DNA of 64,000 bases from positions 1,938 through 65,937 of the forward strand of contig MKVL01000038.1 of the NCBI GenBank assembly GCA_001899205.1, in the 5' to 3' direction. Shown here in pieces: positions 1 to 64,000 of this stretch; the first letter of the stretch is position 1, and every line of letters starts with the position of its first letter. The position numbers and the translations under genes were made by a program. The notes under the pieces are model-generated. The model did not search any database, was not told the DNA's origin, and was given only the letters and a program-made list of their open reading frames with translations. The stretch is from Mesorhizobium sp. 65-26. GTDB lineage: Bacteria; Pseudomonadota; Alphaproteobacteria; Rhizobiales; Rhizobiaceae.

Positions 1-404
1 CCAGCGAGGAAGCCTCGCGGGCGCTTCTCGCCGGGCTCGGCAATGACGTCGGCGCAGCGATCGCGCGGCGCATCGACGCTCTGGAAAGCCGCGTTACCGA
101 TCTCGTCGCGGCCACTGTTGCGCGCATCGTCGGCGGCGTGCTGAGCGACGACCTGCAGAAGCGCTCCCTCGACGCGCTCGCCCGCGCAGTGCGCGACGCG
201 ACTGGCGATTCCGATGCGGTGCGCATCGTCGTGCGCGGTCCCTCGTCATTGTTCGAGACACTGAGGGAAGCGTTGGGCAGCCGCGCCGCCAATCTCGACT
301 TCGTCGAGGCCGCCGGCCTTGATCTCACCGTGACCATCGATGAGACCGTCTTCGAAACGCGCATCGCTGAATGGTCGTCGACCCTGTCCGAGGTGCTGTC
401 ATGA
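1..404 (+). CDS. C-terminal part of a flagellar-cluster protein, FliH-like
   Basis: The frame is open from the left edge (codons start at base 3) to a TGA at 402-404, so only about the last 133 residues are visible. The tail has a helical stretch, then an alternating strand/helix part containing IRIVVRGPSSLFETL and ends in an acidic Trp-containing helix. That layout, and the place directly before motB, recall the C-terminal half of FliH, the negative regulator of the FliI export ATPase. Sequence identity to FliH is too weak to be sure by eye. The stop overlaps the motB start (ATGA), so the two are translationally coupled. It could also be another rhizobial basal-body protein. Confidence 0.6.
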   Translation, partial: SEEASRALLAGLGNDVGAAIARRIDALESRVTDLVAATVARIVGGVLSDDLQKRSLDALARAVRDATGDSDAVRIVVRGPSSLFETLREALGSRAANLDFVEAAGLDLTVTIDETVFETRIAEWSSTLSEVLS

Positions 405-1711
405 GCGCTGTCGACGCTGGCCACGGCCGGCACGAGATCATCGTCGTGCGCCGTGGCCATGACGACCATGACGAAGCACATCACGGCGGCGTGTGGAAGA
501 TCGCCTTCGCCGACTTCATGACCGCCATGATGTGCTTCTTCCTGGTGATGTGGCTGATCAACGCCGCCAACGAGCAAACCAAGGCCGCCGTCGCCAGTTA
601 TTTCAACCCCGTCAAGCTGATCGACCGCAACTCCAGCCGCAAGGGACTGGAGGACATCGGCGACGGGCCGCGCGCGGTCGGCCTGACCGCGGACAACCCC
701 CAGGAGGCGGCCAGCCGCGCCGGGCAGAACGGCAAGGGCGGCGCGGGCTCTTCCGAGAAGACGCAGGAGAAGCAGTCGACGCAGGACGGCGACCGCTCCG
801 ACGAGCATCTTTTCGCCGATCCCTACGCGGTGCTGTCCGAGATCGCCACCGACACCGGCGTCATGCAGAACGTCAGCGCCAAGGGCGATGGCGGCGCGCA
901 AAACGCCGGACCGGCGACCGGGGCCTCCGGCGGCGCTTCCTATCGCGATCCCTTCGAGCCCGACTTCTGGTCGCAGCAGGTGGCCACGCCGGGCGCCGAG
1001 GCCAGCGCCGAACGGCCCAAGATAAAGGGCGATCCCGCGAGGCCTGGCGACAAGATCGCGGAAACCGAGGTGGCGCAGGTCAAGGCTGTTCCGCCCGCCC
1101 CGCGCATCACGGCCGCGCCGCTGGAGCCTCTGGCGAAGGATACGGCCGACGCCAAACCGCAGCCGGCCGCGAAGACAACCGCCGACAACACCGGCAAGGC
1201 CGGTGATATGCCGAAAACCGACGCGGCTGAAAAAGCGCCGAGCGCCGCGGCGTTGGCGGAAGCCACCGCCATCAGGCAGCAGTTAGCCGAGGCCTTCAAG
1301 CCCGGTGACAAGCTGCACGACGGCGTCTCCGTCGAGGCTACCGACAAGGGTGTTGTGATCTCCGTCACGGACCAACTCGATTTCGGCATGTTCGAGGTCG
1401 GCTCCGCCATGCCGCGCCGCGAGCTGGTTCTGGCAATGGAAAAGATCGGCCGCATCGTCAACGCCAGCAAGGGCACCATCAGCATCCAGGGTTATACGGA
1501 CGCGCGGCCGTTCCGCAGCGAGACCTACGACAACTGGCGCCTCTCCACCGCGCGCGCCCATGCCGCCTACTATATGCTGGTGCGCGGCGGGGTCGACGAG
1601 CGCCGCATATCGGAGGTTGCCGGCTTCGCCGACCGTAAGCCGAAGGACCCGGCGAACCCTCTCTCCGCCGTGAATCGCCGGATCGAGATCCTGATGGCGA
1701 CCGGCGGATGA
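401..1711 (+). CDS. motB: Flagellar stator protein MotB
   Basis: 436 residues. MotB forms the H+ stator with MotA and anchors it to peptidoglycan. A single membrane segment (about residues 42-55, AMMCFFLVMWLINA) is preceded by FADFMTAMM, whose Asp38 matches the proton-carrying aspartate of MotB. Residues about 300-435 form an OmpA/MotB peptidoglycan-binding domain with the pattern YTDARPF, NWRLSTARA, and NRRIEIL at the end. Between them lies a long Ala/Pro/Lys-rich linker of some 200 residues, typical of rhizobial MotB and longer than in enterics. ATG 401 was chosen over an upstream ATG at 371 because it overlaps the previous stop and begins just before the conserved N-terminus. The stop overlaps motC. 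Confidence 0.95.
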   Translation: MSAVDAGHGRHEIIVVRRGHDDHDEAHHGGVWKIAFADFMTAMMCFFLVMWLINAANEQTKAAVASYFNPVKLIDRNSSRKGLEDIGDGPRAVGLTADNPQEAASRAGQNGKGGAGSSEKTQEKQSTQDGDRSDEHLFADPYAVLSEIATDTGVMQNVSAKGDGGAQNAGPATGASGGASYRDPFEPDFWSQQVATPGAEASAERPKIKGDPARPGDKIAETEVAQVKAVPPAPRITAAPLEPLAKDTADAKPQPAAKTTADNTGKAGDMPKTDAAEKAPSAAALAEATAIRQQLAEAFKPGDKLHDGVSVEATDKGVVISVTDQLDFGMFEVGSAMPRRELVLAMEKIGRIVNASKGTISIQGYTDARPFRSETYDNWRLSTARAHAAYYMLVRGGVDERRISEVAGFADRKPKDPANPLSAVNRRIEILMATGG

Positions 1712-3033
1712 TACGCCTTGCCGCCATCGGTCTCGCGATCGGCTTGCTGGCCGCCGGCGCTCCGGTGGCGCGGGCGCAGGAAGCCCTGCAACCCTACCAG
1801 TTCGTGCGCTCGCTGCAGCTCATCCAGGACCGCATCGCCGCCGGCGACCAGGCAGCGATGCCGATGCAGGCCAAGCTCCTCGAACTGGTGGATGCCCGGC
1901 TTCGCGACGCTGGCGCCGACGACTTCAAGGACGCCAGGAATTTTCGCGCCCTGCTCGTCTACGGCATGAGCGGCGGCAATCCGGTCACCGTCCAGGCCGC
2001 CATCTCCCGGCTCAAGCTGGACGGGCAGGACCTTGCCATCGCCAAGGGCGTCATCAACTATCTCAACGGCCGGCCGGCCGGCGCCATCGCGGCCCTGGAC
2101 CCGGTCGACCCGATGCAGCTGCCGGCCGATCTCGGCGCCTTCGTCGCCCTGGTCAAGGGCTCGCTGCTCGCCACCGACGAGCCGACCAAGGCGCTGGTGC
2201 TGCTCGACGACGCCCGCCTGCTCAGCCCGGGCACCCTGGTGGAGGAGGCGGCGCTGCGCCGTTCGATCGGCATTGCGGCCGTGCAGGCAGACGCCGGGCG
2301 TTTCGCGCTGGCCTCGACGCAATATGTCGCCCGCTATCTCTATTCGCCCTATGCCAGCCAGTTCGCCGACGCCTTCGTTTCCGGCGTCGTCGCCCTGCAC
2401 ATGGCCATCAGCCTCGACAAGCTCGCCGACATCACCGCCATGATGGATCCGGAGCGCGAGAAGGTGATCTATCTCAGGATCGCCCGGCGCGCCGCGATCG
2501 ATGGCCTGACCGACCTTTCCGCCTTCGCCTCGGCGCGGGCGGAAAAGGGCCGTAACGGCATGCACAATCAGGACGATCCACGCGCACTGCTCTATGCAAG
2601 CCTTTCCACCGTAACCTCCGATGCAGTCGACGATGTTCGCGCAAGGCTGGGCGCGATCGACCGCGACAAACTGTCGGAGGGCGACCGAGCCCTGCTGGAC
2701 GCCGTGAGGACCATCGCCGGCGAAGTCGTCGCGCCGCCACCCGCCCCGCGGCCAGTGGCTGCCGTCGCCGCGCCGGAGGCCGACCTGCCGGCCGACGACT
2801 CTGGCCTGCCACCTGTCGAGGGCGCGATCTCGGAACGCCCGGCGACGCAGACTGCCGCGAGCCCCGAGCCGGCAAGGCAGGCGGAACCCGCAGCTCTGGT
2901 CAGGTCCGCCGCCCGTCAATCGAACCAGCCCGCGCCCGACCTCAATCCGTCCGATCCAACGGACGCCGCCATGATCAAGGCCCGCCGCCAGCTTGACCTG
3001 ATCGACCAGATGCTTGGAGCCGCCCCGAAATGA
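1708..3033 (+). CDS. motC: Periplasmic motility protein MotC
   Basis: 441 residues starting with a signal peptide (hydrophobic core AAIGLAIGLLAAG, cleavage near ARA-Q). In rhizobia MotC is a periplasmic protein needed for flagellar rotation, thought to work with MotB. The body is largely helical and Ala-rich. Residues about 340-410 are a Pro/Ala-rich linker, and the C-terminus is a short amphipathic helix (RRQLDLIDQMLG). The start overlaps the motB stop by 4 bases and the stop overlaps the next start by 4 bases, so motB-motC-fliK form one translationally coupled unit. Confidence 0.9.
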   Translation: MIRLAAIGLAIGLLAAGAPVARAQEALQPYQFVRSLQLIQDRIAAGDQAAMPMQAKLLELVDARLRDAGADDFKDARNFRALLVYGMSGGNPVTVQAAISRLKLDGQDLAIAKGVINYLNGRPAGAIAALDPVDPMQLPADLGAFVALVKGSLLATDEPTKALVLLDDARLLSPGTLVEEAALRRSIGIAAVQADAGRFALASTQYVARYLYSPYASQFADAFVSGVVALHMAISLDKLADITAMMDPEREKVIYLRIARRAAIDGLTDLSAFASARAEKGRNGMHNQDDPRALLYASLSTVTSDAVDDVRARLGAIDRDKLSEGDRALLDAVRTIAGEVVAPPPAPRPVAAVAAPEADLPADDSGLPPVEGAISERPATQTAASPEPARQAEPAALVRSAARQSNQPAPDLNPSDPTDAAMIKARRQLDLIDQMLGAAPK

Positions 3034-4313
3034 CCCCCAGCCTCGGCCCGGCTCTGCCGGGGTTCGCCCCCTCCACGCGCGCAAGCACGGAGCAGGCAGG
3101 CGCCGACCATGATGAAGCGGGTTTCGGCAGGCTGGTCGAGCGCGGTTCGAAACAGCCGCAGCCCGACAAGCATGCAGCGCCTGAAAATCCGCAACGCTCG
3201 CCGCGTTCGGCGAAAGCCGCTGACAATCCCATTGGAGAAAAGCCTGTCGCCAAGGGCGTCGCGCGGCAGGCGCCATCCCTCGATCCGAAACAGGCCGCCG
3301 CGAAACCGCCGGAAGCGGATGCGCAGGCCGTCGCCGAGGATGGCGCCGAAGCCGCCTCGCCGCAGGATATGTCGCTGCTGATGGCATTTCACGATCTGCG
3401 GCATTTCTCGGCGGCCAGTCGGACGGATCGGGGCAATGGTGCCGGCGATGCGCCCAAGGCCGACATGGCGCCCGCTCGCACCTCGGCTCTTCGCGCTGCC
3501 CTTGCCACGGACCACGGTGCGGACATCGAGACGTCGCGCGAGACACGGATGGCGGACATGCCGCTTCGCGCGCTGCTTGCTGGAGAAGACGGTTCCGCGA
3601 CGCGATCGCTTGTCGACGGACCTTCGCTCGAAAGCCCGACAAGGCCGGATGGGATGGCTTCGGCGACCAGGGCGGAGGCCGACATGCCGGCGCGCCATCA
3701 ACTCGACAAGCCCCAGGCGGGCGGCGGTCGTATCGACGTGGTTTCCGAACGCAGTTTTCCGGCTCCCGCCCCGTCGGCGATGAGCCCGGCGGCGGCCACT
3801 GTGGTCGGCGCGATCGCGGCCGATGGCACGGCTCGGGCGGCATCGCTCGCGCCTTCGGCCGGCATCGCCTCGACAGCGAGCGTTGCCGTTCCGACACACG
3901 TGCTGAAGATAGAGCTTCATCCCGCCGAGCTGGGTGTCGTCACCGCCAGCCTGCGGCTGTCCGGAGAGCAGCTTTCAATCGAGCTCAAGCCCGAAACCCA
4001 TGAGGCTCACCGCCGCCTCGCGGCCGACAGCGAGGCGATCGTCAAGTCGCTCCGAGGCCTCGGTTTCGATGTCGACCAGGTCACCATCCTGCAACCATCG
4101 ATAGCGATATCGGCGGCCAGTCGGACGGATGCGGCGGGATCGCCGCCCGCCGCCGGTCGTGACCAGCCCTCGTTCCAGCCGGGACAATCGGGCGGCAACG
4201 GTGGCGGCGCCGGCGGGCATGCACAGGGAAGGAGCCGCAACGATGACGCTCAGGATTTCGGTCGCGGCGCTTCGCCTGCTCGCGGGCCTGCTGGCGACGA
4301 TCTGTTCATCTAG
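3030..4313 (+). CDS. fliK: Flagellar hook-length control protein (FliK, formerly MotD)
   Basis: 427 residues. FliK measures hook length during assembly and switches export from hook to filament proteins. The N-terminal two thirds are low-complexity (Ala, Pro, Asp, Arg), as expected for the secreted ruler part. The C-terminal Flg_hook domain lies at about 288-355 and contains LKIELHPAELGVV, LSIELKPETHEA and LRGLGFDVDQVTI. In Sinorhizobium the gene at this place was first named motD and later shown to be FliK. It starts inside the motC stop (ATGA). Its last 70 bases overlap the following transglycosylase gene. Confidence 0.88.
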   Translation: MTPSLGPALPGFAPSTRASTEQAGADHDEAGFGRLVERGSKQPQPDKHAAPENPQRSPRSAKAADNPIGEKPVAKGVARQAPSLDPKQAAAKPPEADAQAVAEDGAEAASPQDMSLLMAFHDLRHFSAASRTDRGNGAGDAPKADMAPARTSALRAALATDHGADIETSRETRMADMPLRALLAGEDGSATRSLVDGPSLESPTRPDGMASATRAEADMPARHQLDKPQAGGGRIDVVSERSFPAPAPSAMSPAAATVVGAIAADGTARAASLAPSAGIASTASVAVPTHVLKIELHPAELGVVTASLRLSGEQLSIELKPETHEAHRRLAADSEAIVKSLRGLGFDVDQVTILQPSIAISAASRTDAAGSPPAAGRDQPSFQPGQSGGNGGGAGGHAQGRSRNDDAQDFGRGASPARGPAGDDLFI

Positions 4314-4833
4314 CCTTGCCCCGAGCCCGGCCTTCGCCGCCGCCAATCCGTGCGAGCCGGAGATCCTGCGCGCCGCCGACCGCTATGGCATACCGGCCGG
4401 CATCCTCTATGCCGTCGGCCTGGCGGAAACCGGGCAGAAAGGCAGCCTGCAGCCTAATGCCTTGAACATAGAGGGAAAAGCCGTTTTCCCCCGAAGCCGC
4501 GCGGAGGCCCTGGCGGCCTTCAGCCGTGCGAAAGCCGAGGGCAAGACGCTGATCGATCTCGGCTGCATGCAGATCAACCATCGCTACCATGCATCGCACT
4601 TCCGCAGCGTCGAGGACATGCTCGATCCGCGCCAGAACGTCGACTACGCAGCCCGCTTCCTCGTCAGCCTGCATGCCCGCCACGAGACGTGGTCGATGGC
4701 TGTCGCCCGCTACCATGCTGGCCCCGACAACGACCCTGCCCAGAAGGTCTATGTCTGCCGTGTCATCGCCAACATGGTGGCGACGGGCTTCGGTAAATGG
4801 ACCTCGAACGCGCGCGGCTTCTGCAACCCATAG
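4243..4833 (+). CDS. Secreted lytic transglycosylase of the flagellar cluster
   Basis: 196 residues with a signal peptide (LRLLAGLLATICSSSL, cleavage after AFA-A). The mature protein is a goose-lysozyme-like transglycosylase (SLT) domain: YGIPAGILYAVGLAETG carries the catalytic Glu, followed by DLGCMQIN and the ARYHAGP motif. It probably opens peptidoglycan locally for rod or stator assembly, as proposed for the equivalent gene (orf38) before rem in Sinorhizobium. ATG 4243 is preferred over upstream in-frame ATGs because AAGGAG lies just upstream and the signal peptide starts there. It overlaps fliK by 71 bases in another frame. The CNP at the end and two other cysteines suggest disulphides. 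Confidence 0.85.
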   Translation: MTLRISVAALRLLAGLLATICSSSLAPSPAFAAANPCEPEILRAADRYGIPAGILYAVGLAETGQKGSLQPNALNIEGKAVFPRSRAEALAAFSRAKAEGKTLIDLGCMQINHRYHASHFRSVEDMLDPRQNVDYAARFLVSLHARHETWSMAVARYHAGPDNDPAQKVYVCRVIANMVATGFGKWTSNARGFCNP

Positions 4834-5025
4834 GTGCATACCCCCAGCTGATCCCCGCGAGCCACTGCGAGGTTCGCGAGGGACCATGTCGTCGCCGTCG
4901 ATCGTGCCCTGCGCTGCGGAGACTCCCAAGAAACTAGCTATAAGAATTGGTGGTTGGTCAGGATTCCCACCAGCGGTTAGGCCTTTCCCTCAGGGGCAGA
5001 CAGGCTGATTCGCAGGCGGGGGCCA

Positions 5026-5694
5026 ATGATAGTGATCGTTGACGAGCGCGAGCTCGTGACAGAGGGCTATAACTCTCTTTTCGACCGCGAGGGCATCGCC
5101 TGCACGGGCTTCGCGCCTACCGAATTCGGCGAGTGGGTGAATTCGGCGGCCGACACCGATCTGAAGTCGGTGCGCGCCTTCCTGATCGGCGATTGCCGCG
5201 AAGGCACGATCTCGCCGCGCCAGATCCGCGACCGCACCGGCGCGCCGGTGATCGCTCTGAGCGAGCAGCATTCGCTGGAGAACACGCTGCGGCTGTTCGA
5301 GAGCGGCGTCGATGACGTCATCCGCAAGCCGGTCCATATCCGCGAGATCCTGGCCCGCATCACCGCCATTCGCCGCCGCGCCAACGAAGACGTCGCCTTC
5401 ACGGAAATCGGCGCCATGCGCATCTTCATGGATGGTCGCGACCCCGAGATCGATGGACAGCCGCTGCCGCTGCCGCGCCGGGAGCGCCGCATCCTCGAAT
5501 TCCTGGCCAGCAACCGTGGACGTCGCGTCACCAAGACCCAGGTGTTCAACGCCATCTACGGTATCTTCGACGAAGAGGTCGAGGAGAACGTCGTCGAAAG
5601 CCACATCAGCAAGCTGCGCAAGAAGCTGCGCGAGCGGCTCGGCAGCGACCCGATCGATTCCAAGCGTTTCCTCGGCTATCGGCTCGTGTGCTAG
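5026..5694 (+). CDS. rem: OmpR-type motility regulator Rem/FtcR
   Basis: 222 residues: receiver domain (about 1-115) and winged-helix DNA-binding domain (about 125-222, with [33 protein letters not shown] and [11 protein letters not shown]). It matches Rem of Sinorhizobium and FtcR of Brucella, transcriptional activators of later flagellar genes that sit at this place in the cluster. The receiver is atypical: the acidic pocket is reduced to IVDERE, the strand-3 Asp lies in an unusual IGDCREG context, and the switch Thr is Ser (IALSEQ), while the Lys is kept (RKPVH). It may therefore act without phosphorylation. No histidine kinase is nearby. The 192-bp gap upstream suggests its own promoter. 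Confidence 0.9.
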
Positions 5695-5897
5695 GGCGCG
5701 ATGCGCTCGCTCGAAGCCAGCGATCCTCAATCGGCCTTGAAGTTCGTCCATTCGGCGCCACGCCGTTGCGGTCGGCGACCGCGCCAGGCATCGAAGACCC
5801 GGTCGACGAGATCCTCCGGACAAGCCCGCGCCAGCCTCGCGCAAGACACGACCCGTATCCTCGCCGCCAAGGGCATTGGCATTGGGGAGACATTTCT

Positions 5898-7154
5898 ATG
5901 AGCCTCTACGGAATGATGCGGACCGGTGTTTCCGGCATGAACGCACAGGCCAACCGCCTGTCCGCCGTGGCCGACAACATCGCCAACTCCGACACCACCG
6001 GCTACAAGCGAAGCTCGGCGGAGTTCTCCACGCTGGTCCTGCCGAGCACAGCGGGCTCCTACAGCTCAGGTGGTGTCAACACCACCATCCGCACCGCCGT
6101 CGGTGCCCAGGGTGTGCTGCAGTACACCACCTCGGTGTCCGACCTTGCCGTCAACGGCGATGGCTTCTTCGTCGTGCAGGACCCGAGCGGCGTGCCATAC
6201 CTGACGCGCGCCGGCGCGTTCGTGCCCGATGCCCAGGGCCGCCTCGCCAATGCCGCCGGCTACCAGCTGATGGCCTACAGCTACGCCAACGGCATCCCCG
6301 CCGCGACCGCCAACGGCTTCGAGGGGCTGGTGCCGGTCCAGATTTCCCAGATGGACATATCGGCGACGCCCAGCACGCTCGGCACGTTCAACGGCAACCT
6401 GTCCGCCGGCGCGAGCCCGGTCGCCCCGGGCAGCCTTCCGTCAGACAACAGCGCCACCTCGACCTACACCTCCAAGTCCTCCCTGGTCGCCTACGACAAT
6501 CTCGGCAACAAGGTCCTGCTCGACGTCTATTTCACCAACACCGGCTCTGGCACCTGGGAAGTATCGGTCTTCGATCAATCGAAGGCCACGCCCGGCACCT
6601 CCTTCCCCTATGCGGGCGGCGCGCTGGGCACAGCCAACCTGACCTTCGACACCACGACGGGTAAGCTCACCGGCACGCCGACCAGCGTGTCGCTGACCGT
6701 TCCCAATGGCGCCAGCTTCACACTCGACCTGTCCAAGCTGACCCAGCTCGGTACCGGCTTCACCGTCTCGGAGGCCGTCGTCAACGGCAACGCGCCGAGC
6801 GCCATCGAGAAGGTCCAGATCGGCAAGGACGGCGTCATCTACGCCCAATACCAGGACGGTTCGACCAAGCCGATCTACAAGATTCCGCTCGCCGACGTTC
6901 AGAGCCCCGACAATCTCACCGCCCTGCCCGGCAACGTCTACGCGCAGAGCCCGGATTCGGGCGCCGTGCGCATCGGCTTCGCCAATGAAGGCAGGCTCGG
7001 CAGCATCGTCTCCGGCGCGCTTGAGAACTCCAATGTCGACATCGCCGAGGAGCTCACCAACATGATCGCGGCGCAGCGCAGCTACACCGCCAATTCGAAA
7101 GTGTTCCAGACCGGTTCCGACCTCATGGACGTCCTTGTCAACCTGAAGAGATAG
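5898..7154 (+). CDS. flgE: Flagellar hook protein FlgE
   Basis: 418 residues. FlgE subunits polymerise into the flexible hook. The N-terminus has the rod/hook family signature (LYGMMRTGVSGMNAQANRL, ADNIANSDTTGYK) and the C-terminus the matching helix (SNVDIAEELTNMIAAQRSY, ending SDLMDVLVNLKR), which coil together in the core. The middle, about residues 85-360, is the surface D1/D2 region rich in Gly, Ser and Thr. ATG 5898 follows GGGGAGA at a good distance. A 203-bp gap separates it from rem, so a promoter here is likely, plausibly a Rem target. It leads flgE-flgK-flgL-flaF-flbT-flgD-fliQ. Confidence 0.96.
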   Translation: MSLYGMMRTGVSGMNAQANRLSAVADNIANSDTTGYKRSSAEFSTLVLPSTAGSYSSGGVNTTIRTAVGAQGVLQYTTSVSDLAVNGDGFFVVQDPSGVPYLTRAGAFVPDAQGRLANAAGYQLMAYSYANGIPAATANGFEGLVPVQISQMDISATPSTLGTFNGNLSAGASPVAPGSLPSDNSATSTYTSKSSLVAYDNLGNKVLLDVYFTNTGSGTWEVSVFDQSKATPGTSFPYAGGALGTANLTFDTTTGKLTGTPTSVSLTVPNGASFTLDLSKLTQLGTGFTVSEAVVNGNAPSAIEKVQIGKDGVIYAQYQDGSTKPIYKIPLADVQSPDNLTALPGNVYAQSPDSGAVRIGFANEGRLGSIVSGALENSNVDIAEELTNMIAAQRSYTANSKVFQTGSDLMDVLVNLKR

Positions 7155-7197
7155 GCACGCGCGCGGCCCGGCCGCGTCGTCCCCTTGAAAGACCCGC

Positions 7198-8649
7198 ATG
7201 TCGCTGACATCCGCATTGAGCATCGCCCAGTCGGCGCTCCTGAACACGGCGCGGCAGACCAGCGTGGTCTCCCGCAACGTCGCGGATGCCTCCAACCCCG
7301 ACTACGCGCGCCGCTATGCCGTCACCAGCGTGACCTCGACGGGCGCGCGCACGGTGGAAATACAGCGGGCGACAAACAGCCTGCTGTTTCGCCAGAATCT
7401 CGTCGCCCTGTCGGCCTGGAGCGGCCAGAGCACGGTCTCCGGTGGCATGGACCGACTCGGCCTGGCCGTAAACGGCGTCGACAATGCATCCTCGCCCTCG
7501 ACCGCCATCGGCAACCTGCAACAGGCGCTGCAACTCTACGCCACCTCGCCGTCGAACCAGAACCTCGCTTCCAACGTCATCGACGCCGCCAGGCAGGTCG
7601 CCGCCTCGCTCAATGACGGCACCAAGGCGATCCAGGACTTCCGCACCCAGACAGACGGCGAGATCGCCACCGCGGTCGACGACCTCAACAACCTGCTCGC
7701 CCAGTTCCAGGAGGCCAACAAGGCCGTGATCAGCGGCACGCGCTCGGGCACCGATGTCTCCGACGCACTCGACCAGCGCGACGCGCTGCTGAAGAAGATC
7801 GCCGAATACGTGCCGGTCTCCACCTTCACGCGTGGTGACAACGACATGGTCATCACCACCGGCGATGGCACGACGCTGTTCGAGACGATACCGCGCACGG
7901 TGAGCTTCACCCCGTCCTCGGGCTACACGGCCGGCGCCGCCGGCAGCAGGATCTACATCGACAACGTGCCGCTTGCGAGCGGCGCCGCCAATTCGTCCGC
8001 CGACGGCAAGCTTGCCGGCATGCTGCAGCTTCGCGATGGCGTGGCCGGCACCATGCAGAGCCAGCTCGACGAGATCGCCCGCGGGCTGATCACCGCCTTT
8101 GCCGAGACGGCGCCCTCGCTGCCGGCGGCCACCGGACTGTTCACCTGGTCCGGGGCGCCAGCCGTTCCGGCCACCGGCACGCTGGTCAACGGGCTCGCGG
8201 GTTCCATCAGCGTCAACGCCGCCATGGACCCGGCCGCGGGCGGCAATCCGACGCTGCTGCGCGACGGCGGCGCCAATGGCGCGGCCTATGTCGCCAACAC
8301 CAGCGGCGGCTCCTCCTATTCCAGCCTGCTTATCGCCTATGGCGACAAGCTCGACCAGCCGATGAGCTTCGATGCCGCGGCCGGCATCTCGGCCTCATCC
8401 AGCGTCACCGCCTATTCGGCCAACGCTATCGGTTGGTTCGAGGGCGTGCGCAAGCAGGCCTCGACCGCCGCGGACGCCAAGGAGGCGCTGGCCACGCGCA
8501 CGGCCGAGGCGTTGTCCAACGACACCGGCGTCAACGTCGACCAGGAGATGTCGCTGCTGCTCGACCTCGAGCATACCTACCAGGCATCCGCCCGCATGAT
8601 GAAGACGGTCGACGACATGATGGCCGCCTTGTTCGCCGCCGTGGGATAG
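7198..8649 (+). CDS. flgK: Hook-filament junction protein FlgK (HAP1)
   Basis: 483 residues. FlgK caps the finished hook and joins it to the filament. The N-terminal helix (LTSALSIAQSALLNTARQTS, VSRNVADASNPDYARR) and C-terminal segment (VNVDQEMSLLLDLEHTYQASARMM) are the conserved ends of the family. The central region has the FlgK pattern GTRSGTDVSDALDQRDALLKKI. It starts 43 bp after flgE and ends 3 bp before flgL, so the three are one transcription unit. No signal peptide, as expected for a type III export substrate. Confidence 0.95.
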   Translation: MSLTSALSIAQSALLNTARQTSVVSRNVADASNPDYARRYAVTSVTSTGARTVEIQRATNSLLFRQNLVALSAWSGQSTVSGGMDRLGLAVNGVDNASSPSTAIGNLQQALQLYATSPSNQNLASNVIDAARQVAASLNDGTKAIQDFRTQTDGEIATAVDDLNNLLAQFQEANKAVISGTRSGTDVSDALDQRDALLKKIAEYVPVSTFTRGDNDMVITTGDGTTLFETIPRTVSFTPSSGYTAGAAGSRIYIDNVPLASGAANSSADGKLAGMLQLRDGVAGTMQSQLDEIARGLITAFAETAPSLPAATGLFTWSGAPAVPATGTLVNGLAGSISVNAAMDPAAGGNPTLLRDGGANGAAYVANTSGGSSYSSLLIAYGDKLDQPMSFDAAAGISASSSVTAYSANAIGWFEGVRKQASTAADAKEALATRTAEALSNDTGVNVDQEMSLLLDLEHTYQASARMMKTVDDMMAALFAAVG

Positions 8650-8652
8650 CCG

Positions 8653-9702
8653 ATGAAAACCAGCTCCGTCTCCACAGCCGCCCTTTCCAACGCGCTGCGC
8701 TACGCGCAGGCCCGCATGCAGTCCGATCTCGTGAAGGCAAGCAAGGAGGCCGCCACCGGCAAGGTGGCGGATGTCGGGCTGGCGCTGGGTTCACGGACGG
8801 CGCAGTCCGTCACCTTCTCGCGCGATCTCGACCGGCTCAACGTCATCATCGATTCCAACGGGCTGGTCGCCGCCAGGCTGTCGTCCACCCAGACGTCGCT
8901 TGGGCAGCTGTCGAGCTTCGCGCAGAACTTGCTGTCCAGCCTCACCGCCGCGACGTCGGGCGATTCCACCGCAGGCCTGACGCAGTCGGCGGGACAGGCC
9001 GCCCTGCAGCAGCTCACCTCCATCCTCAACACCAGCGTCAACGGCGAATATCTGTTCGCCGGCACCAACACCGACGTGAAGCCGATCAACGACTTCACCG
9101 CCAGCGGGTCACCCGCCAAGGCCGCCTTCGACGCCGCCTTCGTCGCCCGCTTCGGCTTTACGCAGGACGATCCGGCCGCGGCCAGCATCACCGCCCAGCA
9201 GATGGACGACTTCATCACCAACGACGTCGAGCCGCAGTTCCTCGGTTCGGGCTGGCAGGCCAACTGGTCGAATGCGACCGATCAGCAGATCGTCAGCCGC
9301 ATCGCCCTCAACGAGAACACGCCGACATCGATCAGCGCCAACCAGGAGGGCATCCAGAAGTTCGCCATGGCCGCCGCCATGGTCACCAGCCTGCTCTCCG
9401 GCAATCTGAGCGAGGCAGCCAGGAGCACGGTCATCAGCCGCTCTGTATCGCTGGTTGGCGAAACGCTCGGCGGAATCGGGCAGCTCCAGTCACAGACCGG
9501 CATCATCCAGAAACGCGTCGCCGACGCCAGCGACCGCATGAAGACGCAGGTCGACCTGTTCGAGAAACACATAGTCGACCTCGAAAGTGTGGACCCGACC
9601 GAGGCGGCGACGCGCGTGGCAGACCTCACCGACCACATCAACACCTCGCTGGCGCTCACCGCGCGCCTGCAGCAGCTCAGCCTGCTGAAGTACCTGACCT
9701 GA
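8653..9702 (+). CDS. flgL: Hook-filament junction protein FlgL (HAP3)
   Basis: 349 residues. FlgL is the second adaptor between hook and flagellin filament. It has the flagellin-like N-terminal coil (LSNALRYAQARMQSDLVKASKEAATGK, with LGSRTAQSVTFSRDLDRL) and C-terminal coil (THHINTSLALTARLQQLSL-like end: DHINTSLALTARLQQL). NTSVNGEYLFAGTNTD in the middle is the usual FlgL surface motif. It follows flgK by 3 bp, with coupled expression likely. Length is normal for rhizobial FlgL. Confidence 0.93.
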   Translation: MKTSSVSTAALSNALRYAQARMQSDLVKASKEAATGKVADVGLALGSRTAQSVTFSRDLDRLNVIIDSNGLVAARLSSTQTSLGQLSSFAQNLLSSLTAATSGDSTAGLTQSAGQAALQQLTSILNTSVNGEYLFAGTNTDVKPINDFTASGSPAKAAFDAAFVARFGFTQDDPAAASITAQQMDDFITNDVEPQFLGSGWQANWSNATDQQIVSRIALNENTPTSISANQEGIQKFAMAAAMVTSLLSGNLSEAARSTVISRSVSLVGETLGGIGQLQSQTGIIQKRVADASDRMKTQVDLFEKHIVDLESVDPTEAATRVADLTDHINTSLALTARLQQLSLLKYLT

Positions 9703-9733
9703 CAACCCTCAACGGAACGGCAGAGCCTCGACG

Positions 9734-10081
9734 ATGTACCAATTCTCATACGCCGACATCCAGACGACCTCCGTCGCCGACGCGAAGGATCGCGAGAAGC
9801 AGCTCCTTACCCGCTCCATCGACATGCTGTCGGCGGCGGCCGCTGTCGGCCGCGACTCCATGGAAGCGATCGAGGCCTTGCACTTCACCAACCGCGTGTG
9901 GACCGCCTTCGTCGAGGACCTTGGCTCCAGCGAGAACGCGCTGCCCAAGGAACTTCGCGCCAACCTGATCTCGATCGGCCTCTGGTTGCTGCGCGAGACG
10001 GAGGAAATCCGCCAGGGTCGCGCCGACAATTTCGAAGGACTGATCGAGGTTTCCCAGATCATCAGGGATGGCATCCAATGA
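9734..10081 (+). CDS. flaF: Flagellar biosynthesis regulator FlaF
   Basis: 115 residues, all-helical. In alphaproteobacteria FlaF promotes flagellin production and works against FlbT, which lowers it. Characteristic features are the start MYQFSYADIQTTSVADAKDRE, the central TNRVWTAFVEDLGSSEN and the end FEGLIEVSQIIRDGI. The stop overlaps the flbT start (ATGA), matching the usual flaF-flbT pair. A 31-bp gap separates it from flgL. Confidence 0.95.
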   Translation: MYQFSYADIQTTSVADAKDREKQLLTRSIDMLSAAAAVGRDSMEAIEALHFTNRVWTAFVEDLGSSENALPKELRANLISIGLWLLRETEEIRQGRADNFEGLIEVSQIIRDGIQ

Positions 10082-10515
10082 CCAATACACTGAAGATATC
10101 GATGAAGCCGAACGAGAAGATCTACATCAACGGGGCGGTCATCCGCGTCGATCGAAAGGTCACCGTCGAGTTGCTGAACGACGTCCAGTTCCTGCTGCAG
10201 AACCACGTCATCCAGGCGGAGGACGCCTCGACGCCGCTGAAGCAGCTCTATTTCATCGTTCAGGTCATGTTGATGAACCCTTCCGACGCGGCCCAGGCGC
10301 GCGAGATGTTCCGCCGGTCGCTGCCGCTCCTGCTGGTGAGCTTCGACGACGCAGAAATCTGCGCCACCCTCAAGCAGGTCGACCGCATGGTCGGCGAAGG
10401 TGAAATCTACGAGGCGCTCAAGGCGATACGCGCGCTGTACCCGGCCGAGCGCCGCGCCCTCGGCGGCAATGACGACGTCCCGGGCGCCCAGCGTCCGCTT
10501 GCGATTGGAGCCTGA
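10078..10515 (+). CDS. flbT: Flagellin translation repressor FlbT
   Basis: 145 residues. FlbT binds the flagellin mRNA leader and reduces its translation until the hook is complete (shown in Caulobacter). The family motifs LKISMKPNEKIYINGAVIRVDRK, LLNDVQFLLQNHVI and LKQLYFIVQVMLMNP are all present. ATG 10078 is chosen because it overlaps the flaF stop and starts the conserved N-terminus. The last 15 residues are a loose tail. It is followed 4 bp later by flgD. Confidence 0.95.
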   Translation: MTNTLKISMKPNEKIYINGAVIRVDRKVTVELLNDVQFLLQNHVIQAEDASTPLKQLYFIVQVMLMNPSDAAQAREMFRRSLPLLLVSFDDAEICATLKQVDRMVGEGEIYEALKAIRALYPAERRALGGNDDVPGAQRPLAIGA

Positions 10516-10519
10516 CATC

Positions 10520-10930
10520 ATGACCACCGTTGACATGACGACGACGATACCGGTCGGGGCCAACCAGACCACCAAGTCGACCTCGAAGACCGCCGTAGAC
10601 TATCAGTCGTTCCTGAAGCTCCTCATCGCCGAGATGAAGAACCAGGATCCGACCAAGCCGATGGACTCCACGCAGTACGTGGCCCAGCTCGCCACCTTCT
10701 CGCAGGTCGAGCAGTCGGTGCAGACCAACACCAAGCTCGACCAGATCATGCAGTCCTCCGCACTTTCGCAGGCCGACGCGCTGATCGGGCGCTCTATCAC
10801 CTCGGCCGACGGCAATACCACCGGCACCGTCGCGTCGGTGCGCCTCGCCAGCAATGGCCTGATCGCGGTGCTCCAGAACGGCACGGAGATAGCCGTCGGG
10901 CCGGGCGTGTCAATCAAGCCGGCAGCCTGA
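10520..10930 (+). CDS. flgD: Hook assembly scaffold FlgD, short form
   Basis: 136 residues. FlgD caps the growing hook and is needed for FlgE polymerisation. The N-terminal conserved block is clear: VDYQSFLKLLIAEMKNQDPTKPMDSTQYVAQLATFSQVEQ. After it only one small beta domain remains (about 88-135, LIGRSITSADGNTTGTV). The Fn3/tudor-type half found in the longer enteric FlgD (over 200 residues) is missing. This short form is normal for rhizobia rather than a truncation here, since the frame is clean and the operon continues 28 bp later. Confidence 0.92.
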   Translation: MTTVDMTTTIPVGANQTTKSTSKTAVDYQSFLKLLIAEMKNQDPTKPMDSTQYVAQLATFSQVEQSVQTNTKLDQIMQSSALSQADALIGRSITSADGNTTGTVASVRLASNGLIAVLQNGTEIAVGPGVSIKPAA

Positions 10931-10958
10931 GCGGCCTCGACCGGACGCAGACCTGGCC

Positions 10959-11225
10959 ATGAACGAAGCCGACGCCCTCGACATCGTCCAGTATGCAATC
11001 TGGACGGTCCTTACCGCCTCCGCCCCCGTGGTGCTGGTCGCCATGGTGGTCGGCATCGGCATCGCCCTCGTCCAGGCTCTCACCCAGATCCAGGAAATCA
11101 CCCTGACCTTCGTGCCGAAGATCGTCGCCATCATGCTGGTCGTCGCGCTCACCGGGCCCTTCATCGGCAGCCAGATATCGGCCTTCACCAACGTCATCTT
11201 CGAGCGCATCCAGAACGGTTTCTGA
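10959..11225 (+). CDS. fliQ: Flagellar export apparatus protein FliQ
   Basis: 88 residues with two membrane helices (about 14-38 and 52-75). FliQ is part of the FliPQR export gate of the flagellar type III secretion system. Typical sequence: ALDIVQYAIWTVLTASAPV and ALTQIQEITLTFVPKIVAIM. In most rhizobia flhA and fliR follow directly. Here they are displaced by 11.3 kb, and fliQ is the last gene of the first flagellar block. Confidence 0.95.
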   Translation: MNEADALDIVQYAIWTVLTASAPVVLVAMVVGIGIALVQALTQIQEITLTFVPKIVAIMLVVALTGPFIGSQISAFTNVIFERIQNGF

Positions 11226-11362
11226 GGCGGCGCGTCGCGACACGGCCTGTTTCCGGTCGAGCCGTTGTGGTCTACTGCCCCGGCGGCGCTTCGGGGTGCC
11301 GCGTCGTTCTTCTCTCTGTGACGTTGGGGGACCATGGATCGGGCAAGGCCGGCAGGCGAACC

Positions 11363-13231
11363 ATGTGCGGGCTAGCGGGCGTCTGGCGCAGGCGAAACCC
11401 GATCGGCGAGCGCGACCTGTCGGACCTCGCCCGCATGACCGAGGCTATCGCCTATCGCGGCCCGGATGACCGCTCAAGCTGGAGCGATGGTCGGCTTGCC
11501 TTGGGCCACCGCAGGCTCTCCATCATCGATCCCTCACCCGCCGCGCGCGAACCCATGCTCACCCCGTGCGGCCGGGGCGTGCTGGTCTACAATGGCGAGG
11601 TCTACAACTATCGCTCTCTGCGTGAGGACTTGCGCGCCGAAGGCATCGCCTTCCAGACGGCGTCCGACGCCGAGGTCGTGCTGCATGCCCTGCACCGCTG
11701 GGGTCCGGAAAAGGCCATCCCGCTGTTCGACGGCATGTTCTCGCTTGCCTATTTCGATGCCCGTGACGGCGCGCTGTGGCTGGCGCGCGACCGCCTCGGC
11801 ATCAAGCCGATGTCGGTGGCCGACACCGGCGAGCGGATCCTGTTTGCGTCCGAGGACAAGGCCATCCTCGCCTGCGACGGTTTTCCCTGCGCCGTCGACG
11901 CCCGGGAAATCACCTTGCGGCTGGCCGCGCAAAACCGCGATTCGAGCTTCAGCCTGTTTGCCGGGATTGAACGGCTGCCGCCCGGCGGCGTCTGGCGGAT
12001 CACCGATCAGGGCATCGAGAAACGCCAGTTCTGGCACGTCCTCGATATGCTCGACCCCGCGCGCATCATGCGCGACACGACATCCGACGTGGATCAGGCC
12101 GCAAGGCTCGAGGCACTGATCAGGGGCAGTGTGGGGCTTCATTGCGTCGCCGATACGCCGATCGCCGCGGCTTGCAGCGGCGGCGTCGATTCAGGCCTGA
12201 TCACCGCGCTCGCCAAACAGACGAGACCGGAGATGCCGGCCTATGTCATCGATCCCAGGATCGGCGCCAGCGAGGCCGCGAATGCGGCGCGGACCTGCCA
12301 GCACGCCGGGGTGGAATTGCGCAGGGTATCACTCGAGGCAGACCAGTTCCTCGACCTCTGGCCGAGGACCGTCTGGCATCTGGAAAGCGACGGCTTCCAT
12401 GGCAGCCATGTCGCGCTGCTGGCGCTCGCCGAACGATGCCGGGCCGATGGCGTGAAGGTGTTGCTCACCGGCGAGGGCGCGGATGAGCTCTTCGGCGGCT
12501 ATCCCTGGCAGGCCTCGACCATGCGGCTCTGGCGTCCCTGGACCTGGCCACGGCGGCTGCTTCGCTCACGGCAGGCGCTGGAGCAGAGGTTCCGGCGCCA
12601 GCGCCTCGCGCCGTTCCGCTCGTCGATCGCCAACAGCCATGCCTCGGATCGAAGCATCGTCCTCAGAGCGTTGTCGCCGGAGCTGAACTTTCTCCAGACC
12701 GAGATCTTCGACCGGCTCGAGCCGGTACGGCCGCTCGGCGACCGCGCCTTTCTCGGAAGCTGCCTCTACGATCTTTATTCGCATCTGCAGGATCTGCTGC
12801 ACAGGCATGACAGGCTCAGCATGGCCGCTTCGGTGGAGCTGCGGGTGCCGTTCGTCGAGAACCATCTGATCGATTTCGCGATGCACCTGCCGAGGCGTCA
12901 CAAATACCGCGACCGCACCGGGAAATGGCTGCTGAAGAGCGTGGCGGCGCGCCACATTCCGCGCGAGAACGTCTACGCTCCCAAGAACGGTTTCGGAATA
13001 TCGGGCCGCTTCACGGCCGGCACGCAGGGATTGCTGCGGGACGGCCTGCTGCGCGACGCCATGAAATGGTCCGCTTCGTCGGTGGAGCATCTCGTCGACC
13101 TCGCCCGGCGCGAGGAGACGTCGAGGATGCGGCTGGTCGGGATGGAGCTTCTGCTCCGCCTCTATACCGGCGGCGCGACGACCGGCCAGTTGAGCGAGGC
13201 GCTGCGCGGCGCCATCGCTGATAAGCGCTGA
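11363..13231 (+). CDS. asnB: Asparagine synthase, glutamine-hydrolysing
   Basis: 622 residues, usual length for bacterial AsnB. It amidates aspartate to asparagine with glutamine and ATP. Met1 is followed by Cys2 (MCGLAGVWRRR), the nucleophile of the N-terminal glutaminase domain (about 1-210, with AYRGPDD, LGHRRLSI and LVYNGEVYN). The synthetase domain has the PP-loop SGGVDSG near residue 272 and LLTGEGADELFGGY. ATG 11363 is fixed by the need for Cys2. Many such enzymes act on a secondary product or surface polymer rather than free aspartate, and no partner gene here decides that. It opens the non-flagellar block after fliQ. Confidence 0.9.
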   Translation: MCGLAGVWRRRNPIGERDLSDLARMTEAIAYRGPDDRSSWSDGRLALGHRRLSIIDPSPAAREPMLTPCGRGVLVYNGEVYNYRSLREDLRAEGIAFQTASDAEVVLHALHRWGPEKAIPLFDGMFSLAYFDARDGALWLARDRLGIKPMSVADTGERILFASEDKAILACDGFPCAVDAREITLRLAAQNRDSSFSLFAGIERLPPGGVWRITDQGIEKRQFWHVLDMLDPARIMRDTTSDVDQAARLEALIRGSVGLHCVADTPIAAACSGGVDSGLITALAKQTRPEMPAYVIDPRIGASEAANAARTCQHAGVELRRVSLEADQFLDLWPRTVWHLESDGFHGSHVALLALAERCRADGVKVLLTGEGADELFGGYPWQASTMRLWRPWTWPRRLLRSRQALEQRFRRQRLAPFRSSIANSHASDRSIVLRALSPELNFLQTEIFDRLEPVRPLGDRAFLGSCLYDLYSHLQDLLHRHDRLSMAASVELRVPFVENHLIDFAMHLPRRHKYRDRTGKWLLKSVAARHIPRENVYAPKNGFGISGRFTAGTQGLLRDGLLRDAMKWSASSVEHLVDLARREETSRMRLVGMELLLRLYTGGATTGQLSEALRGAIADKR

Positions 13232-13522
13232 ACGCTTCGTCGGTCCCAGCCGCAAGCCCGCGGTAAATCTTGCCGGCTGCCATCTCCGGACCACATTTGG
13301 GGTTTCGTTGTCCGGCGTCTCGCGCGTGACAAACTGGAATCGATTCCGGTCAGCACCACGCGCGACATCGGAATGCCACGACGTAACGGTTCGAAAGGAC
13401 GCGGGGCGCCGTGGACCATGAATCTTCCCGGACAAGGCGTTCGCCCTCGACGGCGCAATGCCCTAGCTTCGGGAAAGGTGATCGATTCACCGGCAGACAC
13501 GACGACGCAGGCGGGGATACCC

Positions 13523-15166
13523 ATGAACGAGGAACGGTCGGAAAGCGAGAGCGCCTCGGCGCTGGCGCCCTTCCGGCATGGCATCTTCCGCGCGGTGTGG
13601 GGCGCCAGCCTGGTTTCCAATTTCGGCGGACTGATCCAGGGCGTCGGCGCCGCCTGGATGATGACGTCGATCGCCACCTCGTCCTACCAGGTCGCGCTGG
13701 TCCAGGCCTCAACCACCTTGCCGATCATGCTGTTCGCGCTCGTGGCCGGCGCCATCGCCGACAGCTTCAACCGGCGCAAGGTGATGCTGTTCGCGCAGGT
13801 CTTCATGCTGGTGGTCTCGGTGCTGCTCACCGTCTTCACCTGGTTCGGCTGGATGACGCCATGGATCCTCCTCACCTTCACCTTCCTGATCGATAGCGGC
13901 ACCGCGCTCAACAGCCCGTCCTGGCAGGCCTCGGTGGGTGATATCGTGCCCCGCGCCAAGGTTCCGGCGGCGGTCGCGCTCAACTCGATGGGCTTCAACC
14001 TGACGCGCAGCGTCGGACCGGCGATCGGCGGCGTCATCGTCGCCGCTTTCGGCGCCGCGGCCGCCTTCGCCGCCAACGCGCTCAGCTATGTCGGGCTGAT
14101 CGTGGTGCTGTTCCGCTGGAAGCCGGAAACGCCGGCGCCCACCTTGCCACGCGAGTCGCTGGGCGCCGCAATGGGCGCCGGACTGCGCTATGTCGCCATG
14201 TCGCCCAACATCGGCAAGGTGCTGGTCAGGGGCTGCGCCTTCGGCTTCAGCGCCGGCGCGGTGCTGGCGCTGCTGCCGCTGGTGGCGCGCGATGTCGTCA
14301 AGGGCGACGCGCTGACCTATGGCATCATGCTGGGCGCCTTCGGCATCGGCGCCGTCGGCGGCGCGCTGATCAGCGTCAGGCTGCGGCAGATGCTGTCGAG
14401 CGAGATGATGGTGCGCCTGGCCTTCGTCGGCTTCGCGCTGTGCGCGCTGGATGCGGCGGTTTCGAAGCAGGCCTGGCAGACCTCGCTGGGCCTGCTCGTC
14501 GGCGGCGCCTGCTGGGTGATCGCGTTGTCGCATTTCAACGTCACGGTGCAGATGTCGACGCCGCGCTGGGTCGTGGGCCGGGTGCTGTCGGTCTACCAGA
14601 CCGCGACCTTTGGCGGCATCGCGCTCGGCAGCTGGATCTGGGGCGTGGTCGCCGACGCGCACGGCGCCGAGACAGCGCTCATCGCGGCCGCCATCGCCAT
14701 GCTCGCCGGCGGCGCGATCGGGCTGTTCCTGCCGCTGCCGCAGCAATCCATCCTCAACCTCGACCCGCTCAACCGCTTCAAGGAGCCGCATCTCGCGCTC
14801 GATCTCAAGCCGCGCAGCGGGCCGATCGCCATCATGATCGAGTACATCATCCGTGAGGAAGACGTACCGGAATTCCTCGCCACAATGGTCGAGCGCGGCC
14901 GCATCCGCCGCCGCGACGGCGCGCGCCACTGGACGCTGGCGCGCGACCTGGAAGACCCCGCGATCTGGATCGAGCACTACCACACGCCGACCTGGCTCGA
15001 ATATGTCAGGCACAATGGCCGCGCCACGCATGCCGACGCGGTCGTCGGCGAGCGCCTGCGGGCTTTGCACAGCGGGACGGAGCCGCCTCGCGTGCGTCGC
15101 GTGATCGAGCGCCCGGCCACCGCCGCCACGACACTGGTGATGGCAAAGGGGCCTATCGAGCACTAG
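13523..15166 (+). CDS. MFS exporter of the transmembrane secretion effector family
   Basis: 547 residues. About twelve membrane segments occupy residues 20-415, with the MFS loop motif DSFNRRKVML between helices 2 and 3. This is the MFS_3 (EntS-like) type, related to enterobactin and macrolide exporters. After the last helix a soluble tail of about 110 residues (IEYIIREEDVPEFLATM, WTLARDLEDPAIWIEHYHTPTWLEY) resembles the ferredoxin-like monooxygenase fold that this family often carries at its end. The substrate cannot be told. ATG 13523 follows a weak GGGGATA. A longer in-frame extension upstream has no conserved character. Confidence 0.82.
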   Translation: MNEERSESESASALAPFRHGIFRAVWGASLVSNFGGLIQGVGAAWMMTSIATSSYQVALVQASTTLPIMLFALVAGAIADSFNRRKVMLFAQVFMLVVSVLLTVFTWFGWMTPWILLTFTFLIDSGTALNSPSWQASVGDIVPRAKVPAAVALNSMGFNLTRSVGPAIGGVIVAAFGAAAAFAANALSYVGLIVVLFRWKPETPAPTLPRESLGAAMGAGLRYVAMSPNIGKVLVRGCAFGFSAGAVLALLPLVARDVVKGDALTYGIMLGAFGIGAVGGALISVRLRQMLSSEMMVRLAFVGFALCALDAAVSKQAWQTSLGLLVGGACWVIALSHFNVTVQMSTPRWVVGRVLSVYQTATFGGIALGSWIWGVVADAHGAETALIAAAIAMLAGGAIGLFLPLPQQSILNLDPLNRFKEPHLALDLKPRSGPIAIMIEYIIREEDVPEFLATMVERGRIRRRDGARHWTLARDLEDPAIWIEHYHTPTWLEYVRHNGRATHADAVVGERLRALHSGTEPPRVRRVIERPATAATTLVMAKGPIEH

Positions 15167-15408
15167 CCAGAGGCCCGAACGTCGTTCGGCCAGAAATCAC
15201 TCAGCTTTCCCGATAATATTTATTTTTCGATCGCGCCTTGTTTTGAACACCACCAAGGTATAGATGTGATGCATCGATCTTGCTTGTCGAACTTTGTTTT
15301 TGGCGCCTAGAACGCCGCTGGCGATATTCCTCTCAAAGTCGAATAAACCGTTCGCACCGCGCCTCGCGCGGCGAGCAAATTTCTATGACAGATTGAAGGA
15401 AAATCGTC

Positions 15409-15618
15409 ATGAATACTGGGACCGTTAAATTCTTCAACGCGACCAAGGGATTTGGCTTCATTGCCCCCGAGAATGGTGGCACCGACGTGTTCGTCCATAT
15501 CTCCGCGGTGGAGCGTGCCGGCATGCGATCGCTTGTCGAGGGCCAGAAGGTCAGCTTCGACATCGTCAAGGACAATCGCAGCGGCAAGAGCGCTGCCGAG
15601 AACCTGCAGGCCGCATAA
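15409..15618 (+). CDS. cspA: Cold-shock protein, CspA family
   Basis: 69 residues, one cold-shock (OB-fold) domain with RNP1 KGFGFIAP and RNP2 DVFVHIS, the single-strand nucleic acid binding motifs. It is an RNA chaperone of the CspA family. GGAAAATC precedes the ATG. The 242 bp upstream are AT-rich and gene-free and probably form the long 5' leader usual for cold-shock genes. A strong terminator lies 65 bp downstream. Confidence 0.95.
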
Positions 15619-15682
15619 AGAGATTGCGCTTCTGGTCTTTGACCACGGATGTACTGGCACTGATCATCGAGGCGCATAGGAG

Positions 15683-15712
15683 AGGCCGGGTTCGCCCGGC
15701 CTTTTTGCTTTT
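15683..15712 (+). terminator. Rho-independent terminator after cspA
   Basis: An 8-bp GC-rich stem (AGGCCGGG / CCCGGCCT) with a stable TTCG tetraloop is followed by TTTTGCTTTT. It ends the cspA transcript 20 bp before the next small gene. Confidence 0.9.
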
Positions 15713-15732
15713 CTGAACCGAAGGACAGAACC

Positions 15733-15978
15733 ATGGGCAACAATATCGCCAACAGCCTGTTCAAACCCAAGTCGTCCAAGGCCGATACCAGGGCCGACCT
15801 GACCGATCATGCCGCACGGTCCATCATTGGAGATGAGGCCGCGCGGCGCGAGGCAAAGACCGCGAGACTCCGGCAAGCCCGGCTCGACAACGAAGCGAAA
15901 TTGGCGACAGCAGAGCCACCCGCAAAGGCCCACCCCAAGAAGACGGCATCGGCACGGCGCGCGAAGTCCCCGGGCTGA
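15733..15978 (+). CDS. Small basic protein of unknown function downstream of cspA
   Basis: 81 residues. An AAGGAC ribosome site lies 7 bases before the ATG, and the codon use matches the neighbours, so it looks real. The N-terminus reads NNIANSLFKPKSSKADTRADL. The middle is a charged helix (DEAARREAKTARLRQARLDNEAKL) and the tail is Lys/Ala/Pro-rich. There is no signal peptide or membrane segment. I do not recognise a function. The basic helix and tail would suit nucleic acid binding, but nothing more can be said. It has no visible promoter besides the short gap after the cspA terminator. Confidence 0.65.
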   Translation: MGNNIANSLFKPKSSKADTRADLTDHAARSIIGDEAARREAKTARLRQARLDNEAKLATAEPPAKAHPKKTASARRAKSPG

Positions 15979-16011
15979 CGCTCACGCGGTTCCGATGGAA
16001 ATCGGGCGGCC

Positions 16012-17919
16012 CTACCCCTCTCCAGAGAGATCCCGACGCGCTTTTTCGAGTTCCTCGGCATAGCGGCGCATCAGGTGGCCCTCGGTGAGCAGACCGAGCA
16101 CGATGTGGTCGGCGAAGTCCTCGACGACGGCCAGTTCCTCGGCGCCGGCGCGCTGGAACGTCTCGGCGGCGGCCTGCACGTTCATGCTGGGCACCAGGAC
16201 GGCATCCTTGTACTGGGCGACGTCGCGGACCGGCACCTCGCCATTCGAAGGATCGCTGTGCAGTTCGGCCACGATAAGAACACCGACATACTGGTCGCCC
16301 GGATCGACGGCGATGACGCGCTGCGCGGAGCCTAGCGGAAACTCCTTGCGGAATGCCGCCAGCGTCGTCGAGGCGTCTATGGTCTTGATATCCTCGCGCA
16401 TCATCGAGCCCACGGTGAGGCTGCGCATCCAGCCGACGTCATGAGCGCTGCGGATCGTTTCGCCGCGCAGGTGGAAACGCCAGGTCGAGAACGAATAGCC
16501 GAAGGTTTCGCGCACCAGAATAGCCGCCATGATGGAGGCCGCCAGGACGACGCCGGTGAGCGTCAGGTCGCGTGTCGATTCCAGCGCCAGGAAGGTCATG
16601 GTCAGAGGGCCGCCGACCACGCCGACCGCCAGCGAGGTCATGCCGACGACGGCGGCCACCGAAGGATCGATGCCCGTGGCCGGCGAGGTGATGGCCATCA
16701 CCCCGGCGAATGTCTTGCCGAGCAGCGCGCCAAGGAACAGCGAAGCGAAGAACAGGCCGCCACGAAAGCCGGAGCCGAGCGAGATCGCCGACGCGGCCAG
16801 CTTGAGCACGAACACGCTCGCCACCACGGCAAGCCCGTAGTTCATCGCGAACTCGCGGTGCAGCGCGCCATGACCGCTGGACAGGACCTGCGGCGTGATC
16901 AGCCCGAGCAGGCCGACGAACACGCCGCCGATGGCCGGGCGCAGCGAGGCATCGACAGCCAGCCGCGCGAAGCCGCGCTCGATCAGCGTCACCAGATGCA
17001 TGATGGCGATGGACGCGCCGCCGCCGAGCAGGCCAAGCAACAGGAACGGCAGGTACTGGCTTGCGGTAAGCGGCGGCAGGCCGGTCAGCTCGAGCGGAAA
17101 CGGCACGCCGCCGAACACTTCCGCCGTCAGCGACGCGCAGATGGCGGCTGTCATGACAGGCGCGACATTGGCGACCGAATAGATGCCGATGACCAGCTCG
17201 AAGCCGTAGAAGGCCCCGGTGAGCGGCGCGTCGAAGGCGGCCGCGATGGCGCCGGCGGCGCCGCAGCCAACCAGGATGCGCACGTCGTTGCGACGCAGCT
17301 TGAACAGCCGCGCCAGCCGCGAGGCGAGACCCGAGCCGACCTGCGTATAGCCGGCTTCCAATCCCACCGAAGCACCGAAGCCGCTGGAGATCATCGTCTG
17401 TCCGGCGATGATGAAGGTATCGGTGAGCGACATGCGCCCGCCATAGAGGGCGTTGGCCTCGATCGGATCGACGGGTGTGCGGAATTTGCGCTTGCGCAGC
17501 CAGATCACCGTGAGGCCCAGCAGGACGCCGCCGATCGCCGGCATCAGCGCCTGCATCGGATGGCCAAGCGAGAACATCGCCGAAAGCCGGCCACCGGGCT
17601 GCACCCCGAAAAGCCGCGTGTGCATGTCCTGCACGATCTGGCTCATCGCCGTGACCAGTATGCCCGCGACGACACCGACAATGCCGGCGAGCAGCACCAC
17701 GCCGATGCCGCGTGCCTCGATCAGCGGCAGGGACCTGACAAGCACCGCGCGCAACCGGCGGGCGTAGACTTGCGGTTCGTTCCTGGACAGCACGGGAAGC
17801 GGCTCGCCGATATGCGAATAAGTTGAAAGCTGCCGTGCCTGATACGCCCGGCGGCATTGCGTGGCAACCGCAATGCCGACCGCTTGTGGCGCCATTTTGG
17901 CGCTGCCCGGATCATTCAC
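16012..17919 (-). CDS. CLC-family chloride channel/transporter with CBS domains
   Basis: 635 residues from a GTG start. About ten hydrophobic segments at residues 70-470 form a CLC fold. The gating region reads SSGFGASVGLEAGYTQ, which keeps the gating Glu but has GLEAG where E. coli ClcA has GREGP. A second selectivity stretch is GSGFRGGLFFASLFLGALLGK. Residues about 500-630 form a CBS pair (MREDIKTIDASTTLAAFRK, MNVQAAAETFQRAGAEELAVV), which usually binds adenine nucleotides and regulates gating. The first 50 residues look non-conserved, so translation may start later. It is probably an H+/Cl- exchanger or Cl- channel; which one is not decidable by eye. Confidence 0.88.
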   Translation of the reverse strand: MNDPGSAKMAPQAVGIAVATQCRRAYQARQLSTYSHIGEPLPVLSRNEPQVYARRLRAVLVRSLPLIEARGIGVVLLAGIVGVVAGILVTAMSQIVQDMHTRLFGVQPGGRLSAMFSLGHPMQALMPAIGGVLLGLTVIWLRKRKFRTPVDPIEANALYGGRMSLTDTFIIAGQTMISSGFGASVGLEAGYTQVGSGLASRLARLFKLRRNDVRILVGCGAAGAIAAAFDAPLTGAFYGFELVIGIYSVANVAPVMTAAICASLTAEVFGGVPFPLELTGLPPLTASQYLPFLLLGLLGGGASIAIMHLVTLIERGFARLAVDASLRPAIGGVFVGLLGLITPQVLSSGHGALHREFAMNYGLAVVASVFVLKLAASAISLGSGFRGGLFFASLFLGALLGKTFAGVMAITSPATGIDPSVAAVVGMTSLAVGVVGGPLTMTFLALESTRDLTLTGVVLAASIMAAILVRETFGYSFSTWRFHLRGETIRSAHDVGWMRSLTVGSMMREDIKTIDASTTLAAFRKEFPLGSAQRVIAVDPGDQYVGVLIVAELHSDPSNGEVPVRDVAQYKDAVLVPSMNVQAAAETFQRAGAEELAVVEDFADHIVLGLLTEGHLMRRYAEELEKARRDLSGEG

Positions 17920-17960
17920 GCGAGGAAGGGGCGCGCCGTGGCGGCGGGCCGGAGATTTCG

Positions 17961-18473
17961 TCAGTCGGGAATGGTCAGCGGACCGCAGTCATCATCCGCG
18001 ACGAAGACGGCGAGCAACTGCGCGGGCTGGGTCGCCGAAGGATTCTCGGCAAAGAGATGGATGGCGCCGGGCGGCTCGAACCAGGTCTGGCCCTTGGTGA
18101 AGCTGCCGACCGGGCCACCTTCCAGTTGGGAGCGCAGCGTGCCGTTCAGCACGAACGCCATGACCGAACCCGGGTGGCGGTGCCGGGGCGTATAGGCGTT
18201 GGGCGGAAAGTCCACGAGCGCGGTGGTCATCGATTTTCCCGGAACATTGGGCAGTCTTTCACACGACAGCACCTTCACCGTGGTCTTCGGCCGCGCCTCG
18301 CCGCCCGCTTCGGCGTCGGCCATCATGTGGATGTGCGCCGGCGCCTGCCCGTCGGGGAAGGCCGCGAACGTCCGATAGCCCGCCGGCAGTGCCAGCATGG
18401 CCGATGCACCGGCGGCCGCGCCGACCAGGACAAGAGGCCAGGCCGATCGTATCCCGGAATGGCTCGCGCCCAT
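17961..18473 (-). CDS. Membrane-anchored or secreted cupin-domain protein
   Basis: 170 residues. The N-terminus has a hydrophobic segment (AWPLVLVGAAAGASAMLALPAG) that is either a signal peptide or an anchor. The rest is a cupin barrel: TPRHRHPGSVMAFVLNGTL gives the metal-binding His residues of motif 1, and GQTWFEPPGAIHLF the second. Such proteins are often dioxygenase-like or bind small ligands in the periplasm, and the substrate is unknown. It follows the SDR gene by 20 bp on the same strand, so both are probably transcribed together under the MarR-type operator at 19247-19289. Confidence 0.8.
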   Translation of the reverse strand: MGASHSGIRSAWPLVLVGAAAGASAMLALPAGYRTFAAFPDGQAPAHIHMMADAEAGGEARPKTTVKVLSCERLPNVPGKSMTTALVDFPPNAYTPRHRHPGSVMAFVLNGTLRSQLEGGPVGSFTKGQTWFEPPGAIHLFAENPSATQPAQLLAVFVADDDCGPLTIPD

Positions 18474-18493
18474 GCCAGATATCCTTGCTGCGA

Positions 18494-19225
18494 TCAGGCA
18501 GGTAGGCGAAACCCGGCGCTCCAGCCGAGTTCCGCCACCGCCTTGCGCGTCGAGACATGCGCGTTGGGCTCTGCGACGTTGAACGCGCCCGGCTTGCCAT
18601 GGTCGATGGCGAGCAGGGCGGCGTGGGCGGCGGCATCGACATGGACCGGCGCCGCGCCGCCCGGCGCGTCCGCTCCCGTGCCCAGGCCGTAGAGATTGCC
18701 GTAGCGCAGCACGATGCCCTCCAGTCGCGGCGTGCCGAGGACGGCCGTCTCGAGCGCGATCACACCGCCCACGGTGATCCCCCTGTTGCCCTCGGCCCCG
18801 CCGTCGAGTGGATCCGCCTCGTCATGCGGCTCGGGGCCTGGCGCATATGCCCAGGCGATGCTCTGTGCGACCAGCCGGCGCGCGCCGGCGGATTTCGCCG
18901 CCGCGACGAGGTTGCGCGTCCCCTCCTCGCGGATGCGAGCGTTGCGCGCGATCGCCTCGCCCATGCGGGCCGGATCGAGACCCGGCGGCAGGTCGGTGAG
19001 CTGATGGATGACGATCTCGGGCTTCGCCGAAGCGACGGCGTCATGCAGCCCGGCTGCGTCGAACACGTCGAGAAGAACGGGATCGGCGCCCAACGCGCGC
19101 AGTTCATCGACCTTCCCGGACTGGCGCGTGGTTGCGGCGACGCGATGGCCGGCACCGACGAGCAACGGGATCAGGCGGCGTCCGATCGCTCCGGAACCGC
19201 CGGCGAGAAAGATGCGATGGCCCAT
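18494..19225 (-). CDS. NAD(P)-dependent epimerase/reductase, extended SDR type
   Basis: 243 residues. The Rossmann nucleotide site is FLAGGSGAIGRRLIPLL at the N-terminus, with the Arg of TTRQSGK suggesting NADP(H). Later parts resemble atypical extended SDRs (QSIAWAYAPGPEP, VLRYGNLYG). The substrate is not known. Two ATGs are possible; 19225 is preferred because GGAG then lies 9 bases upstream, while it would be only 3 bases from ATG 19231. It is divergent from marR, with the shared palindrome between them, so induction through MarR release is likely. Confidence 0.8.
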   Translation of the reverse strand: MGHRIFLAGGSGAIGRRLIPLLVGAGHRVAATTRQSGKVDELRALGADPVLLDVFDAAGLHDAVASAKPEIVIHQLTDLPPGLDPARMGEAIARNARIREEGTRNLVAAAKSAGARRLVAQSIAWAYAPGPEPHDEADPLDGGAEGNRGITVGGVIALETAVLGTPRLEGIVLRYGNLYGLGTGADAPGGAAPVHVDAAAHAALLAIDHGKPGAFNVAEPNAHVSTRKAVAELGWSAGFRLPA

Positions 19226-19246
19226 CGTCATTCGCTCCGTGTCGCG

Positions 19247-19289
19247 ATAATATCAGAACTCGAACAACATATAAGAGCTCTGATATTAT
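19247..19289. promoter_or_regulatory. MarR-type operator: 15-bp inverted repeat in the divergent promoter
   Basis: The left arm (19247-19261, ATAATATCAGAACTC) and right arm (19275-19289) are inverted copies matching at 14 of 15 positions, with a 13-bp spacer. The right arm runs into the ATG of the marR gene at 19288, so a bound protein would block its translation start region and promoter, and the left arm lies just before the SDR start on the other strand. This arrangement is typical for MarR autorepression with control of a divergent target gene. Confidence 0.8.
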
Positions 19290-19752
19290 GCGCAAGCGGA
19301 ATCCAACGGCCGCCATCCCCGCCCCCGGCGAAGGCAAGCGCGGCGAGGAAGGCTATCTCGGCTATCTGTTGCGGCAGGCCGCCGGCGCCTACAGGCTGCG
19401 GGTCGAGCGGGCTCTGTCCGATCTCGGCGTGACGCCGCCGCAATTTGCCACGCTCACCATGCTGTCGGCCTATCCCGGCCTATCGAACGCGGACCTCGCC
19501 CGCCTGGCAGTGCTGACGCCGCAGACCGTGAGCGTGATCGTCGGCAACCTCGAAAAGGCCGGCGCGCTGGTCCGCAAGCCACATGCCGTGCACGGCCGCA
19601 TCCAGCATCTCGACCTCAGCGACAGCGGCCGCGCCTTGCTCGGCAAATGCCGCGAAAGGGTGCAGAAGCTGGAAAGGGAGCTGACCGTCGGCCTTGCCGC
19701 CGAGGAGGAACGTGCCGTGCGGCGCTGGCTGGTCGGCATCGCGACGGCCTAG
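19288..19752 (+). CDS. MarR-family transcriptional regulator
   Basis: 154 residues. The winged-helix domain spans about 35-125: LSDLGVTPPQFATLTMLSAYPG, SNADLARLAVLTPQTVSVIV (recognition helix) and the wing RKPHAVHGRIQHLDLSDSG. Terminal helices serve dimerisation. MarR proteins repress by binding palindromes and let go on ligand binding. The palindrome overlapping its own start codon and facing the divergent SDR-cupin pair makes that pair the likely target. No classical ribosome site is visible before the ATG, as that sequence is taken by the operator. Confidence 0.9.
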   Translation: MRKRNPTAAIPAPGEGKRGEEGYLGYLLRQAAGAYRLRVERALSDLGVTPPQFATLTMLSAYPGLSNADLARLAVLTPQTVSVIVGNLEKAGALVRKPHAVHGRIQHLDLSDSGRALLGKCRERVQKLERELTVGLAAEEERAVRRWLVGIATA

Positions 19753-19755
19753 ACC

Positions 19756-19860
19756 TAGAGCAATTCCAGCAAAAGTGCGTAGCGGTTTTGCGTCCGGAAT
19801 TGCGTAAAAACAAAGAGCTAGAGCAATTCCGGCGATTCAGTTTTCGCCGGAATTGCTCTA
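19756..19860. repeat. Palindromic intergenic repeat between convergent genes
   Basis: The element begins TAGAGCAATTCC and ends GGAATTGCTCTA, so its two ends are inverted copies. The right half alone (19819-19860) is a perfect 17-bp stem with an 8-base loop. CTAG occurs at both ends (19755 and 19858). It lies between the marR stop and the convergent monooxygenase gene, whose TAG stop is its last three bases. Elements of this sort are scattered in Mesorhizobium genomes. The long stem may also serve as a transcription end for both genes. Confidence 0.8.
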
Positions 19861-20157
19861 GATCGGAGCGCCCTCGCCCGCCTCGTGGAGCAAAAGGTTC
19901 CGCTCCCCGATGCCGAGATCGCTCCAGCGCGCGCGCCATTCGGCGATATGCGCCGACTTGAAATGCGCATCGAGCGCGGCCCTGTCGCTCCAGGCCTCCG
20001 AGACATGGATCAGGCCCGCGTCCAGCACATCCTGCGCATAGGAATACGCAAGGCAGCCCGGCTCGGCGCGGCTGGCCGAGATCATCCTTTCCATAACCGG
20101 CCTGGCCTCCGCTAGCCGCTCGGCCGGCATGCGAATGGTGCCGATGATCAGCAGCAT
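19858..20157 (-). CDS. Antibiotic-biosynthesis-monooxygenase (ABM) fold protein
   Basis: 99 residues, the full length of a one-domain ABM protein (YgiN-like quinol monooxygenase family). Typical parts are IIGTIRMPAERLAEARPVMERM, SRAEPGCLAYSYAQD, VSEAWSDRAALDAHFKSAHI. Such enzymes oxidise quinols or polyketide-like compounds without a cofactor, or detoxify. The substrate is unknown. Its stop codon belongs to the palindromic repeat, so the present C-terminus (HEAGEGAPI) may have been set by insertion of that repeat. Confidence 0.82.
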   Translation of the reverse strand: MLLIIGTIRMPAERLAEARPVMERMISASRAEPGCLAYSYAQDVLDAGLIHVSEAWSDRAALDAHFKSAHIAEWRARWSDLGIGERNLLLHEAGEGAPI

Positions 20158-20245
20158 GCTCTTGTCCTCGCGAATAGCCAGATGAGCACGGCGGCCTCCG
20201 CTGCTAAGTGTTCCTCCGGGTTCGATGGGTAATCTGTAGCCCTAC

Positions 20246-21799
20246 CTAACGCGGAGCATTGAACTTTTTTTGATTTTCCGAGGCCGCAGCTTTGCGTACG
20301 ACAATCTCTTCAAATGCGGCAAATCCGCTTCTCACAACCTTCGCCTCGAAGTCGGTGTAGAAGGGCGCTATCAAGCTAAGATTTGGACGCTTTCGGTCTC
20401 TTATATACGGTTCGAATTGCCCATCGGATTTGCGAGATCCTCTCTCGAAGAGCTCACGGTACCGTCTAGGGGTGACACCGTGGAAATGCTCGAACTTAAC
20501 CGCCTCATACGTCTCGTAGCGCCCGCGTGAGGCTCCTTCTATCTGGATGGAATCGGAATGCAAGTCGCCGGCGAGGCTTTTGGGATAAGGCTCTAAGAAG
20601 ACAACTTTCTTGAGCCCCGCAGAGACAATGTGCTTGGCGCACATATGACACGGGAAAGTGGTACAAAAAAGGGTGGCATCAGCAACGGATAAGCCCAGCC
20701 TAGCCGCGTCAGAAATGGCTGACATTTCAGCGTGGACAATCCGGCCGTATTCCAAAGCATCCATAAACTGGGATTCCCTGACAGCCTCCTTCTTCGCGAA
20801 TTCATCGAAGCTCAGTGGGGATTCTGCGGCAGCAAATATCTCGGCAAGAATCTCTCGCTTCCTGCCGTCGTTGGAGTCGAAGCCGATCGTGTACTCTCTG
20901 GCGTCGTAGGGCGCCTCGTCACACCAGTATGTACCGCCTCCAGCCTTTGGCACCTCGTTTGAGCCCAGACTGATTACCTCACCACTACTGCGAAAGATAG
21001 CCGCACCGACCTGACGGGAAAGATCAAGCGTGCGCAAAGCCGCCGCTTTTGCAGCGAACATACCGTATTCAAGCTTGGTCGGCGAAATTGAATTGGAAGA
21101 GAATATTAATTCGAGGAACCGAGTGACTTGTTTATCAGCGCCGTCGTGCTCAACTGCGTCGCAATTTACGATAAAATCTGCGTCGTGAAATATCTTTGTG
21201 AGTCTCTGACCATGAAGATTTTTCTTTTCATTTTCATCTCTGGCCACAAGGTCGTGCGCTATGCTCCGCGATTCTGATTGGTCTGCCGTTCCTCTATCGT
21301 GTGCGATTCGATGGCTGAGGTAGTCGATTCTCGATTTCTTGCTTGAATAGATTGATATCTGGAAGAATAATCTTCCGTATACCGATCTCATCAGGTCTAT
21401 TTCTTCCTTTCTTTTGAATTGATGTATTATATATACACGCTTTTGGTACGATATTTGTTGCTTTTTCTTAAATTCCCTCTCACGTATCTTCGCGATACGA
21501 AATACCGCATGAGCGGCCAACACAGAGTCATCATTAAATTCTTCTCTAATTTTGTTTCCAAAATCAATATAACTGAAAATTCTCCGATCTATGGGCTTCT
21601 TTGTAAGCGGAAGGTCAATATAAAGAGATTTCTTTAAAATGTCAAAGTAATCTGTTACCTTAATATCAAATACATCATATCCAGAAGAGATAAAGAATCG
21701 AGATATACTCGATATAACTCCCGACGTTTCGACGCCTACAGGCGAAACGAGACCTATAAATATTTCCGGGGAATCAAGTTTTTCTAGTGCGTTCTGCAC
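20246..21799 (-). CDS. AvcD-type anti-phage dCTP deaminase
   Basis: 517 residues from a GTG start preceded by AAGGGG. It has two parts. Residues 1 to about 230 form a P-loop kinase-like domain whose nucleotide loop reads GLVSPVGVETSGV, lacking the usual Lys. Residues about 245-460 form a zinc deoxycytidylate deaminase domain: HAE at 356-358 (Zn ligand and catalytic Glu) and PCHMC at 383-387 (two Zn Cys). This layout and length match the AvcD family of anti-phage deaminases, which drain dCTP/dCMP after infection. In the Vibrio system an upstream RNA, AvcI, keeps AvcD inactive. The gene is clearly more AT-rich than its surroundings, indicating transfer. Regulation and partner RNA are not proven here. 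Confidence 0.82.
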   Translation of the reverse strand: MQNALEKLDSPEIFIGLVSPVGVETSGVISSISRFFISSGYDVFDIKVTDYFDILKKSLYIDLPLTKKPIDRRIFSYIDFGNKIREEFNDDSVLAAHAVFRIAKIREREFKKKQQISYQKRVYIIHQFKRKEEIDLMRSVYGRLFFQISIYSSKKSRIDYLSHRIAHDRGTADQSESRSIAHDLVARDENEKKNLHGQRLTKIFHDADFIVNCDAVEHDGADKQVTRFLELIFSSNSISPTKLEYGMFAAKAAALRTLDLSRQVGAAIFRSSGEVISLGSNEVPKAGGGTYWCDEAPYDAREYTIGFDSNDGRKREILAEIFAAAESPLSFDEFAKKEAVRESQFMDALEYGRIVHAEMSAISDAARLGLSVADATLFCTTFPCHMCAKHIVSAGLKKVVFLEPYPKSLAGDLHSDSIQIEGASRGRYETYEAVKFEHFHGVTPRRYRELFERGSRKSDGQFEPYIRDRKRPNLSLIAPFYTDFEAKVVRSGFAAFEEIVVRKAAASENQKKFNAPR

Positions 21800-21854
21800 G
21801 TTAACAGCCCCTTAAAATTCTGGTAGCATGATTCCCCAAACCGGAGGAACGACC

Positions 21855-22064
21855 ATGCACGGCAAGCTTGGCGTAAAGGACAGCGTCTCAGTGGTGACAT
21901 CCGAATATATCGATGGGCTAATCGAGCGCAGCGGAGCATATTATTCTATTTGGCTCAAACATGATGGAAGTACAGAGGCCATCAATCTGCCCTCCGTTTC
22001 GGTACCAAGGTCACAAATCCCAACGTTGCCCCCAACGCCCACCAATATAGTCAGAGCCAAGTAG
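21855..22064 (+). CDS. Small unknown protein divergent from the deaminase
   Basis: 69 residues, starting 55 bp from the deaminase start on the opposite strand. A full GGAGG lies 6 bases before ATG 21855, better than the ATG at 21828, which has none. Features: VKDSVSVVTSEYIDGLIERSG, then YYSIWLKHDGSTEAINLPS, then a Pro/Thr-rich end. No membrane segment or known motif. The base composition is intermediate between the deaminase and the host genes. Position suggests it belongs to the same acquired unit, but a role is not known. A perfect hairpin lies 12 bp after its stop. Confidence 0.55.
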   Translation: MHGKLGVKDSVSVVTSEYIDGLIERSGAYYSIWLKHDGSTEAINLPSVSVPRSQIPTLPPTPTNIVRAK

Positions 22065-22076
22065 GCTTCGACGCCC

Positions 22077-22119
22077 CAACACAAAGGCAGGAGCGATGAA
22101 GCTGTCTGCCTTTGTGTTG
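22077..22119. terminator. Perfect 14-bp hairpin beside the deaminase island
   Basis: CAACACAAAGGCAG (22077-22090) is repeated exactly in inverted form at 22106-22119, with a 15-base loop. On + it lies 12 bp after the small ORF stop and could end its transcript, although no T-run follows. On - it would fold in RNA transcribed toward the deaminase gene, about 280 bases before its start, where an AvcI-like regulatory RNA would be expected. Which of these holds cannot be decided from sequence. Confidence 0.5.
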
Positions 22120-22550
22120 CAAAATCTATCTCCAAAAGCAATTAGTTGCCAGCCGGCGGTAGTGCTGGATCACGATCCATCCCCACATAGTTAAATAGAC
22201 AGCTCAGCAATGCTGGCGCGCCTTTCGCCGCGTGTTAGGTCTTTATTCGCAGAAAATCCGCGCTGACCAATCAACCTGCCGCAGAGGGCGAGAGGGCAAG
22301 CTTCAGAAGCCCCTCGACATGCCATGACCCTAGCGCGGCCGGTCACATCATCAAGCTAGTGCTAATATTCGCTGAAACAGACTGTCGTCCTCAGAGTTGC
22401 TAACTTCGACGGTTGCGCCTCCCTTTCATCTCCGGTCAGGGGGCGGACGCCGGCTCAGGCTAGCTCTCTCCCTCTCCCACCCTCGCGCAAGCTTGGCTCG
22501 CTACGGTCGGGGGCCTGGCCTTGCCCGGCAAATGTGGATTCGAGGACGAC
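22120..22550. other. Gene-free stretch before flhA
   Basis: About 430 bp between the hairpin and flhA. I find no convincing coding frame. The left part (to about 22250) is mixed in composition and may be the outer edge of the acquired island. The right part (about 22430-22540) is GC-rich with a TCTCTCCCTCTCCCA tract that looks like a worn rhizobial repeat. A promoter for flhA-fliR must lie here, since the operon's upstream genes are 11 kb away, but no clear -35/-10 pair stands out. Confidence 0.5.
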
Positions 22551-24638
22551 ATGGCGATCAGCGAAAGCATCTCGGCCGGCACAGCCGCCAGGAACGGCCG
22601 CGACGTCTTCTTCGCGCTCGGCATCGTCATCATCCTGGCGGTACTGTTCCTGCCGATCCCGGCCTTCCTGATTGATATCGGCCTCGCCTTCTCGATCGCG
22701 CTGTCGGTGCTGATCCTGATGGTCGGGCTGTGGATCCAGAGGCCGCTGGACTTCTCGTCCTTCCCGACCGTGCTGCTGATCGCCACCATGCTGCGACTGT
22801 CGCTCAACATCGCCACCACGCGCATGATCCTGTCGCACGGCAACGAAGGCACGCATGCCGCCGGCTATGTCATCGCCGGCTTTTCCAAGCTGGTGATGTC
22901 GAGCGATTTCGTCATCGGCCTCATCGTCTTCATGATCCTGATCGTGGTGAACTTCATCGTCATCACCAAGGGCGCCACCCGCATCGCCGAGGTCGGCGCC
23001 CGCTTCACGCTGGACGCCATTCCCGGCAAGCAGATGTCGATCGACGCCGATCTTTCCGCCGGCATGATCGACGACAAGACCGCGCAGCTTCGCCGCCGCG
23101 AGCTGGAAGAAGAATCTTCCTTCTTCGGCTCCATGGACGGCGCCTCGAAATTCGTGCGCGGCGATGCCATCGCCGGCCTGATCATCACCGCCATCAACAT
23201 CGTCGGTGGCATCGCCATCGGCTATCTCAGGCATGGCATGGGCCTCGGCGAGGCAGCCAACGTCTTCATCAAGCTGTCGGTCGGCGACGGCCTCGTCACC
23301 CAGATCCCGGCGCTGATCGTCTCGCTCGCCGCCGGCATGCTGGTCTCCAAGGGCGGCACGCGTGGCTCGGCCAACCAGGCCGTGTTCGGCCAGCTCGGCG
23401 CGCATCCGCGCGCGCTCTATGTCGCGGCCTCGCTGCTCGTCATCCTGGGCCTGATGCCCGGCCTGCCCCTCTTCCCCTTCTTCGCGCTTGCCGGCGCCAT
23501 GGCCGGCCTCGGCTACGTCATCCCGATGCGACAGAACCGCGCCGCCGCCGAGGCGGAGGCCGTCAAGGTGCGCGAGCAGGCGGCCAAGGTCGAGGAAGAG
23601 AAGAACTCGGTCAAGGCCTCGCTCGCCACGGCCGAGATCGAGCTGCTGATCGGCAAACAGCTTTCGACGCGGCTGCTGACCTCGCATCAGGAGCTGATCT
23701 TCCGCATGTCCAAGATGCGCAAGAAGTTCGCCACGCAATATGGCTTCGTGGTGCCGGAGGTGCGCGTCGCCGACGACTTCGCCATTCCGCCGAAGAGCTA
23801 TCAGATCAAGGTGCACGGCACGGTGGTGGCCGAATACCAGATGCGGGTCGGCGAGTTGATGGTGTTGCTCGGCAACCGCGACCTGCCCGACATGCCCGGC
23901 GAGGAAATCCGCGAGCCGGCCTTCGGCATGCGCGCCTATTCGGTGCTGGAGACCTTCGCAGAGGATTTGAAGCGCGAGAACTACACCTTCGCCGACAACA
24001 TGTCGGTGCTGCTCACCCACCTTTCCGAGGTCATCCGCAACAACCTGCCGCAGCTCCTATCCTACAAGGACATGAAGGCGCTGCTGGAGCGCCAGGACCA
24101 GGAATATCGCAAGCTGGCCGACGAGATCTGCACCTCGCACATCTCCTATCCCGGCCTGCAGGCCGTGCTGAAGCTGCTGCTCGCCGAGCGCGTCTCGATC
24201 CGCAACCTGCATCTGATCATCGAGGCCATCGCCGAGATCGCGCCGCATGTGCGCCGCACCGAGCAGATCGTCGAGCATGTGCGCATCCGCATGGCGCAGC
24301 AGATCTGCGGCGACCTTTCGGAAGGCGGCGTGCTGAAGGTGCTGCGGCTCGGCAATCGCTGGGATCTCGCCTTCCACCAGAGCCTCAAGCGCGACGCCAA
24401 GGGCGAGATCCGCGAATTCGACATCGACCCGCGCCAGCTCGAGGAATTCGGCCAGGACGCCACCAAGGCGATCAAGAAGCACCTCGAGGCCGGCGAGCGC
24501 TTCGTCCTCGTCACCGCGCCGGACGCGCGTCCCTATGTGCGCATGATCATCGAGCGGCTGTTCGCGACGCTGCCCGTGCTCAGCCATGTCGAGATCGCCA
24601 AGGGCGTCGAAATCAGGGTTCTCGGAACCATATCGTGA
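22551..24638 (+). CDS. flhA: Flagellar export gate protein FlhA
   Basis: 695 residues. FlhA is the large membrane component of the flagellar type III export gate. The N-terminal half has about eight membrane helices, and the cytoplasmic FHIPEP signature region is present ([60 protein letters not shown]). The C-terminal half (about 345-695) is the soluble substrate-docking domain. ATG 22551 is chosen because GAGGACG precedes it and the protein then begins MAISES. The next gene starts inside its stop codon (GTGA). Confidence 0.96.
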
Positions 24639-25387
24639 CCGAGCTCTCGCAAGGCGTCGTCATAGCCGCCTTCCTCGCCTTCTGCCGCATCGGCGCCTGC
24701 TTCATGCTGATGCCTGGGCTCTCCAGCGCCCGCGTGCCGGTCCAGGTCAGGCTCTTCGTGGCGCTCGCCGCGACCGGCGGCCTGCTCGCCTTCCTGTGGG
24801 ACAGGATCTACCCCTTCGTCGACCAGCGTCCGCAGGTCCTGGCGCCGATGATCGTCTCGGAACTGCTCGTCGGCGGCCTGATCGGCGCCATGACCCGGCT
24901 CTACATGGAAGCGCTGCGCTTCATGGGCTCGGCGATCGCCATGATGATCGGCTATGGCGGCTCGGGCGGCCCGGCCATCGAGGAGCCGGAGCCGCAGGCC
25001 GCGCTCGCTGCAATCATCTCGTTCTCGGCGCTGCTCCTGCTTTTCGTGTTCGATTTCGACCACGAGATCATCAAGGCTCTGGTCGCCTCCTATACGGTGG
25101 CGCCGGTCAACGTCGTCTTCAACCCGCAGGCCGCGCTCGTCGATGTCACCGATACGCTGTCGGACGCCTTCTTCCTGGTCATCCGCCTCGGCAGCCCGTT
25201 CGTCGCCTATGCCATCCTCGTCAACCTCACGATCGGCTTCGTCAACAAGCTGACCCCGCAGGTGCCGGTCTATTTCATCTCGCTGCCCTTCGTCATCGGT
25301 GGCGGCCTGGTGATCTTCTACTTCGCCATCGGCACGCTGCTGTCACTGTTCGCCAACGGCTTTGCCGACCTCACGCTCGCACGGTAG
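24635..25387 (+). CDS. fliR: Flagellar export apparatus protein FliR
   Basis: 250 residues with about six membrane helices. FliR joins FliP and FliQ in the export pore. Typical parts: [28 protein letters not shown] near the start and [25 protein letters not shown] near residue 200. The GTG start at 24635 overlaps the flhA stop by 4 bases. This overlap and the conserved N-terminus define it, although the frame stays open far upstream inside flhA by chance. A coiled-coil gene follows after 3 bp. Confidence 0.95.
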
Positions 25388-25390
25388 CCC

Positions 25391-25774
25391 ATGAGCACGC
25401 GCAAGGAACGCCTGGGCAAGCTGGTGAAGGTGCAGGAGCAGTTGAAGGCGCTGCACGAGACCCGCCACGCGACCTTCCTCGCCCATGCCGCGAGCGCCGA
25501 GGCTGAAGCGAAGGCGCTGGTCGAGCATTTCGGCTCGAGCGATGCGTTGTCGAGCCAGTTTCCCGACCTCTACCACCGTCGCATCGTCAACGCCGTCACC
25601 CGCAAGGAAGCGAGCCTGGAAAGCGCGCGCCAGGAGGCAACCCTCGTCGCCGCCGCGACCGCGCGCGTCGACATGGTCGAACGCTCCTATCAGGAGGCGA
25701 GCCGCCGCGACGAGCGTGAACGCTCCGACCGCGAGCGCCTGGAACTGATCGAGCAGAAGCGGAGCGAGGAATAG
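25391..25774 (+). CDS. Coiled-coil flagellar-cluster protein, FliJ-like
   Basis: 127 residues, almost wholly charged helix with heptad-like spacing (KERLGKLVKVQEQLKALHETR, ARVDMVERSYQEASRRDERERSDRERLEL). FliJ, the stalk-like partner of the FliI ATPase in the export machine, is a coiled coil of this size. No fliJ is seen elsewhere in the window. It lies 3 bp after fliR. Sequence similarity to FliJ cannot be judged by eye, so the role is an inference from shape, size and place. Confidence 0.65.
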   Translation: MSTRKERLGKLVKVQEQLKALHETRHATFLAHAASAEAEAKALVEHFGSSDALSSQFPDLYHRRIVNAVTRKEASLESARQEATLVAAATARVDMVERSYQEASRRDERERSDRERLELIEQKRSEE

Positions 25775-25876
25775 GCACGGCCGACGCGGCCATGCAACAG
25801 GCATTTCCCGCAAGCCTGCGGCAAGCTTGTTGCGGCATGATCCGTCGAGCTGGAACCGACAAAGGGCGGGCTTTTC

Positions 25877-26443
25877 TTGGCGATTTCTCCACCCAGCGAC
25901 ATCGTTCTGGATGTCGCGCGCGCCGCTGAACCCACGGACATCGAGGCCGCCCGCATGGCGCTCGCGAAGCGCGCTGGCGCCCCGTCGGGGAGCTTTTCCG
26001 TCGACACCGCGGCCTCGGTCGATGCCGGCTCGATCCTGTCCCGCGCCACCGCCCAGAAGACCGACGCCAACTCCGCCGACAAGTTCAAGCGCTTCGAGGC
26101 GATGGTGCTGCAGACCTTCATCCAGAACATGCTGCCGAAGGACACCGAGCAGGTCTACGGCAAGGGGCTTGCCGGCGACATGTGGAAATCGCAGCTCGCC
26201 GAGCGCATGGCCGACGCCATGGCCACGCGCGGCGGCATCGGCATCGCCAAGTCGCTGCTCGCGGACCATTACCGCAAGGGCGAGCGCACGGTGCCGATCG
26301 GACCGGTCTCGGGCGGACCGGACAAGGCCGCTCTCGACCTGCAGACCAGCCTCTCCACCTCGCTGGTGCATGAATTGCAGCGCAAGGCGGCGAACTCCAT
26401 GACCGGCGACGAAACGCCTGTCAAAACCGAGGTGAAGATCTAG
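25877..26443 (+). CDS. Rod-binding protein, FlgJ N-terminal domain type
   Basis: 188 residues. The central block (about 65-125) is the FlgJ rod-cap domain: FKRFEAMVLQTFIQNMLPKD, GKGLAGDMWKSQLAERMADAMATRGGIGIAKSL. The muramidase half found in enteric FlgJ is absent, as in other alphaproteobacteria, where a separate transglycosylase (possibly the gene at 4243) may do that work. A TTG at 25877 after AAAGGGCGGG is taken as start, giving MAISPPSDIVLDVARAA, which is in keeping with the family. A later ATG would cut the N-terminus. It is followed 2 bp later by the next gene. Confidence 0.85.
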   Translation: MAISPPSDIVLDVARAAEPTDIEAARMALAKRAGAPSGSFSVDTAASVDAGSILSRATAQKTDANSADKFKRFEAMVLQTFIQNMLPKDTEQVYGKGLAGDMWKSQLAERMADAMATRGGIGIAKSLLADHYRKGERTVPIGPVSGGPDKAALDLQTSLSTSLVHELQRKAANSMTGDETPVKTEVKI

Positions 26444-26445
26444 CC

Positions 26446-26865
26446 ATGGCCGACTATTCGGAATTCACGTCGAACCTGCCGGCACGCATGGGCATGGCGG
26501 AGGTATCGCCCGCGCGACCCGGCAACCTCGCCGCCATCATCGGCCGCATCGAGGAAGTGGTCGACGAGGAAACGGCCGGAATCCGCAGCGGCACGGACTA
26601 CGATCTCAAGGCCTCGAACGCGCGCAAGAGCCGCTACCTCTACGAGCTCAACCGCGCCATGAAGGGCGGCAGCGAGGCGGAGTTCCTCGAACAGCATCGC
26701 GAGGGCCTGATCAGGCTGCGCCACAAGCTGGCGACGAACGAGGCGGCGATCCTGGCCCATCTCAATGCCGTCAATGAAATCGCCAACCTGCTGAAGGACG
26801 CCATCCAGAACTCCGAGGCGGACGGCACCTATTCGGCCGGCGAATTCGGCTGGGCAAGGTCATGA
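26446..26865 (+). CDS. FlgN-like flagellar chaperone
   Basis: 139 residues, mainly helical. The region from about residue 25 to 125 (LAAIIGRIEEVVDEETAGIR, LNAVNEIANLLKDAIQNSEADGTYS) resembles FlgN, the export chaperone for the junction proteins FlgK and FlgL. The N..NxxNE-type helix close to the end fits that family. It starts 2 bp after the FlgJ-like gene, in the same operon. The identification rests on pattern and context. Confidence 0.7.
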   Translation: MADYSEFTSNLPARMGMAEVSPARPGNLAAIIGRIEEVVDEETAGIRSGTDYDLKASNARKSRYLYELNRAMKGGSEAEFLEQHREGLIRLRHKLATNEAAILAHLNAVNEIANLLKDAIQNSEADGTYSAGEFGWARS

Positions 26866-26914
26866 CCGGACAGGCCGCCATCGGCTTGGCCGCTGCACGG
26901 CATGGGACCGACCG

Positions 26915-27433
26915 GTGATCAAGTTCATCGCCGCGGCCGTCTGGATCTGCGCCGCTACCCTCGGCGCGGTCTTCTACTCGTTCCAGATCGCCGGCGCGCA
27001 TGGCGTGGGTGAGAAGCCGAAGCCGATGCTGGGCGGCCTGGACTACGTCAAGACCGACATCATCTCGGTGCCGCTCGTTCGCGATGCCAGGATCGACGGC
27101 TATTTCCTCACCAAGCTCGTCTATACCGTCGAGCCGGAGCAGATCAAAAAGCTCTCCATTCCCGCCGAGGCGCTGATCACCGATCAGGTCTATTCCTATC
27201 TCTACGCCAACCCGCAGATTGACTTCACCCGGAAGGAGACCGTCGACCTCGACGCCTTCCGCTCCGCCATCCGCGACACCATCAACGCGCGCGTCGGCGC
27301 GCCACTGGTGCACGAAGTGCTGATCGACCAGATCAACTTCCTGGCCAAGGATGAGATCCGCGACAACTGGCTGCGTCGCCGTCAGGGCGGCACGACCGCC
27401 TCCGAGATGTCGAAGGCCTTCAAGCAGCATTGA
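26915..27433 (+). CDS. FliL-like membrane-anchored protein closing the flagellar block
   Basis: 172 residues from a GTG. One N-terminal membrane segment (IKFIAAAVWICAATLGAVFY) is followed by a periplasmic domain of mixed strands and helices (VKTDIISVPLVRDARIDGYFLTKLVYTV, FRSAIRDTINARVGAPLVHEVLI). That topology and the FliL-like sequence of strand, long helix and final strand suggest a FliL relative, a stator-associated protein. It could as well be an unrelated rhizobial protein. It lies 49 bp after the FlgN-like gene and is the last of the flagellar series. Confidence 0.6.
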   Translation: MIKFIAAAVWICAATLGAVFYSFQIAGAHGVGEKPKPMLGGLDYVKTDIISVPLVRDARIDGYFLTKLVYTVEPEQIKKLSIPAEALITDQVYSYLYANPQIDFTRKETVDLDAFRSAIRDTINARVGAPLVHEVLIDQINFLAKDEIRDNWLRRRQGGTTASEMSKAFKQH

Positions 27434-27532
27434 CCGCTTCCGCTGGGGCGCCGCGCGGCTGCCGCCCTGGCTCCGCCTATCGCCGTTGCTTCGCATGCGC
27501 GGCAACGGCCTCCGACATTCACGCCGGAATAT

Positions 27533-27563
27533 CGTTGACGTAAACGTCAACGCAAGACTATAT
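27533..27563 (+). promoter_or_regulatory. Palindromic operator over a sigma-70 type promoter of the SCP2 gene
   Basis: CGTTGACGTAAACGTCAACG (27533-27552) is a perfect 20-bp palindrome. Its TTGACG (27535-27540) also makes a good -35 box, 17 bp before CTATAT (27558-27563) as -10. Sites of the form TTGACGTxxACGTCAA are used by MerR-family LiuR-type regulators of branched-chain amino acid and fatty acid catabolism. No such regulator gene is in the window. Confidence 0.6.
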
Positions 27564-27655
27564 GCCCCCGGGGTTGCATCCATGGCCAGCATGCGGGCGG
27601 CGTCTTCGACCGATCGAGGCCGGCGCGCGACAACACAATGACAAAGGAGAATCGC

Positions 27656-27940
27656 GTGAGCGTTCAGGAGATTGCCGACAAGATCAGGTCGCGCGTGGCA
27701 AGCGCCGGGTTCGATCGCTCGGTGAAGTTCGATACCGGCGCCGACGGCGTCATCGTCATCGATGGCGCGACCGTGTCCAACACCGACGCGCCGACCGATT
27801 GCACGATCAAGCTGTCGCTCGACGACCTCGAGTCGCTGATCGCCGGCGACCTCAACCCGACCATGGCTTTCATGACCGGCAAGATAAAGATCGAAGGCGA
27901 CATGTCCGTCGCCATGGCGCTCAGCCAGTTGATCGGCTGA
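27656..27940 (+). CDS. SCP2 sterol-binding domain protein
   Basis: 94 residues forming one SCP2-like domain that binds lipids or acyl-CoA in a hydrophobic pocket. Key parts: VQEIADKIRSRVASAGFDRSVKFD, CTIKLSLDDLESLIAGDLNPTMAFMTGKIKIEGDM, the last being the hallmark. The GTG at 27656 is preferred to ATG 27638, because AAAGGAGA lies 6 bases before it and inside the longer frame. It stands alone between a palindromic promoter and a strong terminator, so it is a monocistronic gene. The lipid ligand is unknown. Confidence 0.87.
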   Translation: MSVQEIADKIRSRVASAGFDRSVKFDTGADGVIVIDGATVSNTDAPTDCTIKLSLDDLESLIAGDLNPTMAFMTGKIKIEGDMSVAMALSQLIG

Positions 27941-27962
27941 TCGCCGATCCCACGATACGAGA

Positions 27963-27991
27963 ACGCCGCCCATCGGGCGGCGTTTCTTTTT
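27963..27991 (+). terminator. Rho-independent terminator after the SCP2 gene
   Basis: A perfect 9-bp stem (ACGCCGCCC / GGGCGGCGT) with a 3-base loop is followed by TTCTTTTTA. It sits 23 bp after the stop codon. Confidence 0.9.
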
Positions 27992-28072
27992 ACGATGCGT
28001 CGCGAGGATGCGGCTGGATCACCGATGGAGCGGAATGAGCCGCCTCGTTGGAGCTCACCTCGCCCTATCCAG

Positions 28073-28822
28073 TTACAGCGGCAGCGGTCGCTGCTTGCGG
28101 CCAGCCGCCTTCAGCGTGCCAGCCGCGCCATCGAGCGCGCCGGGCACCAGTTCAAGCGCCAGGAAACGGTGGCGCTCGTAGGGGCCGGGCATGGCCAGCC
28201 GGCCCGTCTTTAGCGACGAGAAGCCGAAGCGCTCGTAATAGGGCGCGTCGCCGACCAGCAGCACGGCGCGATGCCCGAGACGCTCGGCCTCGGCAATGGC
28301 GTGGCGCATCAGCGCCGAGCCGATGCCGGCATTCTTGATCGACGGGTCGACCGCGAGCGGGCCGAGCAGGAGCGCGGCGCCGCCCCCCTCGCCCAGCCTC
28401 ACATCCCACAGCCGCACCGTACCGACGACGGCGCCCGCCCCGTCGCGCGCGACGAAGGCAAGCCCTTCCGAGGGCCGGCGGCCACGCCGGAGCTTCTCGG
28501 ACGACTTCGTCTTGCGCTTGGGACCCATGGACAGGTCGAGCAACGCCTCGCGCGCGTCGACGTCGCCTTCGGCCTCGGCGACGACGATGACAGCGGGGAC
28601 GGCCCCCTCACCCGGCGCGCCGCGCGAGCCAACCTCTCCCCGGTGGGGAGAGGAGGGCGCCGGCGCGATCCCGGACGAAGCAAAGGCTGCTTCGCCCTGT
28701 TGGAATGCGCCAGGAAGCGTTGCCTCCAGGCTCTTGTCCCAAACGGGAGCAAGATCGCCCGAAAGGCCGGATGAGGGGGCAATGTCGGTGGCCGCAACGG
28801 CCGATTTGATCAGGTATTCCAT
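28073..28822 (-). CDS. GNAT acetyltransferase with a repeat-encoded N-terminal insertion
   Basis: 249 residues. The GNAT domain lies at about 75-225: GLAFVARDGAGAVVGTVRLWDV, LGPLAVDPSIKNAGIGSALMRHAI (acetyl-CoA loop) and LVGDAPYYERFGFSS. The acetyl acceptor is unknown. Residues about 14-73 are not part of the fold. They are encoded by a 179-bp palindromic repeat (28602-28780) that reads through in frame and gives a Gly/Pro/Ser-rich stretch (including APSSPHRGEVGSRG). The first 14 residues lie beyond it. Related GNAT proteins would begin near VPAVIVVAEAEGDV. Alternatively translation starts inside or after the repeat, but no better start with a ribosome site was seen. Confidence 0.8.
   Translation of the reverse strand: MEYLIKSAVAATDIAPSSGLSGDLAPVWDKSLEATLPGAFQQGEAAFASSGIAPAPSSPHRGEVGSRGAPGEGAVPAVIVVAEAEGDVDAREALLDLSMGPKRKTKSSEKLRRGRRPSEGLAFVARDGAGAVVGTVRLWDVRLGEGGGAALLLGPLAVDPSIKNAGIGSALMRHAIAEAERLGHRAVLLVGDAPYYERFGFSSLKTGRLAMPGPYERHRFLALELVPGALDGAAGTLKAAGRKQRPLPL
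28602..28780. repeat. MITE-like palindromic element inside a coding region
   Basis: The ends, GCCCCCTCACCCGG (28602-28615) and CCGGATGAGGGGGC (28767-28780), are inverted repeats matching at 13 of 14 positions. Inside lies a second palindrome, CCTCTCCCCGGTGGGGAGAGG (28633-28653), typical of abundant rhizobial intergenic elements. No transposase is encoded. It lies within the 5' part of the GNAT gene on the minus strand and keeps the frame open. Confidence 0.75.
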
Positions 28823-28870
28823 ATCCGCGATCCCTTGCGAGCGGAGATCTGTTCCACAAGCGAGCCGAGG

Positions 28871-28929
28871 CGGGCGACAAAGTCGCCCGCGCCGGATGAT
28901 CTGAACGGCTCTTGCGAGCCGGTCAGATC
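28871..28929 (-). terminator. Two tandem hairpins at the end of the decarboxylase gene
   Basis: On the minus strand the first hairpin (28898-28929, 14-bp arms, 13 pairs, loop of 4) starts inside the last codons of the decarboxylase gene and includes its stop. The second (28871-28889) is a perfect 8-bp stem, CGGGCGAC/GTCGCCCG. There is no long T-run, so they may end transcription weakly or protect the mRNA 3' end. Confidence 0.55.
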
Positions 28930-30056
28930 ACGTAGGATCGGAGGGGCTCGAAGCCGTTGAACGCGACCGCCGAATAGGTGGTCGTGTAGGCGCCGGTGCC
29001 CTCGATCAGCACCTCGTCGCCGATGGTCAGCGACAGGGGCAGCGGGTACGGCGTCTTCTCGTACATCACGTCGGCCGAATCGCAGGTCGGGCCGGCGAGC
29101 ACGCAAGGTGCCGTCTCGCCGCCGTCATGCGCCGTCACGATCGGGTAACGGATCGCCTCGTCCATCGTCTCGGCGAGACCGCCGAACTTGCCGATGTCGA
29201 GGAACACCCAGCGCACATTGTCGTTGTCGGCCTTCTTGGAGATCAGCACGACTTCCGACTTGATAACGCCGGCGTTGCCGACCATGCCGCGACCCGGCTC
29301 GATGATGGTCTCGGGCAGCGCGTTGCCGAAGTGCTTGCGCAGCGCCGAGAAGATCGCCTGGCCATAGGCCTGCGCCGCCGGCACGTCGCGCAGGTAGCGC
29401 GTCGGGAAGCCTCCGCCCATATTGACCATCTTCAGCACGATGCCTTCCTCGGCCAGCGTCGCGAACACCCTCTTGGCATCGGCCAGCGCGCGATCCCAGG
29501 CGGTCAGGTCGGTCTGCTGCGAGCCGACGTGGAACGACACGCCATAGGCGTCGAGGCCGAGCTCCCTGGCGCGGCGCAGCACGTCGACGGCCATCGCCGG
29601 CACGCAGCCGAACTTGCGCGACAGCGGCCACTCGGCGCCCTCGCCGTCGGTGAGCACGCGGCAGAAGACACGCGCGCCGGGCGCGACGCGGGCGATCTTC
29701 TCGACCTCCTCGACGCAATCCACGGCGAACAGGCGGATGCCGAGCTGGTAGGCGCGTGCGATGTCACGCTCCTTCTTGATGGTGTTGCCGAAGGAAATGC
29801 GGTCGGCCGGCGCGCCGGCATCCATCGCCATCTCGACCTCGGCAACCGATGCGGTGTCGAAGGACGAGCCCATCGCAGCAAGGAGACGCAGGATTTCCGG
29901 CGCCGGGTTTGCTTTCACCGCATAGTAGATCTTGGAATCGGGCAACGCCTTCTCGAAGGCGCGGAAATTGTCGCGCACGACATCGAGGTCGACGACAAGG
30001 CACGGACCGCTCGGACGTCGGGTGGCGAGGAAGTCGAGGATGCGCTGAGTAGCCAT
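28923..30056 (-). CDS. Ornithine/lysine decarboxylase, PLP fold type III
   Basis: 377 residues, normal for the bacterial alanine-racemase-like decarboxylases. It would convert ornithine to putrescine (or lysine to cadaverine), the first step of polyamine synthesis. Lys48 in YYAVKANP binds pyridoxal phosphate. MGGGFPTRY is the phosphate-binding Gly loop, EPGRGMVG follows, and Cys325-Asp326 in GPTCDSADVMYE is the active-site pair donated to the partner subunit. A structured leader RNA upstream suggests polyamine-linked control. Homospermidine synthase at 55990 would use the putrescine. Substrate choice between ornithine and lysine cannot be read here. Confidence 0.92.
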   Translation of the reverse strand: MATQRILDFLATRRPSGPCLVVDLDVVRDNFRAFEKALPDSKIYYAVKANPAPEILRLLAAMGSSFDTASVAEVEMAMDAGAPADRISFGNTIKKERDIARAYQLGIRLFAVDCVEEVEKIARVAPGARVFCRVLTDGEGAEWPLSRKFGCVPAMAVDVLRRARELGLDAYGVSFHVGSQQTDLTAWDRALADAKRVFATLAEEGIVLKMVNMGGGFPTRYLRDVPAAQAYGQAIFSALRKHFGNALPETIIEPGRGMVGNAGVIKSEVVLISKKADNDNVRWVFLDIGKFGGLAETMDEAIRYPIVTAHDGGETAPCVLAGPTCDSADVMYEKTPYPLPLSLTIGDEVLIEGTGAYTTTYSAVAFNGFEPLRSYVI

Positions 30057-30596
30057 CGGGTTTCTCCATCACGCCTTACGGCGCGCACAAGGGTGCGGAC
30101 GCGGGCCGTCGGCCTCGCGAAACGCGATCAAACAAAGGCGGGACGAAAATTCCATGGAACCAGCCGGTGGAGACCCCGGAACCATGAAACGCCGTCTCGC
30201 GGCGATGAACCTAGCCTTGCCCGGCTTCGGTTCGCTTTGTCTGCCTTGGCTTGGATTGGGAGAACCCCGTTCCGCACTGCCGGCAATGAAGGTGTGCCTC
30301 TTCAGTAACCCCGGTCTTTGGACGACCGGCAGAGAACCAGAAAGGCCCGCACCGTCGTTGCTTCAAGGTGTCCTCGGTCTGGCGGTTGGCCACTAGACCG
30401 ACTGGAGGGGTTAGCTCCAGTTACCTTACCGATTTCCCTCACCATTCGAGGATCGGCGGACACCCACAGGCACGTGCGACTTTGGGCAAGCGCGATATAT
30501 GGCCGGCGTCCGTCACAATCAATAAAAATCGTATCCGCGGTTGTAAAATTTCTGGCATCGAACAATGTAACGAAAAACGCATCCGGATATCGAACG
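30057..30596. other. Divergent intergenic region between decarboxylase and amidase
   Basis: 540 bp with no convincing gene. The part at 30311-30420 forms several hairpins on the minus strand (listed separately) and is the leader of the decarboxylase mRNA. The part from about 30500 to 30590 is AT-rich (AATAAAAATCG, TTGTAAAATTTC) and probably holds the amidase promoter. A 60-codon GTG-started minus-strand frame at 30211-30393 overlaps the hairpins and is not taken as a gene. Confidence 0.6.
30311..30420 (-). ncRNA. Structured leader RNA of the decarboxylase gene, speF-motif candidate
   Basis: Read on the minus strand, three hairpins follow each other: CTGGAG/CTCCAG (30402-30420), CGGTCT/AGACCG (30375-30400, inner pairs also possible) and CCGGTC/GACCGG with a 7-base loop (30311-30329). 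They lie 255-365 bases before the decarboxylase start. The speF motif is a conserved leader RNA found upstream of ornithine decarboxylase genes in alphaproteobacteria, and position and gene fit. I could not align it to the published consensus, so the family assignment is an inference. Confidence 0.5.
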
Positions 30597-31796
30597 ATGA
30601 CAGGCACGCGCGGCCCTCTGAATGCCTTCCTCGACCTCGCCGAAATCCCGGTCCCGAGCGCGCAGAATGGCCCGCTGGCGGGGCTGACCCTGGCCGTAAA
30701 GGACATCTTCGACGTCGCCGGCTATCGCACCGGCTGCGGCAATCCGCAAAAGCACGACGAGGCGCAGCCGGCGGCGGCGACCGCGCCGGCCGTCCAGATG
30801 CTGCTTGCTTCGGGCGCGCGATTCGTCGGCAAGACGCAGACCGACGAGCTGGCCTTCTCGCTGATGGGGCTCAACGCGCACTTTCCGACGCCGGTCAACC
30901 CGACCGCGCCCGACCGCATCACTGGTGGCTCCTCCTCGGGTTCGGCTTCCGCCGTCGCCGGCGGCCTCGCCGACATCGCCACCGGTTCCGATACCGGCGG
31001 ATCGGTGCGCGCGCCGGCGAGCTTCTGCGGCCTGATCGGCCTCAGGACCACGCATGGCCGCATTCCGCTTGCGGGCACGATGCCGCTGGCGCCGTCCTTC
31101 GACACGTTCGGCTGGTTCGCCACCGACATGGCGGCCTACGAAAAGGTCGGCGCCATCGAGCTTGGCGAGGACAGGCATCGCCACGCGCTTCGGCGGCCGC
31201 TCTCGCTTGCCGTGCTCGACGAGCTTCTGATCGGCCCCGCCGAGGCCGAGGCTTACGACGGCATGGTCCGCCGCGTCGCGGCGCTGATGGGTGCGCCGAA
31301 GCGGGCGCCGACGCTGTCGCACGGCATCGACGACCTCTACTGGTGCTTCCGCACGCTGCAGGGCCGCGAGGCCTGGCAAAGCCATGGCGCCTGGATCTCG
31401 GCCAGCGGCAACAAGCTCGGCCCCTTCGTCAAGGAACGCTTCGAGCACGGCGCCACGATCGACGCGGCGACAGCCGAGGCCGAGACGGGGCGCCGCAACG
31501 CCTTCCGCAACGAACTCGGCGACCTCCTTGGCGACGATGGCGTTCTGGTGCTGCCGACGGTACCGGGCGCGGCGCCGCTCAAGGCCGCTCCTTTCGACGA
31601 CCTGCAGAGCTGGCGGGAACGCGCGCTGCGCCTGCTGTGCTCGTCCGGCCTGTCCGGCTTCCCCCAGATCACCCTGCCGATCGGATCCGTCGACGGCGCA
31701 CCCTTCGGCCTCTCCTTGCTCGGGCCGAAAGACAGTGACCGGCAGTTGATCGCGCTTGGCGCGAGCATCCTCGCCGCCAGCACGGGAGAGGCATGA
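30597..31796 (+). CDS. Amidase of the amidase-signature family
   Basis: 399 residues. The Ser-cisSer-Lys triad is visible: Lys35 in TLAVKDIFDV, the cis-Ser in GGSSSGSA (110-117), and the nucleophile Ser136 in SDTGGSVRAP. These enzymes hydrolyse amides, and the substrate here is unknown (indoleacetamide-type, acyl-urea and simple aliphatic amides are all possible). At 399 residues it is shorter than GatA (about 480), and no gatB/gatC is near, so it is a catabolic enzyme rather than the tRNA amidotransferase. The LysR gene starts 2 bp after its stop. Confidence 0.87.
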   Translation: MTGTRGPLNAFLDLAEIPVPSAQNGPLAGLTLAVKDIFDVAGYRTGCGNPQKHDEAQPAAATAPAVQMLLASGARFVGKTQTDELAFSLMGLNAHFPTPVNPTAPDRITGGSSSGSASAVAGGLADIATGSDTGGSVRAPASFCGLIGLRTTHGRIPLAGTMPLAPSFDTFGWFATDMAAYEKVGAIELGEDRHRHALRRPLSLAVLDELLIGPAEAEAYDGMVRRVAALMGAPKRAPTLSHGIDDLYWCFRTLQGREAWQSHGAWISASGNKLGPFVKERFEHGATIDAATAEAETGRRNAFRNELGDLLGDDGVLVLPTVPGAAPLKAAPFDDLQSWRERALRLLCSSGLSGFPQITLPIGSVDGAPFGLSLLGPKDSDRQLIALGASILAASTGEA

Positions 31797-31797
31797 C

Positions 31798-32697
31798 ATG
31801 GACACACTGACCCGCATGCGGGCCTTCATCGACGTCGTCGAGGCCGAGGGCTTTTCGGCGGCGGCGCGCAAGATCGGCCGTTCCAAGGCGCTGCTGTCGA
31901 AATATGTGCGCGAGCTGGAGGACGAGCTCGGCGCCCTTCTGCTCAACCGCACGACGCGGCAGTTCTCGATGACGGAGGCCGGCCACACCTACTATCGCCG
32001 CGCCTCCGAGATCGTGCGCGAGATCGACAGCCTGGCCGACGCGGTGCGCGAATCCTCCGGCGACGTGCGCGGCCGCATCAAGCTGTCGGCGCCACGTACC
32101 TTCGCCGACGCACCCATCGGGCAGTCGCTCATCGACTTCGCCAAGCAGCATCCCGAGATCGTGCTCGATATTCATCTCGACGACCGCTTCGTCGACCTCG
32201 TCGAGGAAGGCTTCGACCTCGCCGTGCGCATTTCGCGGCTGGAGAACTCATCGCTCATCGCCAGGCGCCTGGCGCCGTTCTCCGTGCTTCTGTGCGGCTC
32301 GCCGGAACTCATCGCCAAGCATGGCATGCCGACGCGGCCGCAGGATCTTGCCCGCGTGCCCTGCATTATCGACACCAACGGCCGCTGGATGACCAACTGG
32401 CCTTTCAAGGGCGACAATGGCGACGCGGTGAGCGTCTCCGTCTCGGGACCGCTCGAGGTCAACAGCCCGATGGCCGCCCGCGCCGCAGCCGTGTCGGGGC
32501 TCGGTTTCTCCATCCTGCCGGACTTCATCGCCGCGCCCGACATTGCCGCCGGCCGGCTGCTGACCGCGCTCGACGATCGTATCCTGTCGGGCGGCGGCAT
32601 CTTCGCCGTCTACCCGCATCGCCGCTATCTGCCAGCCAAGGTCCGCGTCTTCGTCGACTACCTCGTGCAGTGGTTCCGGACACGGGAAGCCGCCTGA
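31798..32697 (+). CDS. LysR-family transcriptional regulator
   Basis: 299 residues, standard length. The N-terminal helix-turn-helix (MDTLTRMRAFIDVVEAEGFSAAARKIGRSKALLSKYVRELE-type, about 1-60) is followed by the periplasmic-binding-like effector domain (about 88-292, KLSAPRTFADAPIGQSLIDFAKQHPEI, VRISRLENSSLIARRLAP). It belongs to the subgroup with the pattern VDLVEEGFDLAVRIS. Cotranscription with the amidase (2 bp gap) suggests it controls that gene or a related catabolic pathway. LysR genes are more often divergent from targets, so the same-strand layout is slightly unusual. Confidence 0.9.
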   Translation: MDTLTRMRAFIDVVEAEGFSAAARKIGRSKALLSKYVRELEDELGALLLNRTTRQFSMTEAGHTYYRRASEIVREIDSLADAVRESSGDVRGRIKLSAPRTFADAPIGQSLIDFAKQHPEIVLDIHLDDRFVDLVEEGFDLAVRISRLENSSLIARRLAPFSVLLCGSPELIAKHGMPTRPQDLARVPCIIDTNGRWMTNWPFKGDNGDAVSVSVSGPLEVNSPMAARAAAVSGLGFSILPDFIAAPDIAAGRLLTALDDRILSGGGIFAVYPHRRYLPAKVRVFVDYLVQWFRTREAA

Positions 32698-32854
32698 AGC
32701 TTTCCCGCCACGGATCGCCGTCGACGACGCAAATCGCCGGCGGTCACGAAAACGGGATCGGCCTGGACAGCGCCAGTCATGGCGCGGTCCCAATTTCGCC
32801 CCCTTTGTGCCCACTGTCGGAGACCTTCCCGAGGCCATGGAATCACGAGGCAGA

Positions 32855-33523
32855 ATGCAGCTGAGACGACGGGCAATCGTGCTGGCTTCGGCCCTGGCGG
32901 CGCTGCTTGCCGCGGCCGGCCCCGCCGAAGTGCACCCGCACGTCTTCGCCGAGGCGCGCCTCGACGTGATCCTGTCCCCGGACCATCAGAGCATCGTTGC
33001 GCTGCGCCATCTCTGGCGCTTCGACGAGCTGTTCTCGAGCACCGTGATGATGGAGTTCGACAAGAACTCCGACCTCAAGCTGGACGACAAGGAACTGAAG
33101 GACGTCGCCGACACCATCCATTCGTCGCTGGCCGAGTTCAACTATTTCCAGCTCGTCACCCAGAACGGCAAGGACGTGAAGATGGTGCCACCGCCGCACC
33201 TGATGGCCAATTTCGACAACGACCAGCTGATCGTCCTGTTCGAATCGCAGCCGGCGCAACCGATCAAGCTGACCGGCAAGATCGACATCGGCGTCTACGA
33301 CCCGACCTTCTACACCGCGATCGACTTCACCGAGGATGCCAACCTCAAGGTCGAGGGTCTGCCCTCGAGCTGCGCCAGCAAGGTCGTACGACCCGATCCC
33401 GACGAGGCGATCAAGGAAAACCAGAAGACCCTGACGGACGCCTTCTTCAACGACCCGACGGGCACCGACATGAGCAAGATCTTCGCCACCAAGCTCGAAT
33501 TGGACTGTCAGCCAGAAGGATAG
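32855..33523 (+). CDS. DUF1007 periplasmic protein, partner of the metal exporter
   Basis: 222 residues. A signal peptide (RRRAIVLASALAALLAAAGPA) is followed by HPHVFAEARLDVIL, the DUF1007 hallmark with metal-suited His residues at the mature N-terminus. The rest is rich in acidic residues (EFDKNSDLKLDDKEL). DUF1007 genes usually stand beside NicO/RcnA-type nickel-cobalt exporters, as here, and may pass metal to them. Start 32855 is chosen because GAGG lies 4 bases upstream and the signal peptide fits. The next gene starts 8 bp after the stop. Confidence 0.85.
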   Translation: MQLRRRAIVLASALAALLAAAGPAEVHPHVFAEARLDVILSPDHQSIVALRHLWRFDELFSSTVMMEFDKNSDLKLDDKELKDVADTIHSSLAEFNYFQLVTQNGKDVKMVPPPHLMANFDNDQLIVLFESQPAQPIKLTGKIDIGVYDPTFYTAIDFTEDANLKVEGLPSSCASKVVRPDPDEAIKENQKTLTDAFFNDPTGTDMSKIFATKLELDCQPEG

Positions 33524-33531
33524 ATCCGGTG

Positions 33532-34749
33532 ATGAAACCGTCCCTGCGTTTGGCATTCGCCCTGTTGGCCGCGACTGTGGTGATGGCGCATTTCGCTAGC
33601 GCCGCCCATGCACAGAGCTCGCTCGGCATCGGCGTCAATGACGGCATGGCGCCAACCACCGGCCCCTTCGCCCACATTCTGATGTGGATCAACCTGCGCC
33701 AGCAGGAGTTCTACCGCGCGCTCGCCAGCGCGATGAAGGCGATGCGCGAGGACGGCAGCAAGATGTGGCTGCTGATTGCCCTCTCCTTCGCCTACGGCAT
33801 CTTCCATGCCGCTGGTCCGGGACACGGCAAGGCGGTGATCTCGTCCTACATGGTGGCCAACGAGGTGGCGTTGCGGCGCGGCATCCTGCTTTCCTTCGTC
33901 TCGGCCCTGCTGCAGGGGCTGACCGCCGTCGTGGTCATGCTGCTCGCCTATTTCGTGCTGCGCGGCACCGCCATCTCGATGACCGACGCCGCCTGGTTCA
34001 TGGAGATCATGAGCTTCGTCTTCGTCACCCTGTTCGGCGCGTGGCTGCTGTGGCGCAAGCTCGGCCCGATCGTTCTGCGCTGGTTCGGCGCCAGCCCCGC
34101 CTACAGCCTGTCGGCCGCCCATGCCGGGCACTCGCATGGCGGCCATTCGCATGCCGGACATTCCCATTCGCATGCCGGGCATTCCCATGCCGGGCACAGC
34201 CATGCCGCTCTCCATGCGCATGGCGACCATGCTCATGACCACGACCACGACCACGACCACGATCATGCGCACGACCACGATCATGATCACGGGGCGCACC
34301 GGCATCACGCCCACGCGGCGCATGACCATGCCGCTCACGACCACCATGACCATGCCGCCGGCGAGGTCTGCGCGACCTGCGGCCATTCGCATGCGCCGGA
34401 TCCGGCCCTGCTTTCGGGCGATCGCTTCGACTGGCGCACCGCCTGGTCGGCGGTGGTGGCGGTCGGCATCCGGCCCTGCTCGGGAGCGCTGATCGTGCTC
34501 AGCTTCGCACTGCTCAACGGCATGTGGCTCGGCGGCCTGCTGTCGGTTTTCGCCATGTCGATCGGCACGGCGATCACCGTCTCGGCGCTGGCCACCATGG
34601 CCGTGACGGCCAAGAACTGGGCCGTGTACTTCGCCGGCGACGGCCGCATGGGCAACCGCATCCACTCGATCGTCGAGATCGGCGGCGCGGCCTTTGTTTT
34701 CCTGTTCGGCCTGCTTCTCTTGTCGGCGAGCCTGGCTGGTCGAGTCTGA
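33532..34749 (+). CDS. NicO/RcnA-type nickel-cobalt exporter with a His-rich loop
   Basis: 405 residues. A signal-like N-terminus is followed by about six membrane helices in two groups (about 82-180 and 300-405). HAAGPGHGKAVISSYM is the NicO signature with metal-site His residues, and RPCSGALIVL occurs in the second half. Between them, residues about 200-285 consist of over thirty His residues in GHSHAGH and HDHDHDH runs, plus CATCGHSH. Such loops bind Ni, Co or Zn. It forms an operon with the DUF1007 gene. Direction is probably export, as in RcnA. A GTG one codon upstream is an alternative start. Confidence 0.88.
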   Translation: MKPSLRLAFALLAATVVMAHFASAAHAQSSLGIGVNDGMAPTTGPFAHILMWINLRQQEFYRALASAMKAMREDGSKMWLLIALSFAYGIFHAAGPGHGKAVISSYMVANEVALRRGILLSFVSALLQGLTAVVVMLLAYFVLRGTAISMTDAAWFMEIMSFVFVTLFGAWLLWRKLGPIVLRWFGASPAYSLSAAHAGHSHGGHSHAGHSHSHAGHSHAGHSHAALHAHGDHAHDHDHDHDHDHAHDHDHDHGAHRHHAHAAHDHAAHDHHDHAAGEVCATCGHSHAPDPALLSGDRFDWRTAWSAVVAVGIRPCSGALIVLSFALLNGMWLGGLLSVFAMSIGTAITVSALATMAVTAKNWAVYFAGDGRMGNRIHSIVEIGGAAFVFLFGLLLLSASLAGRV

Positions 34750-34773
34750 CGCTTCGGGGGGTCCCCTGGACGG

Positions 34774-35751
34774 CTAGCCGGCTATCTTGCCGCCCAGTTC
34801 GTCCTCGATATGGGCGCGGATGATGTCGTCGAAGCTCGTCTCGGCAAAGAAGCCCAGTTCCTTCGAGCGCTTCGCGTCGAAGCGCGTCGGCCAGCCCTTG
34901 ACGATCGCCCAGATCGTCGCGTCCGGCTCCTCGCGGATCAGCTTCACCACCTCGGCGCCTGCAACCCTTTCAAGCGCCTCGATCTGCTCGCCGACCGAAA
35001 CAGCCACCCCTGGCATGCTGAGGTTGCGGCGCGGGCCGACGGCATCGCCGTCGATCCCGGCGGCGTGGATCAGGAAATTCACCGCCGAGCGCGGGCTGGC
35101 ATGCGTATGCACCACGGAACGCGGTACCGGCAGGATGGCTTCCTGGCCGGCAAGCGGCTCGCGGATGATGCCCGAGAAGAAGCCCGACGCCGCCTTGTTG
35201 GGCTTGCCCGGCCGCACGCAGATGGTCGGCAGCCGGATGCCGATGCCGTCGAAGAAGCCGCGCCGCGTGTAGTCCGCCAGCAGCGCCTCGCCAACCAGCT
35301 TCTGCGTGCCGTAGGACGTGAGCGGCGTCGGATGGAAGGTGTCGGGGATCACATCCGGGAACGGCGCGCCGAACACCGCGATCGACGAAGTGAAGACCAG
35401 GCGCGGCTTGAAGCCAGCCAGCCGCACCGCGTCGAAGAGCGCGCGCGTGCCGTCGAGATTGACCCGGTAGCCGAGGTCGAAATTCGCCTCCGCTTCGCCC
35501 GACACGATGCCGGCCAGATGGAAGATCACGTCGGGGCGGCTCGCAACGAGGCGCTCCGCGGCGCCCCCCGCGGCAAGATCGCCGGTATGGGGCGAGATCT
35601 CGACGCCCGGCATGTCGGGTGCCTGCGGCGGCACGATGTCGTGCAGGTCGAGCGCGGTGATCTTCTCGCCGCGCAGGCGTCCGTCTCTCGCCAGCCGGGC
35701 GATCAGTTTGCGGCCGATCATGCCGGCCGCGCCGGTGACGAGGATGCGCAT
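34774..35751 (-). CDS. NAD-dependent sugar-acid dehydrogenase, DenD-like extended SDR
   Basis: 325 residues. The Rossmann motif VTGAAGMIGRKL starts the protein, the Asp of ALDLHDI points to NAD, and the catalytic Ser and Tyr-x3-Lys appear as TSSIAVFG and YGTQKLVGE. The overall sequence (FHLAGIVSGEAEANFDLGYRVNLDG, RLPTICVRPGKPNKAASGFFSGIIREPL) fits the DenD group of D-erythronate dehydrogenases. No other denACD-type genes are nearby, so the substrate is not certain. ATG 35751 has GGGGGAA upstream; a GTG at 35766 is possible and would overlap the preceding gene. Confidence 0.78.
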   Translation of the reverse strand: MRILVTGAAGMIGRKLIARLARDGRLRGEKITALDLHDIVPPQAPDMPGVEISPHTGDLAAGGAAERLVASRPDVIFHLAGIVSGEAEANFDLGYRVNLDGTRALFDAVRLAGFKPRLVFTSSIAVFGAPFPDVIPDTFHPTPLTSYGTQKLVGEALLADYTRRGFFDGIGIRLPTICVRPGKPNKAASGFFSGIIREPLAGQEAILPVPRSVVHTHASPRSAVNFLIHAAGIDGDAVGPRRNLSMPGVAVSVGEQIEALERVAGAEVVKLIREEPDATIWAIVKGWPTRFDAKRSKELGFFAETSFDDIIRAHIEDELGGKIAG

Positions 35752-35752
35752 C

Positions 35753-35959
35753 TCAGTTTCCCCCACCGCGGCGCTGGCGGCCGCGCAGCCAGAAGACCAG
35801 GAAGAATGCCAGCACGAAAAGCACGGCGAAGACGCCGGCCAGCACCGGCGAGATGCTGCCGAGCGCCAGCATTACTTTCGGAAGATAGAAGCCCGCTAGG
35901 CTGAAGAACAGCAGGATGATCAGCGCGGCAATGACCGCATTCCTGGTCTCGCGCTGCAT
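35753..35959 (-). CDS. Small two-helix membrane protein of unknown function
   Basis: 68 residues with two hydrophobic segments (about 8-28, VIAALIILLFFSLAGFYLP, and 36-57, SPVLAGVFAVLFVLAFFLVFW) and a basic Gly-rich end (RGRQRRGGG). The frame ends just at the start of the DenD-like gene, so the two are coupled. There is no known motif. Composition and position make it a real gene, but the function is unknown. Confidence 0.62.
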   Translation of the reverse strand: MQRETRNAVIAALIILLFFSLAGFYLPKVMLALGSISPVLAGVFAVLFVLAFFLVFWLRGRQRRGGGN

Positions 35960-36130
35960 CAGGCTGTCTCGCCGCGCAGGAGAATGATGGAGCTTTGCGT
36001 CACGATGCTGGTTCCCGATGGTTTCGACGTCGATGGTTCACGTCCCCTCTGACACCACCGACATCGCCGATGTCAAACGCAAAGCCGCATTCGCCCTCCC
36101 CGAGCAGGCATGGTGTCGGGCCTGCGGCGG

Positions 36131-37096
36131 TCAGTGGTAGTGCCCGTGATGCGGCGGGGTGGCGTGCAGGAAATCATGTTCGGGCGTGCCGTCCGCGCAC
36201 AGGCCGAATTCGGGCTCGACGGTGACATGAGCGATGCCGTGCTGGGTGGCGAGGCGCTTCTTGATGGCGCCCACCGCCCTGTGCGGATCGACCCCTTCCC
36301 GCAGGCAGGCGTGCAACGTCGCCATGGTGTTCGATCCGTCGATCGACCAGACGTGTACGTGATGGACCTGGCGCACGCCCTTGACCGACGCCTCGATGTC
36401 CCTGGCGATCACGTCCCGGTCGAGCTCCGGCGGTGCGCCTTCCAGCAGCACGTGGGCAGCAGCGCGCATCAGCGACCATGCCGTCGAGAGGATGAGCAGC
36501 GAGACCACGACCGAGAGGATTGGGTCGATCGGTGTCCAGCCCGTCGCCAGGATCACCAGCGCGGCCACGATCGCAGCGCCCGAGCCGAGCAGGTCGCCCA
36601 TCACATGCAGGATCGCGCCACGCATGTTGAGGCTCTCGCGGTCGCCGCCATTGAGGATGAGGAAAGAGGCGATGTTGACCAGCAGGCCGAGCACGGCAAC
36701 GACCAGCATCGGCCCGGCCAGCACCGGGGACGGCGCGCGCAGCCTTTGCCAGGCCTCATAGACGATCCACAGCGCGATGACGAAAATGGCAATGCCGTTG
36801 GTGTAGGCCACCAGCGTCTTGACCCGGCCGAAGCCGTAGGTGAGCTGGCCCGTCGCGGGCCGCTCGGCTAGGTGGAAAGCATACCAGGCAAGGCCGAGCG
36901 CGATCGCATCCGCCAGCATGTGGCCGGCGTCCGCCAGAAGGGCCAGCGAACCCGTCAGCAGGCCGCCGAGCGCCTCCGCCACCATGAAGCCCGCGGTCAG
37001 GCAGGTGGCGATGAGGACGCGTCTCTTGTCGGTCGCGCCATGGACGTGACCGGCATCGTGGCTGTGGCCATGCCCAGGGGCATGGGATTGAGCCAT
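36131..37096 (-). CDS. Cation diffusion facilitator metal exporter
   Basis: 321 residues. Six membrane helices span about 28-215; the first and fifth carry the CDF metal site pattern (LLADAGHMLADAIALGLAW and LHVMGDLLGSGAAIV). The N-terminus is His-rich (HAPGHGHSHDAGHVHG), and the end has HHGHYH. The cytoplasmic domain (about 225-305, HHVHVWSIDGSNTMATLHACL) binds metal and dimerises. Related proteins export Zn, Co, Ni or Cd (ZitB, DmeF). No dmeR-type repressor gene lies beside it. ATG 37096 is supported by AGGAG 7 bases upstream. Confidence 0.9.
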   Translation of the reverse strand: MAQSHAPGHGHSHDAGHVHGATDKRRVLIATCLTAGFMVAEALGGLLTGSLALLADAGHMLADAIALGLAWYAFHLAERPATGQLTYGFGRVKTLVAYTNGIAIFVIALWIVYEAWQRLRAPSPVLAGPMLVVAVLGLLVNIASFLILNGGDRESLNMRGAILHVMGDLLGSGAAIVAALVILATGWTPIDPILSVVVSLLILSTAWSLMRAAAHVLLEGAPPELDRDVIARDIEASVKGVRQVHHVHVWSIDGSNTMATLHACLREGVDPHRAVGAIKKRLATQHGIAHVTVEPEFGLCADGTPEHDFLHATPPHHGHYH

Positions 37097-37127
37097 GGTC
37101 AAGCTCCTGTCGTGCGCCGTTGCGGCG

Positions 37128-37814
37128 CTACGCGCCGAACCTGGCGCGGAAATCCTCCAGCCGCTGCCGCTGCCGGCCCTCGCCGTCGAAATTGGCCGGA
37201 TCGAGCCAGGCTTCATAGGCCTGCCGCAGCGCCGGCCACTCCTTGTCGATGATGGAATACCACGCGGTGTCGCGATTTTCACCCTTGACCACGAGGTGCT
37301 GGCGGAAGATGCCCTCGAACTTGAAGCCGAACCGTTCCGCCGCGCGCTTCGACGGCTCGTTGCGGTTGTTGCACTTCCACTCGTAGCGCCGGTAGCCGAG
37401 ATCGTCGAAGGCGTATTTGGCGAACAGGAACTGCGCCTCGGTCGCCGCTGGCTTGCGCGAGATCACCGGTCCCCAATAGATGTTGCCGATCTCGATCACG
37501 CCATAGGCCGGATCGATGCGCATCAGCGTCTGCCGGCCGGCGACCTTGCCGCTGGCCTTGTCGATGACCGTGAAGAACAGCGGATCCTCGCTGGCTTCCA
37601 CCTTGTCCAGCCACGGCTGGAAGGCGGCGCGGCTCTCGGGCGGATAATCGGGCAGCCAGGCGAAGCGGCCATCCACATCAGGCACGGAAGACGCCTCGTA
37701 CAGTCCGTCGCCATGTCTGGCCGCGCTGAGCGGTTCGAGGCGGACATAGCGTCCTTCCAGCACCTTGCGCTCCGGGCGCGGGCGCGGCTGCCAGTTCTTC
37801 AGATCTTCCGTCAC
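37128..37814 (-). CDS. GNAT acetyltransferase, RimJ/RimL-like
   Basis: 228 residues. The domain shows GRYVRLEPLSAARHGDGLYEAS near the start, then PLFFTVIDKASGKVAGRQTLM, IEIGNIYWGPVI and CNNRNEPSKRAAERFGFKFEGIFRQH, the pattern of protein or small-molecule N-acetyltransferases of the RimL group. The acceptor is unknown. The GTG at 37814 is chosen because GGAG lies 6 bases upstream. Divergent from the aminotransferase gene at 37898; 83 bp between them hold both promoters. Confidence 0.85.
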   Translation of the reverse strand: MTEDLKNWQPRPRPERKVLEGRYVRLEPLSAARHGDGLYEASSVPDVDGRFAWLPDYPPESRAAFQPWLDKVEASEDPLFFTVIDKASGKVAGRQTLMRIDPAYGVIEIGNIYWGPVISRKPAATEAQFLFAKYAFDDLGYRRYEWKCNNRNEPSKRAAERFGFKFEGIFRQHLVVKGENRDTAWYSIIDKEWPALRQAYEAWLDPANFDGEGRQRQRLEDFRARFGA

Positions 37815-37897
37815 CTGGGGCTCCAATCCGTTTGACTTTTAGCGAAGGACGCTCACAAAAACGCTCGCCGACAGAAAGAACCACAGGGACGGGAAAA

Positions 37898-39085
37898 ATG
37901 CTCCACACGATTGCCGCCTTCGACCGGCTCGGCGAGGAAAATGCCTTCGCGGTGCTCGCCCGGGCCACAGCGCTGGCCCAACAGGGACGTGATATCGTCA
38001 ACCTCGGCATAGGCCAGCCTGACTTCAAGACGCCAGGGCACATCGTCGAGGCGGCGATCCAGGCGCTGCGGGACGGGCACCATGGCTACACGCCCGCCAA
38101 CGGGCTGCTCGCCACCCGCGAGGCTGTCGTGCGCCGCACGCTTGCCACCACCGGCGTCGAGGTATCGCCCGAGACCGTGATGATCCTGCCGGGCGGCAAG
38201 CCTACCATGTTCGCCGCGATCCTGATGTTCGGCGAGCCCGGTGCCGAGATCCTCTATCCGGATCCCGGCTTTCCCATCTACCGCTCGATGATCGAGTTCA
38301 CCGGCGCGACGCCCGTGCCGGTGCCGATCCGCGAGCAGAACGGCTTTGCCTTCTCCGCCGAGGAGACGCTGGCGCTGATCACGCCTAGGACCAGGCTTCT
38401 CATCCTCAACTCGCCCGCCAACCCGACAGGCGGCGTCACGCCGCGCGCCGAGGTCGAGAAGCTGGTCAAGGGGCTCGAGGCGTATCCGCACGTCGCCATC
38501 CTCTCCGACGAGATCTACGACGTCATGACCTATGACGGCGAAACCCACTGCTCGCTGCTCGGCTTCCCCGAGATCCGCGACCGGCTGATCGTACTCAACG
38601 GCTGGTCGAAGACCTGGGCGATGACCGGCTGGCGCATGGGCTGGTCGATCTGGCCGAACGGCGACAAGGGCGGGCATCTCTACGACAAGGTGCGCAAGCT
38701 GGCGGTCAATTGCTGGTCCTGCGTCAACGCGCCGAGCCAATATGCCGGCATTGCCGCGATCGATGGCCCGCAGGACGAGGTGGAGGCGATGATGCGGGCT
38801 TTCGATCGCCGCCGCCGGCTGGTGGTCGAGGGACTGAATGCGCTGCCCGGCGTTTCCTGCATCACGCCGAAGGGCGCCTTCTATGCCTTTCCCAACGTGT
38901 CGAAAACCGGCTGGAAGGCGAAGAAGCTCGCCTCGGCGCTGCTCGAGGACGCTGGCGTGGCACTGATCGGCGGCCCCGATTTCGGCATCCTCGGCGAAGG
39001 CTATATCAGGCTCTCCTACGCCAATTCGGAGGAGAACATCCAGCGCGCCCTCGAACGCATCGCGGCGTTCCTGGCCAAGGGGTGA
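37898..39085 (+). CDS. Class I/II aminotransferase (aspartate-aminotransferase type)
   Basis: 395 residues, PLP fold type I. NLGIGQPDFKTP at the N-terminus, NSPANPTGGV, SDEIYDVMTYDG and SKTWAMTGWRMGW (PLP-binding Lys in the last) are the family signatures. YIRLSYANSEENIQRALERI near the end has the substrate-carboxylate Arg. It most likely transfers amino groups of aspartate, aromatic or branched amino acids to 2-oxoacids, and the exact pair cannot be read. ATG 37898 follows GGGACGGGAAAA. An upstream in-frame extension has no family similarity. Confidence 0.9.
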   Translation: MLHTIAAFDRLGEENAFAVLARATALAQQGRDIVNLGIGQPDFKTPGHIVEAAIQALRDGHHGYTPANGLLATREAVVRRTLATTGVEVSPETVMILPGGKPTMFAAILMFGEPGAEILYPDPGFPIYRSMIEFTGATPVPVPIREQNGFAFSAEETLALITPRTRLLILNSPANPTGGVTPRAEVEKLVKGLEAYPHVAILSDEIYDVMTYDGETHCSLLGFPEIRDRLIVLNGWSKTWAMTGWRMGWSIWPNGDKGGHLYDKVRKLAVNCWSCVNAPSQYAGIAAIDGPQDEVEAMMRAFDRRRRLVVEGLNALPGVSCITPKGAFYAFPNVSKTGWKAKKLASALLEDAGVALIGGPDFGILGEGYIRLSYANSEENIQRALERIAAFLAKG

Positions 39086-39163
39086 CAACCCGCGAGACCT
39101 GCGAAGGAAGCATCAACTTGAAACGCGTTGCCCGTCACCGGGATACGCGCCGGGAGGAGTGAC

Positions 39164-39538
39164 ATGTTTTACGCGATCCTTGCCTATCACGTCGAACAGA
39201 CGATCCAGAAGATGACGCAGCAGGAGGACGCGGCGCTGATGAAGGATCTTCTGGAGATCAACGAGCGCCTCTACCGCGAGGGCGCGCTCGGCCCGGCCGC
39301 GCGTCTCGACGAGACGCGGACCGCCTGCACCCTGCGCGGGCCCGGCGACGGCATCGTCGTCGACGGGCCTTTTGCCGAAACCAAGGAACAGCTGCTCGGC
39401 CTCTATGTCGTGGACTGCGCCACGCGCGACGACGCCGTCGCCATCGCGCGCGACCTTCGCCGGGTCAATCCGAGCGCCGTCTACGAGATCAGGCCGATCG
39501 TACTCTTCCGGCCCGGCGTGGCGCTTTCCGGCACGTAA
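39164..39538 (+). CDS. YCII/DGPF-domain protein
   Basis: 124 residues. The ferredoxin-like YCII domain contains FYAILAYHVEQTI at the start, RTACTLRGPGDGIVVDGPFAETKEQLLGLYVVD with the defining DGPF, and a final VYEIRPIVLF. Proteins of this type often occur with ECF sigma factors, but none is present here. Function unknown, possibly a small-molecule binding or isomerase domain. ATG 39164 has a strong GGGAGGAG upstream. Confidence 0.85.
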   Translation: MFYAILAYHVEQTIQKMTQQEDAALMKDLLEINERLYREGALGPAARLDETRTACTLRGPGDGIVVDGPFAETKEQLLGLYVVDCATRDDAVAIARDLRRVNPSAVYEIRPIVLFRPGVALSGT

Positions 39539-39562
39539 GCCCGGAGCGGTTGCCGACGGCAT

Positions 39563-39667
39563 TAGAGCGCCGCGCGTCGTTCTGGACGCGCAAAGGACGC
39601 TCTAACACTTTGATTTGGCGCATGATCCTTTCCGAAAATCGATTCCGGTTTTCGGGTTCATGCGCTA
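39563..39667. repeat. Rhizobial palindromic repeat, copy A, left of the SDR gene
   Basis: The left half holds TAGAGCG (39563) and CGCTCTA (39599) as inverted ends around ACGCGCAAAGGACG. The right half is a hairpin from GCGCATGA (39618) to TCATGCGC (39657) with CCGAAAA/TTTTCGG inside. A second, inverted and more worn copy occurs at 40540-40642. The TAG at its right end is the stop codon of the SDR gene on the minus strand. Confidence 0.82.
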
Positions 39668-40432
39668 GCCACGGCCGACGAACGGCATCTTCGTCGCCAT
39701 CACGGTCATGAACAGCACGTTGGCATCCAGCGGCAGGCCTGCCATGTGGACGACCGCATCGGCCACATGCTGGACGTCCATCACCGCCTCGGCGGCCACC
39801 GAACCGTTGGCCTGTGGCACGCCGACCGTCATCGGCTGCGCCATCTCGGTCAGCGCGTTGCCGATGTCGATCTGGCCGCAGGCTATGTCATAGGGTCTGC
39901 CGTCCAGCGCCAGCGTCTTGGTGAGGCCCGTTATGGCATGCTTGGTGGCTGTGTATGGCACCGAACCCGGGCGCGGCGCATAGGCCGACACCGAGCCATT
40001 GTTGATGATGCGGCCGCCCATCGGCCGCTGCTTGCGCATGGCCCCGAACGCCGCGCGCGCGCAGAGGAACGAGCCGGTGAGGTTGACGCCGACCACATCG
40101 TTCCACACTTCGACGGGGATCTCGTCGATCGTCGTCGACTTGTAGCTCATCCCGGCATTGTTGAAGAGCAGGTCGACGCGGCCGAAAGCGGCCAGCACCG
40201 TCTCGAACAGGTCGTCTACCCGGTCGGCCTTGCTGATGTCGCAGGCGACCGCGAGCGCCCGCGCCTGCGTCTGGCCCACCTCGGCGACCGCTTCCGCCAC
40301 CGCCTGGTCGAGCACGGATTTGCGGCGGCCGCAGAACACCGTGTTCCAGCCCGCTTTCAGCAGCGCCGTGGCGACGCTCCTGCCGATGCCCGTGCCCGCG
40401 CCGGTGACGACGGCTGTCCGTTCAACTGTCAT
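39665..40432 (-). CDS. Short-chain dehydrogenase/reductase (classical SDR)
   Basis: 255 residues. Signature motifs: nucleotide loop TGAGTGIGRS, LLFNNAGMSYKS, catalytic Ser in NNGSVSAYAP, and Tyr-x3-Lys in YTATKHAITGL. GRRKSV after strand 2 suggests NADP(H). The substrate is unknown. ATG 40432 starts the conserved N-terminus (MTVERTAVVTG); a longer frame upstream would read through the repeat at 40540-40642. The gene lies between two inverted copies of a ~103-bp repeat, one of which supplies its TAG stop. Confidence 0.9.
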   Translation of the reverse strand: MTVERTAVVTGAGTGIGRSVATALLKAGWNTVFCGRRKSVLDQAVAEAVAEVGQTQARALAVACDISKADRVDDLFETVLAAFGRVDLLFNNAGMSYKSTTIDEIPVEVWNDVVGVNLTGSFLCARAAFGAMRKQRPMGGRIINNGSVSAYAPRPGSVPYTATKHAITGLTKTLALDGRPYDIACGQIDIGNALTEMAQPMTVGVPQANGSVAAEAVMDVQHVADAVVHMAGLPLDANVLFMTVMATKMPFVGRG

Positions 40433-40539
40433 CGAAATTCTCTCCCGTGCATGTCCAAAACGTTCGACGTCATCCGGCGATGGGATGAAAGGTCGAGGCA
40501 GTAAATGCAGGTGACGAGGGAGATGGCAAGCCGGATGCC

Positions 40540-40642
40540 TGGAGCATCGGACCGAAAAGTGTGCCCGGTTTTCGGATTGTTCCGGCGCTCGATCAAAGTG
40601 TTGGAGCGTCCCTTGTGCGTCCAGTTGGCCGCACGGCGTTTC
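40540..40642. repeat. Rhizobial palindromic repeat, copy B, inverted relative to copy A
   Basis: Read on +, this copy corresponds to the reverse complement of 39563-39667: ATCAAAGTGTTGGAGCGTCCCTTGTGCGTCC-like sequence matches ATCAAAGTGTTAGAGCGTCCTTTGCGCGTCC from copy A, and CCGAAAAGTGTGCCCGGTTTTCGG forms the hairpin half. It is more diverged than copy A. It lies upstream of the SDR start. Confidence 0.75.
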
Positions 40643-40794
40643 AAGGGCCGCTTCCGACAAAAAGGGCGGTCATTGGCGACCGCCCTCATCTGAACCGGGC
40701 TTGGGAGGAGGAAAGCCGATCCGACTGTTAGAATCATGCGCTTCCGAGGTTAACGAATGGTTAACGCCCAAAAGTCCCGCTCCATCGAGGAAGG

Positions 40795-41532
40795 CTACCA
40801 GCGCGGATTGGGCGCGGTTCCCGCCTTCGCGGCGGGCACCTTGGCCGCGGAAACCGTCGCCTCGACATGGTCGACCAGCGCATCCGGCAGGCCGAGTCGC
40901 CCCGCCAGCAGGTCGAGATAGCCGCGCTCGGCGCGTGTGTCGGGATCGATGGTGAGTCGCGACGCCGTGTAGAGTTCGAGCTTCTGCGCTTCGGTGTGGG
41001 CGGCCGCCACCAGTTCGTCCAGGTCGAGCGGCCGCTCCAGTTCCGCCATCAGGAATTTCTCCGCCTCCGGCCCGATCCCCGAAAGGCTGAGCTTGTCGGC
41101 GATCTTCTTGCGCTCGTCGGCGTCGACATGGCCGTCCGCCTTGGCCGCTGAGATCATCGCGCGCACCAGCGTCAGCGTGAACGCGTCCTCGCCCTGCGGC
41201 GCCTGCGAGGGATGAAAGCCGGTGTCGGCGGGCGGCGGCAGCAGTTCAGGCTCGCCGGCCGGTGCCTGGGCCGGCACGGCGCCGTTCTTGTAGTTCTGGT
41301 AGGCCTTGTAGGCGAGACCGCCGATCGCGGCGAGGCCACCGAGCCTGATCGCGGTGCCGGTGACCTGGCGTCCCGCGCCGGTTCCGAGCAGCACGGCGGC
41401 AATGGCGCCGGCGGCAAGAGGATTGTCCTTGGCCATCTGCACCGCCTGCCCCGCCTTGTCACGCACGGTGGCGTCGGTTCCGGGGATTTGCGAGCCAAGC
41501 AGATCGTCGAGGAGCTTCTTGGGGTCGAGCAT
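40795..41532 (-). CDS. DUF533 (YebE-like) protein with TerB-like domain
   Basis: 245 residues. The N-terminus (LDPKKLLDDLLG) and a Gly/Ala-rich hydrophobic part (AAGAIAAVLLGTGAG, IRLGGLAAIGGLAYKAYQNYK) suggest membrane association. Residues about 118-230 form a helical TerB-like domain (LVRAMISAAKADGHVDADERKKI, DLDELVAAAHTEAQKLELYTASRLTID). This matches the DUF533 family, whose cellular role is unclear. ATG 41532 has GGAG 6 bases upstream; the TTG next to it is less likely. Confidence 0.85.
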   Translation of the reverse strand: MLDPKKLLDDLLGSQIPGTDATVRDKAGQAVQMAKDNPLAAGAIAAVLLGTGAGRQVTGTAIRLGGLAAIGGLAYKAYQNYKNGAVPAQAPAGEPELLPPPADTGFHPSQAPQGEDAFTLTLVRAMISAAKADGHVDADERKKIADKLSLSGIGPEAEKFLMAELERPLDLDELVAAAHTEAQKLELYTASRLTIDPDTRAERGYLDLLAGRLGLPDALVDHVEATVSAAKVPAAKAGTAPNPRW

Positions 41533-41914
41533 CAATGTCTCCAGAATTGGCCCGGCCGAACGGGCTGGTTGCGAACGTCGAAGACGTAGGTCCCGAACCC
41601 CGACATTACAATGACGGGACGGACGGCATGGCGTGCCCCTGTCGGAACGTTCCGACCCACCCGATCGTCAAGCGCGATCCAGGGCATTCCTCGCCTGGCG
41701 CGGCATCCATCGAAAGCCCGCATTCATCGCGGGCTTGCGACGCAACCGAAAAACTCCGCGACGTCGGTAGGAGATCGTTCGTCCCAGGCTTGCCGGCCGC
41801 TGGCTATCATATGACCGGCCCGTAGGTGCTACCGCACACGTCGGGCGACAACGCGCGGCGGCGTGTCTGCTGACCGACACAAGGTGGCGACGGCCGGAAA
41901 TCTTAGCCGGACAG
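41533..41914. other. Gene-free stretch upstream of the phosphodiesterase
   Basis: 380 bp without a convincing coding frame. It contains one perfect hairpin, AAGCCCGC/GCGGGCTT (41714-41736, 7-base loop), without a T-run on either strand. The left end must carry the promoter of the DUF533 gene on the minus strand. The right end leads into the Pho-box-like site. Confidence 0.5.
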
Positions 41915-41949
41915 TGTTCATGAACCTGTCATGCGCCCCTGCATATTCT
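41915..41949 (+). promoter_or_regulatory. Pho-box-like promoter of the phosphodiesterase gene
   Basis: Two 7-bp direct repeats, TGTTCAT (41915) and CTGTCAT (41926), are separated by 4 bases, the exact layout of the PhoB box CTGTCAT-N4-CTGTCAT (5 and 7 of 7 matches). Eleven bases later TATTCT (41944-41949) fits a -10 box, so the Pho box takes the place of the -35, as in PhoB-activated promoters. The start codon is 37 bp further on. Confidence 0.6.
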
Positions 41950-41986
41950 TGTACGTCCGCAGGGTTGCGAAACGAAAGGCACTCCG

Positions 41987-43519
41987 ATGAAAAGGCATGT
42001 TTTGGCACTGGCAGCGGGCACGCTGGCAGCGTTTTCGTCTGGCACATTGTCGACTTCCGTCGCTATGGCGGCGCCCTACAAGCACGTGCTGCTCATCAGC
42101 GTCGACGGTCTTCACGCTCTCGACCTGGCAAACTATGCCGCCAGGAATCCGGCGAGTTCCCTGGCCGCGCTTGTCCACACCGGCATTTTCTATCCGAACG
42201 CGCTCACCAGCGCGCCTTCCGATTCGTTCCCGGGCTTTGTGGCGCAAGTGACCGGCGGTACGCCGAAATCAACAGGCGTGTTCTATGATGACAGTTACGA
42301 CCGCACCTACTTCGCGCCGGCTTCCGATTGCAAGGGGCTGCCGGGTGCCGAGGTGGCGTTTGCCGAGAACATCGATGTCGATTCGACACGCCTTGACGCC
42401 GGTGGCAAGCCGGGCGATTTCCGCAGCCAGATCGACCCGGCAAAGCTGCCGATGACCCTGATCAACGGCAAGTGCTCCGTCGTCTATCCGCATGATTTCG
42501 TACGCGTGAACAATGTCTTTGAGATCGTGCGGGCTCATGGCGGCCGCACGGCCTGGTCCGACAAGCATCCAGCCTATGAATGGCTGAACGGTCCTTCCGG
42601 CAAGGGCGTCGACGACCTCTATGCGCTGGAGCAGGACAGCCTCATTCCCGGAACGAAGGTGAAGACGACGGGCAGCTTCAAGGCCGAACAGGCCTTCGAC
42701 GAGGCGCGCGTCAAGGCCGTGATAAACGAGATCAAGGGCCTCGACAGCACCGGTTCGCATCCCGCTCCGGTTCCCGAGCTTTTCGGCATGAACTTCCAGG
42801 CGGTGAGCGTCGGCCAGAAGCTGCCCAAGGCTGGCCCAGGCGATGAACAGGGCCTGGTCGGCGGCTATCTGGACGCCAGCGGCTCGCCGACCAATGGCCT
42901 CGCCGGTCAACTCGCCTATGTCGATAGCGCGCTCGGCGAACTGATCGCCGCGCTCAGGGATAACCGCCTCGCCGATTCCACCTTGATCATACTTGCCTCG
43001 AAGCATGGCCAATCGCCAATCGACCCGGCGACGTTCCAGCCGCTGGACGACGATCCCTATACGAAGACGCCGGGCTATGCCTTCCACATAGCCGACGACG
43101 CCGCGCTGATCTGGCTCAAACCGCAAGACCGGACCAAGAACCTCGCCGCGGCGCAAGACTATCTCGAAAAGTCGAGCAAGGCCGAAGGCATTGCCCAGAT
43201 CCAAACGCCGAACGCTCTCGCGCTGGCCTATCAGGACCCAGCTACAGACAGCCGTACGCCGGACTTCATAGCGACGGTCAATCCGGGCGTGGTCTATACT
43301 TCCGGTTCGAAAATAGCGGAGCACGGCGGCGCCAACGCCAATGATCGCAACGTGGCGCTGCTGATCAGCAGTCCCTCGATCGAGCCGAGATCGGTGCCGG
43401 CACTGGTACAGACGGCGCAGGTAGCACCCACCATCCTGCGTGCCCTGGGCTATGACGCCAGCGAATTGCAGGCCGTGAAGCTGGAGGGTACCCAGGACCT
43501 GCCGGCGATACCGTTCTGA
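41987..43519 (+). CDS. Secreted nucleotide pyrophosphatase/phosphodiesterase family enzyme
   Basis: 510 residues. A signal peptide ends near VAMAA-P. The mature protein belongs to the alkaline phosphatase superfamily (NPP type): HVLLISVDGLHALDL has the first metal Asp, LTSAPSDSFPGF the nucleophile position (Ser/Thr), YVDSALGELIAAL and ASKHGQSPID carry further metal ligands, and AEHGGANANDRNVALLI the last His. It would cleave phosphodiesters or pyrophosphates in the periplasm and free phosphate. The Pho-box-like promoter supports expression under phosphate shortage. A strong terminator follows, so it is monocistronic. Confidence 0.85.
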   Translation: MKRHVLALAAGTLAAFSSGTLSTSVAMAAPYKHVLLISVDGLHALDLANYAARNPASSLAALVHTGIFYPNALTSAPSDSFPGFVAQVTGGTPKSTGVFYDDSYDRTYFAPASDCKGLPGAEVAFAENIDVDSTRLDAGGKPGDFRSQIDPAKLPMTLINGKCSVVYPHDFVRVNNVFEIVRAHGGRTAWSDKHPAYEWLNGPSGKGVDDLYALEQDSLIPGTKVKTTGSFKAEQAFDEARVKAVINEIKGLDSTGSHPAPVPELFGMNFQAVSVGQKLPKAGPGDEQGLVGGYLDASGSPTNGLAGQLAYVDSALGELIAALRDNRLADSTLIILASKHGQSPIDPATFQPLDDDPYTKTPGYAFHIADDAALIWLKPQDRTKNLAAAQDYLEKSSKAEGIAQIQTPNALALAYQDPATDSRTPDFIATVNPGVVYTSGSKIAEHGGANANDRNVALLISSPSIEPRSVPALVQTAQVAPTILRALGYDASELQAVKLEGTQDLPAIPF

Positions 43520-43541
43520 AACTCGAGCCACGCGATTTCAC

Positions 43542-43577
43542 AATCAGCCGCCGGCCATGCCCGGCGGCTGATTTTTT
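43542..43577 (+). terminator. Rho-independent terminator after the phosphodiesterase gene
   Basis: A perfect 13-bp stem (AATCAGCCGCCGG and its complement) with a 6-base loop is followed by a run of six T. It sits 22 bp after the stop codon. Confidence 0.93.
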
Positions 43578-43695
43578 CGCGGACATCAGCGCCGGCAGGC
43601 GCGACCGCTTCGAAAATTGCTTACCGGTGCATGGCATGGGGCCGGCCGTGATTGCGTCGCGTGGATGCGGTCGACGAAGGTACCAGGAGCGATGC

Positions 43696-44631
43696 TCAGG
43701 AACCGATATGCGGCGCCTCGCCGCGCGAGCGCGCCAGCTCGACCTGGCGGTGCCGTTCCGCGTAGCGCGCGCGATCCCCGTCGCTGCGCTCCTCGACGCA
43801 ATGCGGGCACGACACGCCCTCGGCGTATGCGGGCGAAGCGCGGTCCCGCGGCGTCAGTGGGCGACGGCAGGCGCGGCACAGCTCGGCCTCGCCCTCGGCC
43901 AGCCCGTGCGATACCGACACACGCTCGTCGAAGACGAAGCACTCGCCCTGCCATAGGCTCTGCGCCGCCGGCACATCTTCCAGATATTTGAGGATCCCGC
44001 CCTTGAGATGGAACACGTCGTCGAAGCCGAGCGAGCGGACATAGGCAGTCGCCTTCTCGCAACGGATGCCGCCGGTGCAGAACATGGCGATCTTCTTGCC
44101 GTCGAGTTCGGCGCGGTGCTGCTCCACCCAAGCTGGAAATTCGCGGAAACTGCTCGTCGCCGGGTCGACCGCGCCGGCGAAAGTGCCGAGCGCCACCTCG
44201 TAGTCGTTGCGCGTGTCGATGACGATGGTGTCGGCATCGGAGATCAGCGCGTTCCACTCGGACGGCGCGACATAGGTGCCGACGCTGTTGGTCGGGTCGA
44301 TGTTCTCGACCCCCATGGTGACGATCTCGCGCTTCAGCCGCACCTTCATGCGGTGGAACGGCATTTCGCCCGCGCTGCTGTACTTCACCTCAAGCCCGGC
44401 CAGCCCCTCGATCGCCTGGAGATGGTCGATCAGGACCGGGATCGCCTCCTCGCTGCCGGCGACGGTGCCGTTGATGCCTTCATGCGCAAGCAGCAGCGTG
44501 CCCTTGATGCCATGTCCGCAACAGAAAGCGGCGAGCGGCGCGCGCAATGCCTCGAAGTCGTCGAGCCGGGCGAATTTGTAAAGCGCGGCGACGCGGAACG
44601 GTCGAGCCTGGGTTGCGGTTGTCATGCCCAT
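43696..44631 (-). CDS. trhO: tRNA uridine-34 hydroxylase TrhO (rhodanese-like)
   Basis: 311 residues. TrhO (YceA) hydroxylates U34 of certain tRNAs, giving 5-hydroxyuridine. The N-terminal domain has [12 protein letters not shown] and [14 protein letters not shown]; the rhodanese domain (about 115-215) has [15 protein letters not shown] and the catalytic Cys185 in [12 protein letters not shown]. The C-terminal part has two CxxC pairs (CRAC, CPHC) that could bind zinc, followed by a basic helix. Start 44631 is chosen; an ATG two codons on is equally possible. Divergent from eda. Confidence 0.88.
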
Positions 44632-44793
44632 GCCACTAGACCGTGGTGGAAGGCGTTTCAAGACCGTGCCGGCATGACGGCCTTGTCCCCACGTCGCTCC
44701 AACCCGCGTGACATCGCGACACGCCCGCTTTCGTGGACTTGGGGTACCCCTTCTGCTAATCGGTTGAAATCAATCCCGTCGAGAGAAAAGCGA

Positions 44794-45432
44794 ATGACCC
44801 GCAAGACCGAGAAACTCCTGTCGCTCCTCGATGGCCAGCCGGTCATCCCCGTTCTCAAGATCGCCAATGTGGTTGACGCCGTGCCGCTGGCCCGCGCGCT
44901 GGCGCGCGGCGGCCTGCCGGCGATCGAGATCACACTGCGGACCGCCTCGGCGCTGGAAGCGATCAGGCAGGTGGCTGCCGAGGTCGAGGAGGCTATTGTT
45001 GGCGCGGGCACCATTCTCGATGCCGCGCAGTTCGAGAAGGCCGCCGCTGCCGGCTCGCGCTTCATCGTCAGCCCCGGCATCACGCGCGAGCTGCTCAGCG
45101 CGGCCGACGACAGCAATGTTCCCTTGCTTCCGGGCGCTATAACGCCCAGCGAGATCATGGCCGCGCGGGAAGCCGGCCTGCGCTTCCTGAAGTTCTTCCC
45201 GGCAGAGCAATCAGGCGGTATCGCCTCGCTGAAGGCCTTCGCCTCGCCGCTCGCCGACGTGAAGTTCTGCCCGACGGGCGGCATCTCCGGCAAGAACGCC
45301 GCCGACTATCTCGCCCTGTCCAACGTGATCTGCGTCGGCGGCTCGTGGGTAGCGCCGGACGAACTGGTCAAGGCCGGCAAGTGGGATGAGATCGAGGCCC
45401 TGGCGCGGGCGGCGAGCACGCTGCGCAAATAG
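44794..45432 (+). CDS. eda: KDPG/KHG aldolase of the Entner-Doudoroff pathway
   Basis: 212 residues. It splits 2-keto-3-deoxy-6-phosphogluconate into pyruvate and glyceraldehyde 3-phosphate. Glu45 (AIEITLRT) and the Schiff-base Lys133 (RFLKFFPAE) fall at the same numbers as in E. coli Eda. GAGTIL and FCPTGGIS mark the other strands of the TIM barrel and phosphate site. No edd or other pathway gene is next to it. Upstream (44632-44793) lies the divergent promoter region shared with trhO. Confidence 0.93.
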   Translation: MTRKTEKLLSLLDGQPVIPVLKIANVVDAVPLARALARGGLPAIEITLRTASALEAIRQVAAEVEEAIVGAGTILDAAQFEKAAAAGSRFIVSPGITRELLSAADDSNVPLLPGAITPSEIMAAREAGLRFLKFFPAEQSGGIASLKAFASPLADVKFCPTGGISGKNAADYLALSNVICVGGSWVAPDELVKAGKWDEIEALARAASTLRK

Positions 45433-45452
45433 CCTGTCGCCAGACGTCAAAG

Positions 45453-45480
45453 GGGCCGGCTGGCTCGCGCCGACCGGCCC
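45453..45480. terminator. Weak hairpin between the convergent eda and small secreted-protein genes
   Basis: GGGCCGG (45453) pairs with CCGGCCC (45474) around a 14-base loop with some inner pairs. No T-run follows on either strand, so termination is uncertain. Confidence 0.35.
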
Positions 45481-45496
45481 AGGCCATCAGGCGCGC

Positions 45497-45673
45497 TTAC
45501 CTGCAGACCTTGACCTTTTCGACAACCTTATGATGGTGCCGCCAATGCGTGACCAGCTTGGTGACGCAGTGATGCCTGCCATGTTTGACGACAATGGTCT
45601 CGGCCTGGGACGGAGCGACGCCAGCCGATGCGGCAACGAGCGCCAGCATCGACGCCAAAAGTATGTTTTTCAT
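45497..45673 (-). CDS. Small secreted His-rich protein
   Basis: 58 residues. A clear signal peptide (KNILLASMLALVAASAGVAPSQA-E type, cleavage near residue 24) leaves a mature peptide of about 34 residues rich in His and Lys with two Cys: KHGRHHCVTKLVTHWRHHHK and KVKVCR at the end. The Cys pair may form a disulphide and the His residues may bind metal. Small proteins of this look are common in rhizobia, but their role is unknown. GGGGAAA precedes the ATG. The codons and signal peptide make it a likely real gene. Confidence 0.65.
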   Translation of the reverse strand: MKNILLASMLALVAASAGVAPSQAETIVVKHGRHHCVTKLVTHWRHHHKVVEKVKVCR

Positions 45674-45802
45674 GGATTTCCCCGTTTGAGTGAACGGGGA
45701 TAAAACGGGCCGGCGGCGGCGCGAGTTCCTGCATCACGGCAATGTCAGGACATCGTGACAGAAGCAGCGAACGCTTTACGCGGCCTTCGAATCCACGGCA
45801 CG

Positions 45803-45833
45803 AAAAAGCCGCGTCGGTCGCCCGGCGCGGCTT
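45803..45833 (-). terminator. Terminator after the DUF882 gene
   Basis: On the minus strand AAGCCGCG pairs with CGCGGCTT around a 12-base loop, followed by TTTCG. It lies 26 bp after the DUF882 stop codon. Confidence 0.7.
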
Positions 45834-45858
45834 GATCTGACGTCGGCCGGCCACCCGA

Positions 45859-47727
45859 TCAGTTGGCCGGGAAGCGAGCGACCGAGAGGAACTTGACCGC
45901 GTTTCCGCTGAAGCGGTTGGCGTCCGGCACCTGGTTGTCCGGTTGGAAGCCGGCCGTATAGACCTCGCTCGGCCGCGTGTGCACGGCGTTGTAGGCGTAA
46001 CGCGGCGCGGTGGTCGGGCTGGAAACCGTCGAGATGGTTTCGCCGCTGGCGAGCGCCCAGCGGGCGGCCTGCGGCGCAGCCGCAACCACCATGGGCTTCG
46101 CCTCGGGCTTGAGGTCGCGGGCGGTCGGCTTGGCCTCCTTGCGCGTCGTCTTCACGCCAGCGCCGATCGCGGCGGCAGGATCGGATCCGGCGGGCCTGGC
46201 AACGACCGCCTGGCGCGGCGAGGCGGCATCGACACCCGAAGGATCGCTGAAGGCGGAACGCGGCGGCTGCGAGAGCGACGCGACCTGATAGTCGCCATTG
46301 GCGGGCTCGGCCTGGCTGGCGGGATCGACCTGCGCATTGGCCTCGTCGAGCACTGCCTTGACCTCGTCGTGGCGCGCCGGATCAGGCCGCGCCGTCGGCA
46401 AGACCGAGAACGCGTCGGAGGCAGTCTTCCTGTCTGGCGTCTCGGCCAGCGCCAGGAGAACATCCTTGGACGGCTCCTTGCCCTGCTTCTGGGCCAGATC
46501 GGCCGGAAGCGAGCGGTCGGGACGCCAGGTCGGCAGCGGAATGTTGTTGATCGCCACCTGCGGGGCATCCGCTGGCGCGGTGTCATCCGTCGCCGATTTG
46601 TCGGCCGTGGCGAACGGTACGTCCGACGGCACGGGCGCGCTGGCAGGCTGCTTCGCCGCCGACGCGTCGGCCATGGCGAACGGAACGTTGTCAGGCGTCG
46701 TGGCGCCAACGTCGACCTTGGGGCGCGGCGCGAAGCCTGGCACCGGGATGCTGCGCGCCGGCAGCGCCGCGATGATCGTCTCAGGCGTGTCCTTCACCGG
46801 CTCAGGCGCGGCGTCGGCCTCGGCGATCTGCGGGATCTCGGCGCGCTTGGCGTTCTCCGGCGCCACGATGGCTATGCTCGGCTGGTTGTTGCTCTTGGCG
46901 TTCGAAAGCAGCGGCTTGACGGGCTTGGCCTTGGCGGCCGGGACATCCGACGCGACGTCGGCACTGTCGTCGGCCTCGTCGGCCCCGCCGCCACCGAAGA
47001 ATGCGGCAAGCAGGCCACCGGAGCGCTTGGTCGAGCCGCCGGCGCTGGCCAGTTCGATGTTCGGCGTGCCGGAGCCCTTGCGGGCCTTGTAGGAGGCCAG
47101 CGCCTGGTCATAGCCAGGCAAAGGACGGCCGTCGTTCGGCACATGCAGCGTCTTGCCATTGGGGAACAGGCTGACCAGTTCCTGGCGGCTGATGCCCGGC
47201 CAATGGCGCACATTGCCGACATCCATATGGACGAAGGGCGAACCGGAAGACGGATAATAACCGACGCCACCGCCCTGCATCTTGAGGCCGATGTTGCGCA
47301 GCTTCTTCAGCGGCACGCCGGGAATGTAGAAGTCCATCGCCTTGCCCAGCATGTGCTGGCTTTCCTTGGCGACACCACGGCTGCGGCTGCGCAGCATCGA
47401 GTTCGTCGCCGGCGAACGGTAGCCGCAGACCACCTGGATATAATCGGTGGCGCCGCTCTCGCGATAAGCTTCCCAGACGAGATCCAGAAGGCGCGGGTCC
47501 ATCTTGGTCGGCTCGTTGCGGCGCCAGTCGCGCAGGATGATGTTGATCTTGCGCAGGCCTTCGGGATCGTAGCGGCCATTGCGCTTGTAGACGATCTCGG
47601 CCTTCTCATGCGTATGCAGATGATAGAGCTTCAGCGTACGCACCTCGGCGCGCGCAACGGTCGCCGTGGCGGCAACAAAGCCGAAAGCAACGATCACCGC
47701 CGCCAGCCATTTCGGCCAGGTGCCCAT
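45859..47727 (-). CDS. DUF882 (YcbK/M15-like) periplasmic protein with long disordered tail
   Basis: 622 residues. A signal peptide (WLAAVIVAFGFVAATATVARA) precedes a DUF882 domain at about 30-190: LYHLHTHEKAEIVYKRNGRYD, WRRNEPTKMDPRLLDLVWEAYRESG, VVCGYRSPATNSMLR, SQHMLGKAMDFYIPG and VHMDVGNVRHW. SxHxxGxAxD and the later HxD are zinc ligands as in M15 peptidases, so it probably trims peptidoglycan peptides. The remaining 400 residues are Ala/Pro/Asp-rich and likely unfolded, possibly spanning the envelope. A start at 47814 is possible, but 47727 places the signal peptide at the N-terminus. Confidence 0.85.
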   Translation of the reverse strand: MGTWPKWLAAVIVAFGFVAATATVARAEVRTLKLYHLHTHEKAEIVYKRNGRYDPEGLRKINIILRDWRRNEPTKMDPRLLDLVWEAYRESGATDYIQVVCGYRSPATNSMLRSRSRGVAKESQHMLGKAMDFYIPGVPLKKLRNIGLKMQGGGVGYYPSSGSPFVHMDVGNVRHWPGISRQELVSLFPNGKTLHVPNDGRPLPGYDQALASYKARKGSGTPNIELASAGGSTKRSGGLLAAFFGGGGADEADDSADVASDVPAAKAKPVKPLLSNAKSNNQPSIAIVAPENAKRAEIPQIAEADAAPEPVKDTPETIIAALPARSIPVPGFAPRPKVDVGATTPDNVPFAMADASAAKQPASAPVPSDVPFATADKSATDDTAPADAPQVAINNIPLPTWRPDRSLPADLAQKQGKEPSKDVLLALAETPDRKTASDAFSVLPTARPDPARHDEVKAVLDEANAQVDPASQAEPANGDYQVASLSQPPRSAFSDPSGVDAASPRQAVVARPAGSDPAAAIGAGVKTTRKEAKPTARDLKPEAKPMVVAAAPQAARWALASGETISTVSSPTTAPRYAYNAVHTRPSEVYTAGFQPDNQVPDANRFSGNAVKFLSVARFPAN

Positions 47728-48201
47728 GCGATCGTGCTGCCTGTTTGTGTGTCGTTCGATTCTGTTCAAATCAAAAGGCCCTGCAGGCTGCCGTTTGTCC
47801 CCGGATTTGCCCAAACGGATGTGGTGTGACTCACATCCGAATATCCATCCTAATGGTTAATCATCGCTTATTGAAGCCGAAATGCGGTAACACCGTGGCG
47901 ATATCCCGTCAAAAATGGTTCACGGGGTTTCTTGGTAAACCGCTGGTTTAGATCATGATTTCGGCGTTTACCGCGGACACGATCTGTTACCGTCTGCTTC
48001 AATCCGTGAACATCGAAAGGATGCTGAGATCTTCGCCTCGCGCCCTGGCCGAGCCACGCAAATGCATTTAGCAACAGCAAGCTTTTGCCGGGCTTGCGCT
48101 CGGGACACAATCCCGAGAATCGTCGGACTTCCGCAAAGGATCAGGTGTGAAAACAAAGCCTTGGAGAGGATTGACCAACCCGCTTCGAGTCGGCTCCGCG
48201 C
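47728..48201. other. Intergenic stretch between the response regulator and DUF882 genes
   Basis: 474 bp with no convincing gene (both flanking genes are on the minus strand). The middle (about 47840-47960) is AT-richer than the surroundings, with ATGGTTAATCATCG and GGTTTAGATCATG, and most likely contains the DUF882 promoter. No clear operator or RNA structure was found. Confidence 0.5.
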
Positions 48202-49698
48202 CTAGGAAGCCAGCCTGTCGATCCTTCCGGTTTCGGGGTCGATGCCGTATTCCTTGAGCTTTCTGTAGAGCGTCGACCGGCCGATGCCGAGCCGGCGGGC
48301 CACCTCGCTCATCTGGCCGTTGTAATGGTCGATGGCCAGCTTGATCATCTCCAGCTCGACATCGGCGAGTGCCCTGACATTGCCACGTTCGTCGAGCGCC
48401 CGCAGCATGCCCGGACGGAGAGCAGGCAAGGCTGCCGGATCGACCTCGGCGACCATCCCTTCCCCTGCCGGCAGCGGCTCGGGCAAGGCAAGGTCGGCAT
48501 TGAGGTCGATGGTGCCCTCCACCTGCGCCCGGATCTGCGGAAACTCCTCTTCGGTCAGCACCTCGCCGTCGCATAGGACGGAGGCGCGAAACACGGCGTT
48601 TTCGAGCTGCCGGATGTTGCCGGGCCAGTCGTAAGCCTGCAGCATGGCAAGGGCCGTCGCCGAGATGCCGCGCAGACGGCGCGACGGGTCGGCCGGAGCC
48701 ACCTTGTCCATGAAATGCCGCACGAGATGCGGAATGTCGTCGCGCCGGTCGCGCAACGGCGGCACGAAGATCGGATAGACATTGAGCCGGTAGAACAGGT
48801 CCTCGCGGAACCTGCCGTCCTTGACCTGCTGCAGCAGGTCGCGATGCGTGGCGGAGATCAGCCGGATGTCGACCTTGACGGTTGCGCGGCCGCCGACCGG
48901 GTCGACCTCGCCCTCCTGCACGGCGCGCAGCAGCTTGACCTGCACGTCGAGCGGCAGGTCGCCGATCTCGTCGAGGAAGAGCGTGCCCGCATTCGCCTCG
49001 ACGAACTTGCCGGCATGTTTTTCCGTGGCGCCGGTGAAGGACCCTTTCTCGTGACCGAACAGGATCGATTCGACCAGATTGTCGGGAATGGCGCCGCAAT
49101 TGACGGTGACGAAGGGCTTCGAACGTCGCTCGCCGCTGCCCTGGATCGCCCGCGCGACCAGCTCCTTGCCGACGCCGGACTCGCCCTCGATCAGGATCGG
49201 GATGTTGGACGCCGCCGCCTTCTGTCCGAGGCGGATGACCTTGTCCATCGCCGGACTATGGGTGATCAGGTCCCTGAAGGTGAGATGGCCGCCGCGCCGC
49301 CGCGCGCTGCGCTTGAACTCGCCCTCGACCGCCTCGACCTTCAGCGCGTTGGCGATCGACGTCTGCAGCTTGTCCGGAGACGCCGGTTTGACGACGAAGT
49401 CGAAGGCGCCATGCCGCATCGCCAGCACCACCGTTTCGATGCCGCCCTGCGCCGTCTGCACGATAACAGGCACTTCGAGGCCGCGCTCACGCATCGCCTT
49501 CAGCACGCCGATGCCGTCGATGTCGGGCATGGAGAGATCGAGGATCACCAGCGAAATCTCGCGCCGCCCCTCCAGCGCCTCCAGGCCGGCACGGCCGCCA
49601 TCGGCGACGATCGCGGTATGGCCGAATTTCGTCACCGTCGCCTCGAGCAGCCTGCGCTGCACGGGATCGTCATCGACTATGAGTATGGAACCTGTCAT
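48202..49698 (-). CDS. Sigma-54 dependent response regulator (NtrC family)
   Basis: 498 residues in three domains. Receiver (about 1-120): LIVDDDPVQRR acidic pocket, Asp54 in VILDLSMPD as phosphoacceptor, KPASP with the Lys. AAA+ domain (about 145-375): Walker A GESGVGKE, the sigma-54 contact loop as GSFTGA, Walker B TLFLDEIGDL, and an arginine finger region REDLFYRLNVYPI. C-terminal Fis-type helix-turn-helix (MSEVARRLGIGRSTLYRKLKEYG). It activates sigma-54 promoters on phosphorylation. No kinase gene is adjacent, so the signal is unknown. ATG 49698 starts directly at the receiver; it is divergent from the peptidase gene. Confidence 0.92.
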   Translation of the reverse strand: MTGSILIVDDDPVQRRLLEATVTKFGHTAIVADGGRAGLEALEGRREISLVILDLSMPDIDGIGVLKAMRERGLEVPVIVQTAQGGIETVVLAMRHGAFDFVVKPASPDKLQTSIANALKVEAVEGEFKRSARRRGGHLTFRDLITHSPAMDKVIRLGQKAAASNIPILIEGESGVGKELVARAIQGSGERRSKPFVTVNCGAIPDNLVESILFGHEKGSFTGATEKHAGKFVEANAGTLFLDEIGDLPLDVQVKLLRAVQEGEVDPVGGRATVKVDIRLISATHRDLLQQVKDGRFREDLFYRLNVYPIFVPPLRDRRDDIPHLVRHFMDKVAPADPSRRLRGISATALAMLQAYDWPGNIRQLENAVFRASVLCDGEVLTEEEFPQIRAQVEGTIDLNADLALPEPLPAGEGMVAEVDPAALPALRPGMLRALDERGNVRALADVELEMIKLAIDHYNGQMSEVARRLGIGRSTLYRKLKEYGIDPETGRIDRLAS

Positions 49699-49856
49699 GA
49701 CTGATTGAACGACGCCCCGCCCAAGGAAATCCGCCTGTGGATCATCTTGGCACAGGGTTCTAAACAAGGTTTCAAAAAACCCGGTGAACGAATTCCTTAG
49801 GATTTGACCGGCCGGCTTTGATTCTCCCCCCGCCCCTGATTCTGGAAGGTATGGCA

Positions 49857-51698
49857 ATGCGCATTTCTCTTGGTCGTCAACAGCTTTCGGCGGCATCGTC
49901 CGGGCAGGGCGCGACCGAGCTCGGCGACCTGCCGGAATGGAACCTTGCCGATCTCTACCCACGCATGGACGCGCCAGAGTTGAAGCGCGACATCGCCAAG
50001 GCCGTCGCCGATGCCACCGCCTTCGAAAGCCGCTGGAAGGGAACCCTTGCCGCGGAAGCGGCGCGCGCCGGAGAAGGCCGGCTGGGCGAGGCGCTGCGCG
50101 CCTATGAGGGGCTGGAGGAACTGATCGGCCGCATCGTCTCCTACGCCGGCCTCGTCTACGCCGGAAACACCGCCGACCCGCAGCGCGCCAAGCTCTATGG
50201 CGACATCCAGGAGAAGATGACCGACGCCAGCGCGCATCTCCTGTTCTTCGCGCTCGAGCTGAACCTCGTCGACGACACCGTGGTGGAGAAGGCGCTGGCG
50301 TCCGATCCCGTGTTCGGCCACTACCGGCCGTGGGTGCTCGACCTGCGCAAGGACAAGCCCTTCCAGTTGGAGGACCGCGTCGAGCAGCTCTTCCACGAGA
50401 AGTCCGTCACCGGACGCGGCGCATGGAACCGCCTGTTCGACGAGACGATGACCGACCTGCGCTTCCGGATCGACGGCGAGGAGCTGACGCTGGAGCCGGC
50501 GCTGAACCGGCTGCAGGACGCCGACGGCGATGTGCGCCGCAAGGCGTCCGAGGCGCTCGCCGCGACCTTCCGCGAGAACGTGCGCACCTTCACGCTGATC
50601 ACCAACACGCTGGCCAAGGACAAGGAGATTTCCGACCGCTGGCGCGGCTTCCAGGACATCGCCGATTCACGCCACCTCGCCAACCGCGTCGAGCGTGACG
50701 TGGTCGACGCGCTGGCGGCGGCCGTGCGCGAAGCCTATCCGCGCCTGTCGCATCGCTACTACGCCATGAAGGCGCGCTGGCTGGGCATGGATGTGATGAA
50801 CCACTGGGACCGCAACGCACCGCTGCCGGAGACGCCGCAGGCGATCATCCGCTGGGACGAGGCGCGGAACACCGTGCTTTCGGCCTACGAGCGCTTCTCG
50901 CCCGACATGGCGGCGATCGCCCGGACCTTCTTTGACCGCAACTGGATCGACGCGCCGGTCAGGCCCGGCAAGTCGCCTGGCGCCTTCGCCCATCCGACCG
51001 TGCCGTCGGCGCACCCTTACGTCCTGCTCAACTACATGGGCAAGCCGCGCGACGTGATGACGCTGGCGCACGAACTCGGCCATGGCGTGCACCAGGTGCT
51101 GGCCGGCGGCCAGGGCGCGCTGATGGCGCCGACGCCGCTGACGCTGGCCGAGACGGCCTCCGTCTTCGGCGAGATGCTGACCTTCCGCTCGCTGCTCGAG
51201 CGCATCACCGACCGGCGCGAGCGCAAGGCCATGCTCGCCCAGAAGGTAGAGGACATGATCAACACGGTGGTGCGCCAGATCGCCTTCTACGAATTCGAGC
51301 GCAAGGTGCACACGGAACGCAGGAATGGCGAACTCACCTCGGATCGGCTGGGTGAGTTCTGGCTCGAGGTACAGGCCGAAAGCCTCGGGCCGGCAATCAA
51401 GCTGCGCGAAGGCTACGAGGTCTTCTGGACCTACATTCCGCACTTCATCCACTCGCCCTTCTACGTCTATGCCTACGCCTTCGGCGACTGCCTGGTGAAC
51501 TCGCTCTATGCCGTCTACCAGAACGCCGAGCGCGGCTTCCAGGACAAGTATTTCGAGATGCTGCGCGCCGGCGGCACCAAGCATCATTCCGAACTTCTGG
51601 CGCCCTTCGGCCTCGACGCGACCGACCCCGCCTTCTGGCAGATCGGGCTTGGTGTGATCAGCGGCCTCATCGACGAACTCGAGGCGCTCGACAGGTAA
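49857..51698 (+). CDS. pepF: M3-family oligoendopeptidase (PepF type)
   Basis: 613 residues. The zinc site HELGH (about 404-408, in MTLAHELGHGVHQVL) and the downstream Glu (LAETASVFGEMLTFRSLLE) define the M3B oligoendopeptidase F group, cytoplasmic enzymes that cut short peptides. DLPEWNLADLYP near the N-terminus and FWTYIPHFIHSPFYVYAYAFGDCLVNSLY near the end are typical. ATG 49857 is preferred as GGAAGG lies 7 bases upstream; ATG 49851 is too close to it. Confidence 0.92.
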   Translation: MRISLGRQQLSAASSGQGATELGDLPEWNLADLYPRMDAPELKRDIAKAVADATAFESRWKGTLAAEAARAGEGRLGEALRAYEGLEELIGRIVSYAGLVYAGNTADPQRAKLYGDIQEKMTDASAHLLFFALELNLVDDTVVEKALASDPVFGHYRPWVLDLRKDKPFQLEDRVEQLFHEKSVTGRGAWNRLFDETMTDLRFRIDGEELTLEPALNRLQDADGDVRRKASEALAATFRENVRTFTLITNTLAKDKEISDRWRGFQDIADSRHLANRVERDVVDALAAAVREAYPRLSHRYYAMKARWLGMDVMNHWDRNAPLPETPQAIIRWDEARNTVLSAYERFSPDMAAIARTFFDRNWIDAPVRPGKSPGAFAHPTVPSAHPYVLLNYMGKPRDVMTLAHELGHGVHQVLAGGQGALMAPTPLTLAETASVFGEMLTFRSLLERITDRRERKAMLAQKVEDMINTVVRQIAFYEFERKVHTERRNGELTSDRLGEFWLEVQAESLGPAIKLREGYEVFWTYIPHFIHSPFYVYAYAFGDCLVNSLYAVYQNAERGFQDKYFEMLRAGGTKHHSELLAPFGLDATDPAFWQIGLGVISGLIDELEALDR

Positions 51699-52075
51699 GC
51701 GCGCGTCGCCGCTTTGCGCGTGCCATGCGCAAGGACAGGACAGTCTAGCCGCCCTGAATTGCCGGCCGCTCTACTCTTGCGGCCGGCATCTGTTCTTGGA
51801 AATCGCGCGCGGACGTTTTCCGATAGCTTTCCCCGACCTCTATGATAGCTTTCGCCCCTGGCTCGGCCGTGGCGCACGGGCCGTACCGGGCATCGCCCGG
51901 CCCGGCTGTGATGTCCCGGCGGACGCGACAATGGCCGTTGACCATCGCCGGCAGGCCGATGGCCAGCAGCTTGCATCGAGGCTGTTCAGCACAGCGCGGA
52001 ACCACCATCGGATGGTCCTTCGCCGAAGGTCATTGCGTCCATGCCCCGGCGGGCGGATCGGACTGGAGAGAGAGA
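51699..52075. other. Intergenic stretch after the peptidase gene
   Basis: 377 bp without a convincing gene. It holds the hairpin at 51761-51787. An open frame continues upstream of the next gene's ATG, but it lacks conserved character and a ribosome site. The GGAGAGAGAG just before 52076 is the ribosome site of the next gene. Confidence 0.5.
51761..51787 (+). terminator. Hairpin after the peptidase gene, probable terminator
   Basis: A perfect 9-bp stem GCCGGCCGC/GCGGCCGGC with a 9-base loop is followed by ATCTGTTCTT, a weak T-rich tail. It is 62 bp after the stop. Confidence 0.55.
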
Positions 52076-52843
52076 ATGGGCACTTTTTTCTACATGCTCC
52101 TGGCGTTCGTTGTAGGCGTGTTGGTCGGCTGGTTCATCTGGGGACGGCTGCGCGGCGAACTCGACAGCGTGCGCGGCGACCTCGACCGCGCGCGCAGCGA
52201 ACGTGACCGGCTGCGCGTCGACAACGATCGGCTGACCGGGGAGCTCGAGGCGTGCGGCCGCACGCGCGCCGATCTCGAGCGTCGACTGGCCGATGGACAG
52301 GCCACCTCCGGCGGCGCCGCGCCAAAGCCTGCCGCCGCCCTGGCGTCCGTGCCGGCCACAGCCTCGTCGGCGCCGGCAGCGGCCAAGCCAGCACCGGCAA
52401 AGCCGGCGCCAGCCAAGCCCGCGGCAAAGCCGGCTGCGGCGAAATCCACGGCCGCCAAGCCCGCTGCCGCCAAGCCGGCCGCTACGAAAACCGCCCCGGT
52501 GCCGAAGACAGCCGCGGCGGCCAAGCCCGCGCCAAAGGCAGCGGCACCCGCCAAGGCTGCAGCAGCGCCGAAGAAGGCCCCCGCGGCCAAGGGCGACAAT
52601 CTGCGCCGACTGATCGGCATCGGCCCGGTGAACGAAAAGCTGCTTAAGGGCCAGGGCGTCACAACCTATGCTCAGATCGCCGCCTGGACGGCCGCCGACA
52701 TCGAACGCATAGAACATGCCCTGCAGTTCGGCGGCCGCGTCGAGCGCGAGCGCTGGGTCGAACAGGCCACGCTGCTGGCCGCGGGCAACGAGGCGGAATT
52801 CGCCAAACGTTTCCCGACGGCGGGAACGTCGAGCAACACCTGA
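52076..52843 (+). CDS. Membrane-anchored helix-hairpin-helix protein with Ala/Lys/Pro linker
   Basis: 255 residues in four parts: an N-terminal membrane helix (MLLAFVVGVLVGWFIWG), a charged coiled coil (about 24-75, LDSVRGDLDRARSERDRLRVDN), a low-complexity linker of KPAPAKPAAAK-type units (about 85-178), and a C-terminal domain (about 180-250, LRRLIGIGPVNEKLLKGQGVTTYAQIAAWTAADIERI). The last has the helix-hairpin-helix look of the DNA-binding-like domains attached to ribosomal L21 or NADH dehydrogenase subunit E proteins in alphaproteobacteria. Function unknown. The linker resembles histone-H1-like tails, so binding nucleic acid at the membrane is possible. Confidence 0.75.
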   Translation: MGTFFYMLLAFVVGVLVGWFIWGRLRGELDSVRGDLDRARSERDRLRVDNDRLTGELEACGRTRADLERRLADGQATSGGAAPKPAAALASVPATASSAPAAAKPAPAKPAPAKPAAKPAAAKSTAAKPAAAKPAATKTAPVPKTAAAAKPAPKAAAPAKAAAAPKKAPAAKGDNLRRLIGIGPVNEKLLKGQGVTTYAQIAAWTAADIERIEHALQFGGRVERERWVEQATLLAAGNEAEFAKRFPTAGTSSNT

Positions 52844-53099
52844 CCTCCGGCGCCCTCCCCGGACCCTGAGTTCGGGCGGGATCATGCACGGAAAGCAAAC
52901 AGCTACAGCGCCCCCGAGTGTCCGAACGGACGCAATGGCGCTGTAGCGCAAGCCACGGCGCGGCATTCGCGGATGCGTGTCGCCCTTTGCATCGGATAGT
53001 CGGCTTTGAGCGGCGGGACGCCGTTCCCTCGATTGCGCCTGAGCGGCCCCCCATATACAGCGATCGATGGCGCCAACCGACCATAGCAATTGAGTTCAG

Positions 53100-54245
53100 A
53101 TGTCACTGCCCTCCGCAATCTTTCGCAACGACGAGAGCGCGCGCCAGCTCGTCTTTGACGGCCCGTCCGAAATCATCACGGCCTGGACCGCGGAGGATTT
53201 CCTGCCGGCGCTGGAGACCGCGCAGGCGGCGCATGACGCCGGCAAATGGCTCGCCGGCTATTTTTCCTACGAAGCGGGCTACCTGCTTGAGCCCAAGCTC
53301 GTTCCCTTGTTGCCGCAAGGCCGCCGCGCGCCGCTGCTCTGCCTGGGCGTCTTCGACGAACCGCCGGCCGAAGAAGATGTCCATCCCGACACGACCGCGA
53401 CGAACGGGCCGATCTTCGATGCTCGCGCCGCCTGGTCGTTCAAGGACTATGAAAAGCGCTTCAAGCGCCTCCATGATCACCTGCGCGCCGGCGACTGCTA
53501 CCAGGCCAACCTCACCTTCCCCGTCCGCGCACAATGGTCCGGCGATCCGCTGTCCGCCTTCAATGCGCTGACCACGCGCCAGCCGGTGAAATACGGTGCG
53601 CTGGTGGCGCTCGGCGATCCGGTCGTGCTGTCGCGTTCGCCCGAACTGTTCTTCGATATCGATGCCGAAGGCACCATCGAGACGCATCCGATGAAGGGCA
53701 CGGCGCCGCGCGGCGCCACCAGGGCCGAGGACGAACAGCAGAAGCACTTTCTGCGCAACGACGAGAAGAACCAGGCCGAGAACCGCATGATCGTCGACCT
53801 GCTGCGTAACGACATCTCGCTGATCAGCGAGGTCGGCACGCTAGACGTGCCCGAACTGTTCCGCATCGAGACCTACCCGACCGTGCATCAGATGGTGAGC
53901 CGGGTGCGGGCCCGCCTGCTGCCTGGCCTCGACATCCGCCGGATCTTCGCCGCGCTGTTTCCGTGCGGCTCGATCACCGGCGCCCCGAAGATCCGCGCCA
54001 TGGAGATATTGCATGAGCTGGAAGGCGTGCCGCGCGACGTCTATTGCGGCGCGATCGGCTGGATCGCGCCCGGCGGCACGATGCGCTTTTCCGTCGCCAT
54101 CCGCACCATCTCGCTCTTTTCCGGCGGTGAGGCGATCTACAATGTCGGCGGTGGCATCGTCTTCGATTCGACCGCCCGGGAGGAGTATCAGGAGTGTCTG
54201 CTGAAGGCCCGCTTCGCGACGGGAACGCCGCCGGCCTCGAGCTGA
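53100..54245 (+). CDS. pabB: Aminodeoxychorismate synthase component I
   Basis: 381 residues, the short chorismate-binding form. It makes 4-amino-4-deoxychorismate for p-aminobenzoate and folate. Motifs: HDHLRAGDCYQANLTFPV, SRSPELFF, THPMKGTAPRG, NRMIVDLLRNDIS, PTVHQMVSRV, FPCGSITGAPKI and GAIGWIAPGG, all of the TrpE/PabB fold. PIKGT-type PMKGT with Lys indicates PabB rather than TrpE. The next gene, pabC-like, starts inside it with a 52-bp overlap in another frame. No pabA glutaminase is visible here. No good ribosome site precedes the ATG. Confidence 0.92.
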   Translation: MSLPSAIFRNDESARQLVFDGPSEIITAWTAEDFLPALETAQAAHDAGKWLAGYFSYEAGYLLEPKLVPLLPQGRRAPLLCLGVFDEPPAEEDVHPDTTATNGPIFDARAAWSFKDYEKRFKRLHDHLRAGDCYQANLTFPVRAQWSGDPLSAFNALTTRQPVKYGALVALGDPVVLSRSPELFFDIDAEGTIETHPMKGTAPRGATRAEDEQQKHFLRNDEKNQAENRMIVDLLRNDISLISEVGTLDVPELFRIETYPTVHQMVSRVRARLLPGLDIRRIFAALFPCGSITGAPKIRAMEILHELEGVPRDVYCGAIGWIAPGGTMRFSVAIRTISLFSGGEAIYNVGGGIVFDSTAREEYQECLLKARFATGTPPASS

Positions 54246-54856
54246 TCGAGACCATGCGCTGGCAGCCGGGCTCGGGTTTTGCGCGCATTGCCCGCCACAT
54301 GGCGCGTCTGCGCGGCTCAGCCGCGGAGCTGGGTTTCGCCTGCGACATCCAGAAGACTACCGATGCTCTTGCCGACGCGGTCGAGGGGGCAAGCGACGCC
54401 ATGCGCGTGCGCCTGGCGCTGGCGCGAGACGGCTCGGCGACGATCACCATCCAGCCCTTTGTGCCGCTTGCGGCTGACAAGACGTGGACGCTGCGGCTCG
54501 CGCTGACTGAACTCGATTCCGGCGACACGCTGTTGCGCCACAAGACCAGCCGCCGCGAACGCTACGTGCAGGCACGCGCCGAATATCCGGCCGGAGAAGC
54601 CGACGAGGTCATCCTTGCCAACGAGCGCGGCGAACTGTGCGAGGGAACGATCACCAACGTCTTTGCCGATTTCGGCGACGGCGTGCTGGCGACGCCTCGC
54701 CTCGACTGCGGCCTGCTGCCCGGCGTGCTGCGCGGCGAACTGCTGGATGAAGGCCGCGCCCGCGAGGCAGTCTATTCCTGGAGCGACCTGGCGTCGGCCA
54801 GGGCGGTCTTCGTCGGCAATTCGCTGCGCGGCTTGATCCCGGCGCGGCTCGCCTGA
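54194..54856 (+). CDS. pabC: Class IV aminotransferase, 4-amino-4-deoxychorismate lyase-like
   Basis: 220 residues, slightly shorter than PabC (about 270). PLP fold type IV, with LELIETMRW at the start, RHMARLRGSAAELGF, TSRRERYVQARAEY (Lys of the HKTS region binds PLP) and EVILANERGELCEGTITNVFADFG. Together with PabB it would make p-aminobenzoate. GTG 54194 is used since the coding region overlaps pabB and no ATG fits. In many rhizobia the two are fused or overlapped in this way. Confidence 0.83.
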   Translation: MSAEGPLRDGNAAGLELIETMRWQPGSGFARIARHMARLRGSAAELGFACDIQKTTDALADAVEGASDAMRVRLALARDGSATITIQPFVPLAADKTWTLRLALTELDSGDTLLRHKTSRRERYVQARAEYPAGEADEVILANERGELCEGTITNVFADFGDGVLATPRLDCGLLPGVLRGELLDEGRAREAVYSWSDLASARAVFVGNSLRGLIPARLA

Positions 54857-54903
54857 TACGCAGGGCGGCATCGGCCCATCGTCGGGCCGTCCAACGGGAA
54901 ATC

Positions 54904-55839
54904 ATGACCTCCAGCGACGACCAACTGCCAACCCACACGCCCTATGACGGCTCCTCGAAGCTCTTCGCCATCGGGCTGAAGCCACTCGAACTCGATCGCT
55001 GGATCGAGGTCGACGAGAACCTTCTGCCGCATCTTGCGGAGAAGCGGCGTCTCTACGCCGAGATTCCCGGCAGCGTCTTCGTCGAGGAAGAGGCGTCGCG
55101 CGACGCCCAGCGCGAGGTGCTGGACATGCTGGCCTCGCACCTGCCGGCGAAATTCCCGGCCACCCATCGCCATTCCGGCGAAGTCGTCACCGTGGTTGGA
55201 GCACCCTACGACGACGCGCTGGCCGGGCTGGCCGAGGCGCCGCTCGTCGCCGCGTCGCTGCTCGTGCAGGAGGACCTGATCCTCATGCGGCGTGACGAGA
55301 GCGGCTGGCGCCTGGTCGCCGGCTCGCTCTGCTTTCCCTCATCCTGGAAGCTGACCGAGAAGTTCGGCCGCGCCTTGCAGGACATCCATGCACCGGTGCC
55401 CGGCTTCGGACCCGGCACGCGCCCGGCGGAGCTGATCAACCGCATGTTCGATGGCCTTCAAGGCCAGGCCGTCGAACGCTACAACTGGTCGATCCAGTCG
55501 GGCGACGCGCTCTACCACCCGCTCTCCGACCGCCAGCGCGTCGACCGCGCCACCAGCCGCCCCTCGAAGTTTCCCGACGGCGACGTGAACGCCCACGCTT
55601 TCATCCGGGTCGAGCGTCAGACGCTGCGCAAGCTTCCTGCCTCGCGCGACGTGCTGTTCACCATCCGCATCCATCTCGATCCGCTGCGCGTGCTCCAGCG
55701 CCATCCCGACCGCGCGGCGCTTGCCGCCTCCTTCACCGAGCAACTGCTGTCGCTCGACATCGAGCAACTCGACTACAAGGGGCTGACCGCCGACCGCGAC
55801 CGGCTGGTCGCCGTCCTCAACCAGATGGCCCATCCTTAA
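54904..55839 (+). CDS. DUF3445 haem-dependent oxidative N-demethylase family protein
   Basis: 311 residues. DUF3445 proteins include haem-dependent oxidative N-demethylases acting on small amines such as dimethylamine. Typical parts: FAIGLKPLELDRWIEVDE at the N-terminus, LVAGSLCFPSSWKLTEKFGR, IHAPVPGF, RYNWSIQSGDALYHP and FRVERQTLRKLP-type (FIRVERQTLRKLPAS). The His and Trp residues expected around the haem are present in IHAPVPGF and NWSI. No partner subunits are beside it. Starts 47 bp after the pabC-like gene, so it may share that operon. Confidence 0.85.
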   Translation: MTSSDDQLPTHTPYDGSSKLFAIGLKPLELDRWIEVDENLLPHLAEKRRLYAEIPGSVFVEEEASRDAQREVLDMLASHLPAKFPATHRHSGEVVTVVGAPYDDALAGLAEAPLVAASLLVQEDLILMRRDESGWRLVAGSLCFPSSWKLTEKFGRALQDIHAPVPGFGPGTRPAELINRMFDGLQGQAVERYNWSIQSGDALYHPLSDRQRVDRATSRPSKFPDGDVNAHAFIRVERQTLRKLPASRDVLFTIRIHLDPLRVLQRHPDRAALAASFTEQLLSLDIEQLDYKGLTADRDRLVAVLNQMAHP

Positions 55840-55989
55840 CCACGCGGCCGATCCTTAACCACACAGCCAAGCCAGCCTGCCCGGCGGTTGGCTCTTTTCG
55901 CTGGTTTGTGACATTGATCTGTGATGTAGCCAGTGGCCGTCGGGCAAAAATGCCCGTTTTTGTGCCTGTTTGAAGGAGTACTCGATAAA

Positions 55990-57435
55990 ATGGCGAATGA
56001 AAATTGGCCCGTCTACGGTGAGATTACCGGCCCTGTCGTGATGATCGGCTTCGGCTCGATCGGTCGCGGCACGCTGCCGCTCATCGAGCGCCATTTCAAG
56101 TTCGACAAGTCGCGCATGACCGTGATCGATCCCCGCGACAACGACCGCAAGCTGCTCGACGAGCGTGGCATCACCTTCCTGCAGGAAGCGGTCACCGAGA
56201 AGAACTACAAGAAGCTGCTCACCCCCCTGCTGACCAATGGCGGCGGCCAAGGCTTCTGCATCAACCTGTCGGTCGACACCGGCTCGGTGGACCTGATGCG
56301 GCTCTGCCGCAAGCTCGGCGTGCTCTACGTCGATACCGTGATCGAACCCTGGCTGGGCTTCTATTTCGATGCCAGCGCCGACAATGCCAGCCGCACCAAT
56401 TACGCGCTGCGCGAGCACCTTCTGGAGGAGAAGCACAAGAACCCCGGCGGCGCCACCGCGATCTCCACCTGCGGCGCGAACCCGGGCATGGTCTCGTGGT
56501 TCGTCAAGCAGGCGCTCGTCAACCTCGCCACCGACCTCGGCCTGGAATTCGAGACGCCGCAGCAGCAGGACCGCGAGGGCTGGGCCAAGCTGATGCGCAA
56601 GGCCGGCGTCAAGGGCATCCACATCGCCGAGCGCGACACCCAGCGCACCAAGAAGCCCAAGCCCATGGACGTGTTCTGGAACACCTGGTCCGTCGAGGGC
56701 TTCATTTCCGAGGGCCTGCAGCCGGCCGAACTCGGCTGGGGCACACACGAGGAATGGATGCCCAAGAACGCCAAGACCTACAAGCATGGTTGCAAGGCGG
56801 CGATCTATCTGGAGCAGCCCGGCGCCAACACGCGCGTGCGCAGCTGGTGCCCGACGCCCGGCCCGCAATACGGCTTCCTGGTGACCCACAACGAGGCGAT
56901 CTCGATCGCCGACTTCTTCACCGTGCGCGGCAAGAAGGGCAAGGTGCACTATCGCCCGACCTGCCACTACGCCTACCACCCCTGCAACGACGCCGTGCTG
57001 TCGCTGCATGAGATGTTCGGCGCCGCCGGCAAGCCGCAGGCCGTCCATCACGTGCTGGACGAGAACGAGCTGGTCGACGGCGTCGACGAGCTCGGCGTGC
57101 TGCTCTACGGCCATGAGAAGAACGCCTACTGGTTCGGCTCGCAGCTCTCGCTGGCCGAGGCGCGCAAGCTCGCGCCCTATCAGAACGCCACTGGCCTTCA
57201 GGTCACCTCGGCCGTTCTGGCGGGCATGGTCTGGGCGCTGGAAAATCCCGAAGAGGGCATCGTCGAGGCCGACGAGATGAACTTCCAGCGCTGCCTCGAA
57301 GTGCAGAGCCCGTATCTCGGGCCGATCAAGGGTTACTACACGGACTGGACGCCGCTCGATAACCGGCCCGGCCTGTTCCCGGAGGACCTCGACAGGGACG
57401 ACCCCTGGCAGTTCCGCAACATCCTGGTGCGCTGA
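55990..57435 (+). CDS. hss: Homospermidine synthase
   Basis: 481 residues, normal length. It joins two putrescines, or spermidine and putrescine, into homospermidine with NAD+, the main rhizobial polyamine pathway. The NAD loop is VVMIGFGSIGRGTLPLI, and the saccharopine-dehydrogenase-like core shows VYVDTVIEPWLGFY, STCGANPGMVSWFVKQAL, and CPTPGPQYGFLVTHNEA. ATG 55990 lies 11 bases after AAGGAG. The decarboxylase at 28923 could provide putrescine. Monocistronic, with a terminator after it. Confidence 0.96.
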   Translation: MANENWPVYGEITGPVVMIGFGSIGRGTLPLIERHFKFDKSRMTVIDPRDNDRKLLDERGITFLQEAVTEKNYKKLLTPLLTNGGGQGFCINLSVDTGSVDLMRLCRKLGVLYVDTVIEPWLGFYFDASADNASRTNYALREHLLEEKHKNPGGATAISTCGANPGMVSWFVKQALVNLATDLGLEFETPQQQDREGWAKLMRKAGVKGIHIAERDTQRTKKPKPMDVFWNTWSVEGFISEGLQPAELGWGTHEEWMPKNAKTYKHGCKAAIYLEQPGANTRVRSWCPTPGPQYGFLVTHNEAISIADFFTVRGKKGKVHYRPTCHYAYHPCNDAVLSLHEMFGAAGKPQAVHHVLDENELVDGVDELGVLLYGHEKNAYWFGSQLSLAEARKLAPYQNATGLQVTSAVLAGMVWALENPEEGIVEADEMNFQRCLEVQSPYLGPIKGYYTDWTPLDNRPGLFPEDLDRDDPWQFRNILVR

Positions 57436-57514
57436 AGCACCTGAAGCCAGGTGCAGACACCTGGCTTCGCAAAATGCGGCAGGACAGCCGCCGGGGTTCG
57501 ATATTCCGAAACGA

Positions 57515-57545
57515 GAAAGGGCGCCTGAGCGCCCTTTCTTATTTG
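57515..57545. terminator. Bidirectional terminator between hss and the PTS genes
   Basis: GAAAGGGCGC (57515) pairs perfectly with GCGCCCTTTC (57529) over a CTGA loop, with TTATTT on + and TTTCTCGTTT on -. It lies between the convergent hss and gatB genes and abuts the gatB stop. Confidence 0.88.
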
Positions 57546-57826
57546 CGCAGCGCGGCCTCTATCTCGTCCAGCGCCTTGTCCTTGCCGATGCCGGTGAGGA
57601 AGGCGAGCCCCTTGATGACGGGTACCTTGACGGAAGCGGAAATCGGCGTCGTCGCGACGATCAGATCCACATTGTCGGCCATGCTGGGCACTTCGGTCGC
57701 CTTGCACTGAAGCGCGTTGAAGGTGAGCCCCCTCGCCTTCATCGCCTCGGTGACGGTGGCATTGACGGCCGTCGAGGTGGCGACGCCGGTGCCGCAGGCG
57801 AAAAGAATGGTCTTCTGTTTGGCCAT
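57539..57826 (-). CDS. gatB: PTS enzyme IIB, galactitol type
   Basis: 95 residues, one IIB domain. The phosphocysteine Cys11 is in ILFACGTGVATST, as in GatB and SgcB. It takes phosphate from IIA and passes it to the sugar bound by IIC. The rest has VNATVTEAMKARGLTF, VDLIVATTPIS, and PVIKGLAFLTGIG. ATG 57826 follows AAGG; the frame extends upstream without similarity. It is the last gene of the C-A-B set. Confidence 0.88.
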   Translation of the reverse strand: MAKQKTILFACGTGVATSTAVNATVTEAMKARGLTFNALQCKATEVPSMADNVDLIVATTPISASVKVPVIKGLAFLTGIGKDKALDEIEAALRK

Positions 57827-57957
57827 TGTTGAAACCTTCCCTTTGAACCAGGCGATTGCAAGCGGAGTTCCCGTCAGGCGACCGCGAAAAAACAAACATT
57901 CGTAACGAGTTGGCTGCCCCGTGGAAAGCCGGGACGCTGGTTGAGGCTAAGCGGTCT

Positions 57958-58440
57958 TCAGGCCGCCACGTCGCCCTTGCCGCCAAGCACCGAGACGACC
58001 TCGTCCACGCTCTTTGCCCCGGCAAGCGCGTCGAGCGCCTGCTGGCTCTGGATCGTGTCCATGATCTGCTGGAGCATGTCGATCTGCTTGTCCTTGTCGT
58101 TGATGGCAAGAAGGAACACATAGCCGACGGGCACAGTCTCGTCCGGATCCTCCATGTTGGCGAAGCCGACCGGCTGCGAAAGGACAGCGAGGGCGATCCC
58201 CGGCTTGATGACATGCTCGGGATCGGTGTGCGGAATGGCGACGTTGCGCGCATAGCCCAGCGGCAATCCGGTCGGCAGCGAAGCCTCGCGACGCAGCACC
58301 GCCTCGACGAAGCTCGGCTTGACATAGCCCAGCGCTTCCAGCTTGCCGCCGAGCAGCCGGATGACGGCCTCGCTGTCGCCAGCCTCCGCCCCGAGCACGA
58401 TGGCCGCGGGATCGATGAATTCCATGAGCGTTGTCGCCAT
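57958..58440 (-). CDS. gatA: PTS enzyme IIA, fructose/nitrogen/galactitol type
   Basis: 160 residues, one IIA domain of the Fru/Ntr fold. The phospho-His is His71 in NVAIPHTDPEHV. It accepts phosphate from HPr and hands it to IIB. The other signature is ALAVLSQPVGFANMEDPDETVPVGYVFLLAIND. The context with IIB and GatC-type IIC makes this a sugar transporter unit, not the nitrogen PTS EIIANtr. 113 bp separate it from gatC and 131 bp from gatB, wider than usual. Confidence 0.86.
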   Translation of the reverse strand: MATTLMEFIDPAAIVLGAEAGDSEAVIRLLGGKLEALGYVKPSFVEAVLRREASLPTGLPLGYARNVAIPHTDPEHVIKPGIALAVLSQPVGFANMEDPDETVPVGYVFLLAINDKDKQIDMLQQIMDTIQSQQALDALAGAKSVDEVVSVLGGKGDVAA

Positions 58441-58460
58441 GGTTGTCTCCTCAAGCAGAG

Positions 58461-58487
58461 GAGCCGGCCGCGAAATGCTGCCGGCTC
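58461..58487. other. Intercistronic hairpin between gatC and gatA
   Basis: GAGCCGGC (58461) and GCCGGCTC (58480) pair perfectly over an 11-base loop. On the minus-strand transcript it lies between gatC and gatA, 66 bases past the gatC stop, and may set mRNA stability or the ratio of subunits. No T-run. Confidence 0.5.
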
Positions 58488-58553
58488 CGGTTTGTCACGG
58501 CGTTGGGCATGTCTCCGAGAACGATGCCGGAAAGACATACACGCGAAAGTGGG

Positions 58554-59963
58554 CTATGCCGCGTTCGCCTCGGCCGGTTCGTCCTCGGCGCCTGCCGCCC
58601 GTTCCCAGGCGGCGGTGTTGCGGCGATAGAGGAAGAAGGCGGCGCCGATCACCAGGGCCAGGATCACCAGGCCGATGACCGCCAGCGACTTGACCAGTTC
58701 GATGATCACGTAGGGCACCCAGAGGAAGCCGTCCACGACCGAAGTGATCTGCACCGCGTTGGCCGGCAACTGGAAGCCTGATGAGACCGCCGTGCTGGTG
58801 AACAGCGGGGCGAGCGCGTTGGCGACGTAGAAGCCGACGGCCAGCGTCACCGTGCCGACGATCACCATGCGGAAGACGTTGCCCTTCAGCAGCGGCGCGG
58901 TCATCGCGACGATGAAGGGGATGACGGCGAGGTCGGCGAACAGGATGACGCGGTTGCCGGGCAGGATGACCGACAGGATGATGGCGATCGGGACCAGGAT
59001 CAGCGACGAAGAGATCGCGGCCGGATGGCCGATCAGGATCGCGGAATCCAGGCCGACCAGCAGTTCACGGTCGCCGGTCCGCTTGCGCACGAACTCCTGC
59101 GCGGCGTCCGAGATCGGCAGCAGGCCTTCCATCAGCACCTTGACCATGCGCGGCAGCAGAAGCATCACCGCCGCCAGCGTCATGCCGGTGCCCAGCACCT
59201 TGGACAGCACGACGCCGAAATCGCCGGCGTTGTAGTAGGCGATGAGACCGAGCACCAGGCCGATGATCAGGCCGAGCACCACGGGCTCGCCGAACACGCC
59301 GAAACGCTTCTCGATGGTCTCGGTGCTGATGTTGATGCGGTTGATGCCGGGAATGCGATCCATGATCCAGTTCAGCACGATGGCGATCGGCAGGATCTGC
59401 GCCGATGCCAGATGCGGCACCGACACGCCGGGAATGCCGTAGAACTGCTGCACCGCGCGTGCCGACCAGTCGGCAAAGAGCAGCGCCAGCGCCGCGACCA
59501 GGGCGGCGATCACCAGGCCATAGGCGAGGCTATTGGTTGCCGCCGTCGCCAGCGAGCCAACGAAGGCGAAATGCCAGAAGTTCCAGACGTCGACATTGAG
59601 CGTGCGCGTCCAGCGCAGGAGCAGCAACGCGATATTGACGGCAATGCCGATCGGAATGACCCACAGACCGACTGACGAGCCGAACGCGATCGCCGCCGCC
59701 GATGGCCAGCCCACGTCGACGATGTCGCGGTGGATGCCCGTGTTGGTGACGATGGCCTTGGCAACGTCGCCGATGGACCCGAGCATCAGGCCCAGAACCA
59801 GGTTGATACCGATAAAGGCGACGCCGATCGTCACCGCGGCGCGGAAAGCCCTGCCCGCCTTGGCCCCCAGCACCAGCGCGATGATGAAGATCACGATGGG
59901 CAACAGCACCGTTGGCCCAAGCGTGTCCACGGCCGATTTCAGGCCGGTCAAAAACGTATCCAT
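58554..59963 (-). CDS. gatC: PTS enzyme IIC, galactitol type
   Basis: 469 residues with 10 to 12 membrane segments. It carries the sugar across the membrane while it is phosphorylated by IIB. The sequence shows the GatC pattern: LGPTVLLPIVIFIIALVLGAKAG, DVGWPSAAAIAFGSSVGLWVIPIG, DVWNFWHFAFVGSLA, INISTETIEKRFGVFGEPVVLGLIIG and LIGHPAAISSSLILVPIA. The natural sugar is unknown (galactitol or another polyol is possible). There is no polyol dehydrogenase or regulator next to the genes. Divergent from omp10. Confidence 0.9.
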   Translation of the reverse strand: MDTFLTGLKSAVDTLGPTVLLPIVIFIIALVLGAKAGRAFRAAVTIGVAFIGINLVLGLMLGSIGDVAKAIVTNTGIHRDIVDVGWPSAAAIAFGSSVGLWVIPIGIAVNIALLLLRWTRTLNVDVWNFWHFAFVGSLATAATNSLAYGLVIAALVAALALLFADWSARAVQQFYGIPGVSVPHLASAQILPIAIVLNWIMDRIPGINRINISTETIEKRFGVFGEPVVLGLIIGLVLGLIAYYNAGDFGVVLSKVLGTGMTLAAVMLLLPRMVKVLMEGLLPISDAAQEFVRKRTGDRELLVGLDSAILIGHPAAISSSLILVPIAIILSVILPGNRVILFADLAVIPFIVAMTAPLLKGNVFRMVIVGTVTLAVGFYVANALAPLFTSTAVSSGFQLPANAVQITSVVDGFLWVPYVIIELVKSLAVIGLVILALVIGAAFFLYRRNTAAWERAAGAEDEPAEANAA

Positions 59964-60217
59964 GATGTGCCCCTCCCTCAGGCGCTCTAAAAGATGCCAC
60001 CGGCCTCACCGGTGAACATTTGATCTTCATAAAAGGCGAAAGTTGCAACGATTGATGAGTCTGTCAATGCGAGCCGGTCGAGGTTTCTGAGGATGACGGC
60101 CGATTGACCGTTGGGCCACACACGACCACCCTTCACCACGCGAGGTTGCAGTGGCACTTGCCTTCGATCCCAATTCGAGCAATGGAAGATAGGCGGACCG
60201 AGGATGAGGACTTTCTG

Positions 60218-60607
60218 ATGGGCATTTCACGCAAATTTCTTTCGGCGGCAGGGACGGGCCTGCTCGCTGCCGCGCTGGCGGCCTGTTCCACGAGTGGCGA
60301 CGTCGGCGGTCCTTCCGGCGGCATGGGGCGTCCCGCCGCGACGGGCGTCGAAGGCTCCTGGATCGATGCCAAGGGCACCGGCCTGTCGACCTTCGCGGCC
60401 GGCAGCTTCCGGACGGTCGCAACCGACACTGGCCAGAAACTCGCCGACGGCAGCTACACCATGACCGGACCGACATCGGTCGAGATCCATGGCACCTCGC
60501 TGATCCGCCAGACGCCGGTCAGCTTCAACTGCCTGCTGGTCTCGACGAGCCAGCTCAACTGCACCAGCGGCACCGGCCAGAATTTCGTGCTGACCCGGCG
60601 CACCTGA
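60218..60607 (+). CDS. omp10: Outer-membrane lipoprotein, Omp10 family
   Basis: 129 residues. A lipoprotein signal ends in LAACSTSG with the acylated Cys. The mature domain matches Omp10 of Brucella: GVEGSWIDAKG, GSFRTVATDTGQKLADGSYT, and LVSTSQLNCTSGTGQNFVLTRR. It is a small beta-rich outer-membrane lipoprotein of Rhizobiales. Two Cys in the mature part (FNCLL, LNCTS) may form a disulphide. ATG 60218 begins the signal sequence; a longer frame upstream has none. A strong terminator follows. Confidence 0.87.
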   Translation: MGISRKFLSAAGTGLLAAALAACSTSGDVGGPSGGMGRPAATGVEGSWIDAKGTGLSTFAAGSFRTVATDTGQKLADGSYTMTGPTSVEIHGTSLIRQTPVSFNCLLVSTSQLNCTSGTGQNFVLTRRT

Positions 60608-60632
60608 TCGTCGCAGCCGACGGCCTTCATCG

Positions 60633-60662
60633 GGCGGCGCCGCGAGGCGCCGCCTTTTTTGT
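60633..60662 (+). terminator. Rho-independent terminator after omp10
   Basis: A perfect 9-bp GC stem (GGCGGCGCC/GGCGCCGCC) with a GCGA tetraloop is followed by six T. It is 25 bp past the stop. Confidence 0.92.
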
Positions 60663-60791
60663 GCCGGCAAAGCAAACCGGGATTCCGCTTGCATCGATCC
60701 TGACCTGATGTGAACATGCCGTGAGGACGGTTGTTACACTCCAGTCAAGCAAGGGCGGTAAACGCCTGTGATCAAGTAACGGGAGAGCAAG

Positions 60792-62936
60792 ATGAAGAAG
60801 ATTGCCGCGATTGCCGCCCTGTCGGCGTCGGCGCTTGGCCTTTCGGCGGGCGCTTCTTTTGCCGACTACACGCTCAACATTCTGCACATCAACGACTGGC
60901 ACAGCCGCATCGAAGGCAACAACAAGTACGAAAGCACCTGTTCGGCCGACGAGGAGACCAAGGGCGAATGCATCGGCGGCGCCGGCCGCCTGGTCACGGC
61001 GATCGCCCAGGAGCGCATGAAGCTCGAAGGCCAGAACGTGCTGTTGCTCAACGCCGGCGACAATTTCCAGGGCTCGCTCTTCTACACCACCTACAAGGGC
61101 AAGGTCGAAGGCGAGTTCCTCAACGACATCAAGTTCGACGCCATGACCGTCGGCAACCATGAATTCGACGATGGCGAGACGGCGCTGGCACCGTTCCTCG
61201 ATATGATCAAATTCCCCGTGCTGGGCGCCAATGTGAAGGCCAACGCGCAATCCAAGCTGGGCGACCGGGTCAAGCCGTCGATCGTGGTCGAGGTCGGAGG
61301 GCAGAAGATCGGCATCATCGGCGCCGTCACCAACGACACGCCGGAGCTGGCCTCTCCCGGCCCCAACGTCACCATCGAGGACGACGTCAAGTCGATCACG
61401 GCGGAAGTCGAGAAGCTCAAGGCGCAAGGCGTCAACAAGATCATCGCGCTCACCCACATCGGCTACAACAGGGAGCGCGACGTGATCGCGAAAATCCCAG
61501 GCATCGACGTGGTCGTCGGCGGCCACAGCCACTCGTTGCTTTCCAACACCGACCCGAAGGCGGAAGGCCCGTACCCGACCATGGTCGACAACCCCGGCGG
61601 CTACAAGGTGCCGGTCGTCCAGGCAGCCTCCTATTCGAAATATCTCGGCGAGCTCAAGGTGGTGTTCGACGACAACGGCAACGTCAAGGAAGCAAGCGGC
61701 AGCCCGATCTACCTGGACAAGTCGATCACGCCCGACCCCGCCGTGCTTGCCCGCATCAAGGAGCTCGGCGCGCCGATCGAGGCCTTGAAGAACAAGGAGG
61801 TGTCGGAAACGACGCAGCCGATCGACGGCAGCCGCGAGAGCTGCCGGACCCGCGAATGCGAAATGGGCAATCTCGTATCCGACGCCATACTGGACCGCGT
61901 GAAGGGTCAGGGTGTGGAGATCGTCATTTCGAATGGCGGCGGCCTGCGCGCCTCCATCGACAAGGGCACGGTGACCATGGGCGAGGTGCTCACCGTCCTG
62001 CCCTTCCAGAACACGCTGGCCACCTTCCAGATCTCCGGCAAGGATTTGCTGGCCGGACTTGAGAACGGGCTCAGCCAGATAGAAGACGGCGCCGGGCGCT
62101 TCCCGCAGGTCGCCGGCATCAAGTACAGCTTCGATCGTTCCGGCGCGCCCAATGCTGGCCGCGTCAAGTCCGTCGAGGTGATGGAAGGCGGCGCCTGGGT
62201 GCCTCTCAATCCCGACAAGGACTATCTGGTCGCCACCAACAACTACGTCCGCCAGGGCGGCGACGGCTACAAGGTCTTTGCCGACAAGGCCAAGAACGCC
62301 TATGACTACGGCCCCGGCCTCGAGCAGGTCGTTGCCGACTACCTCGGCGCCCACAGGCCCTATACGCCCAAGCTCGACGGTCGCATAACCGAGATCGCCG
62401 CCACCGTCGCGGCCGCCCCGGCCAAGCCCGCCGAGCCGGCCAAGCCGGCGGATACGACGACCGCCCAGGCTGAAACCTCCAAGCCGACGGAGCCGGCTAT
62501 GCCCGCCCTGCCGGCCGGCTCGGGCGACATCGCCAACACCCCGCCGGCCGTGCCAGCCGAGACCACCCCGGCGGCGCCGGCAACCACGACGACGGCGGAG
62601 CCCGCGAAGCCGGCCGAAACCGCGCCCGCGGCAACGACGGCCGAACCCGCGAAACCCGCGGAGACAGCGCCTGCCACGACGACGGCCGAGCCCGCGAAAC
62701 CCGCCGAGGCGGCAAAGCCGGCGGAAGCAACACCTGCTGCGGTGGCCGAGCCGGCGAAGCCTGCCGAAGCCGCCACGGGCAGCCACGTCGTCGTCGCCGG
62801 CGACACCTTTTGGGATCTCGCCAAGCAGGCTTACGGCGACGGCGCCAAATGGCGGCTGATCTCCGGCGCCAACAAGGAATTCCGGCCGCGTAGGCTACCG
62901 GTCGGCGCGACGCTGACCATTCCGCCGGCGAACTGA
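60792..62936 (+). CDS. Periplasmic bifunctional UDP-sugar hydrolase/5'-nucleotidase with C-terminal LysM
   Basis: 714 residues. A signal peptide ends near SFA-D. The calcineurin-like metal domain (about 25-320) has ILHINDWHSR, LNAGDNFQGS, GNHEFDDG and VVGGHSHS, and the C-terminal substrate domain (about 340-535) has NLVSDAILDR, NGGGLRASI and TNNYVRQGGDGY. It thus cleaves nucleotides and perhaps UDP-sugars. Residues about 540-655 are repeated EPAKPAET-type units. Residues about 665-712 form a LysM domain (VVVAGDTFWDLAKQAYGDGAKWRLI) that would bind peptidoglycan. That anchored form is unusual against UshA, which ends with the substrate domain. GGGAG precedes the ATG. Confidence 0.92.
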   Translation: MKKIAAIAALSASALGLSAGASFADYTLNILHINDWHSRIEGNNKYESTCSADEETKGECIGGAGRLVTAIAQERMKLEGQNVLLLNAGDNFQGSLFYTTYKGKVEGEFLNDIKFDAMTVGNHEFDDGETALAPFLDMIKFPVLGANVKANAQSKLGDRVKPSIVVEVGGQKIGIIGAVTNDTPELASPGPNVTIEDDVKSITAEVEKLKAQGVNKIIALTHIGYNRERDVIAKIPGIDVVVGGHSHSLLSNTDPKAEGPYPTMVDNPGGYKVPVVQAASYSKYLGELKVVFDDNGNVKEASGSPIYLDKSITPDPAVLARIKELGAPIEALKNKEVSETTQPIDGSRESCRTRECEMGNLVSDAILDRVKGQGVEIVISNGGGLRASIDKGTVTMGEVLTVLPFQNTLATFQISGKDLLAGLENGLSQIEDGAGRFPQVAGIKYSFDRSGAPNAGRVKSVEVMEGGAWVPLNPDKDYLVATNNYVRQGGDGYKVFADKAKNAYDYGPGLEQVVADYLGAHRPYTPKLDGRITEIAATVAAAPAKPAEPAKPADTTTAQAETSKPTEPAMPALPAGSGDIANTPPAVPAETTPAAPATTTTAEPAKPAETAPAATTAEPAKPAETAPATTTAEPAKPAEAAKPAEATPAAVAEPAKPAEAATGSHVVVAGDTFWDLAKQAYGDGAKWRLISGANKEFRPRRLPVGATLTIPPAN

Positions 62937-62963
62937 TCCAGCCACGAAGGCACTCGTCTCATG

Positions 62964-62998
62964 GCCTGCCCGGGCAACCGGGCAGGCTTTTCGCTTTT
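62964..62998 (+). terminator. Rho-independent terminator after the nucleotidase gene
   Basis: A perfect 10-bp stem (GCCTGCCCGG/CCGGGCAGGC) with a GCAA tetraloop is followed by TTTTCGCTTTT. It is 27 bp past the stop. Confidence 0.92.
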
Positions 62999-63195
62999 GG
63001 AGGAAGCATAATAAGGTGCGGCCAGACGCAGCATTGAAAACCGCCGCCGCATCGCTACTTTCCGCCGCGCCGCCGGCGAAAGCGGTCAAGGACGGCGCCG
63101 AGTGGTTCTCCCGGGAAAAGCGCGGCGCTTTCCTCTTGGGATTGCGCAAAGACGAACGATTGGAGCGGCGGCACGAACCGCTCTGGAGATGCCTG

Positions 63196-64000
63196 ATGAC
63201 GCTTAGCAAACCCGTCGATCCAGAGCCCCGGGCCATCGGCTCGCTGACGCCTGGGGCGGCCCCGGCCCGCCCTGGCAAAGTCGGCGTCATGCTGGTCAAT
63301 CTCGGCACGCCCGACGGCACCGATTTCAAGCCGATGTGGCGCTATCTCCGGGAGTTTCTGTCCGACCCGCGCGTCATCGAGCTCAACAAGGCGATCTGGT
63401 ATCCGATCCTCTACGGCCTGGTGCTGACCAGCCGACCGAAGAAGTCGGGCGCCAACTACGCCCGCATCTGGAACCGCGACAGAAACGAGTCACCGCTGCG
63501 CACCTATACCCGCTCCCAGGCAGAAAAACTGGCCGAGGCGCTGCGCGATATGCCCGGCATCGTGGTCGACTGGGCGATGCGCTATGGCAATCCGTCGACG
63601 TCGAGCGTCGTCAACAGACTGCTGGCGCAAGGCTGCGACCGCATCCTCACCTTCCCGCTTTATCCGCAATATTCGGCGACCACGACGGCGACAGCGAATG
63701 ATCAGCTCTTCCGCGCGCTGATGAAGATCCGCAACGCCCCGGCGGTGCGAACCGTGCCGCCCTATTATGACGAACCCGTCTACATCGAGGCGCTTGCCAG
63801 TTCGATCGAGAAGCATCTGGCTGGGCTCGACTTCACGCCCGAAGTGGTCGTCGCCTCCTACCACGGCATCCCAAAACCCTATTCCGACAAGGGCGACCCC
63901 TATCAGGCGCACTGCCTGGAAACGACGCGGCTGCTGAGGGCCAGGCTCGGCTGGGACGAGAAGAAACTGATCACCACCTTCCAGTCCCGCTTCGGCGCGC
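63196..64000 (+). CDS. hemH: Ferrochelatase, cut by the window edge
   Basis: The first 268 residues are seen; the family usually has about 340-350, so about a quarter is missing to the right. It inserts Fe2+ into protoporphyrin IX, the last step of haem synthesis. VGVMLVNLGTPDGTD is the family's N-terminal signature, followed by WRYLREFLSDPRVIE, LTFPLYPQYSATTTA and VVASYHGIPKPYSDKGDPY with the active-site His, and ITTFQSRFG at the edge. The ATG 63196 has GGAG 7 bases upstream. The N-terminus before VGVML is longer by about 30 residues than in E. coli and Pro-rich. Confidence 0.95.
   Translation, partial: MTLSKPVDPEPRAIGSLTPGAAPARPGKVGVMLVNLGTPDGTDFKPMWRYLREFLSDPRVIELNKAIWYPILYGLVLTSRPKKSGANYARIWNRDRNESPLRTYTRSQAEKLAEALRDMPGIVVDWAMRYGNPSTSSVVNRLLAQGCDRILTFPLYPQYSATTTATANDQLFRALMKIRNAPAVRTVPPYYDEPVYIEALASSIEKHLAGLDFTPEVVVASYHGIPKPYSDKGDPYQAHCLETTRLLRARLGWDEKKLITTFQSRFGA

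Follow-up and report, generated by a model that had tools for sequence, protein, structure and literature searches.

A divergent small protein gene as a candidate control element of an AvcD-type anti-phage deaminase inserted beside a flagellar gene cluster of Mesorhizobium

The deaminase gene at the edge of a flagellar gene cluster of Mesorhizobium sp. 65-26 raises the question of how an anti-phage enzyme of the AvcD type is controlled when a small protein-coding gene lies right beside it. According to the available parts of the reports on the Vibrio system, AvcI is a non-coding RNA encoded upstream of avcD (PMC9455884, PMC10511110) and acts as an antitoxin RNA, which disappears once a phage has stopped host transcription (PMC10511110, PMC9455884, PMC12409362). 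The initial annotation of the window (the whole stretch of 64,000 nucleotides that was analysed) had left the control element between a hairpin RNA and a small protein. Of these two, the small protein is favoured by its coding constraint, its distribution over one deaminase clade and phage homologues of a sister family. Our main reading, to which we assign a probability of roughly 0.6, is a two-gene anti-phage module at the edge of the flagellar cluster, in which the small protein holds the deaminase off.

The deaminase gene lies on the minus strand at positions 20246 to 21799, begins with GTG and encodes 517 amino acids with the zinc deaminase motifs HAE (residues 356-358) and PCHMC (residues 383-387; PCxxC type), all as initially described. 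The AvcD-type identity proposed at that stage was confirmed by the NCBIfam and PADLOC comparisons suggested with it: the protein scores 432.4 bits against NF041025, the NCBIfam model of the anti-phage dCTP deaminase (cut-off 400; residues 12-455), and 528.8 bits against the PADLOC dCTPase model (residues 4-511). PF00383 matches with 64.2 bits. V. cholerae AvcD presumably passes NF041025 as well, and a relative from Vibrio nigripulchritudo is annotated as an anti-phage dCTP deaminase. An ordinary dCMP deaminase, which had been named as the case that would speak against this identity, was rejected, since the ComEB model gave 46.3 bits at a cut-off of 219.45. The protein is an AvcD-type anti-phage dCTP deaminase and not a housekeeping dCMP deaminase of the ComEB type. 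Judged by its sequence, it probably destroys a DNA building block as an anti-virus enzyme. Both motifs are invariant in an alignment of eight deaminases including that of the window, and H356, A357, E358, P383, C384, H385 and C387 do not vary over 38 rows. The N-terminal domain had been called P-loop-like; such a site is present in degenerate form (GLVSPVGVETSG; G16 and G22 are invariant in the 38 rows), but the Walker A lysine is missing. The predicted model of the deaminase has a mean pLDDT of 88.8, with block means of 82-97 over the N-domain (residues 1-180). The genome of strain 65-26 contains a single deaminase match, and matches were found in 15 of 146 genomes of the genus (its own included; E <= 0.001), two of which (G077 and G132) are similar around the catalytic motif only, as well as in 29 of 394 genomes of the family (E <= 1e-30).

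The deaminase was acquired by insertion at the edge of the flagellar cluster. The 5' DNA of the flanking flagellar gene, which we take to be flhA, was matched in 145 of the 146 genus genomes, and the best 30 of these (its own included) left 29 relatives for comparison. All 29, the best-ranked among 144 other matching genomes, lack the insert at this site, so that what had been named as speaking against a defence island, the same gene in the same place in all relatives with normal composition, was not observed. On its other side, the insert is flanked by a gene for an ABM-domain protein (PF03992; positions 19858-20157), which closely adjoins the flhA-side DNA (22470 onwards) in 27 of the 29 relatives; in the other two (L257 and L259), the gene preceding the ABM gene, presumably MarR-like, does so instead. 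The spacer measures 82-179 bp in 24 of the 29 relatives versus about 2.4 kb in the window. From the insert-free relatives and their short spacers we therefore delimit an insert of 2.2-2.3 kb from about 20180 to 22462, with a left edge that is uncertain between 20176 and 20243 and a right edge at about 22462. The AT-richness noticed before is evident from the base composition, with a G+C content of 0.38-0.54 in intervals within the insert versus 0.61-0.73 in most flanking ones. Thus, the notion of an island between flagellar genes holds as far as the insertion is concerned, but not for a position inside the cluster, since flhA and the ABM gene mark its edge, and the end assigned to the island, 22119, was too early. 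The window yielded no tRNA, and no integrase or transposase was recognised by eye among the open reading frames of the insert. For the right tail of the insert (22119-22462, 344 bp), a query of 22065-22470 returned no plasmid match, and the tail has short, weak matches only, in seven other genomes of the genus.

The 69-residue divergent open reading frame and the perfect hairpin were both found as described. The small gene, the proposed protein inhibitor of the deaminase, occupies 21855-22064 on the plus strand and is preceded by a ribosome-binding site, GGAGG, at 21843-21847 (plus strand). A predicted promoter at 21801-21829 (plus strand) consists of TTAACA, 17 nucleotides and an extended TAGCAT, with 9 of 12 consensus matches; the scan returned 3 sites versus 2.3 in shuffled DNA, so that the prediction is weak alone. 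Deaminase and small gene start 55 bp apart in the window, in locus L002 and on a Pararhizobium gei plasmid, where the small gene is annotated as encoding a hypothetical protein. The predicted model of the small protein comprises a single helix (residues 5-38; pLDDT 87-92 over residues 11-30) and a low-confidence tail (pLDDT about 51 from residue 41; mean 67, pTM 0.35). No family in Pfam, NCBIfam, PADLOC or PHROGs matched it at E <= 1, other members of the small-protein families gave scattered matches (the best, 0.00072, in 1 of 19 members), and the proteins of family C (see below) match no PADLOC model. A short divergent protein could also regulate transcription in the shared promoter region and thereby affect expression rather than the activity of the enzyme. 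The divergent starts, 39-122 bp apart over all families, would suit such a role, as would the TTAAC block of the predicted promoter, which is kept in five family A loci (L001, L002, L017, L164 and L165). But the model predicts one helix with a low-confidence tail and no helix-turn-helix, and the phage copies described below, which lack a deaminase, would have no promoter target unless they were aimed at a host locus. We therefore regard a regulator of transcription as quite improbable.

The start and the upstream region were usable in 112 of the 120 matched deaminase loci, from which L013-L016 had been excluded beforehand, and removal of identical upstream sequences left 96. Comparing the upstream regions of these 96 in six frames revealed families of small open reading frames on the opposite strand: C with 18 members, B with 11, A with 7 (including that of the window), D with 6, E with 3 and F with 2. 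For these loci, we take components in other frames to be shadows of one and the same conserved stretch. Of 45 starts, which were picked with the Shine-Dalgarno motif in view, 38 are preceded by such a sequence (6/6 in A, 10/11 in B, 18/18 in C, 1/6 in D, 1/2 in E and 2/2 in F). All 42 pairs of small genes with at least 45% identity, which are mostly from family C and not independent of each other, have a pN below pS. The small genes evolve as proteins. A tryptophan, W33, is invariant in A/B/E small-protein alignments of 17 and of 19 rows. By hhalign, no homology of family C with families A/B/E was detectable (probability 0.4%); for family D versus A/B/E the result was borderline (E 0.026).

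This coding selection bears on the alternative that the deaminase is RNA-controlled as in Vibrio AvcID, from its upstream region or the hairpin, and that the small open reading frame is incidental. Such control would agree with the characterised relatives, which are RNA-controlled as far as the accessible parts of the reports go (PMC10511110, PMC9455884, PMC12409362), and the hairpin itself, at 22077-22119 on the plus strand, is strong: its arms (22077-22090 and 22106-22119) form 14 of 14 pairs, and its folding energy has a z-score of -5.2. However, it is not kept in the closest relative, L075, in which a different, unrelated hairpin and then TTTT come after the small gene, as is expected of a terminator. 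Although no T-run follows it in the window, the hairpin is most likely the transcription terminator of the small gene. RNAalifold detected no conserved fold in the upstream alignments on either strand (z -1.5 to +0.2, undefined once), in a test that is weak at such divergence and with 4, 5, 9 and 5 rows for families A, B, C and D, and Rfam had no match within the insert. The hairpin RNA was thus rejected as the regulator by the unrelated hairpin of L075 and by the result for conserved folds, and a protein-coding gene occupies the place next to the deaminase where AvcID has its non-coding RNA antitoxin. Although an RNA without conservation could have escaped these comparisons, we consider RNA control of this locus distinctly unlikely, and return to the small protein as the proposed inhibitor.

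In a tree of 95 deaminases (quick method, LG+G4; L048 was dropped because of an internal stop), the small divergent gene is found in 56 of 58 rows within one clade (SH-aLRT 99) versus none of 37 outside, where the term clade presupposes that the root lies elsewhere, since the quick tree is long-branched and has no inferred root. As 10 of the 56 carrier labels had been set by eye, we recounted by a uniform rule (40-90 amino acids, start 20-160 bp upstream, broad Shine-Dalgarno motif), to which 57 of the 58 in-clade and 34 of the 37 other rows were accessible by virtue of enough upstream DNA. This recount gave 52/57 carriers within the clade versus 2/34 outside, and 34/57 versus 0/34 with strong motifs only; Fisher p-values on such counts take related rows as independent. 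In a control interval 320-460 bp upstream, divergent frames with a broad or strong motif occurred in 6 and 3 of the 57 in-clade rows and in 2 and 0 of the 34 others, and co-directional ones in 5/57 and 7/34. On the tree, a single change suffices for each of families A, C, D, E and F, and four are needed for family B. The clade is mainly alphaproteobacterial and spread over many bacterial families. Its two deaminases without partner, L080 and L103, lie 12 bp behind a same-strand gene, apparently for a P-type ATPase. The relatives from Vibrio nigripulchritudo and an E. coli plasmid (L308) have no divergent small gene that follows the rule, in that from Zymomonas the divergent gene is unrelated and lacks a Shine-Dalgarno sequence, and in that from Azospirillum a chance frame carries the motif and resembles no small-gene family. 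Among deaminase loci on IMG/VR contigs, several of which are near-copies of one another or of genome loci, the small gene was by reading clear in 15 of the 16 with at least 37.7% identity and doubtful in L179; of the four with at most 36.8%, three lack it, and in L182 the match starts at residue 73.

Profiles of family C (A3) and of families A/B/E (A4) had 9 and 4 strong matches in the 394 family genomes, all beside a deaminase. Since 12 of these 13 are rows of the profiles themselves, the information lies in the lack of strong matches elsewhere, which is incomplete, because at least one known partner (G356 = L049) escaped A4. Four weak A4 matches (E 1.8e-4 to 2.5e-3) fall in long frames. One C-type gene on the Rhizobium leguminosarum plasmid pRlX5 (L282:2974-3165) is an orphan, with no deaminase in the surrounding 25 kb as searched with A- and C-type queries. 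This single copy is what one would expect if the small gene were an ordinary neighbour, linked by chance or insertion history, but the one-clade distribution over many bacterial families, the recount by one rule and the IMG/VR contigs make so loose a linkage very improbable indeed. The small gene is a protein-coding, co-inherited partner in one clade of these deaminases. A 252-residue frame, presumably of the RNA-ligase family, follows the orphan on pRlX5.

Relatives of the partner are also carried by phages, for sister family C only. The 44-residue protein gp31 of phage phiM6 (L295:5992-6126; MH700630.1 27236-27370) contains the core of the family C small proteins, and no deaminase was found in this phage. 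A second, stand-alone family C homologue lies on an IMG/VR contig, possibly a fragment, on which no deaminase was detected. The third viral match, weaker (E 5e-6), is a stretch within a 297-residue phage protein (L299:3602-4492) that resembles the core, RPETRRGPYVITDEDI. No phage copy of the family A protein of the window was found, in searches of which one was insensitive, as the family A gene of L164 escaped it too; nor did phage records yield one with one D and one B member as queries. Viral contigs searched with family D returned only those of already known deaminase loci, and a single family C protein as query found nothing there. Stand-alone homologues without a detected deaminase are what is expected of a counter-defence mimic, and these phage-borne relatives perhaps disarm the defence. 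Because no homology between families C and A/B/E is detectable, this inference reaches the window by position only. That the whole clade, mainly in Alphaproteobacteria, is checked by divergent small proteins, and that phiM6 and other phages of rhizobia code for a 44-residue mimic of one antitoxin class, with which they keep the enzyme inactive during infection, is a wider reading for which we see slightly less than even odds.

The co-inheritance would look the same if the small protein were an activator, sensor or guard that the deaminase requires for its response, and if the phage homologue either set off the enzyme, for example by displacing the host protein, or were itself what is sensed. 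The existence of phage copies fits this too, as a sensor could resemble a phage protein. However, the stand-alone phage copy is under purifying selection, which would hardly be expected of a gene whose sole effect is to trigger a defence. Furthermore, in Vibrio the enzyme shows activity after its RNA has disappeared, according to the part of the report available (PMC10511110). An activating role thus appears unlikely, and the small protein is, from the sequence comparisons, most likely an inhibitor of the deaminase, in the place that the AvcI RNA has in Vibrio.

In the module we propose, the deaminase would deplete the cell of deoxycytidine nucleotides (dCTP/dCMP), and the small gene would provide a short helical protein, its tail disordered and presumably short-lived, which holds the deaminase inactive by binding to it. 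Once a phage halts host transcription, synthesis of the small protein would cease, the remaining protein would decay, and the deaminase would be released. Binding, inhibition, lability and release on infection are steps that we infer, as is the counter-defence role of the phage copies; indirect indications of a labile, neutralising antitoxin are the family C homologues in phages and the low-confidence tail. The pair would act like the type III toxin-antitoxin system AvcID of Vibrio, with which it shares the kind of deaminase and the directly adjacent regulator gene. The antitoxin, however, would be a protein in place of the RNA, made from an opposite-strand gene with its own ribosome-binding site. 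The E. coli defence by a dCTP deaminase, reportedly described by Tal and colleagues in 2022, resembles ours in that the PADLOC dCTPase model fits the deaminase of the window over residues 4-511; it differs in that L308 has no divergent gene of this kind, and PADLOC has no match for the small proteins of the window and of family C. With its small protein gene paired with a toxin gene, the locus has the layout of a type II toxin-antitoxin system. One such system in phage defence is DarTG, for which a phage-encoded antitoxin mimic is described in the accessible part of the source (PMC11481870). A labile protein antitoxin and a phage-borne mimic are both proposed here as well, but the toxin is different and the small protein of the window matches none of the families searched. 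Among the matches listed from the open-access literature, we found no description of a protein partner of the deaminase and no counter-defence protein against dCTP deaminases. To our knowledge, few phage antagonists of nucleotide-depletion defences are known. If the proposal is true, a single family of anti-phage enzymes has two modes of control, an RNA in Vibrio and a protein in the present clade, and the annotation of defence systems gains a missing component. The question of counter-defence becomes testable through the role of gp31, an unassigned protein of 44 residues from a sequenced phage of S. meliloti.

A few observations were made beside these results. On the E. coli plasmid, an annotated hypothetical gene for 61 residues (L308:1209-1394) lies just upstream of the deaminase on the same strand, and an AvcI-like RNA might sit there. 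Between the presumed MarR-like gene and the ABM gene of the window, positions 19756-19861 contain repeated AGAGCAATTCC/GGAATTGCTCT elements, which we take to resemble rhizobial intergenic repeats. Elsewhere in the window, adjoining Rfam matches to the speF leader and the sRNA ar45 cover 30184-30487 on the minus strand, and a match to ar35 lies at 15575-15710.
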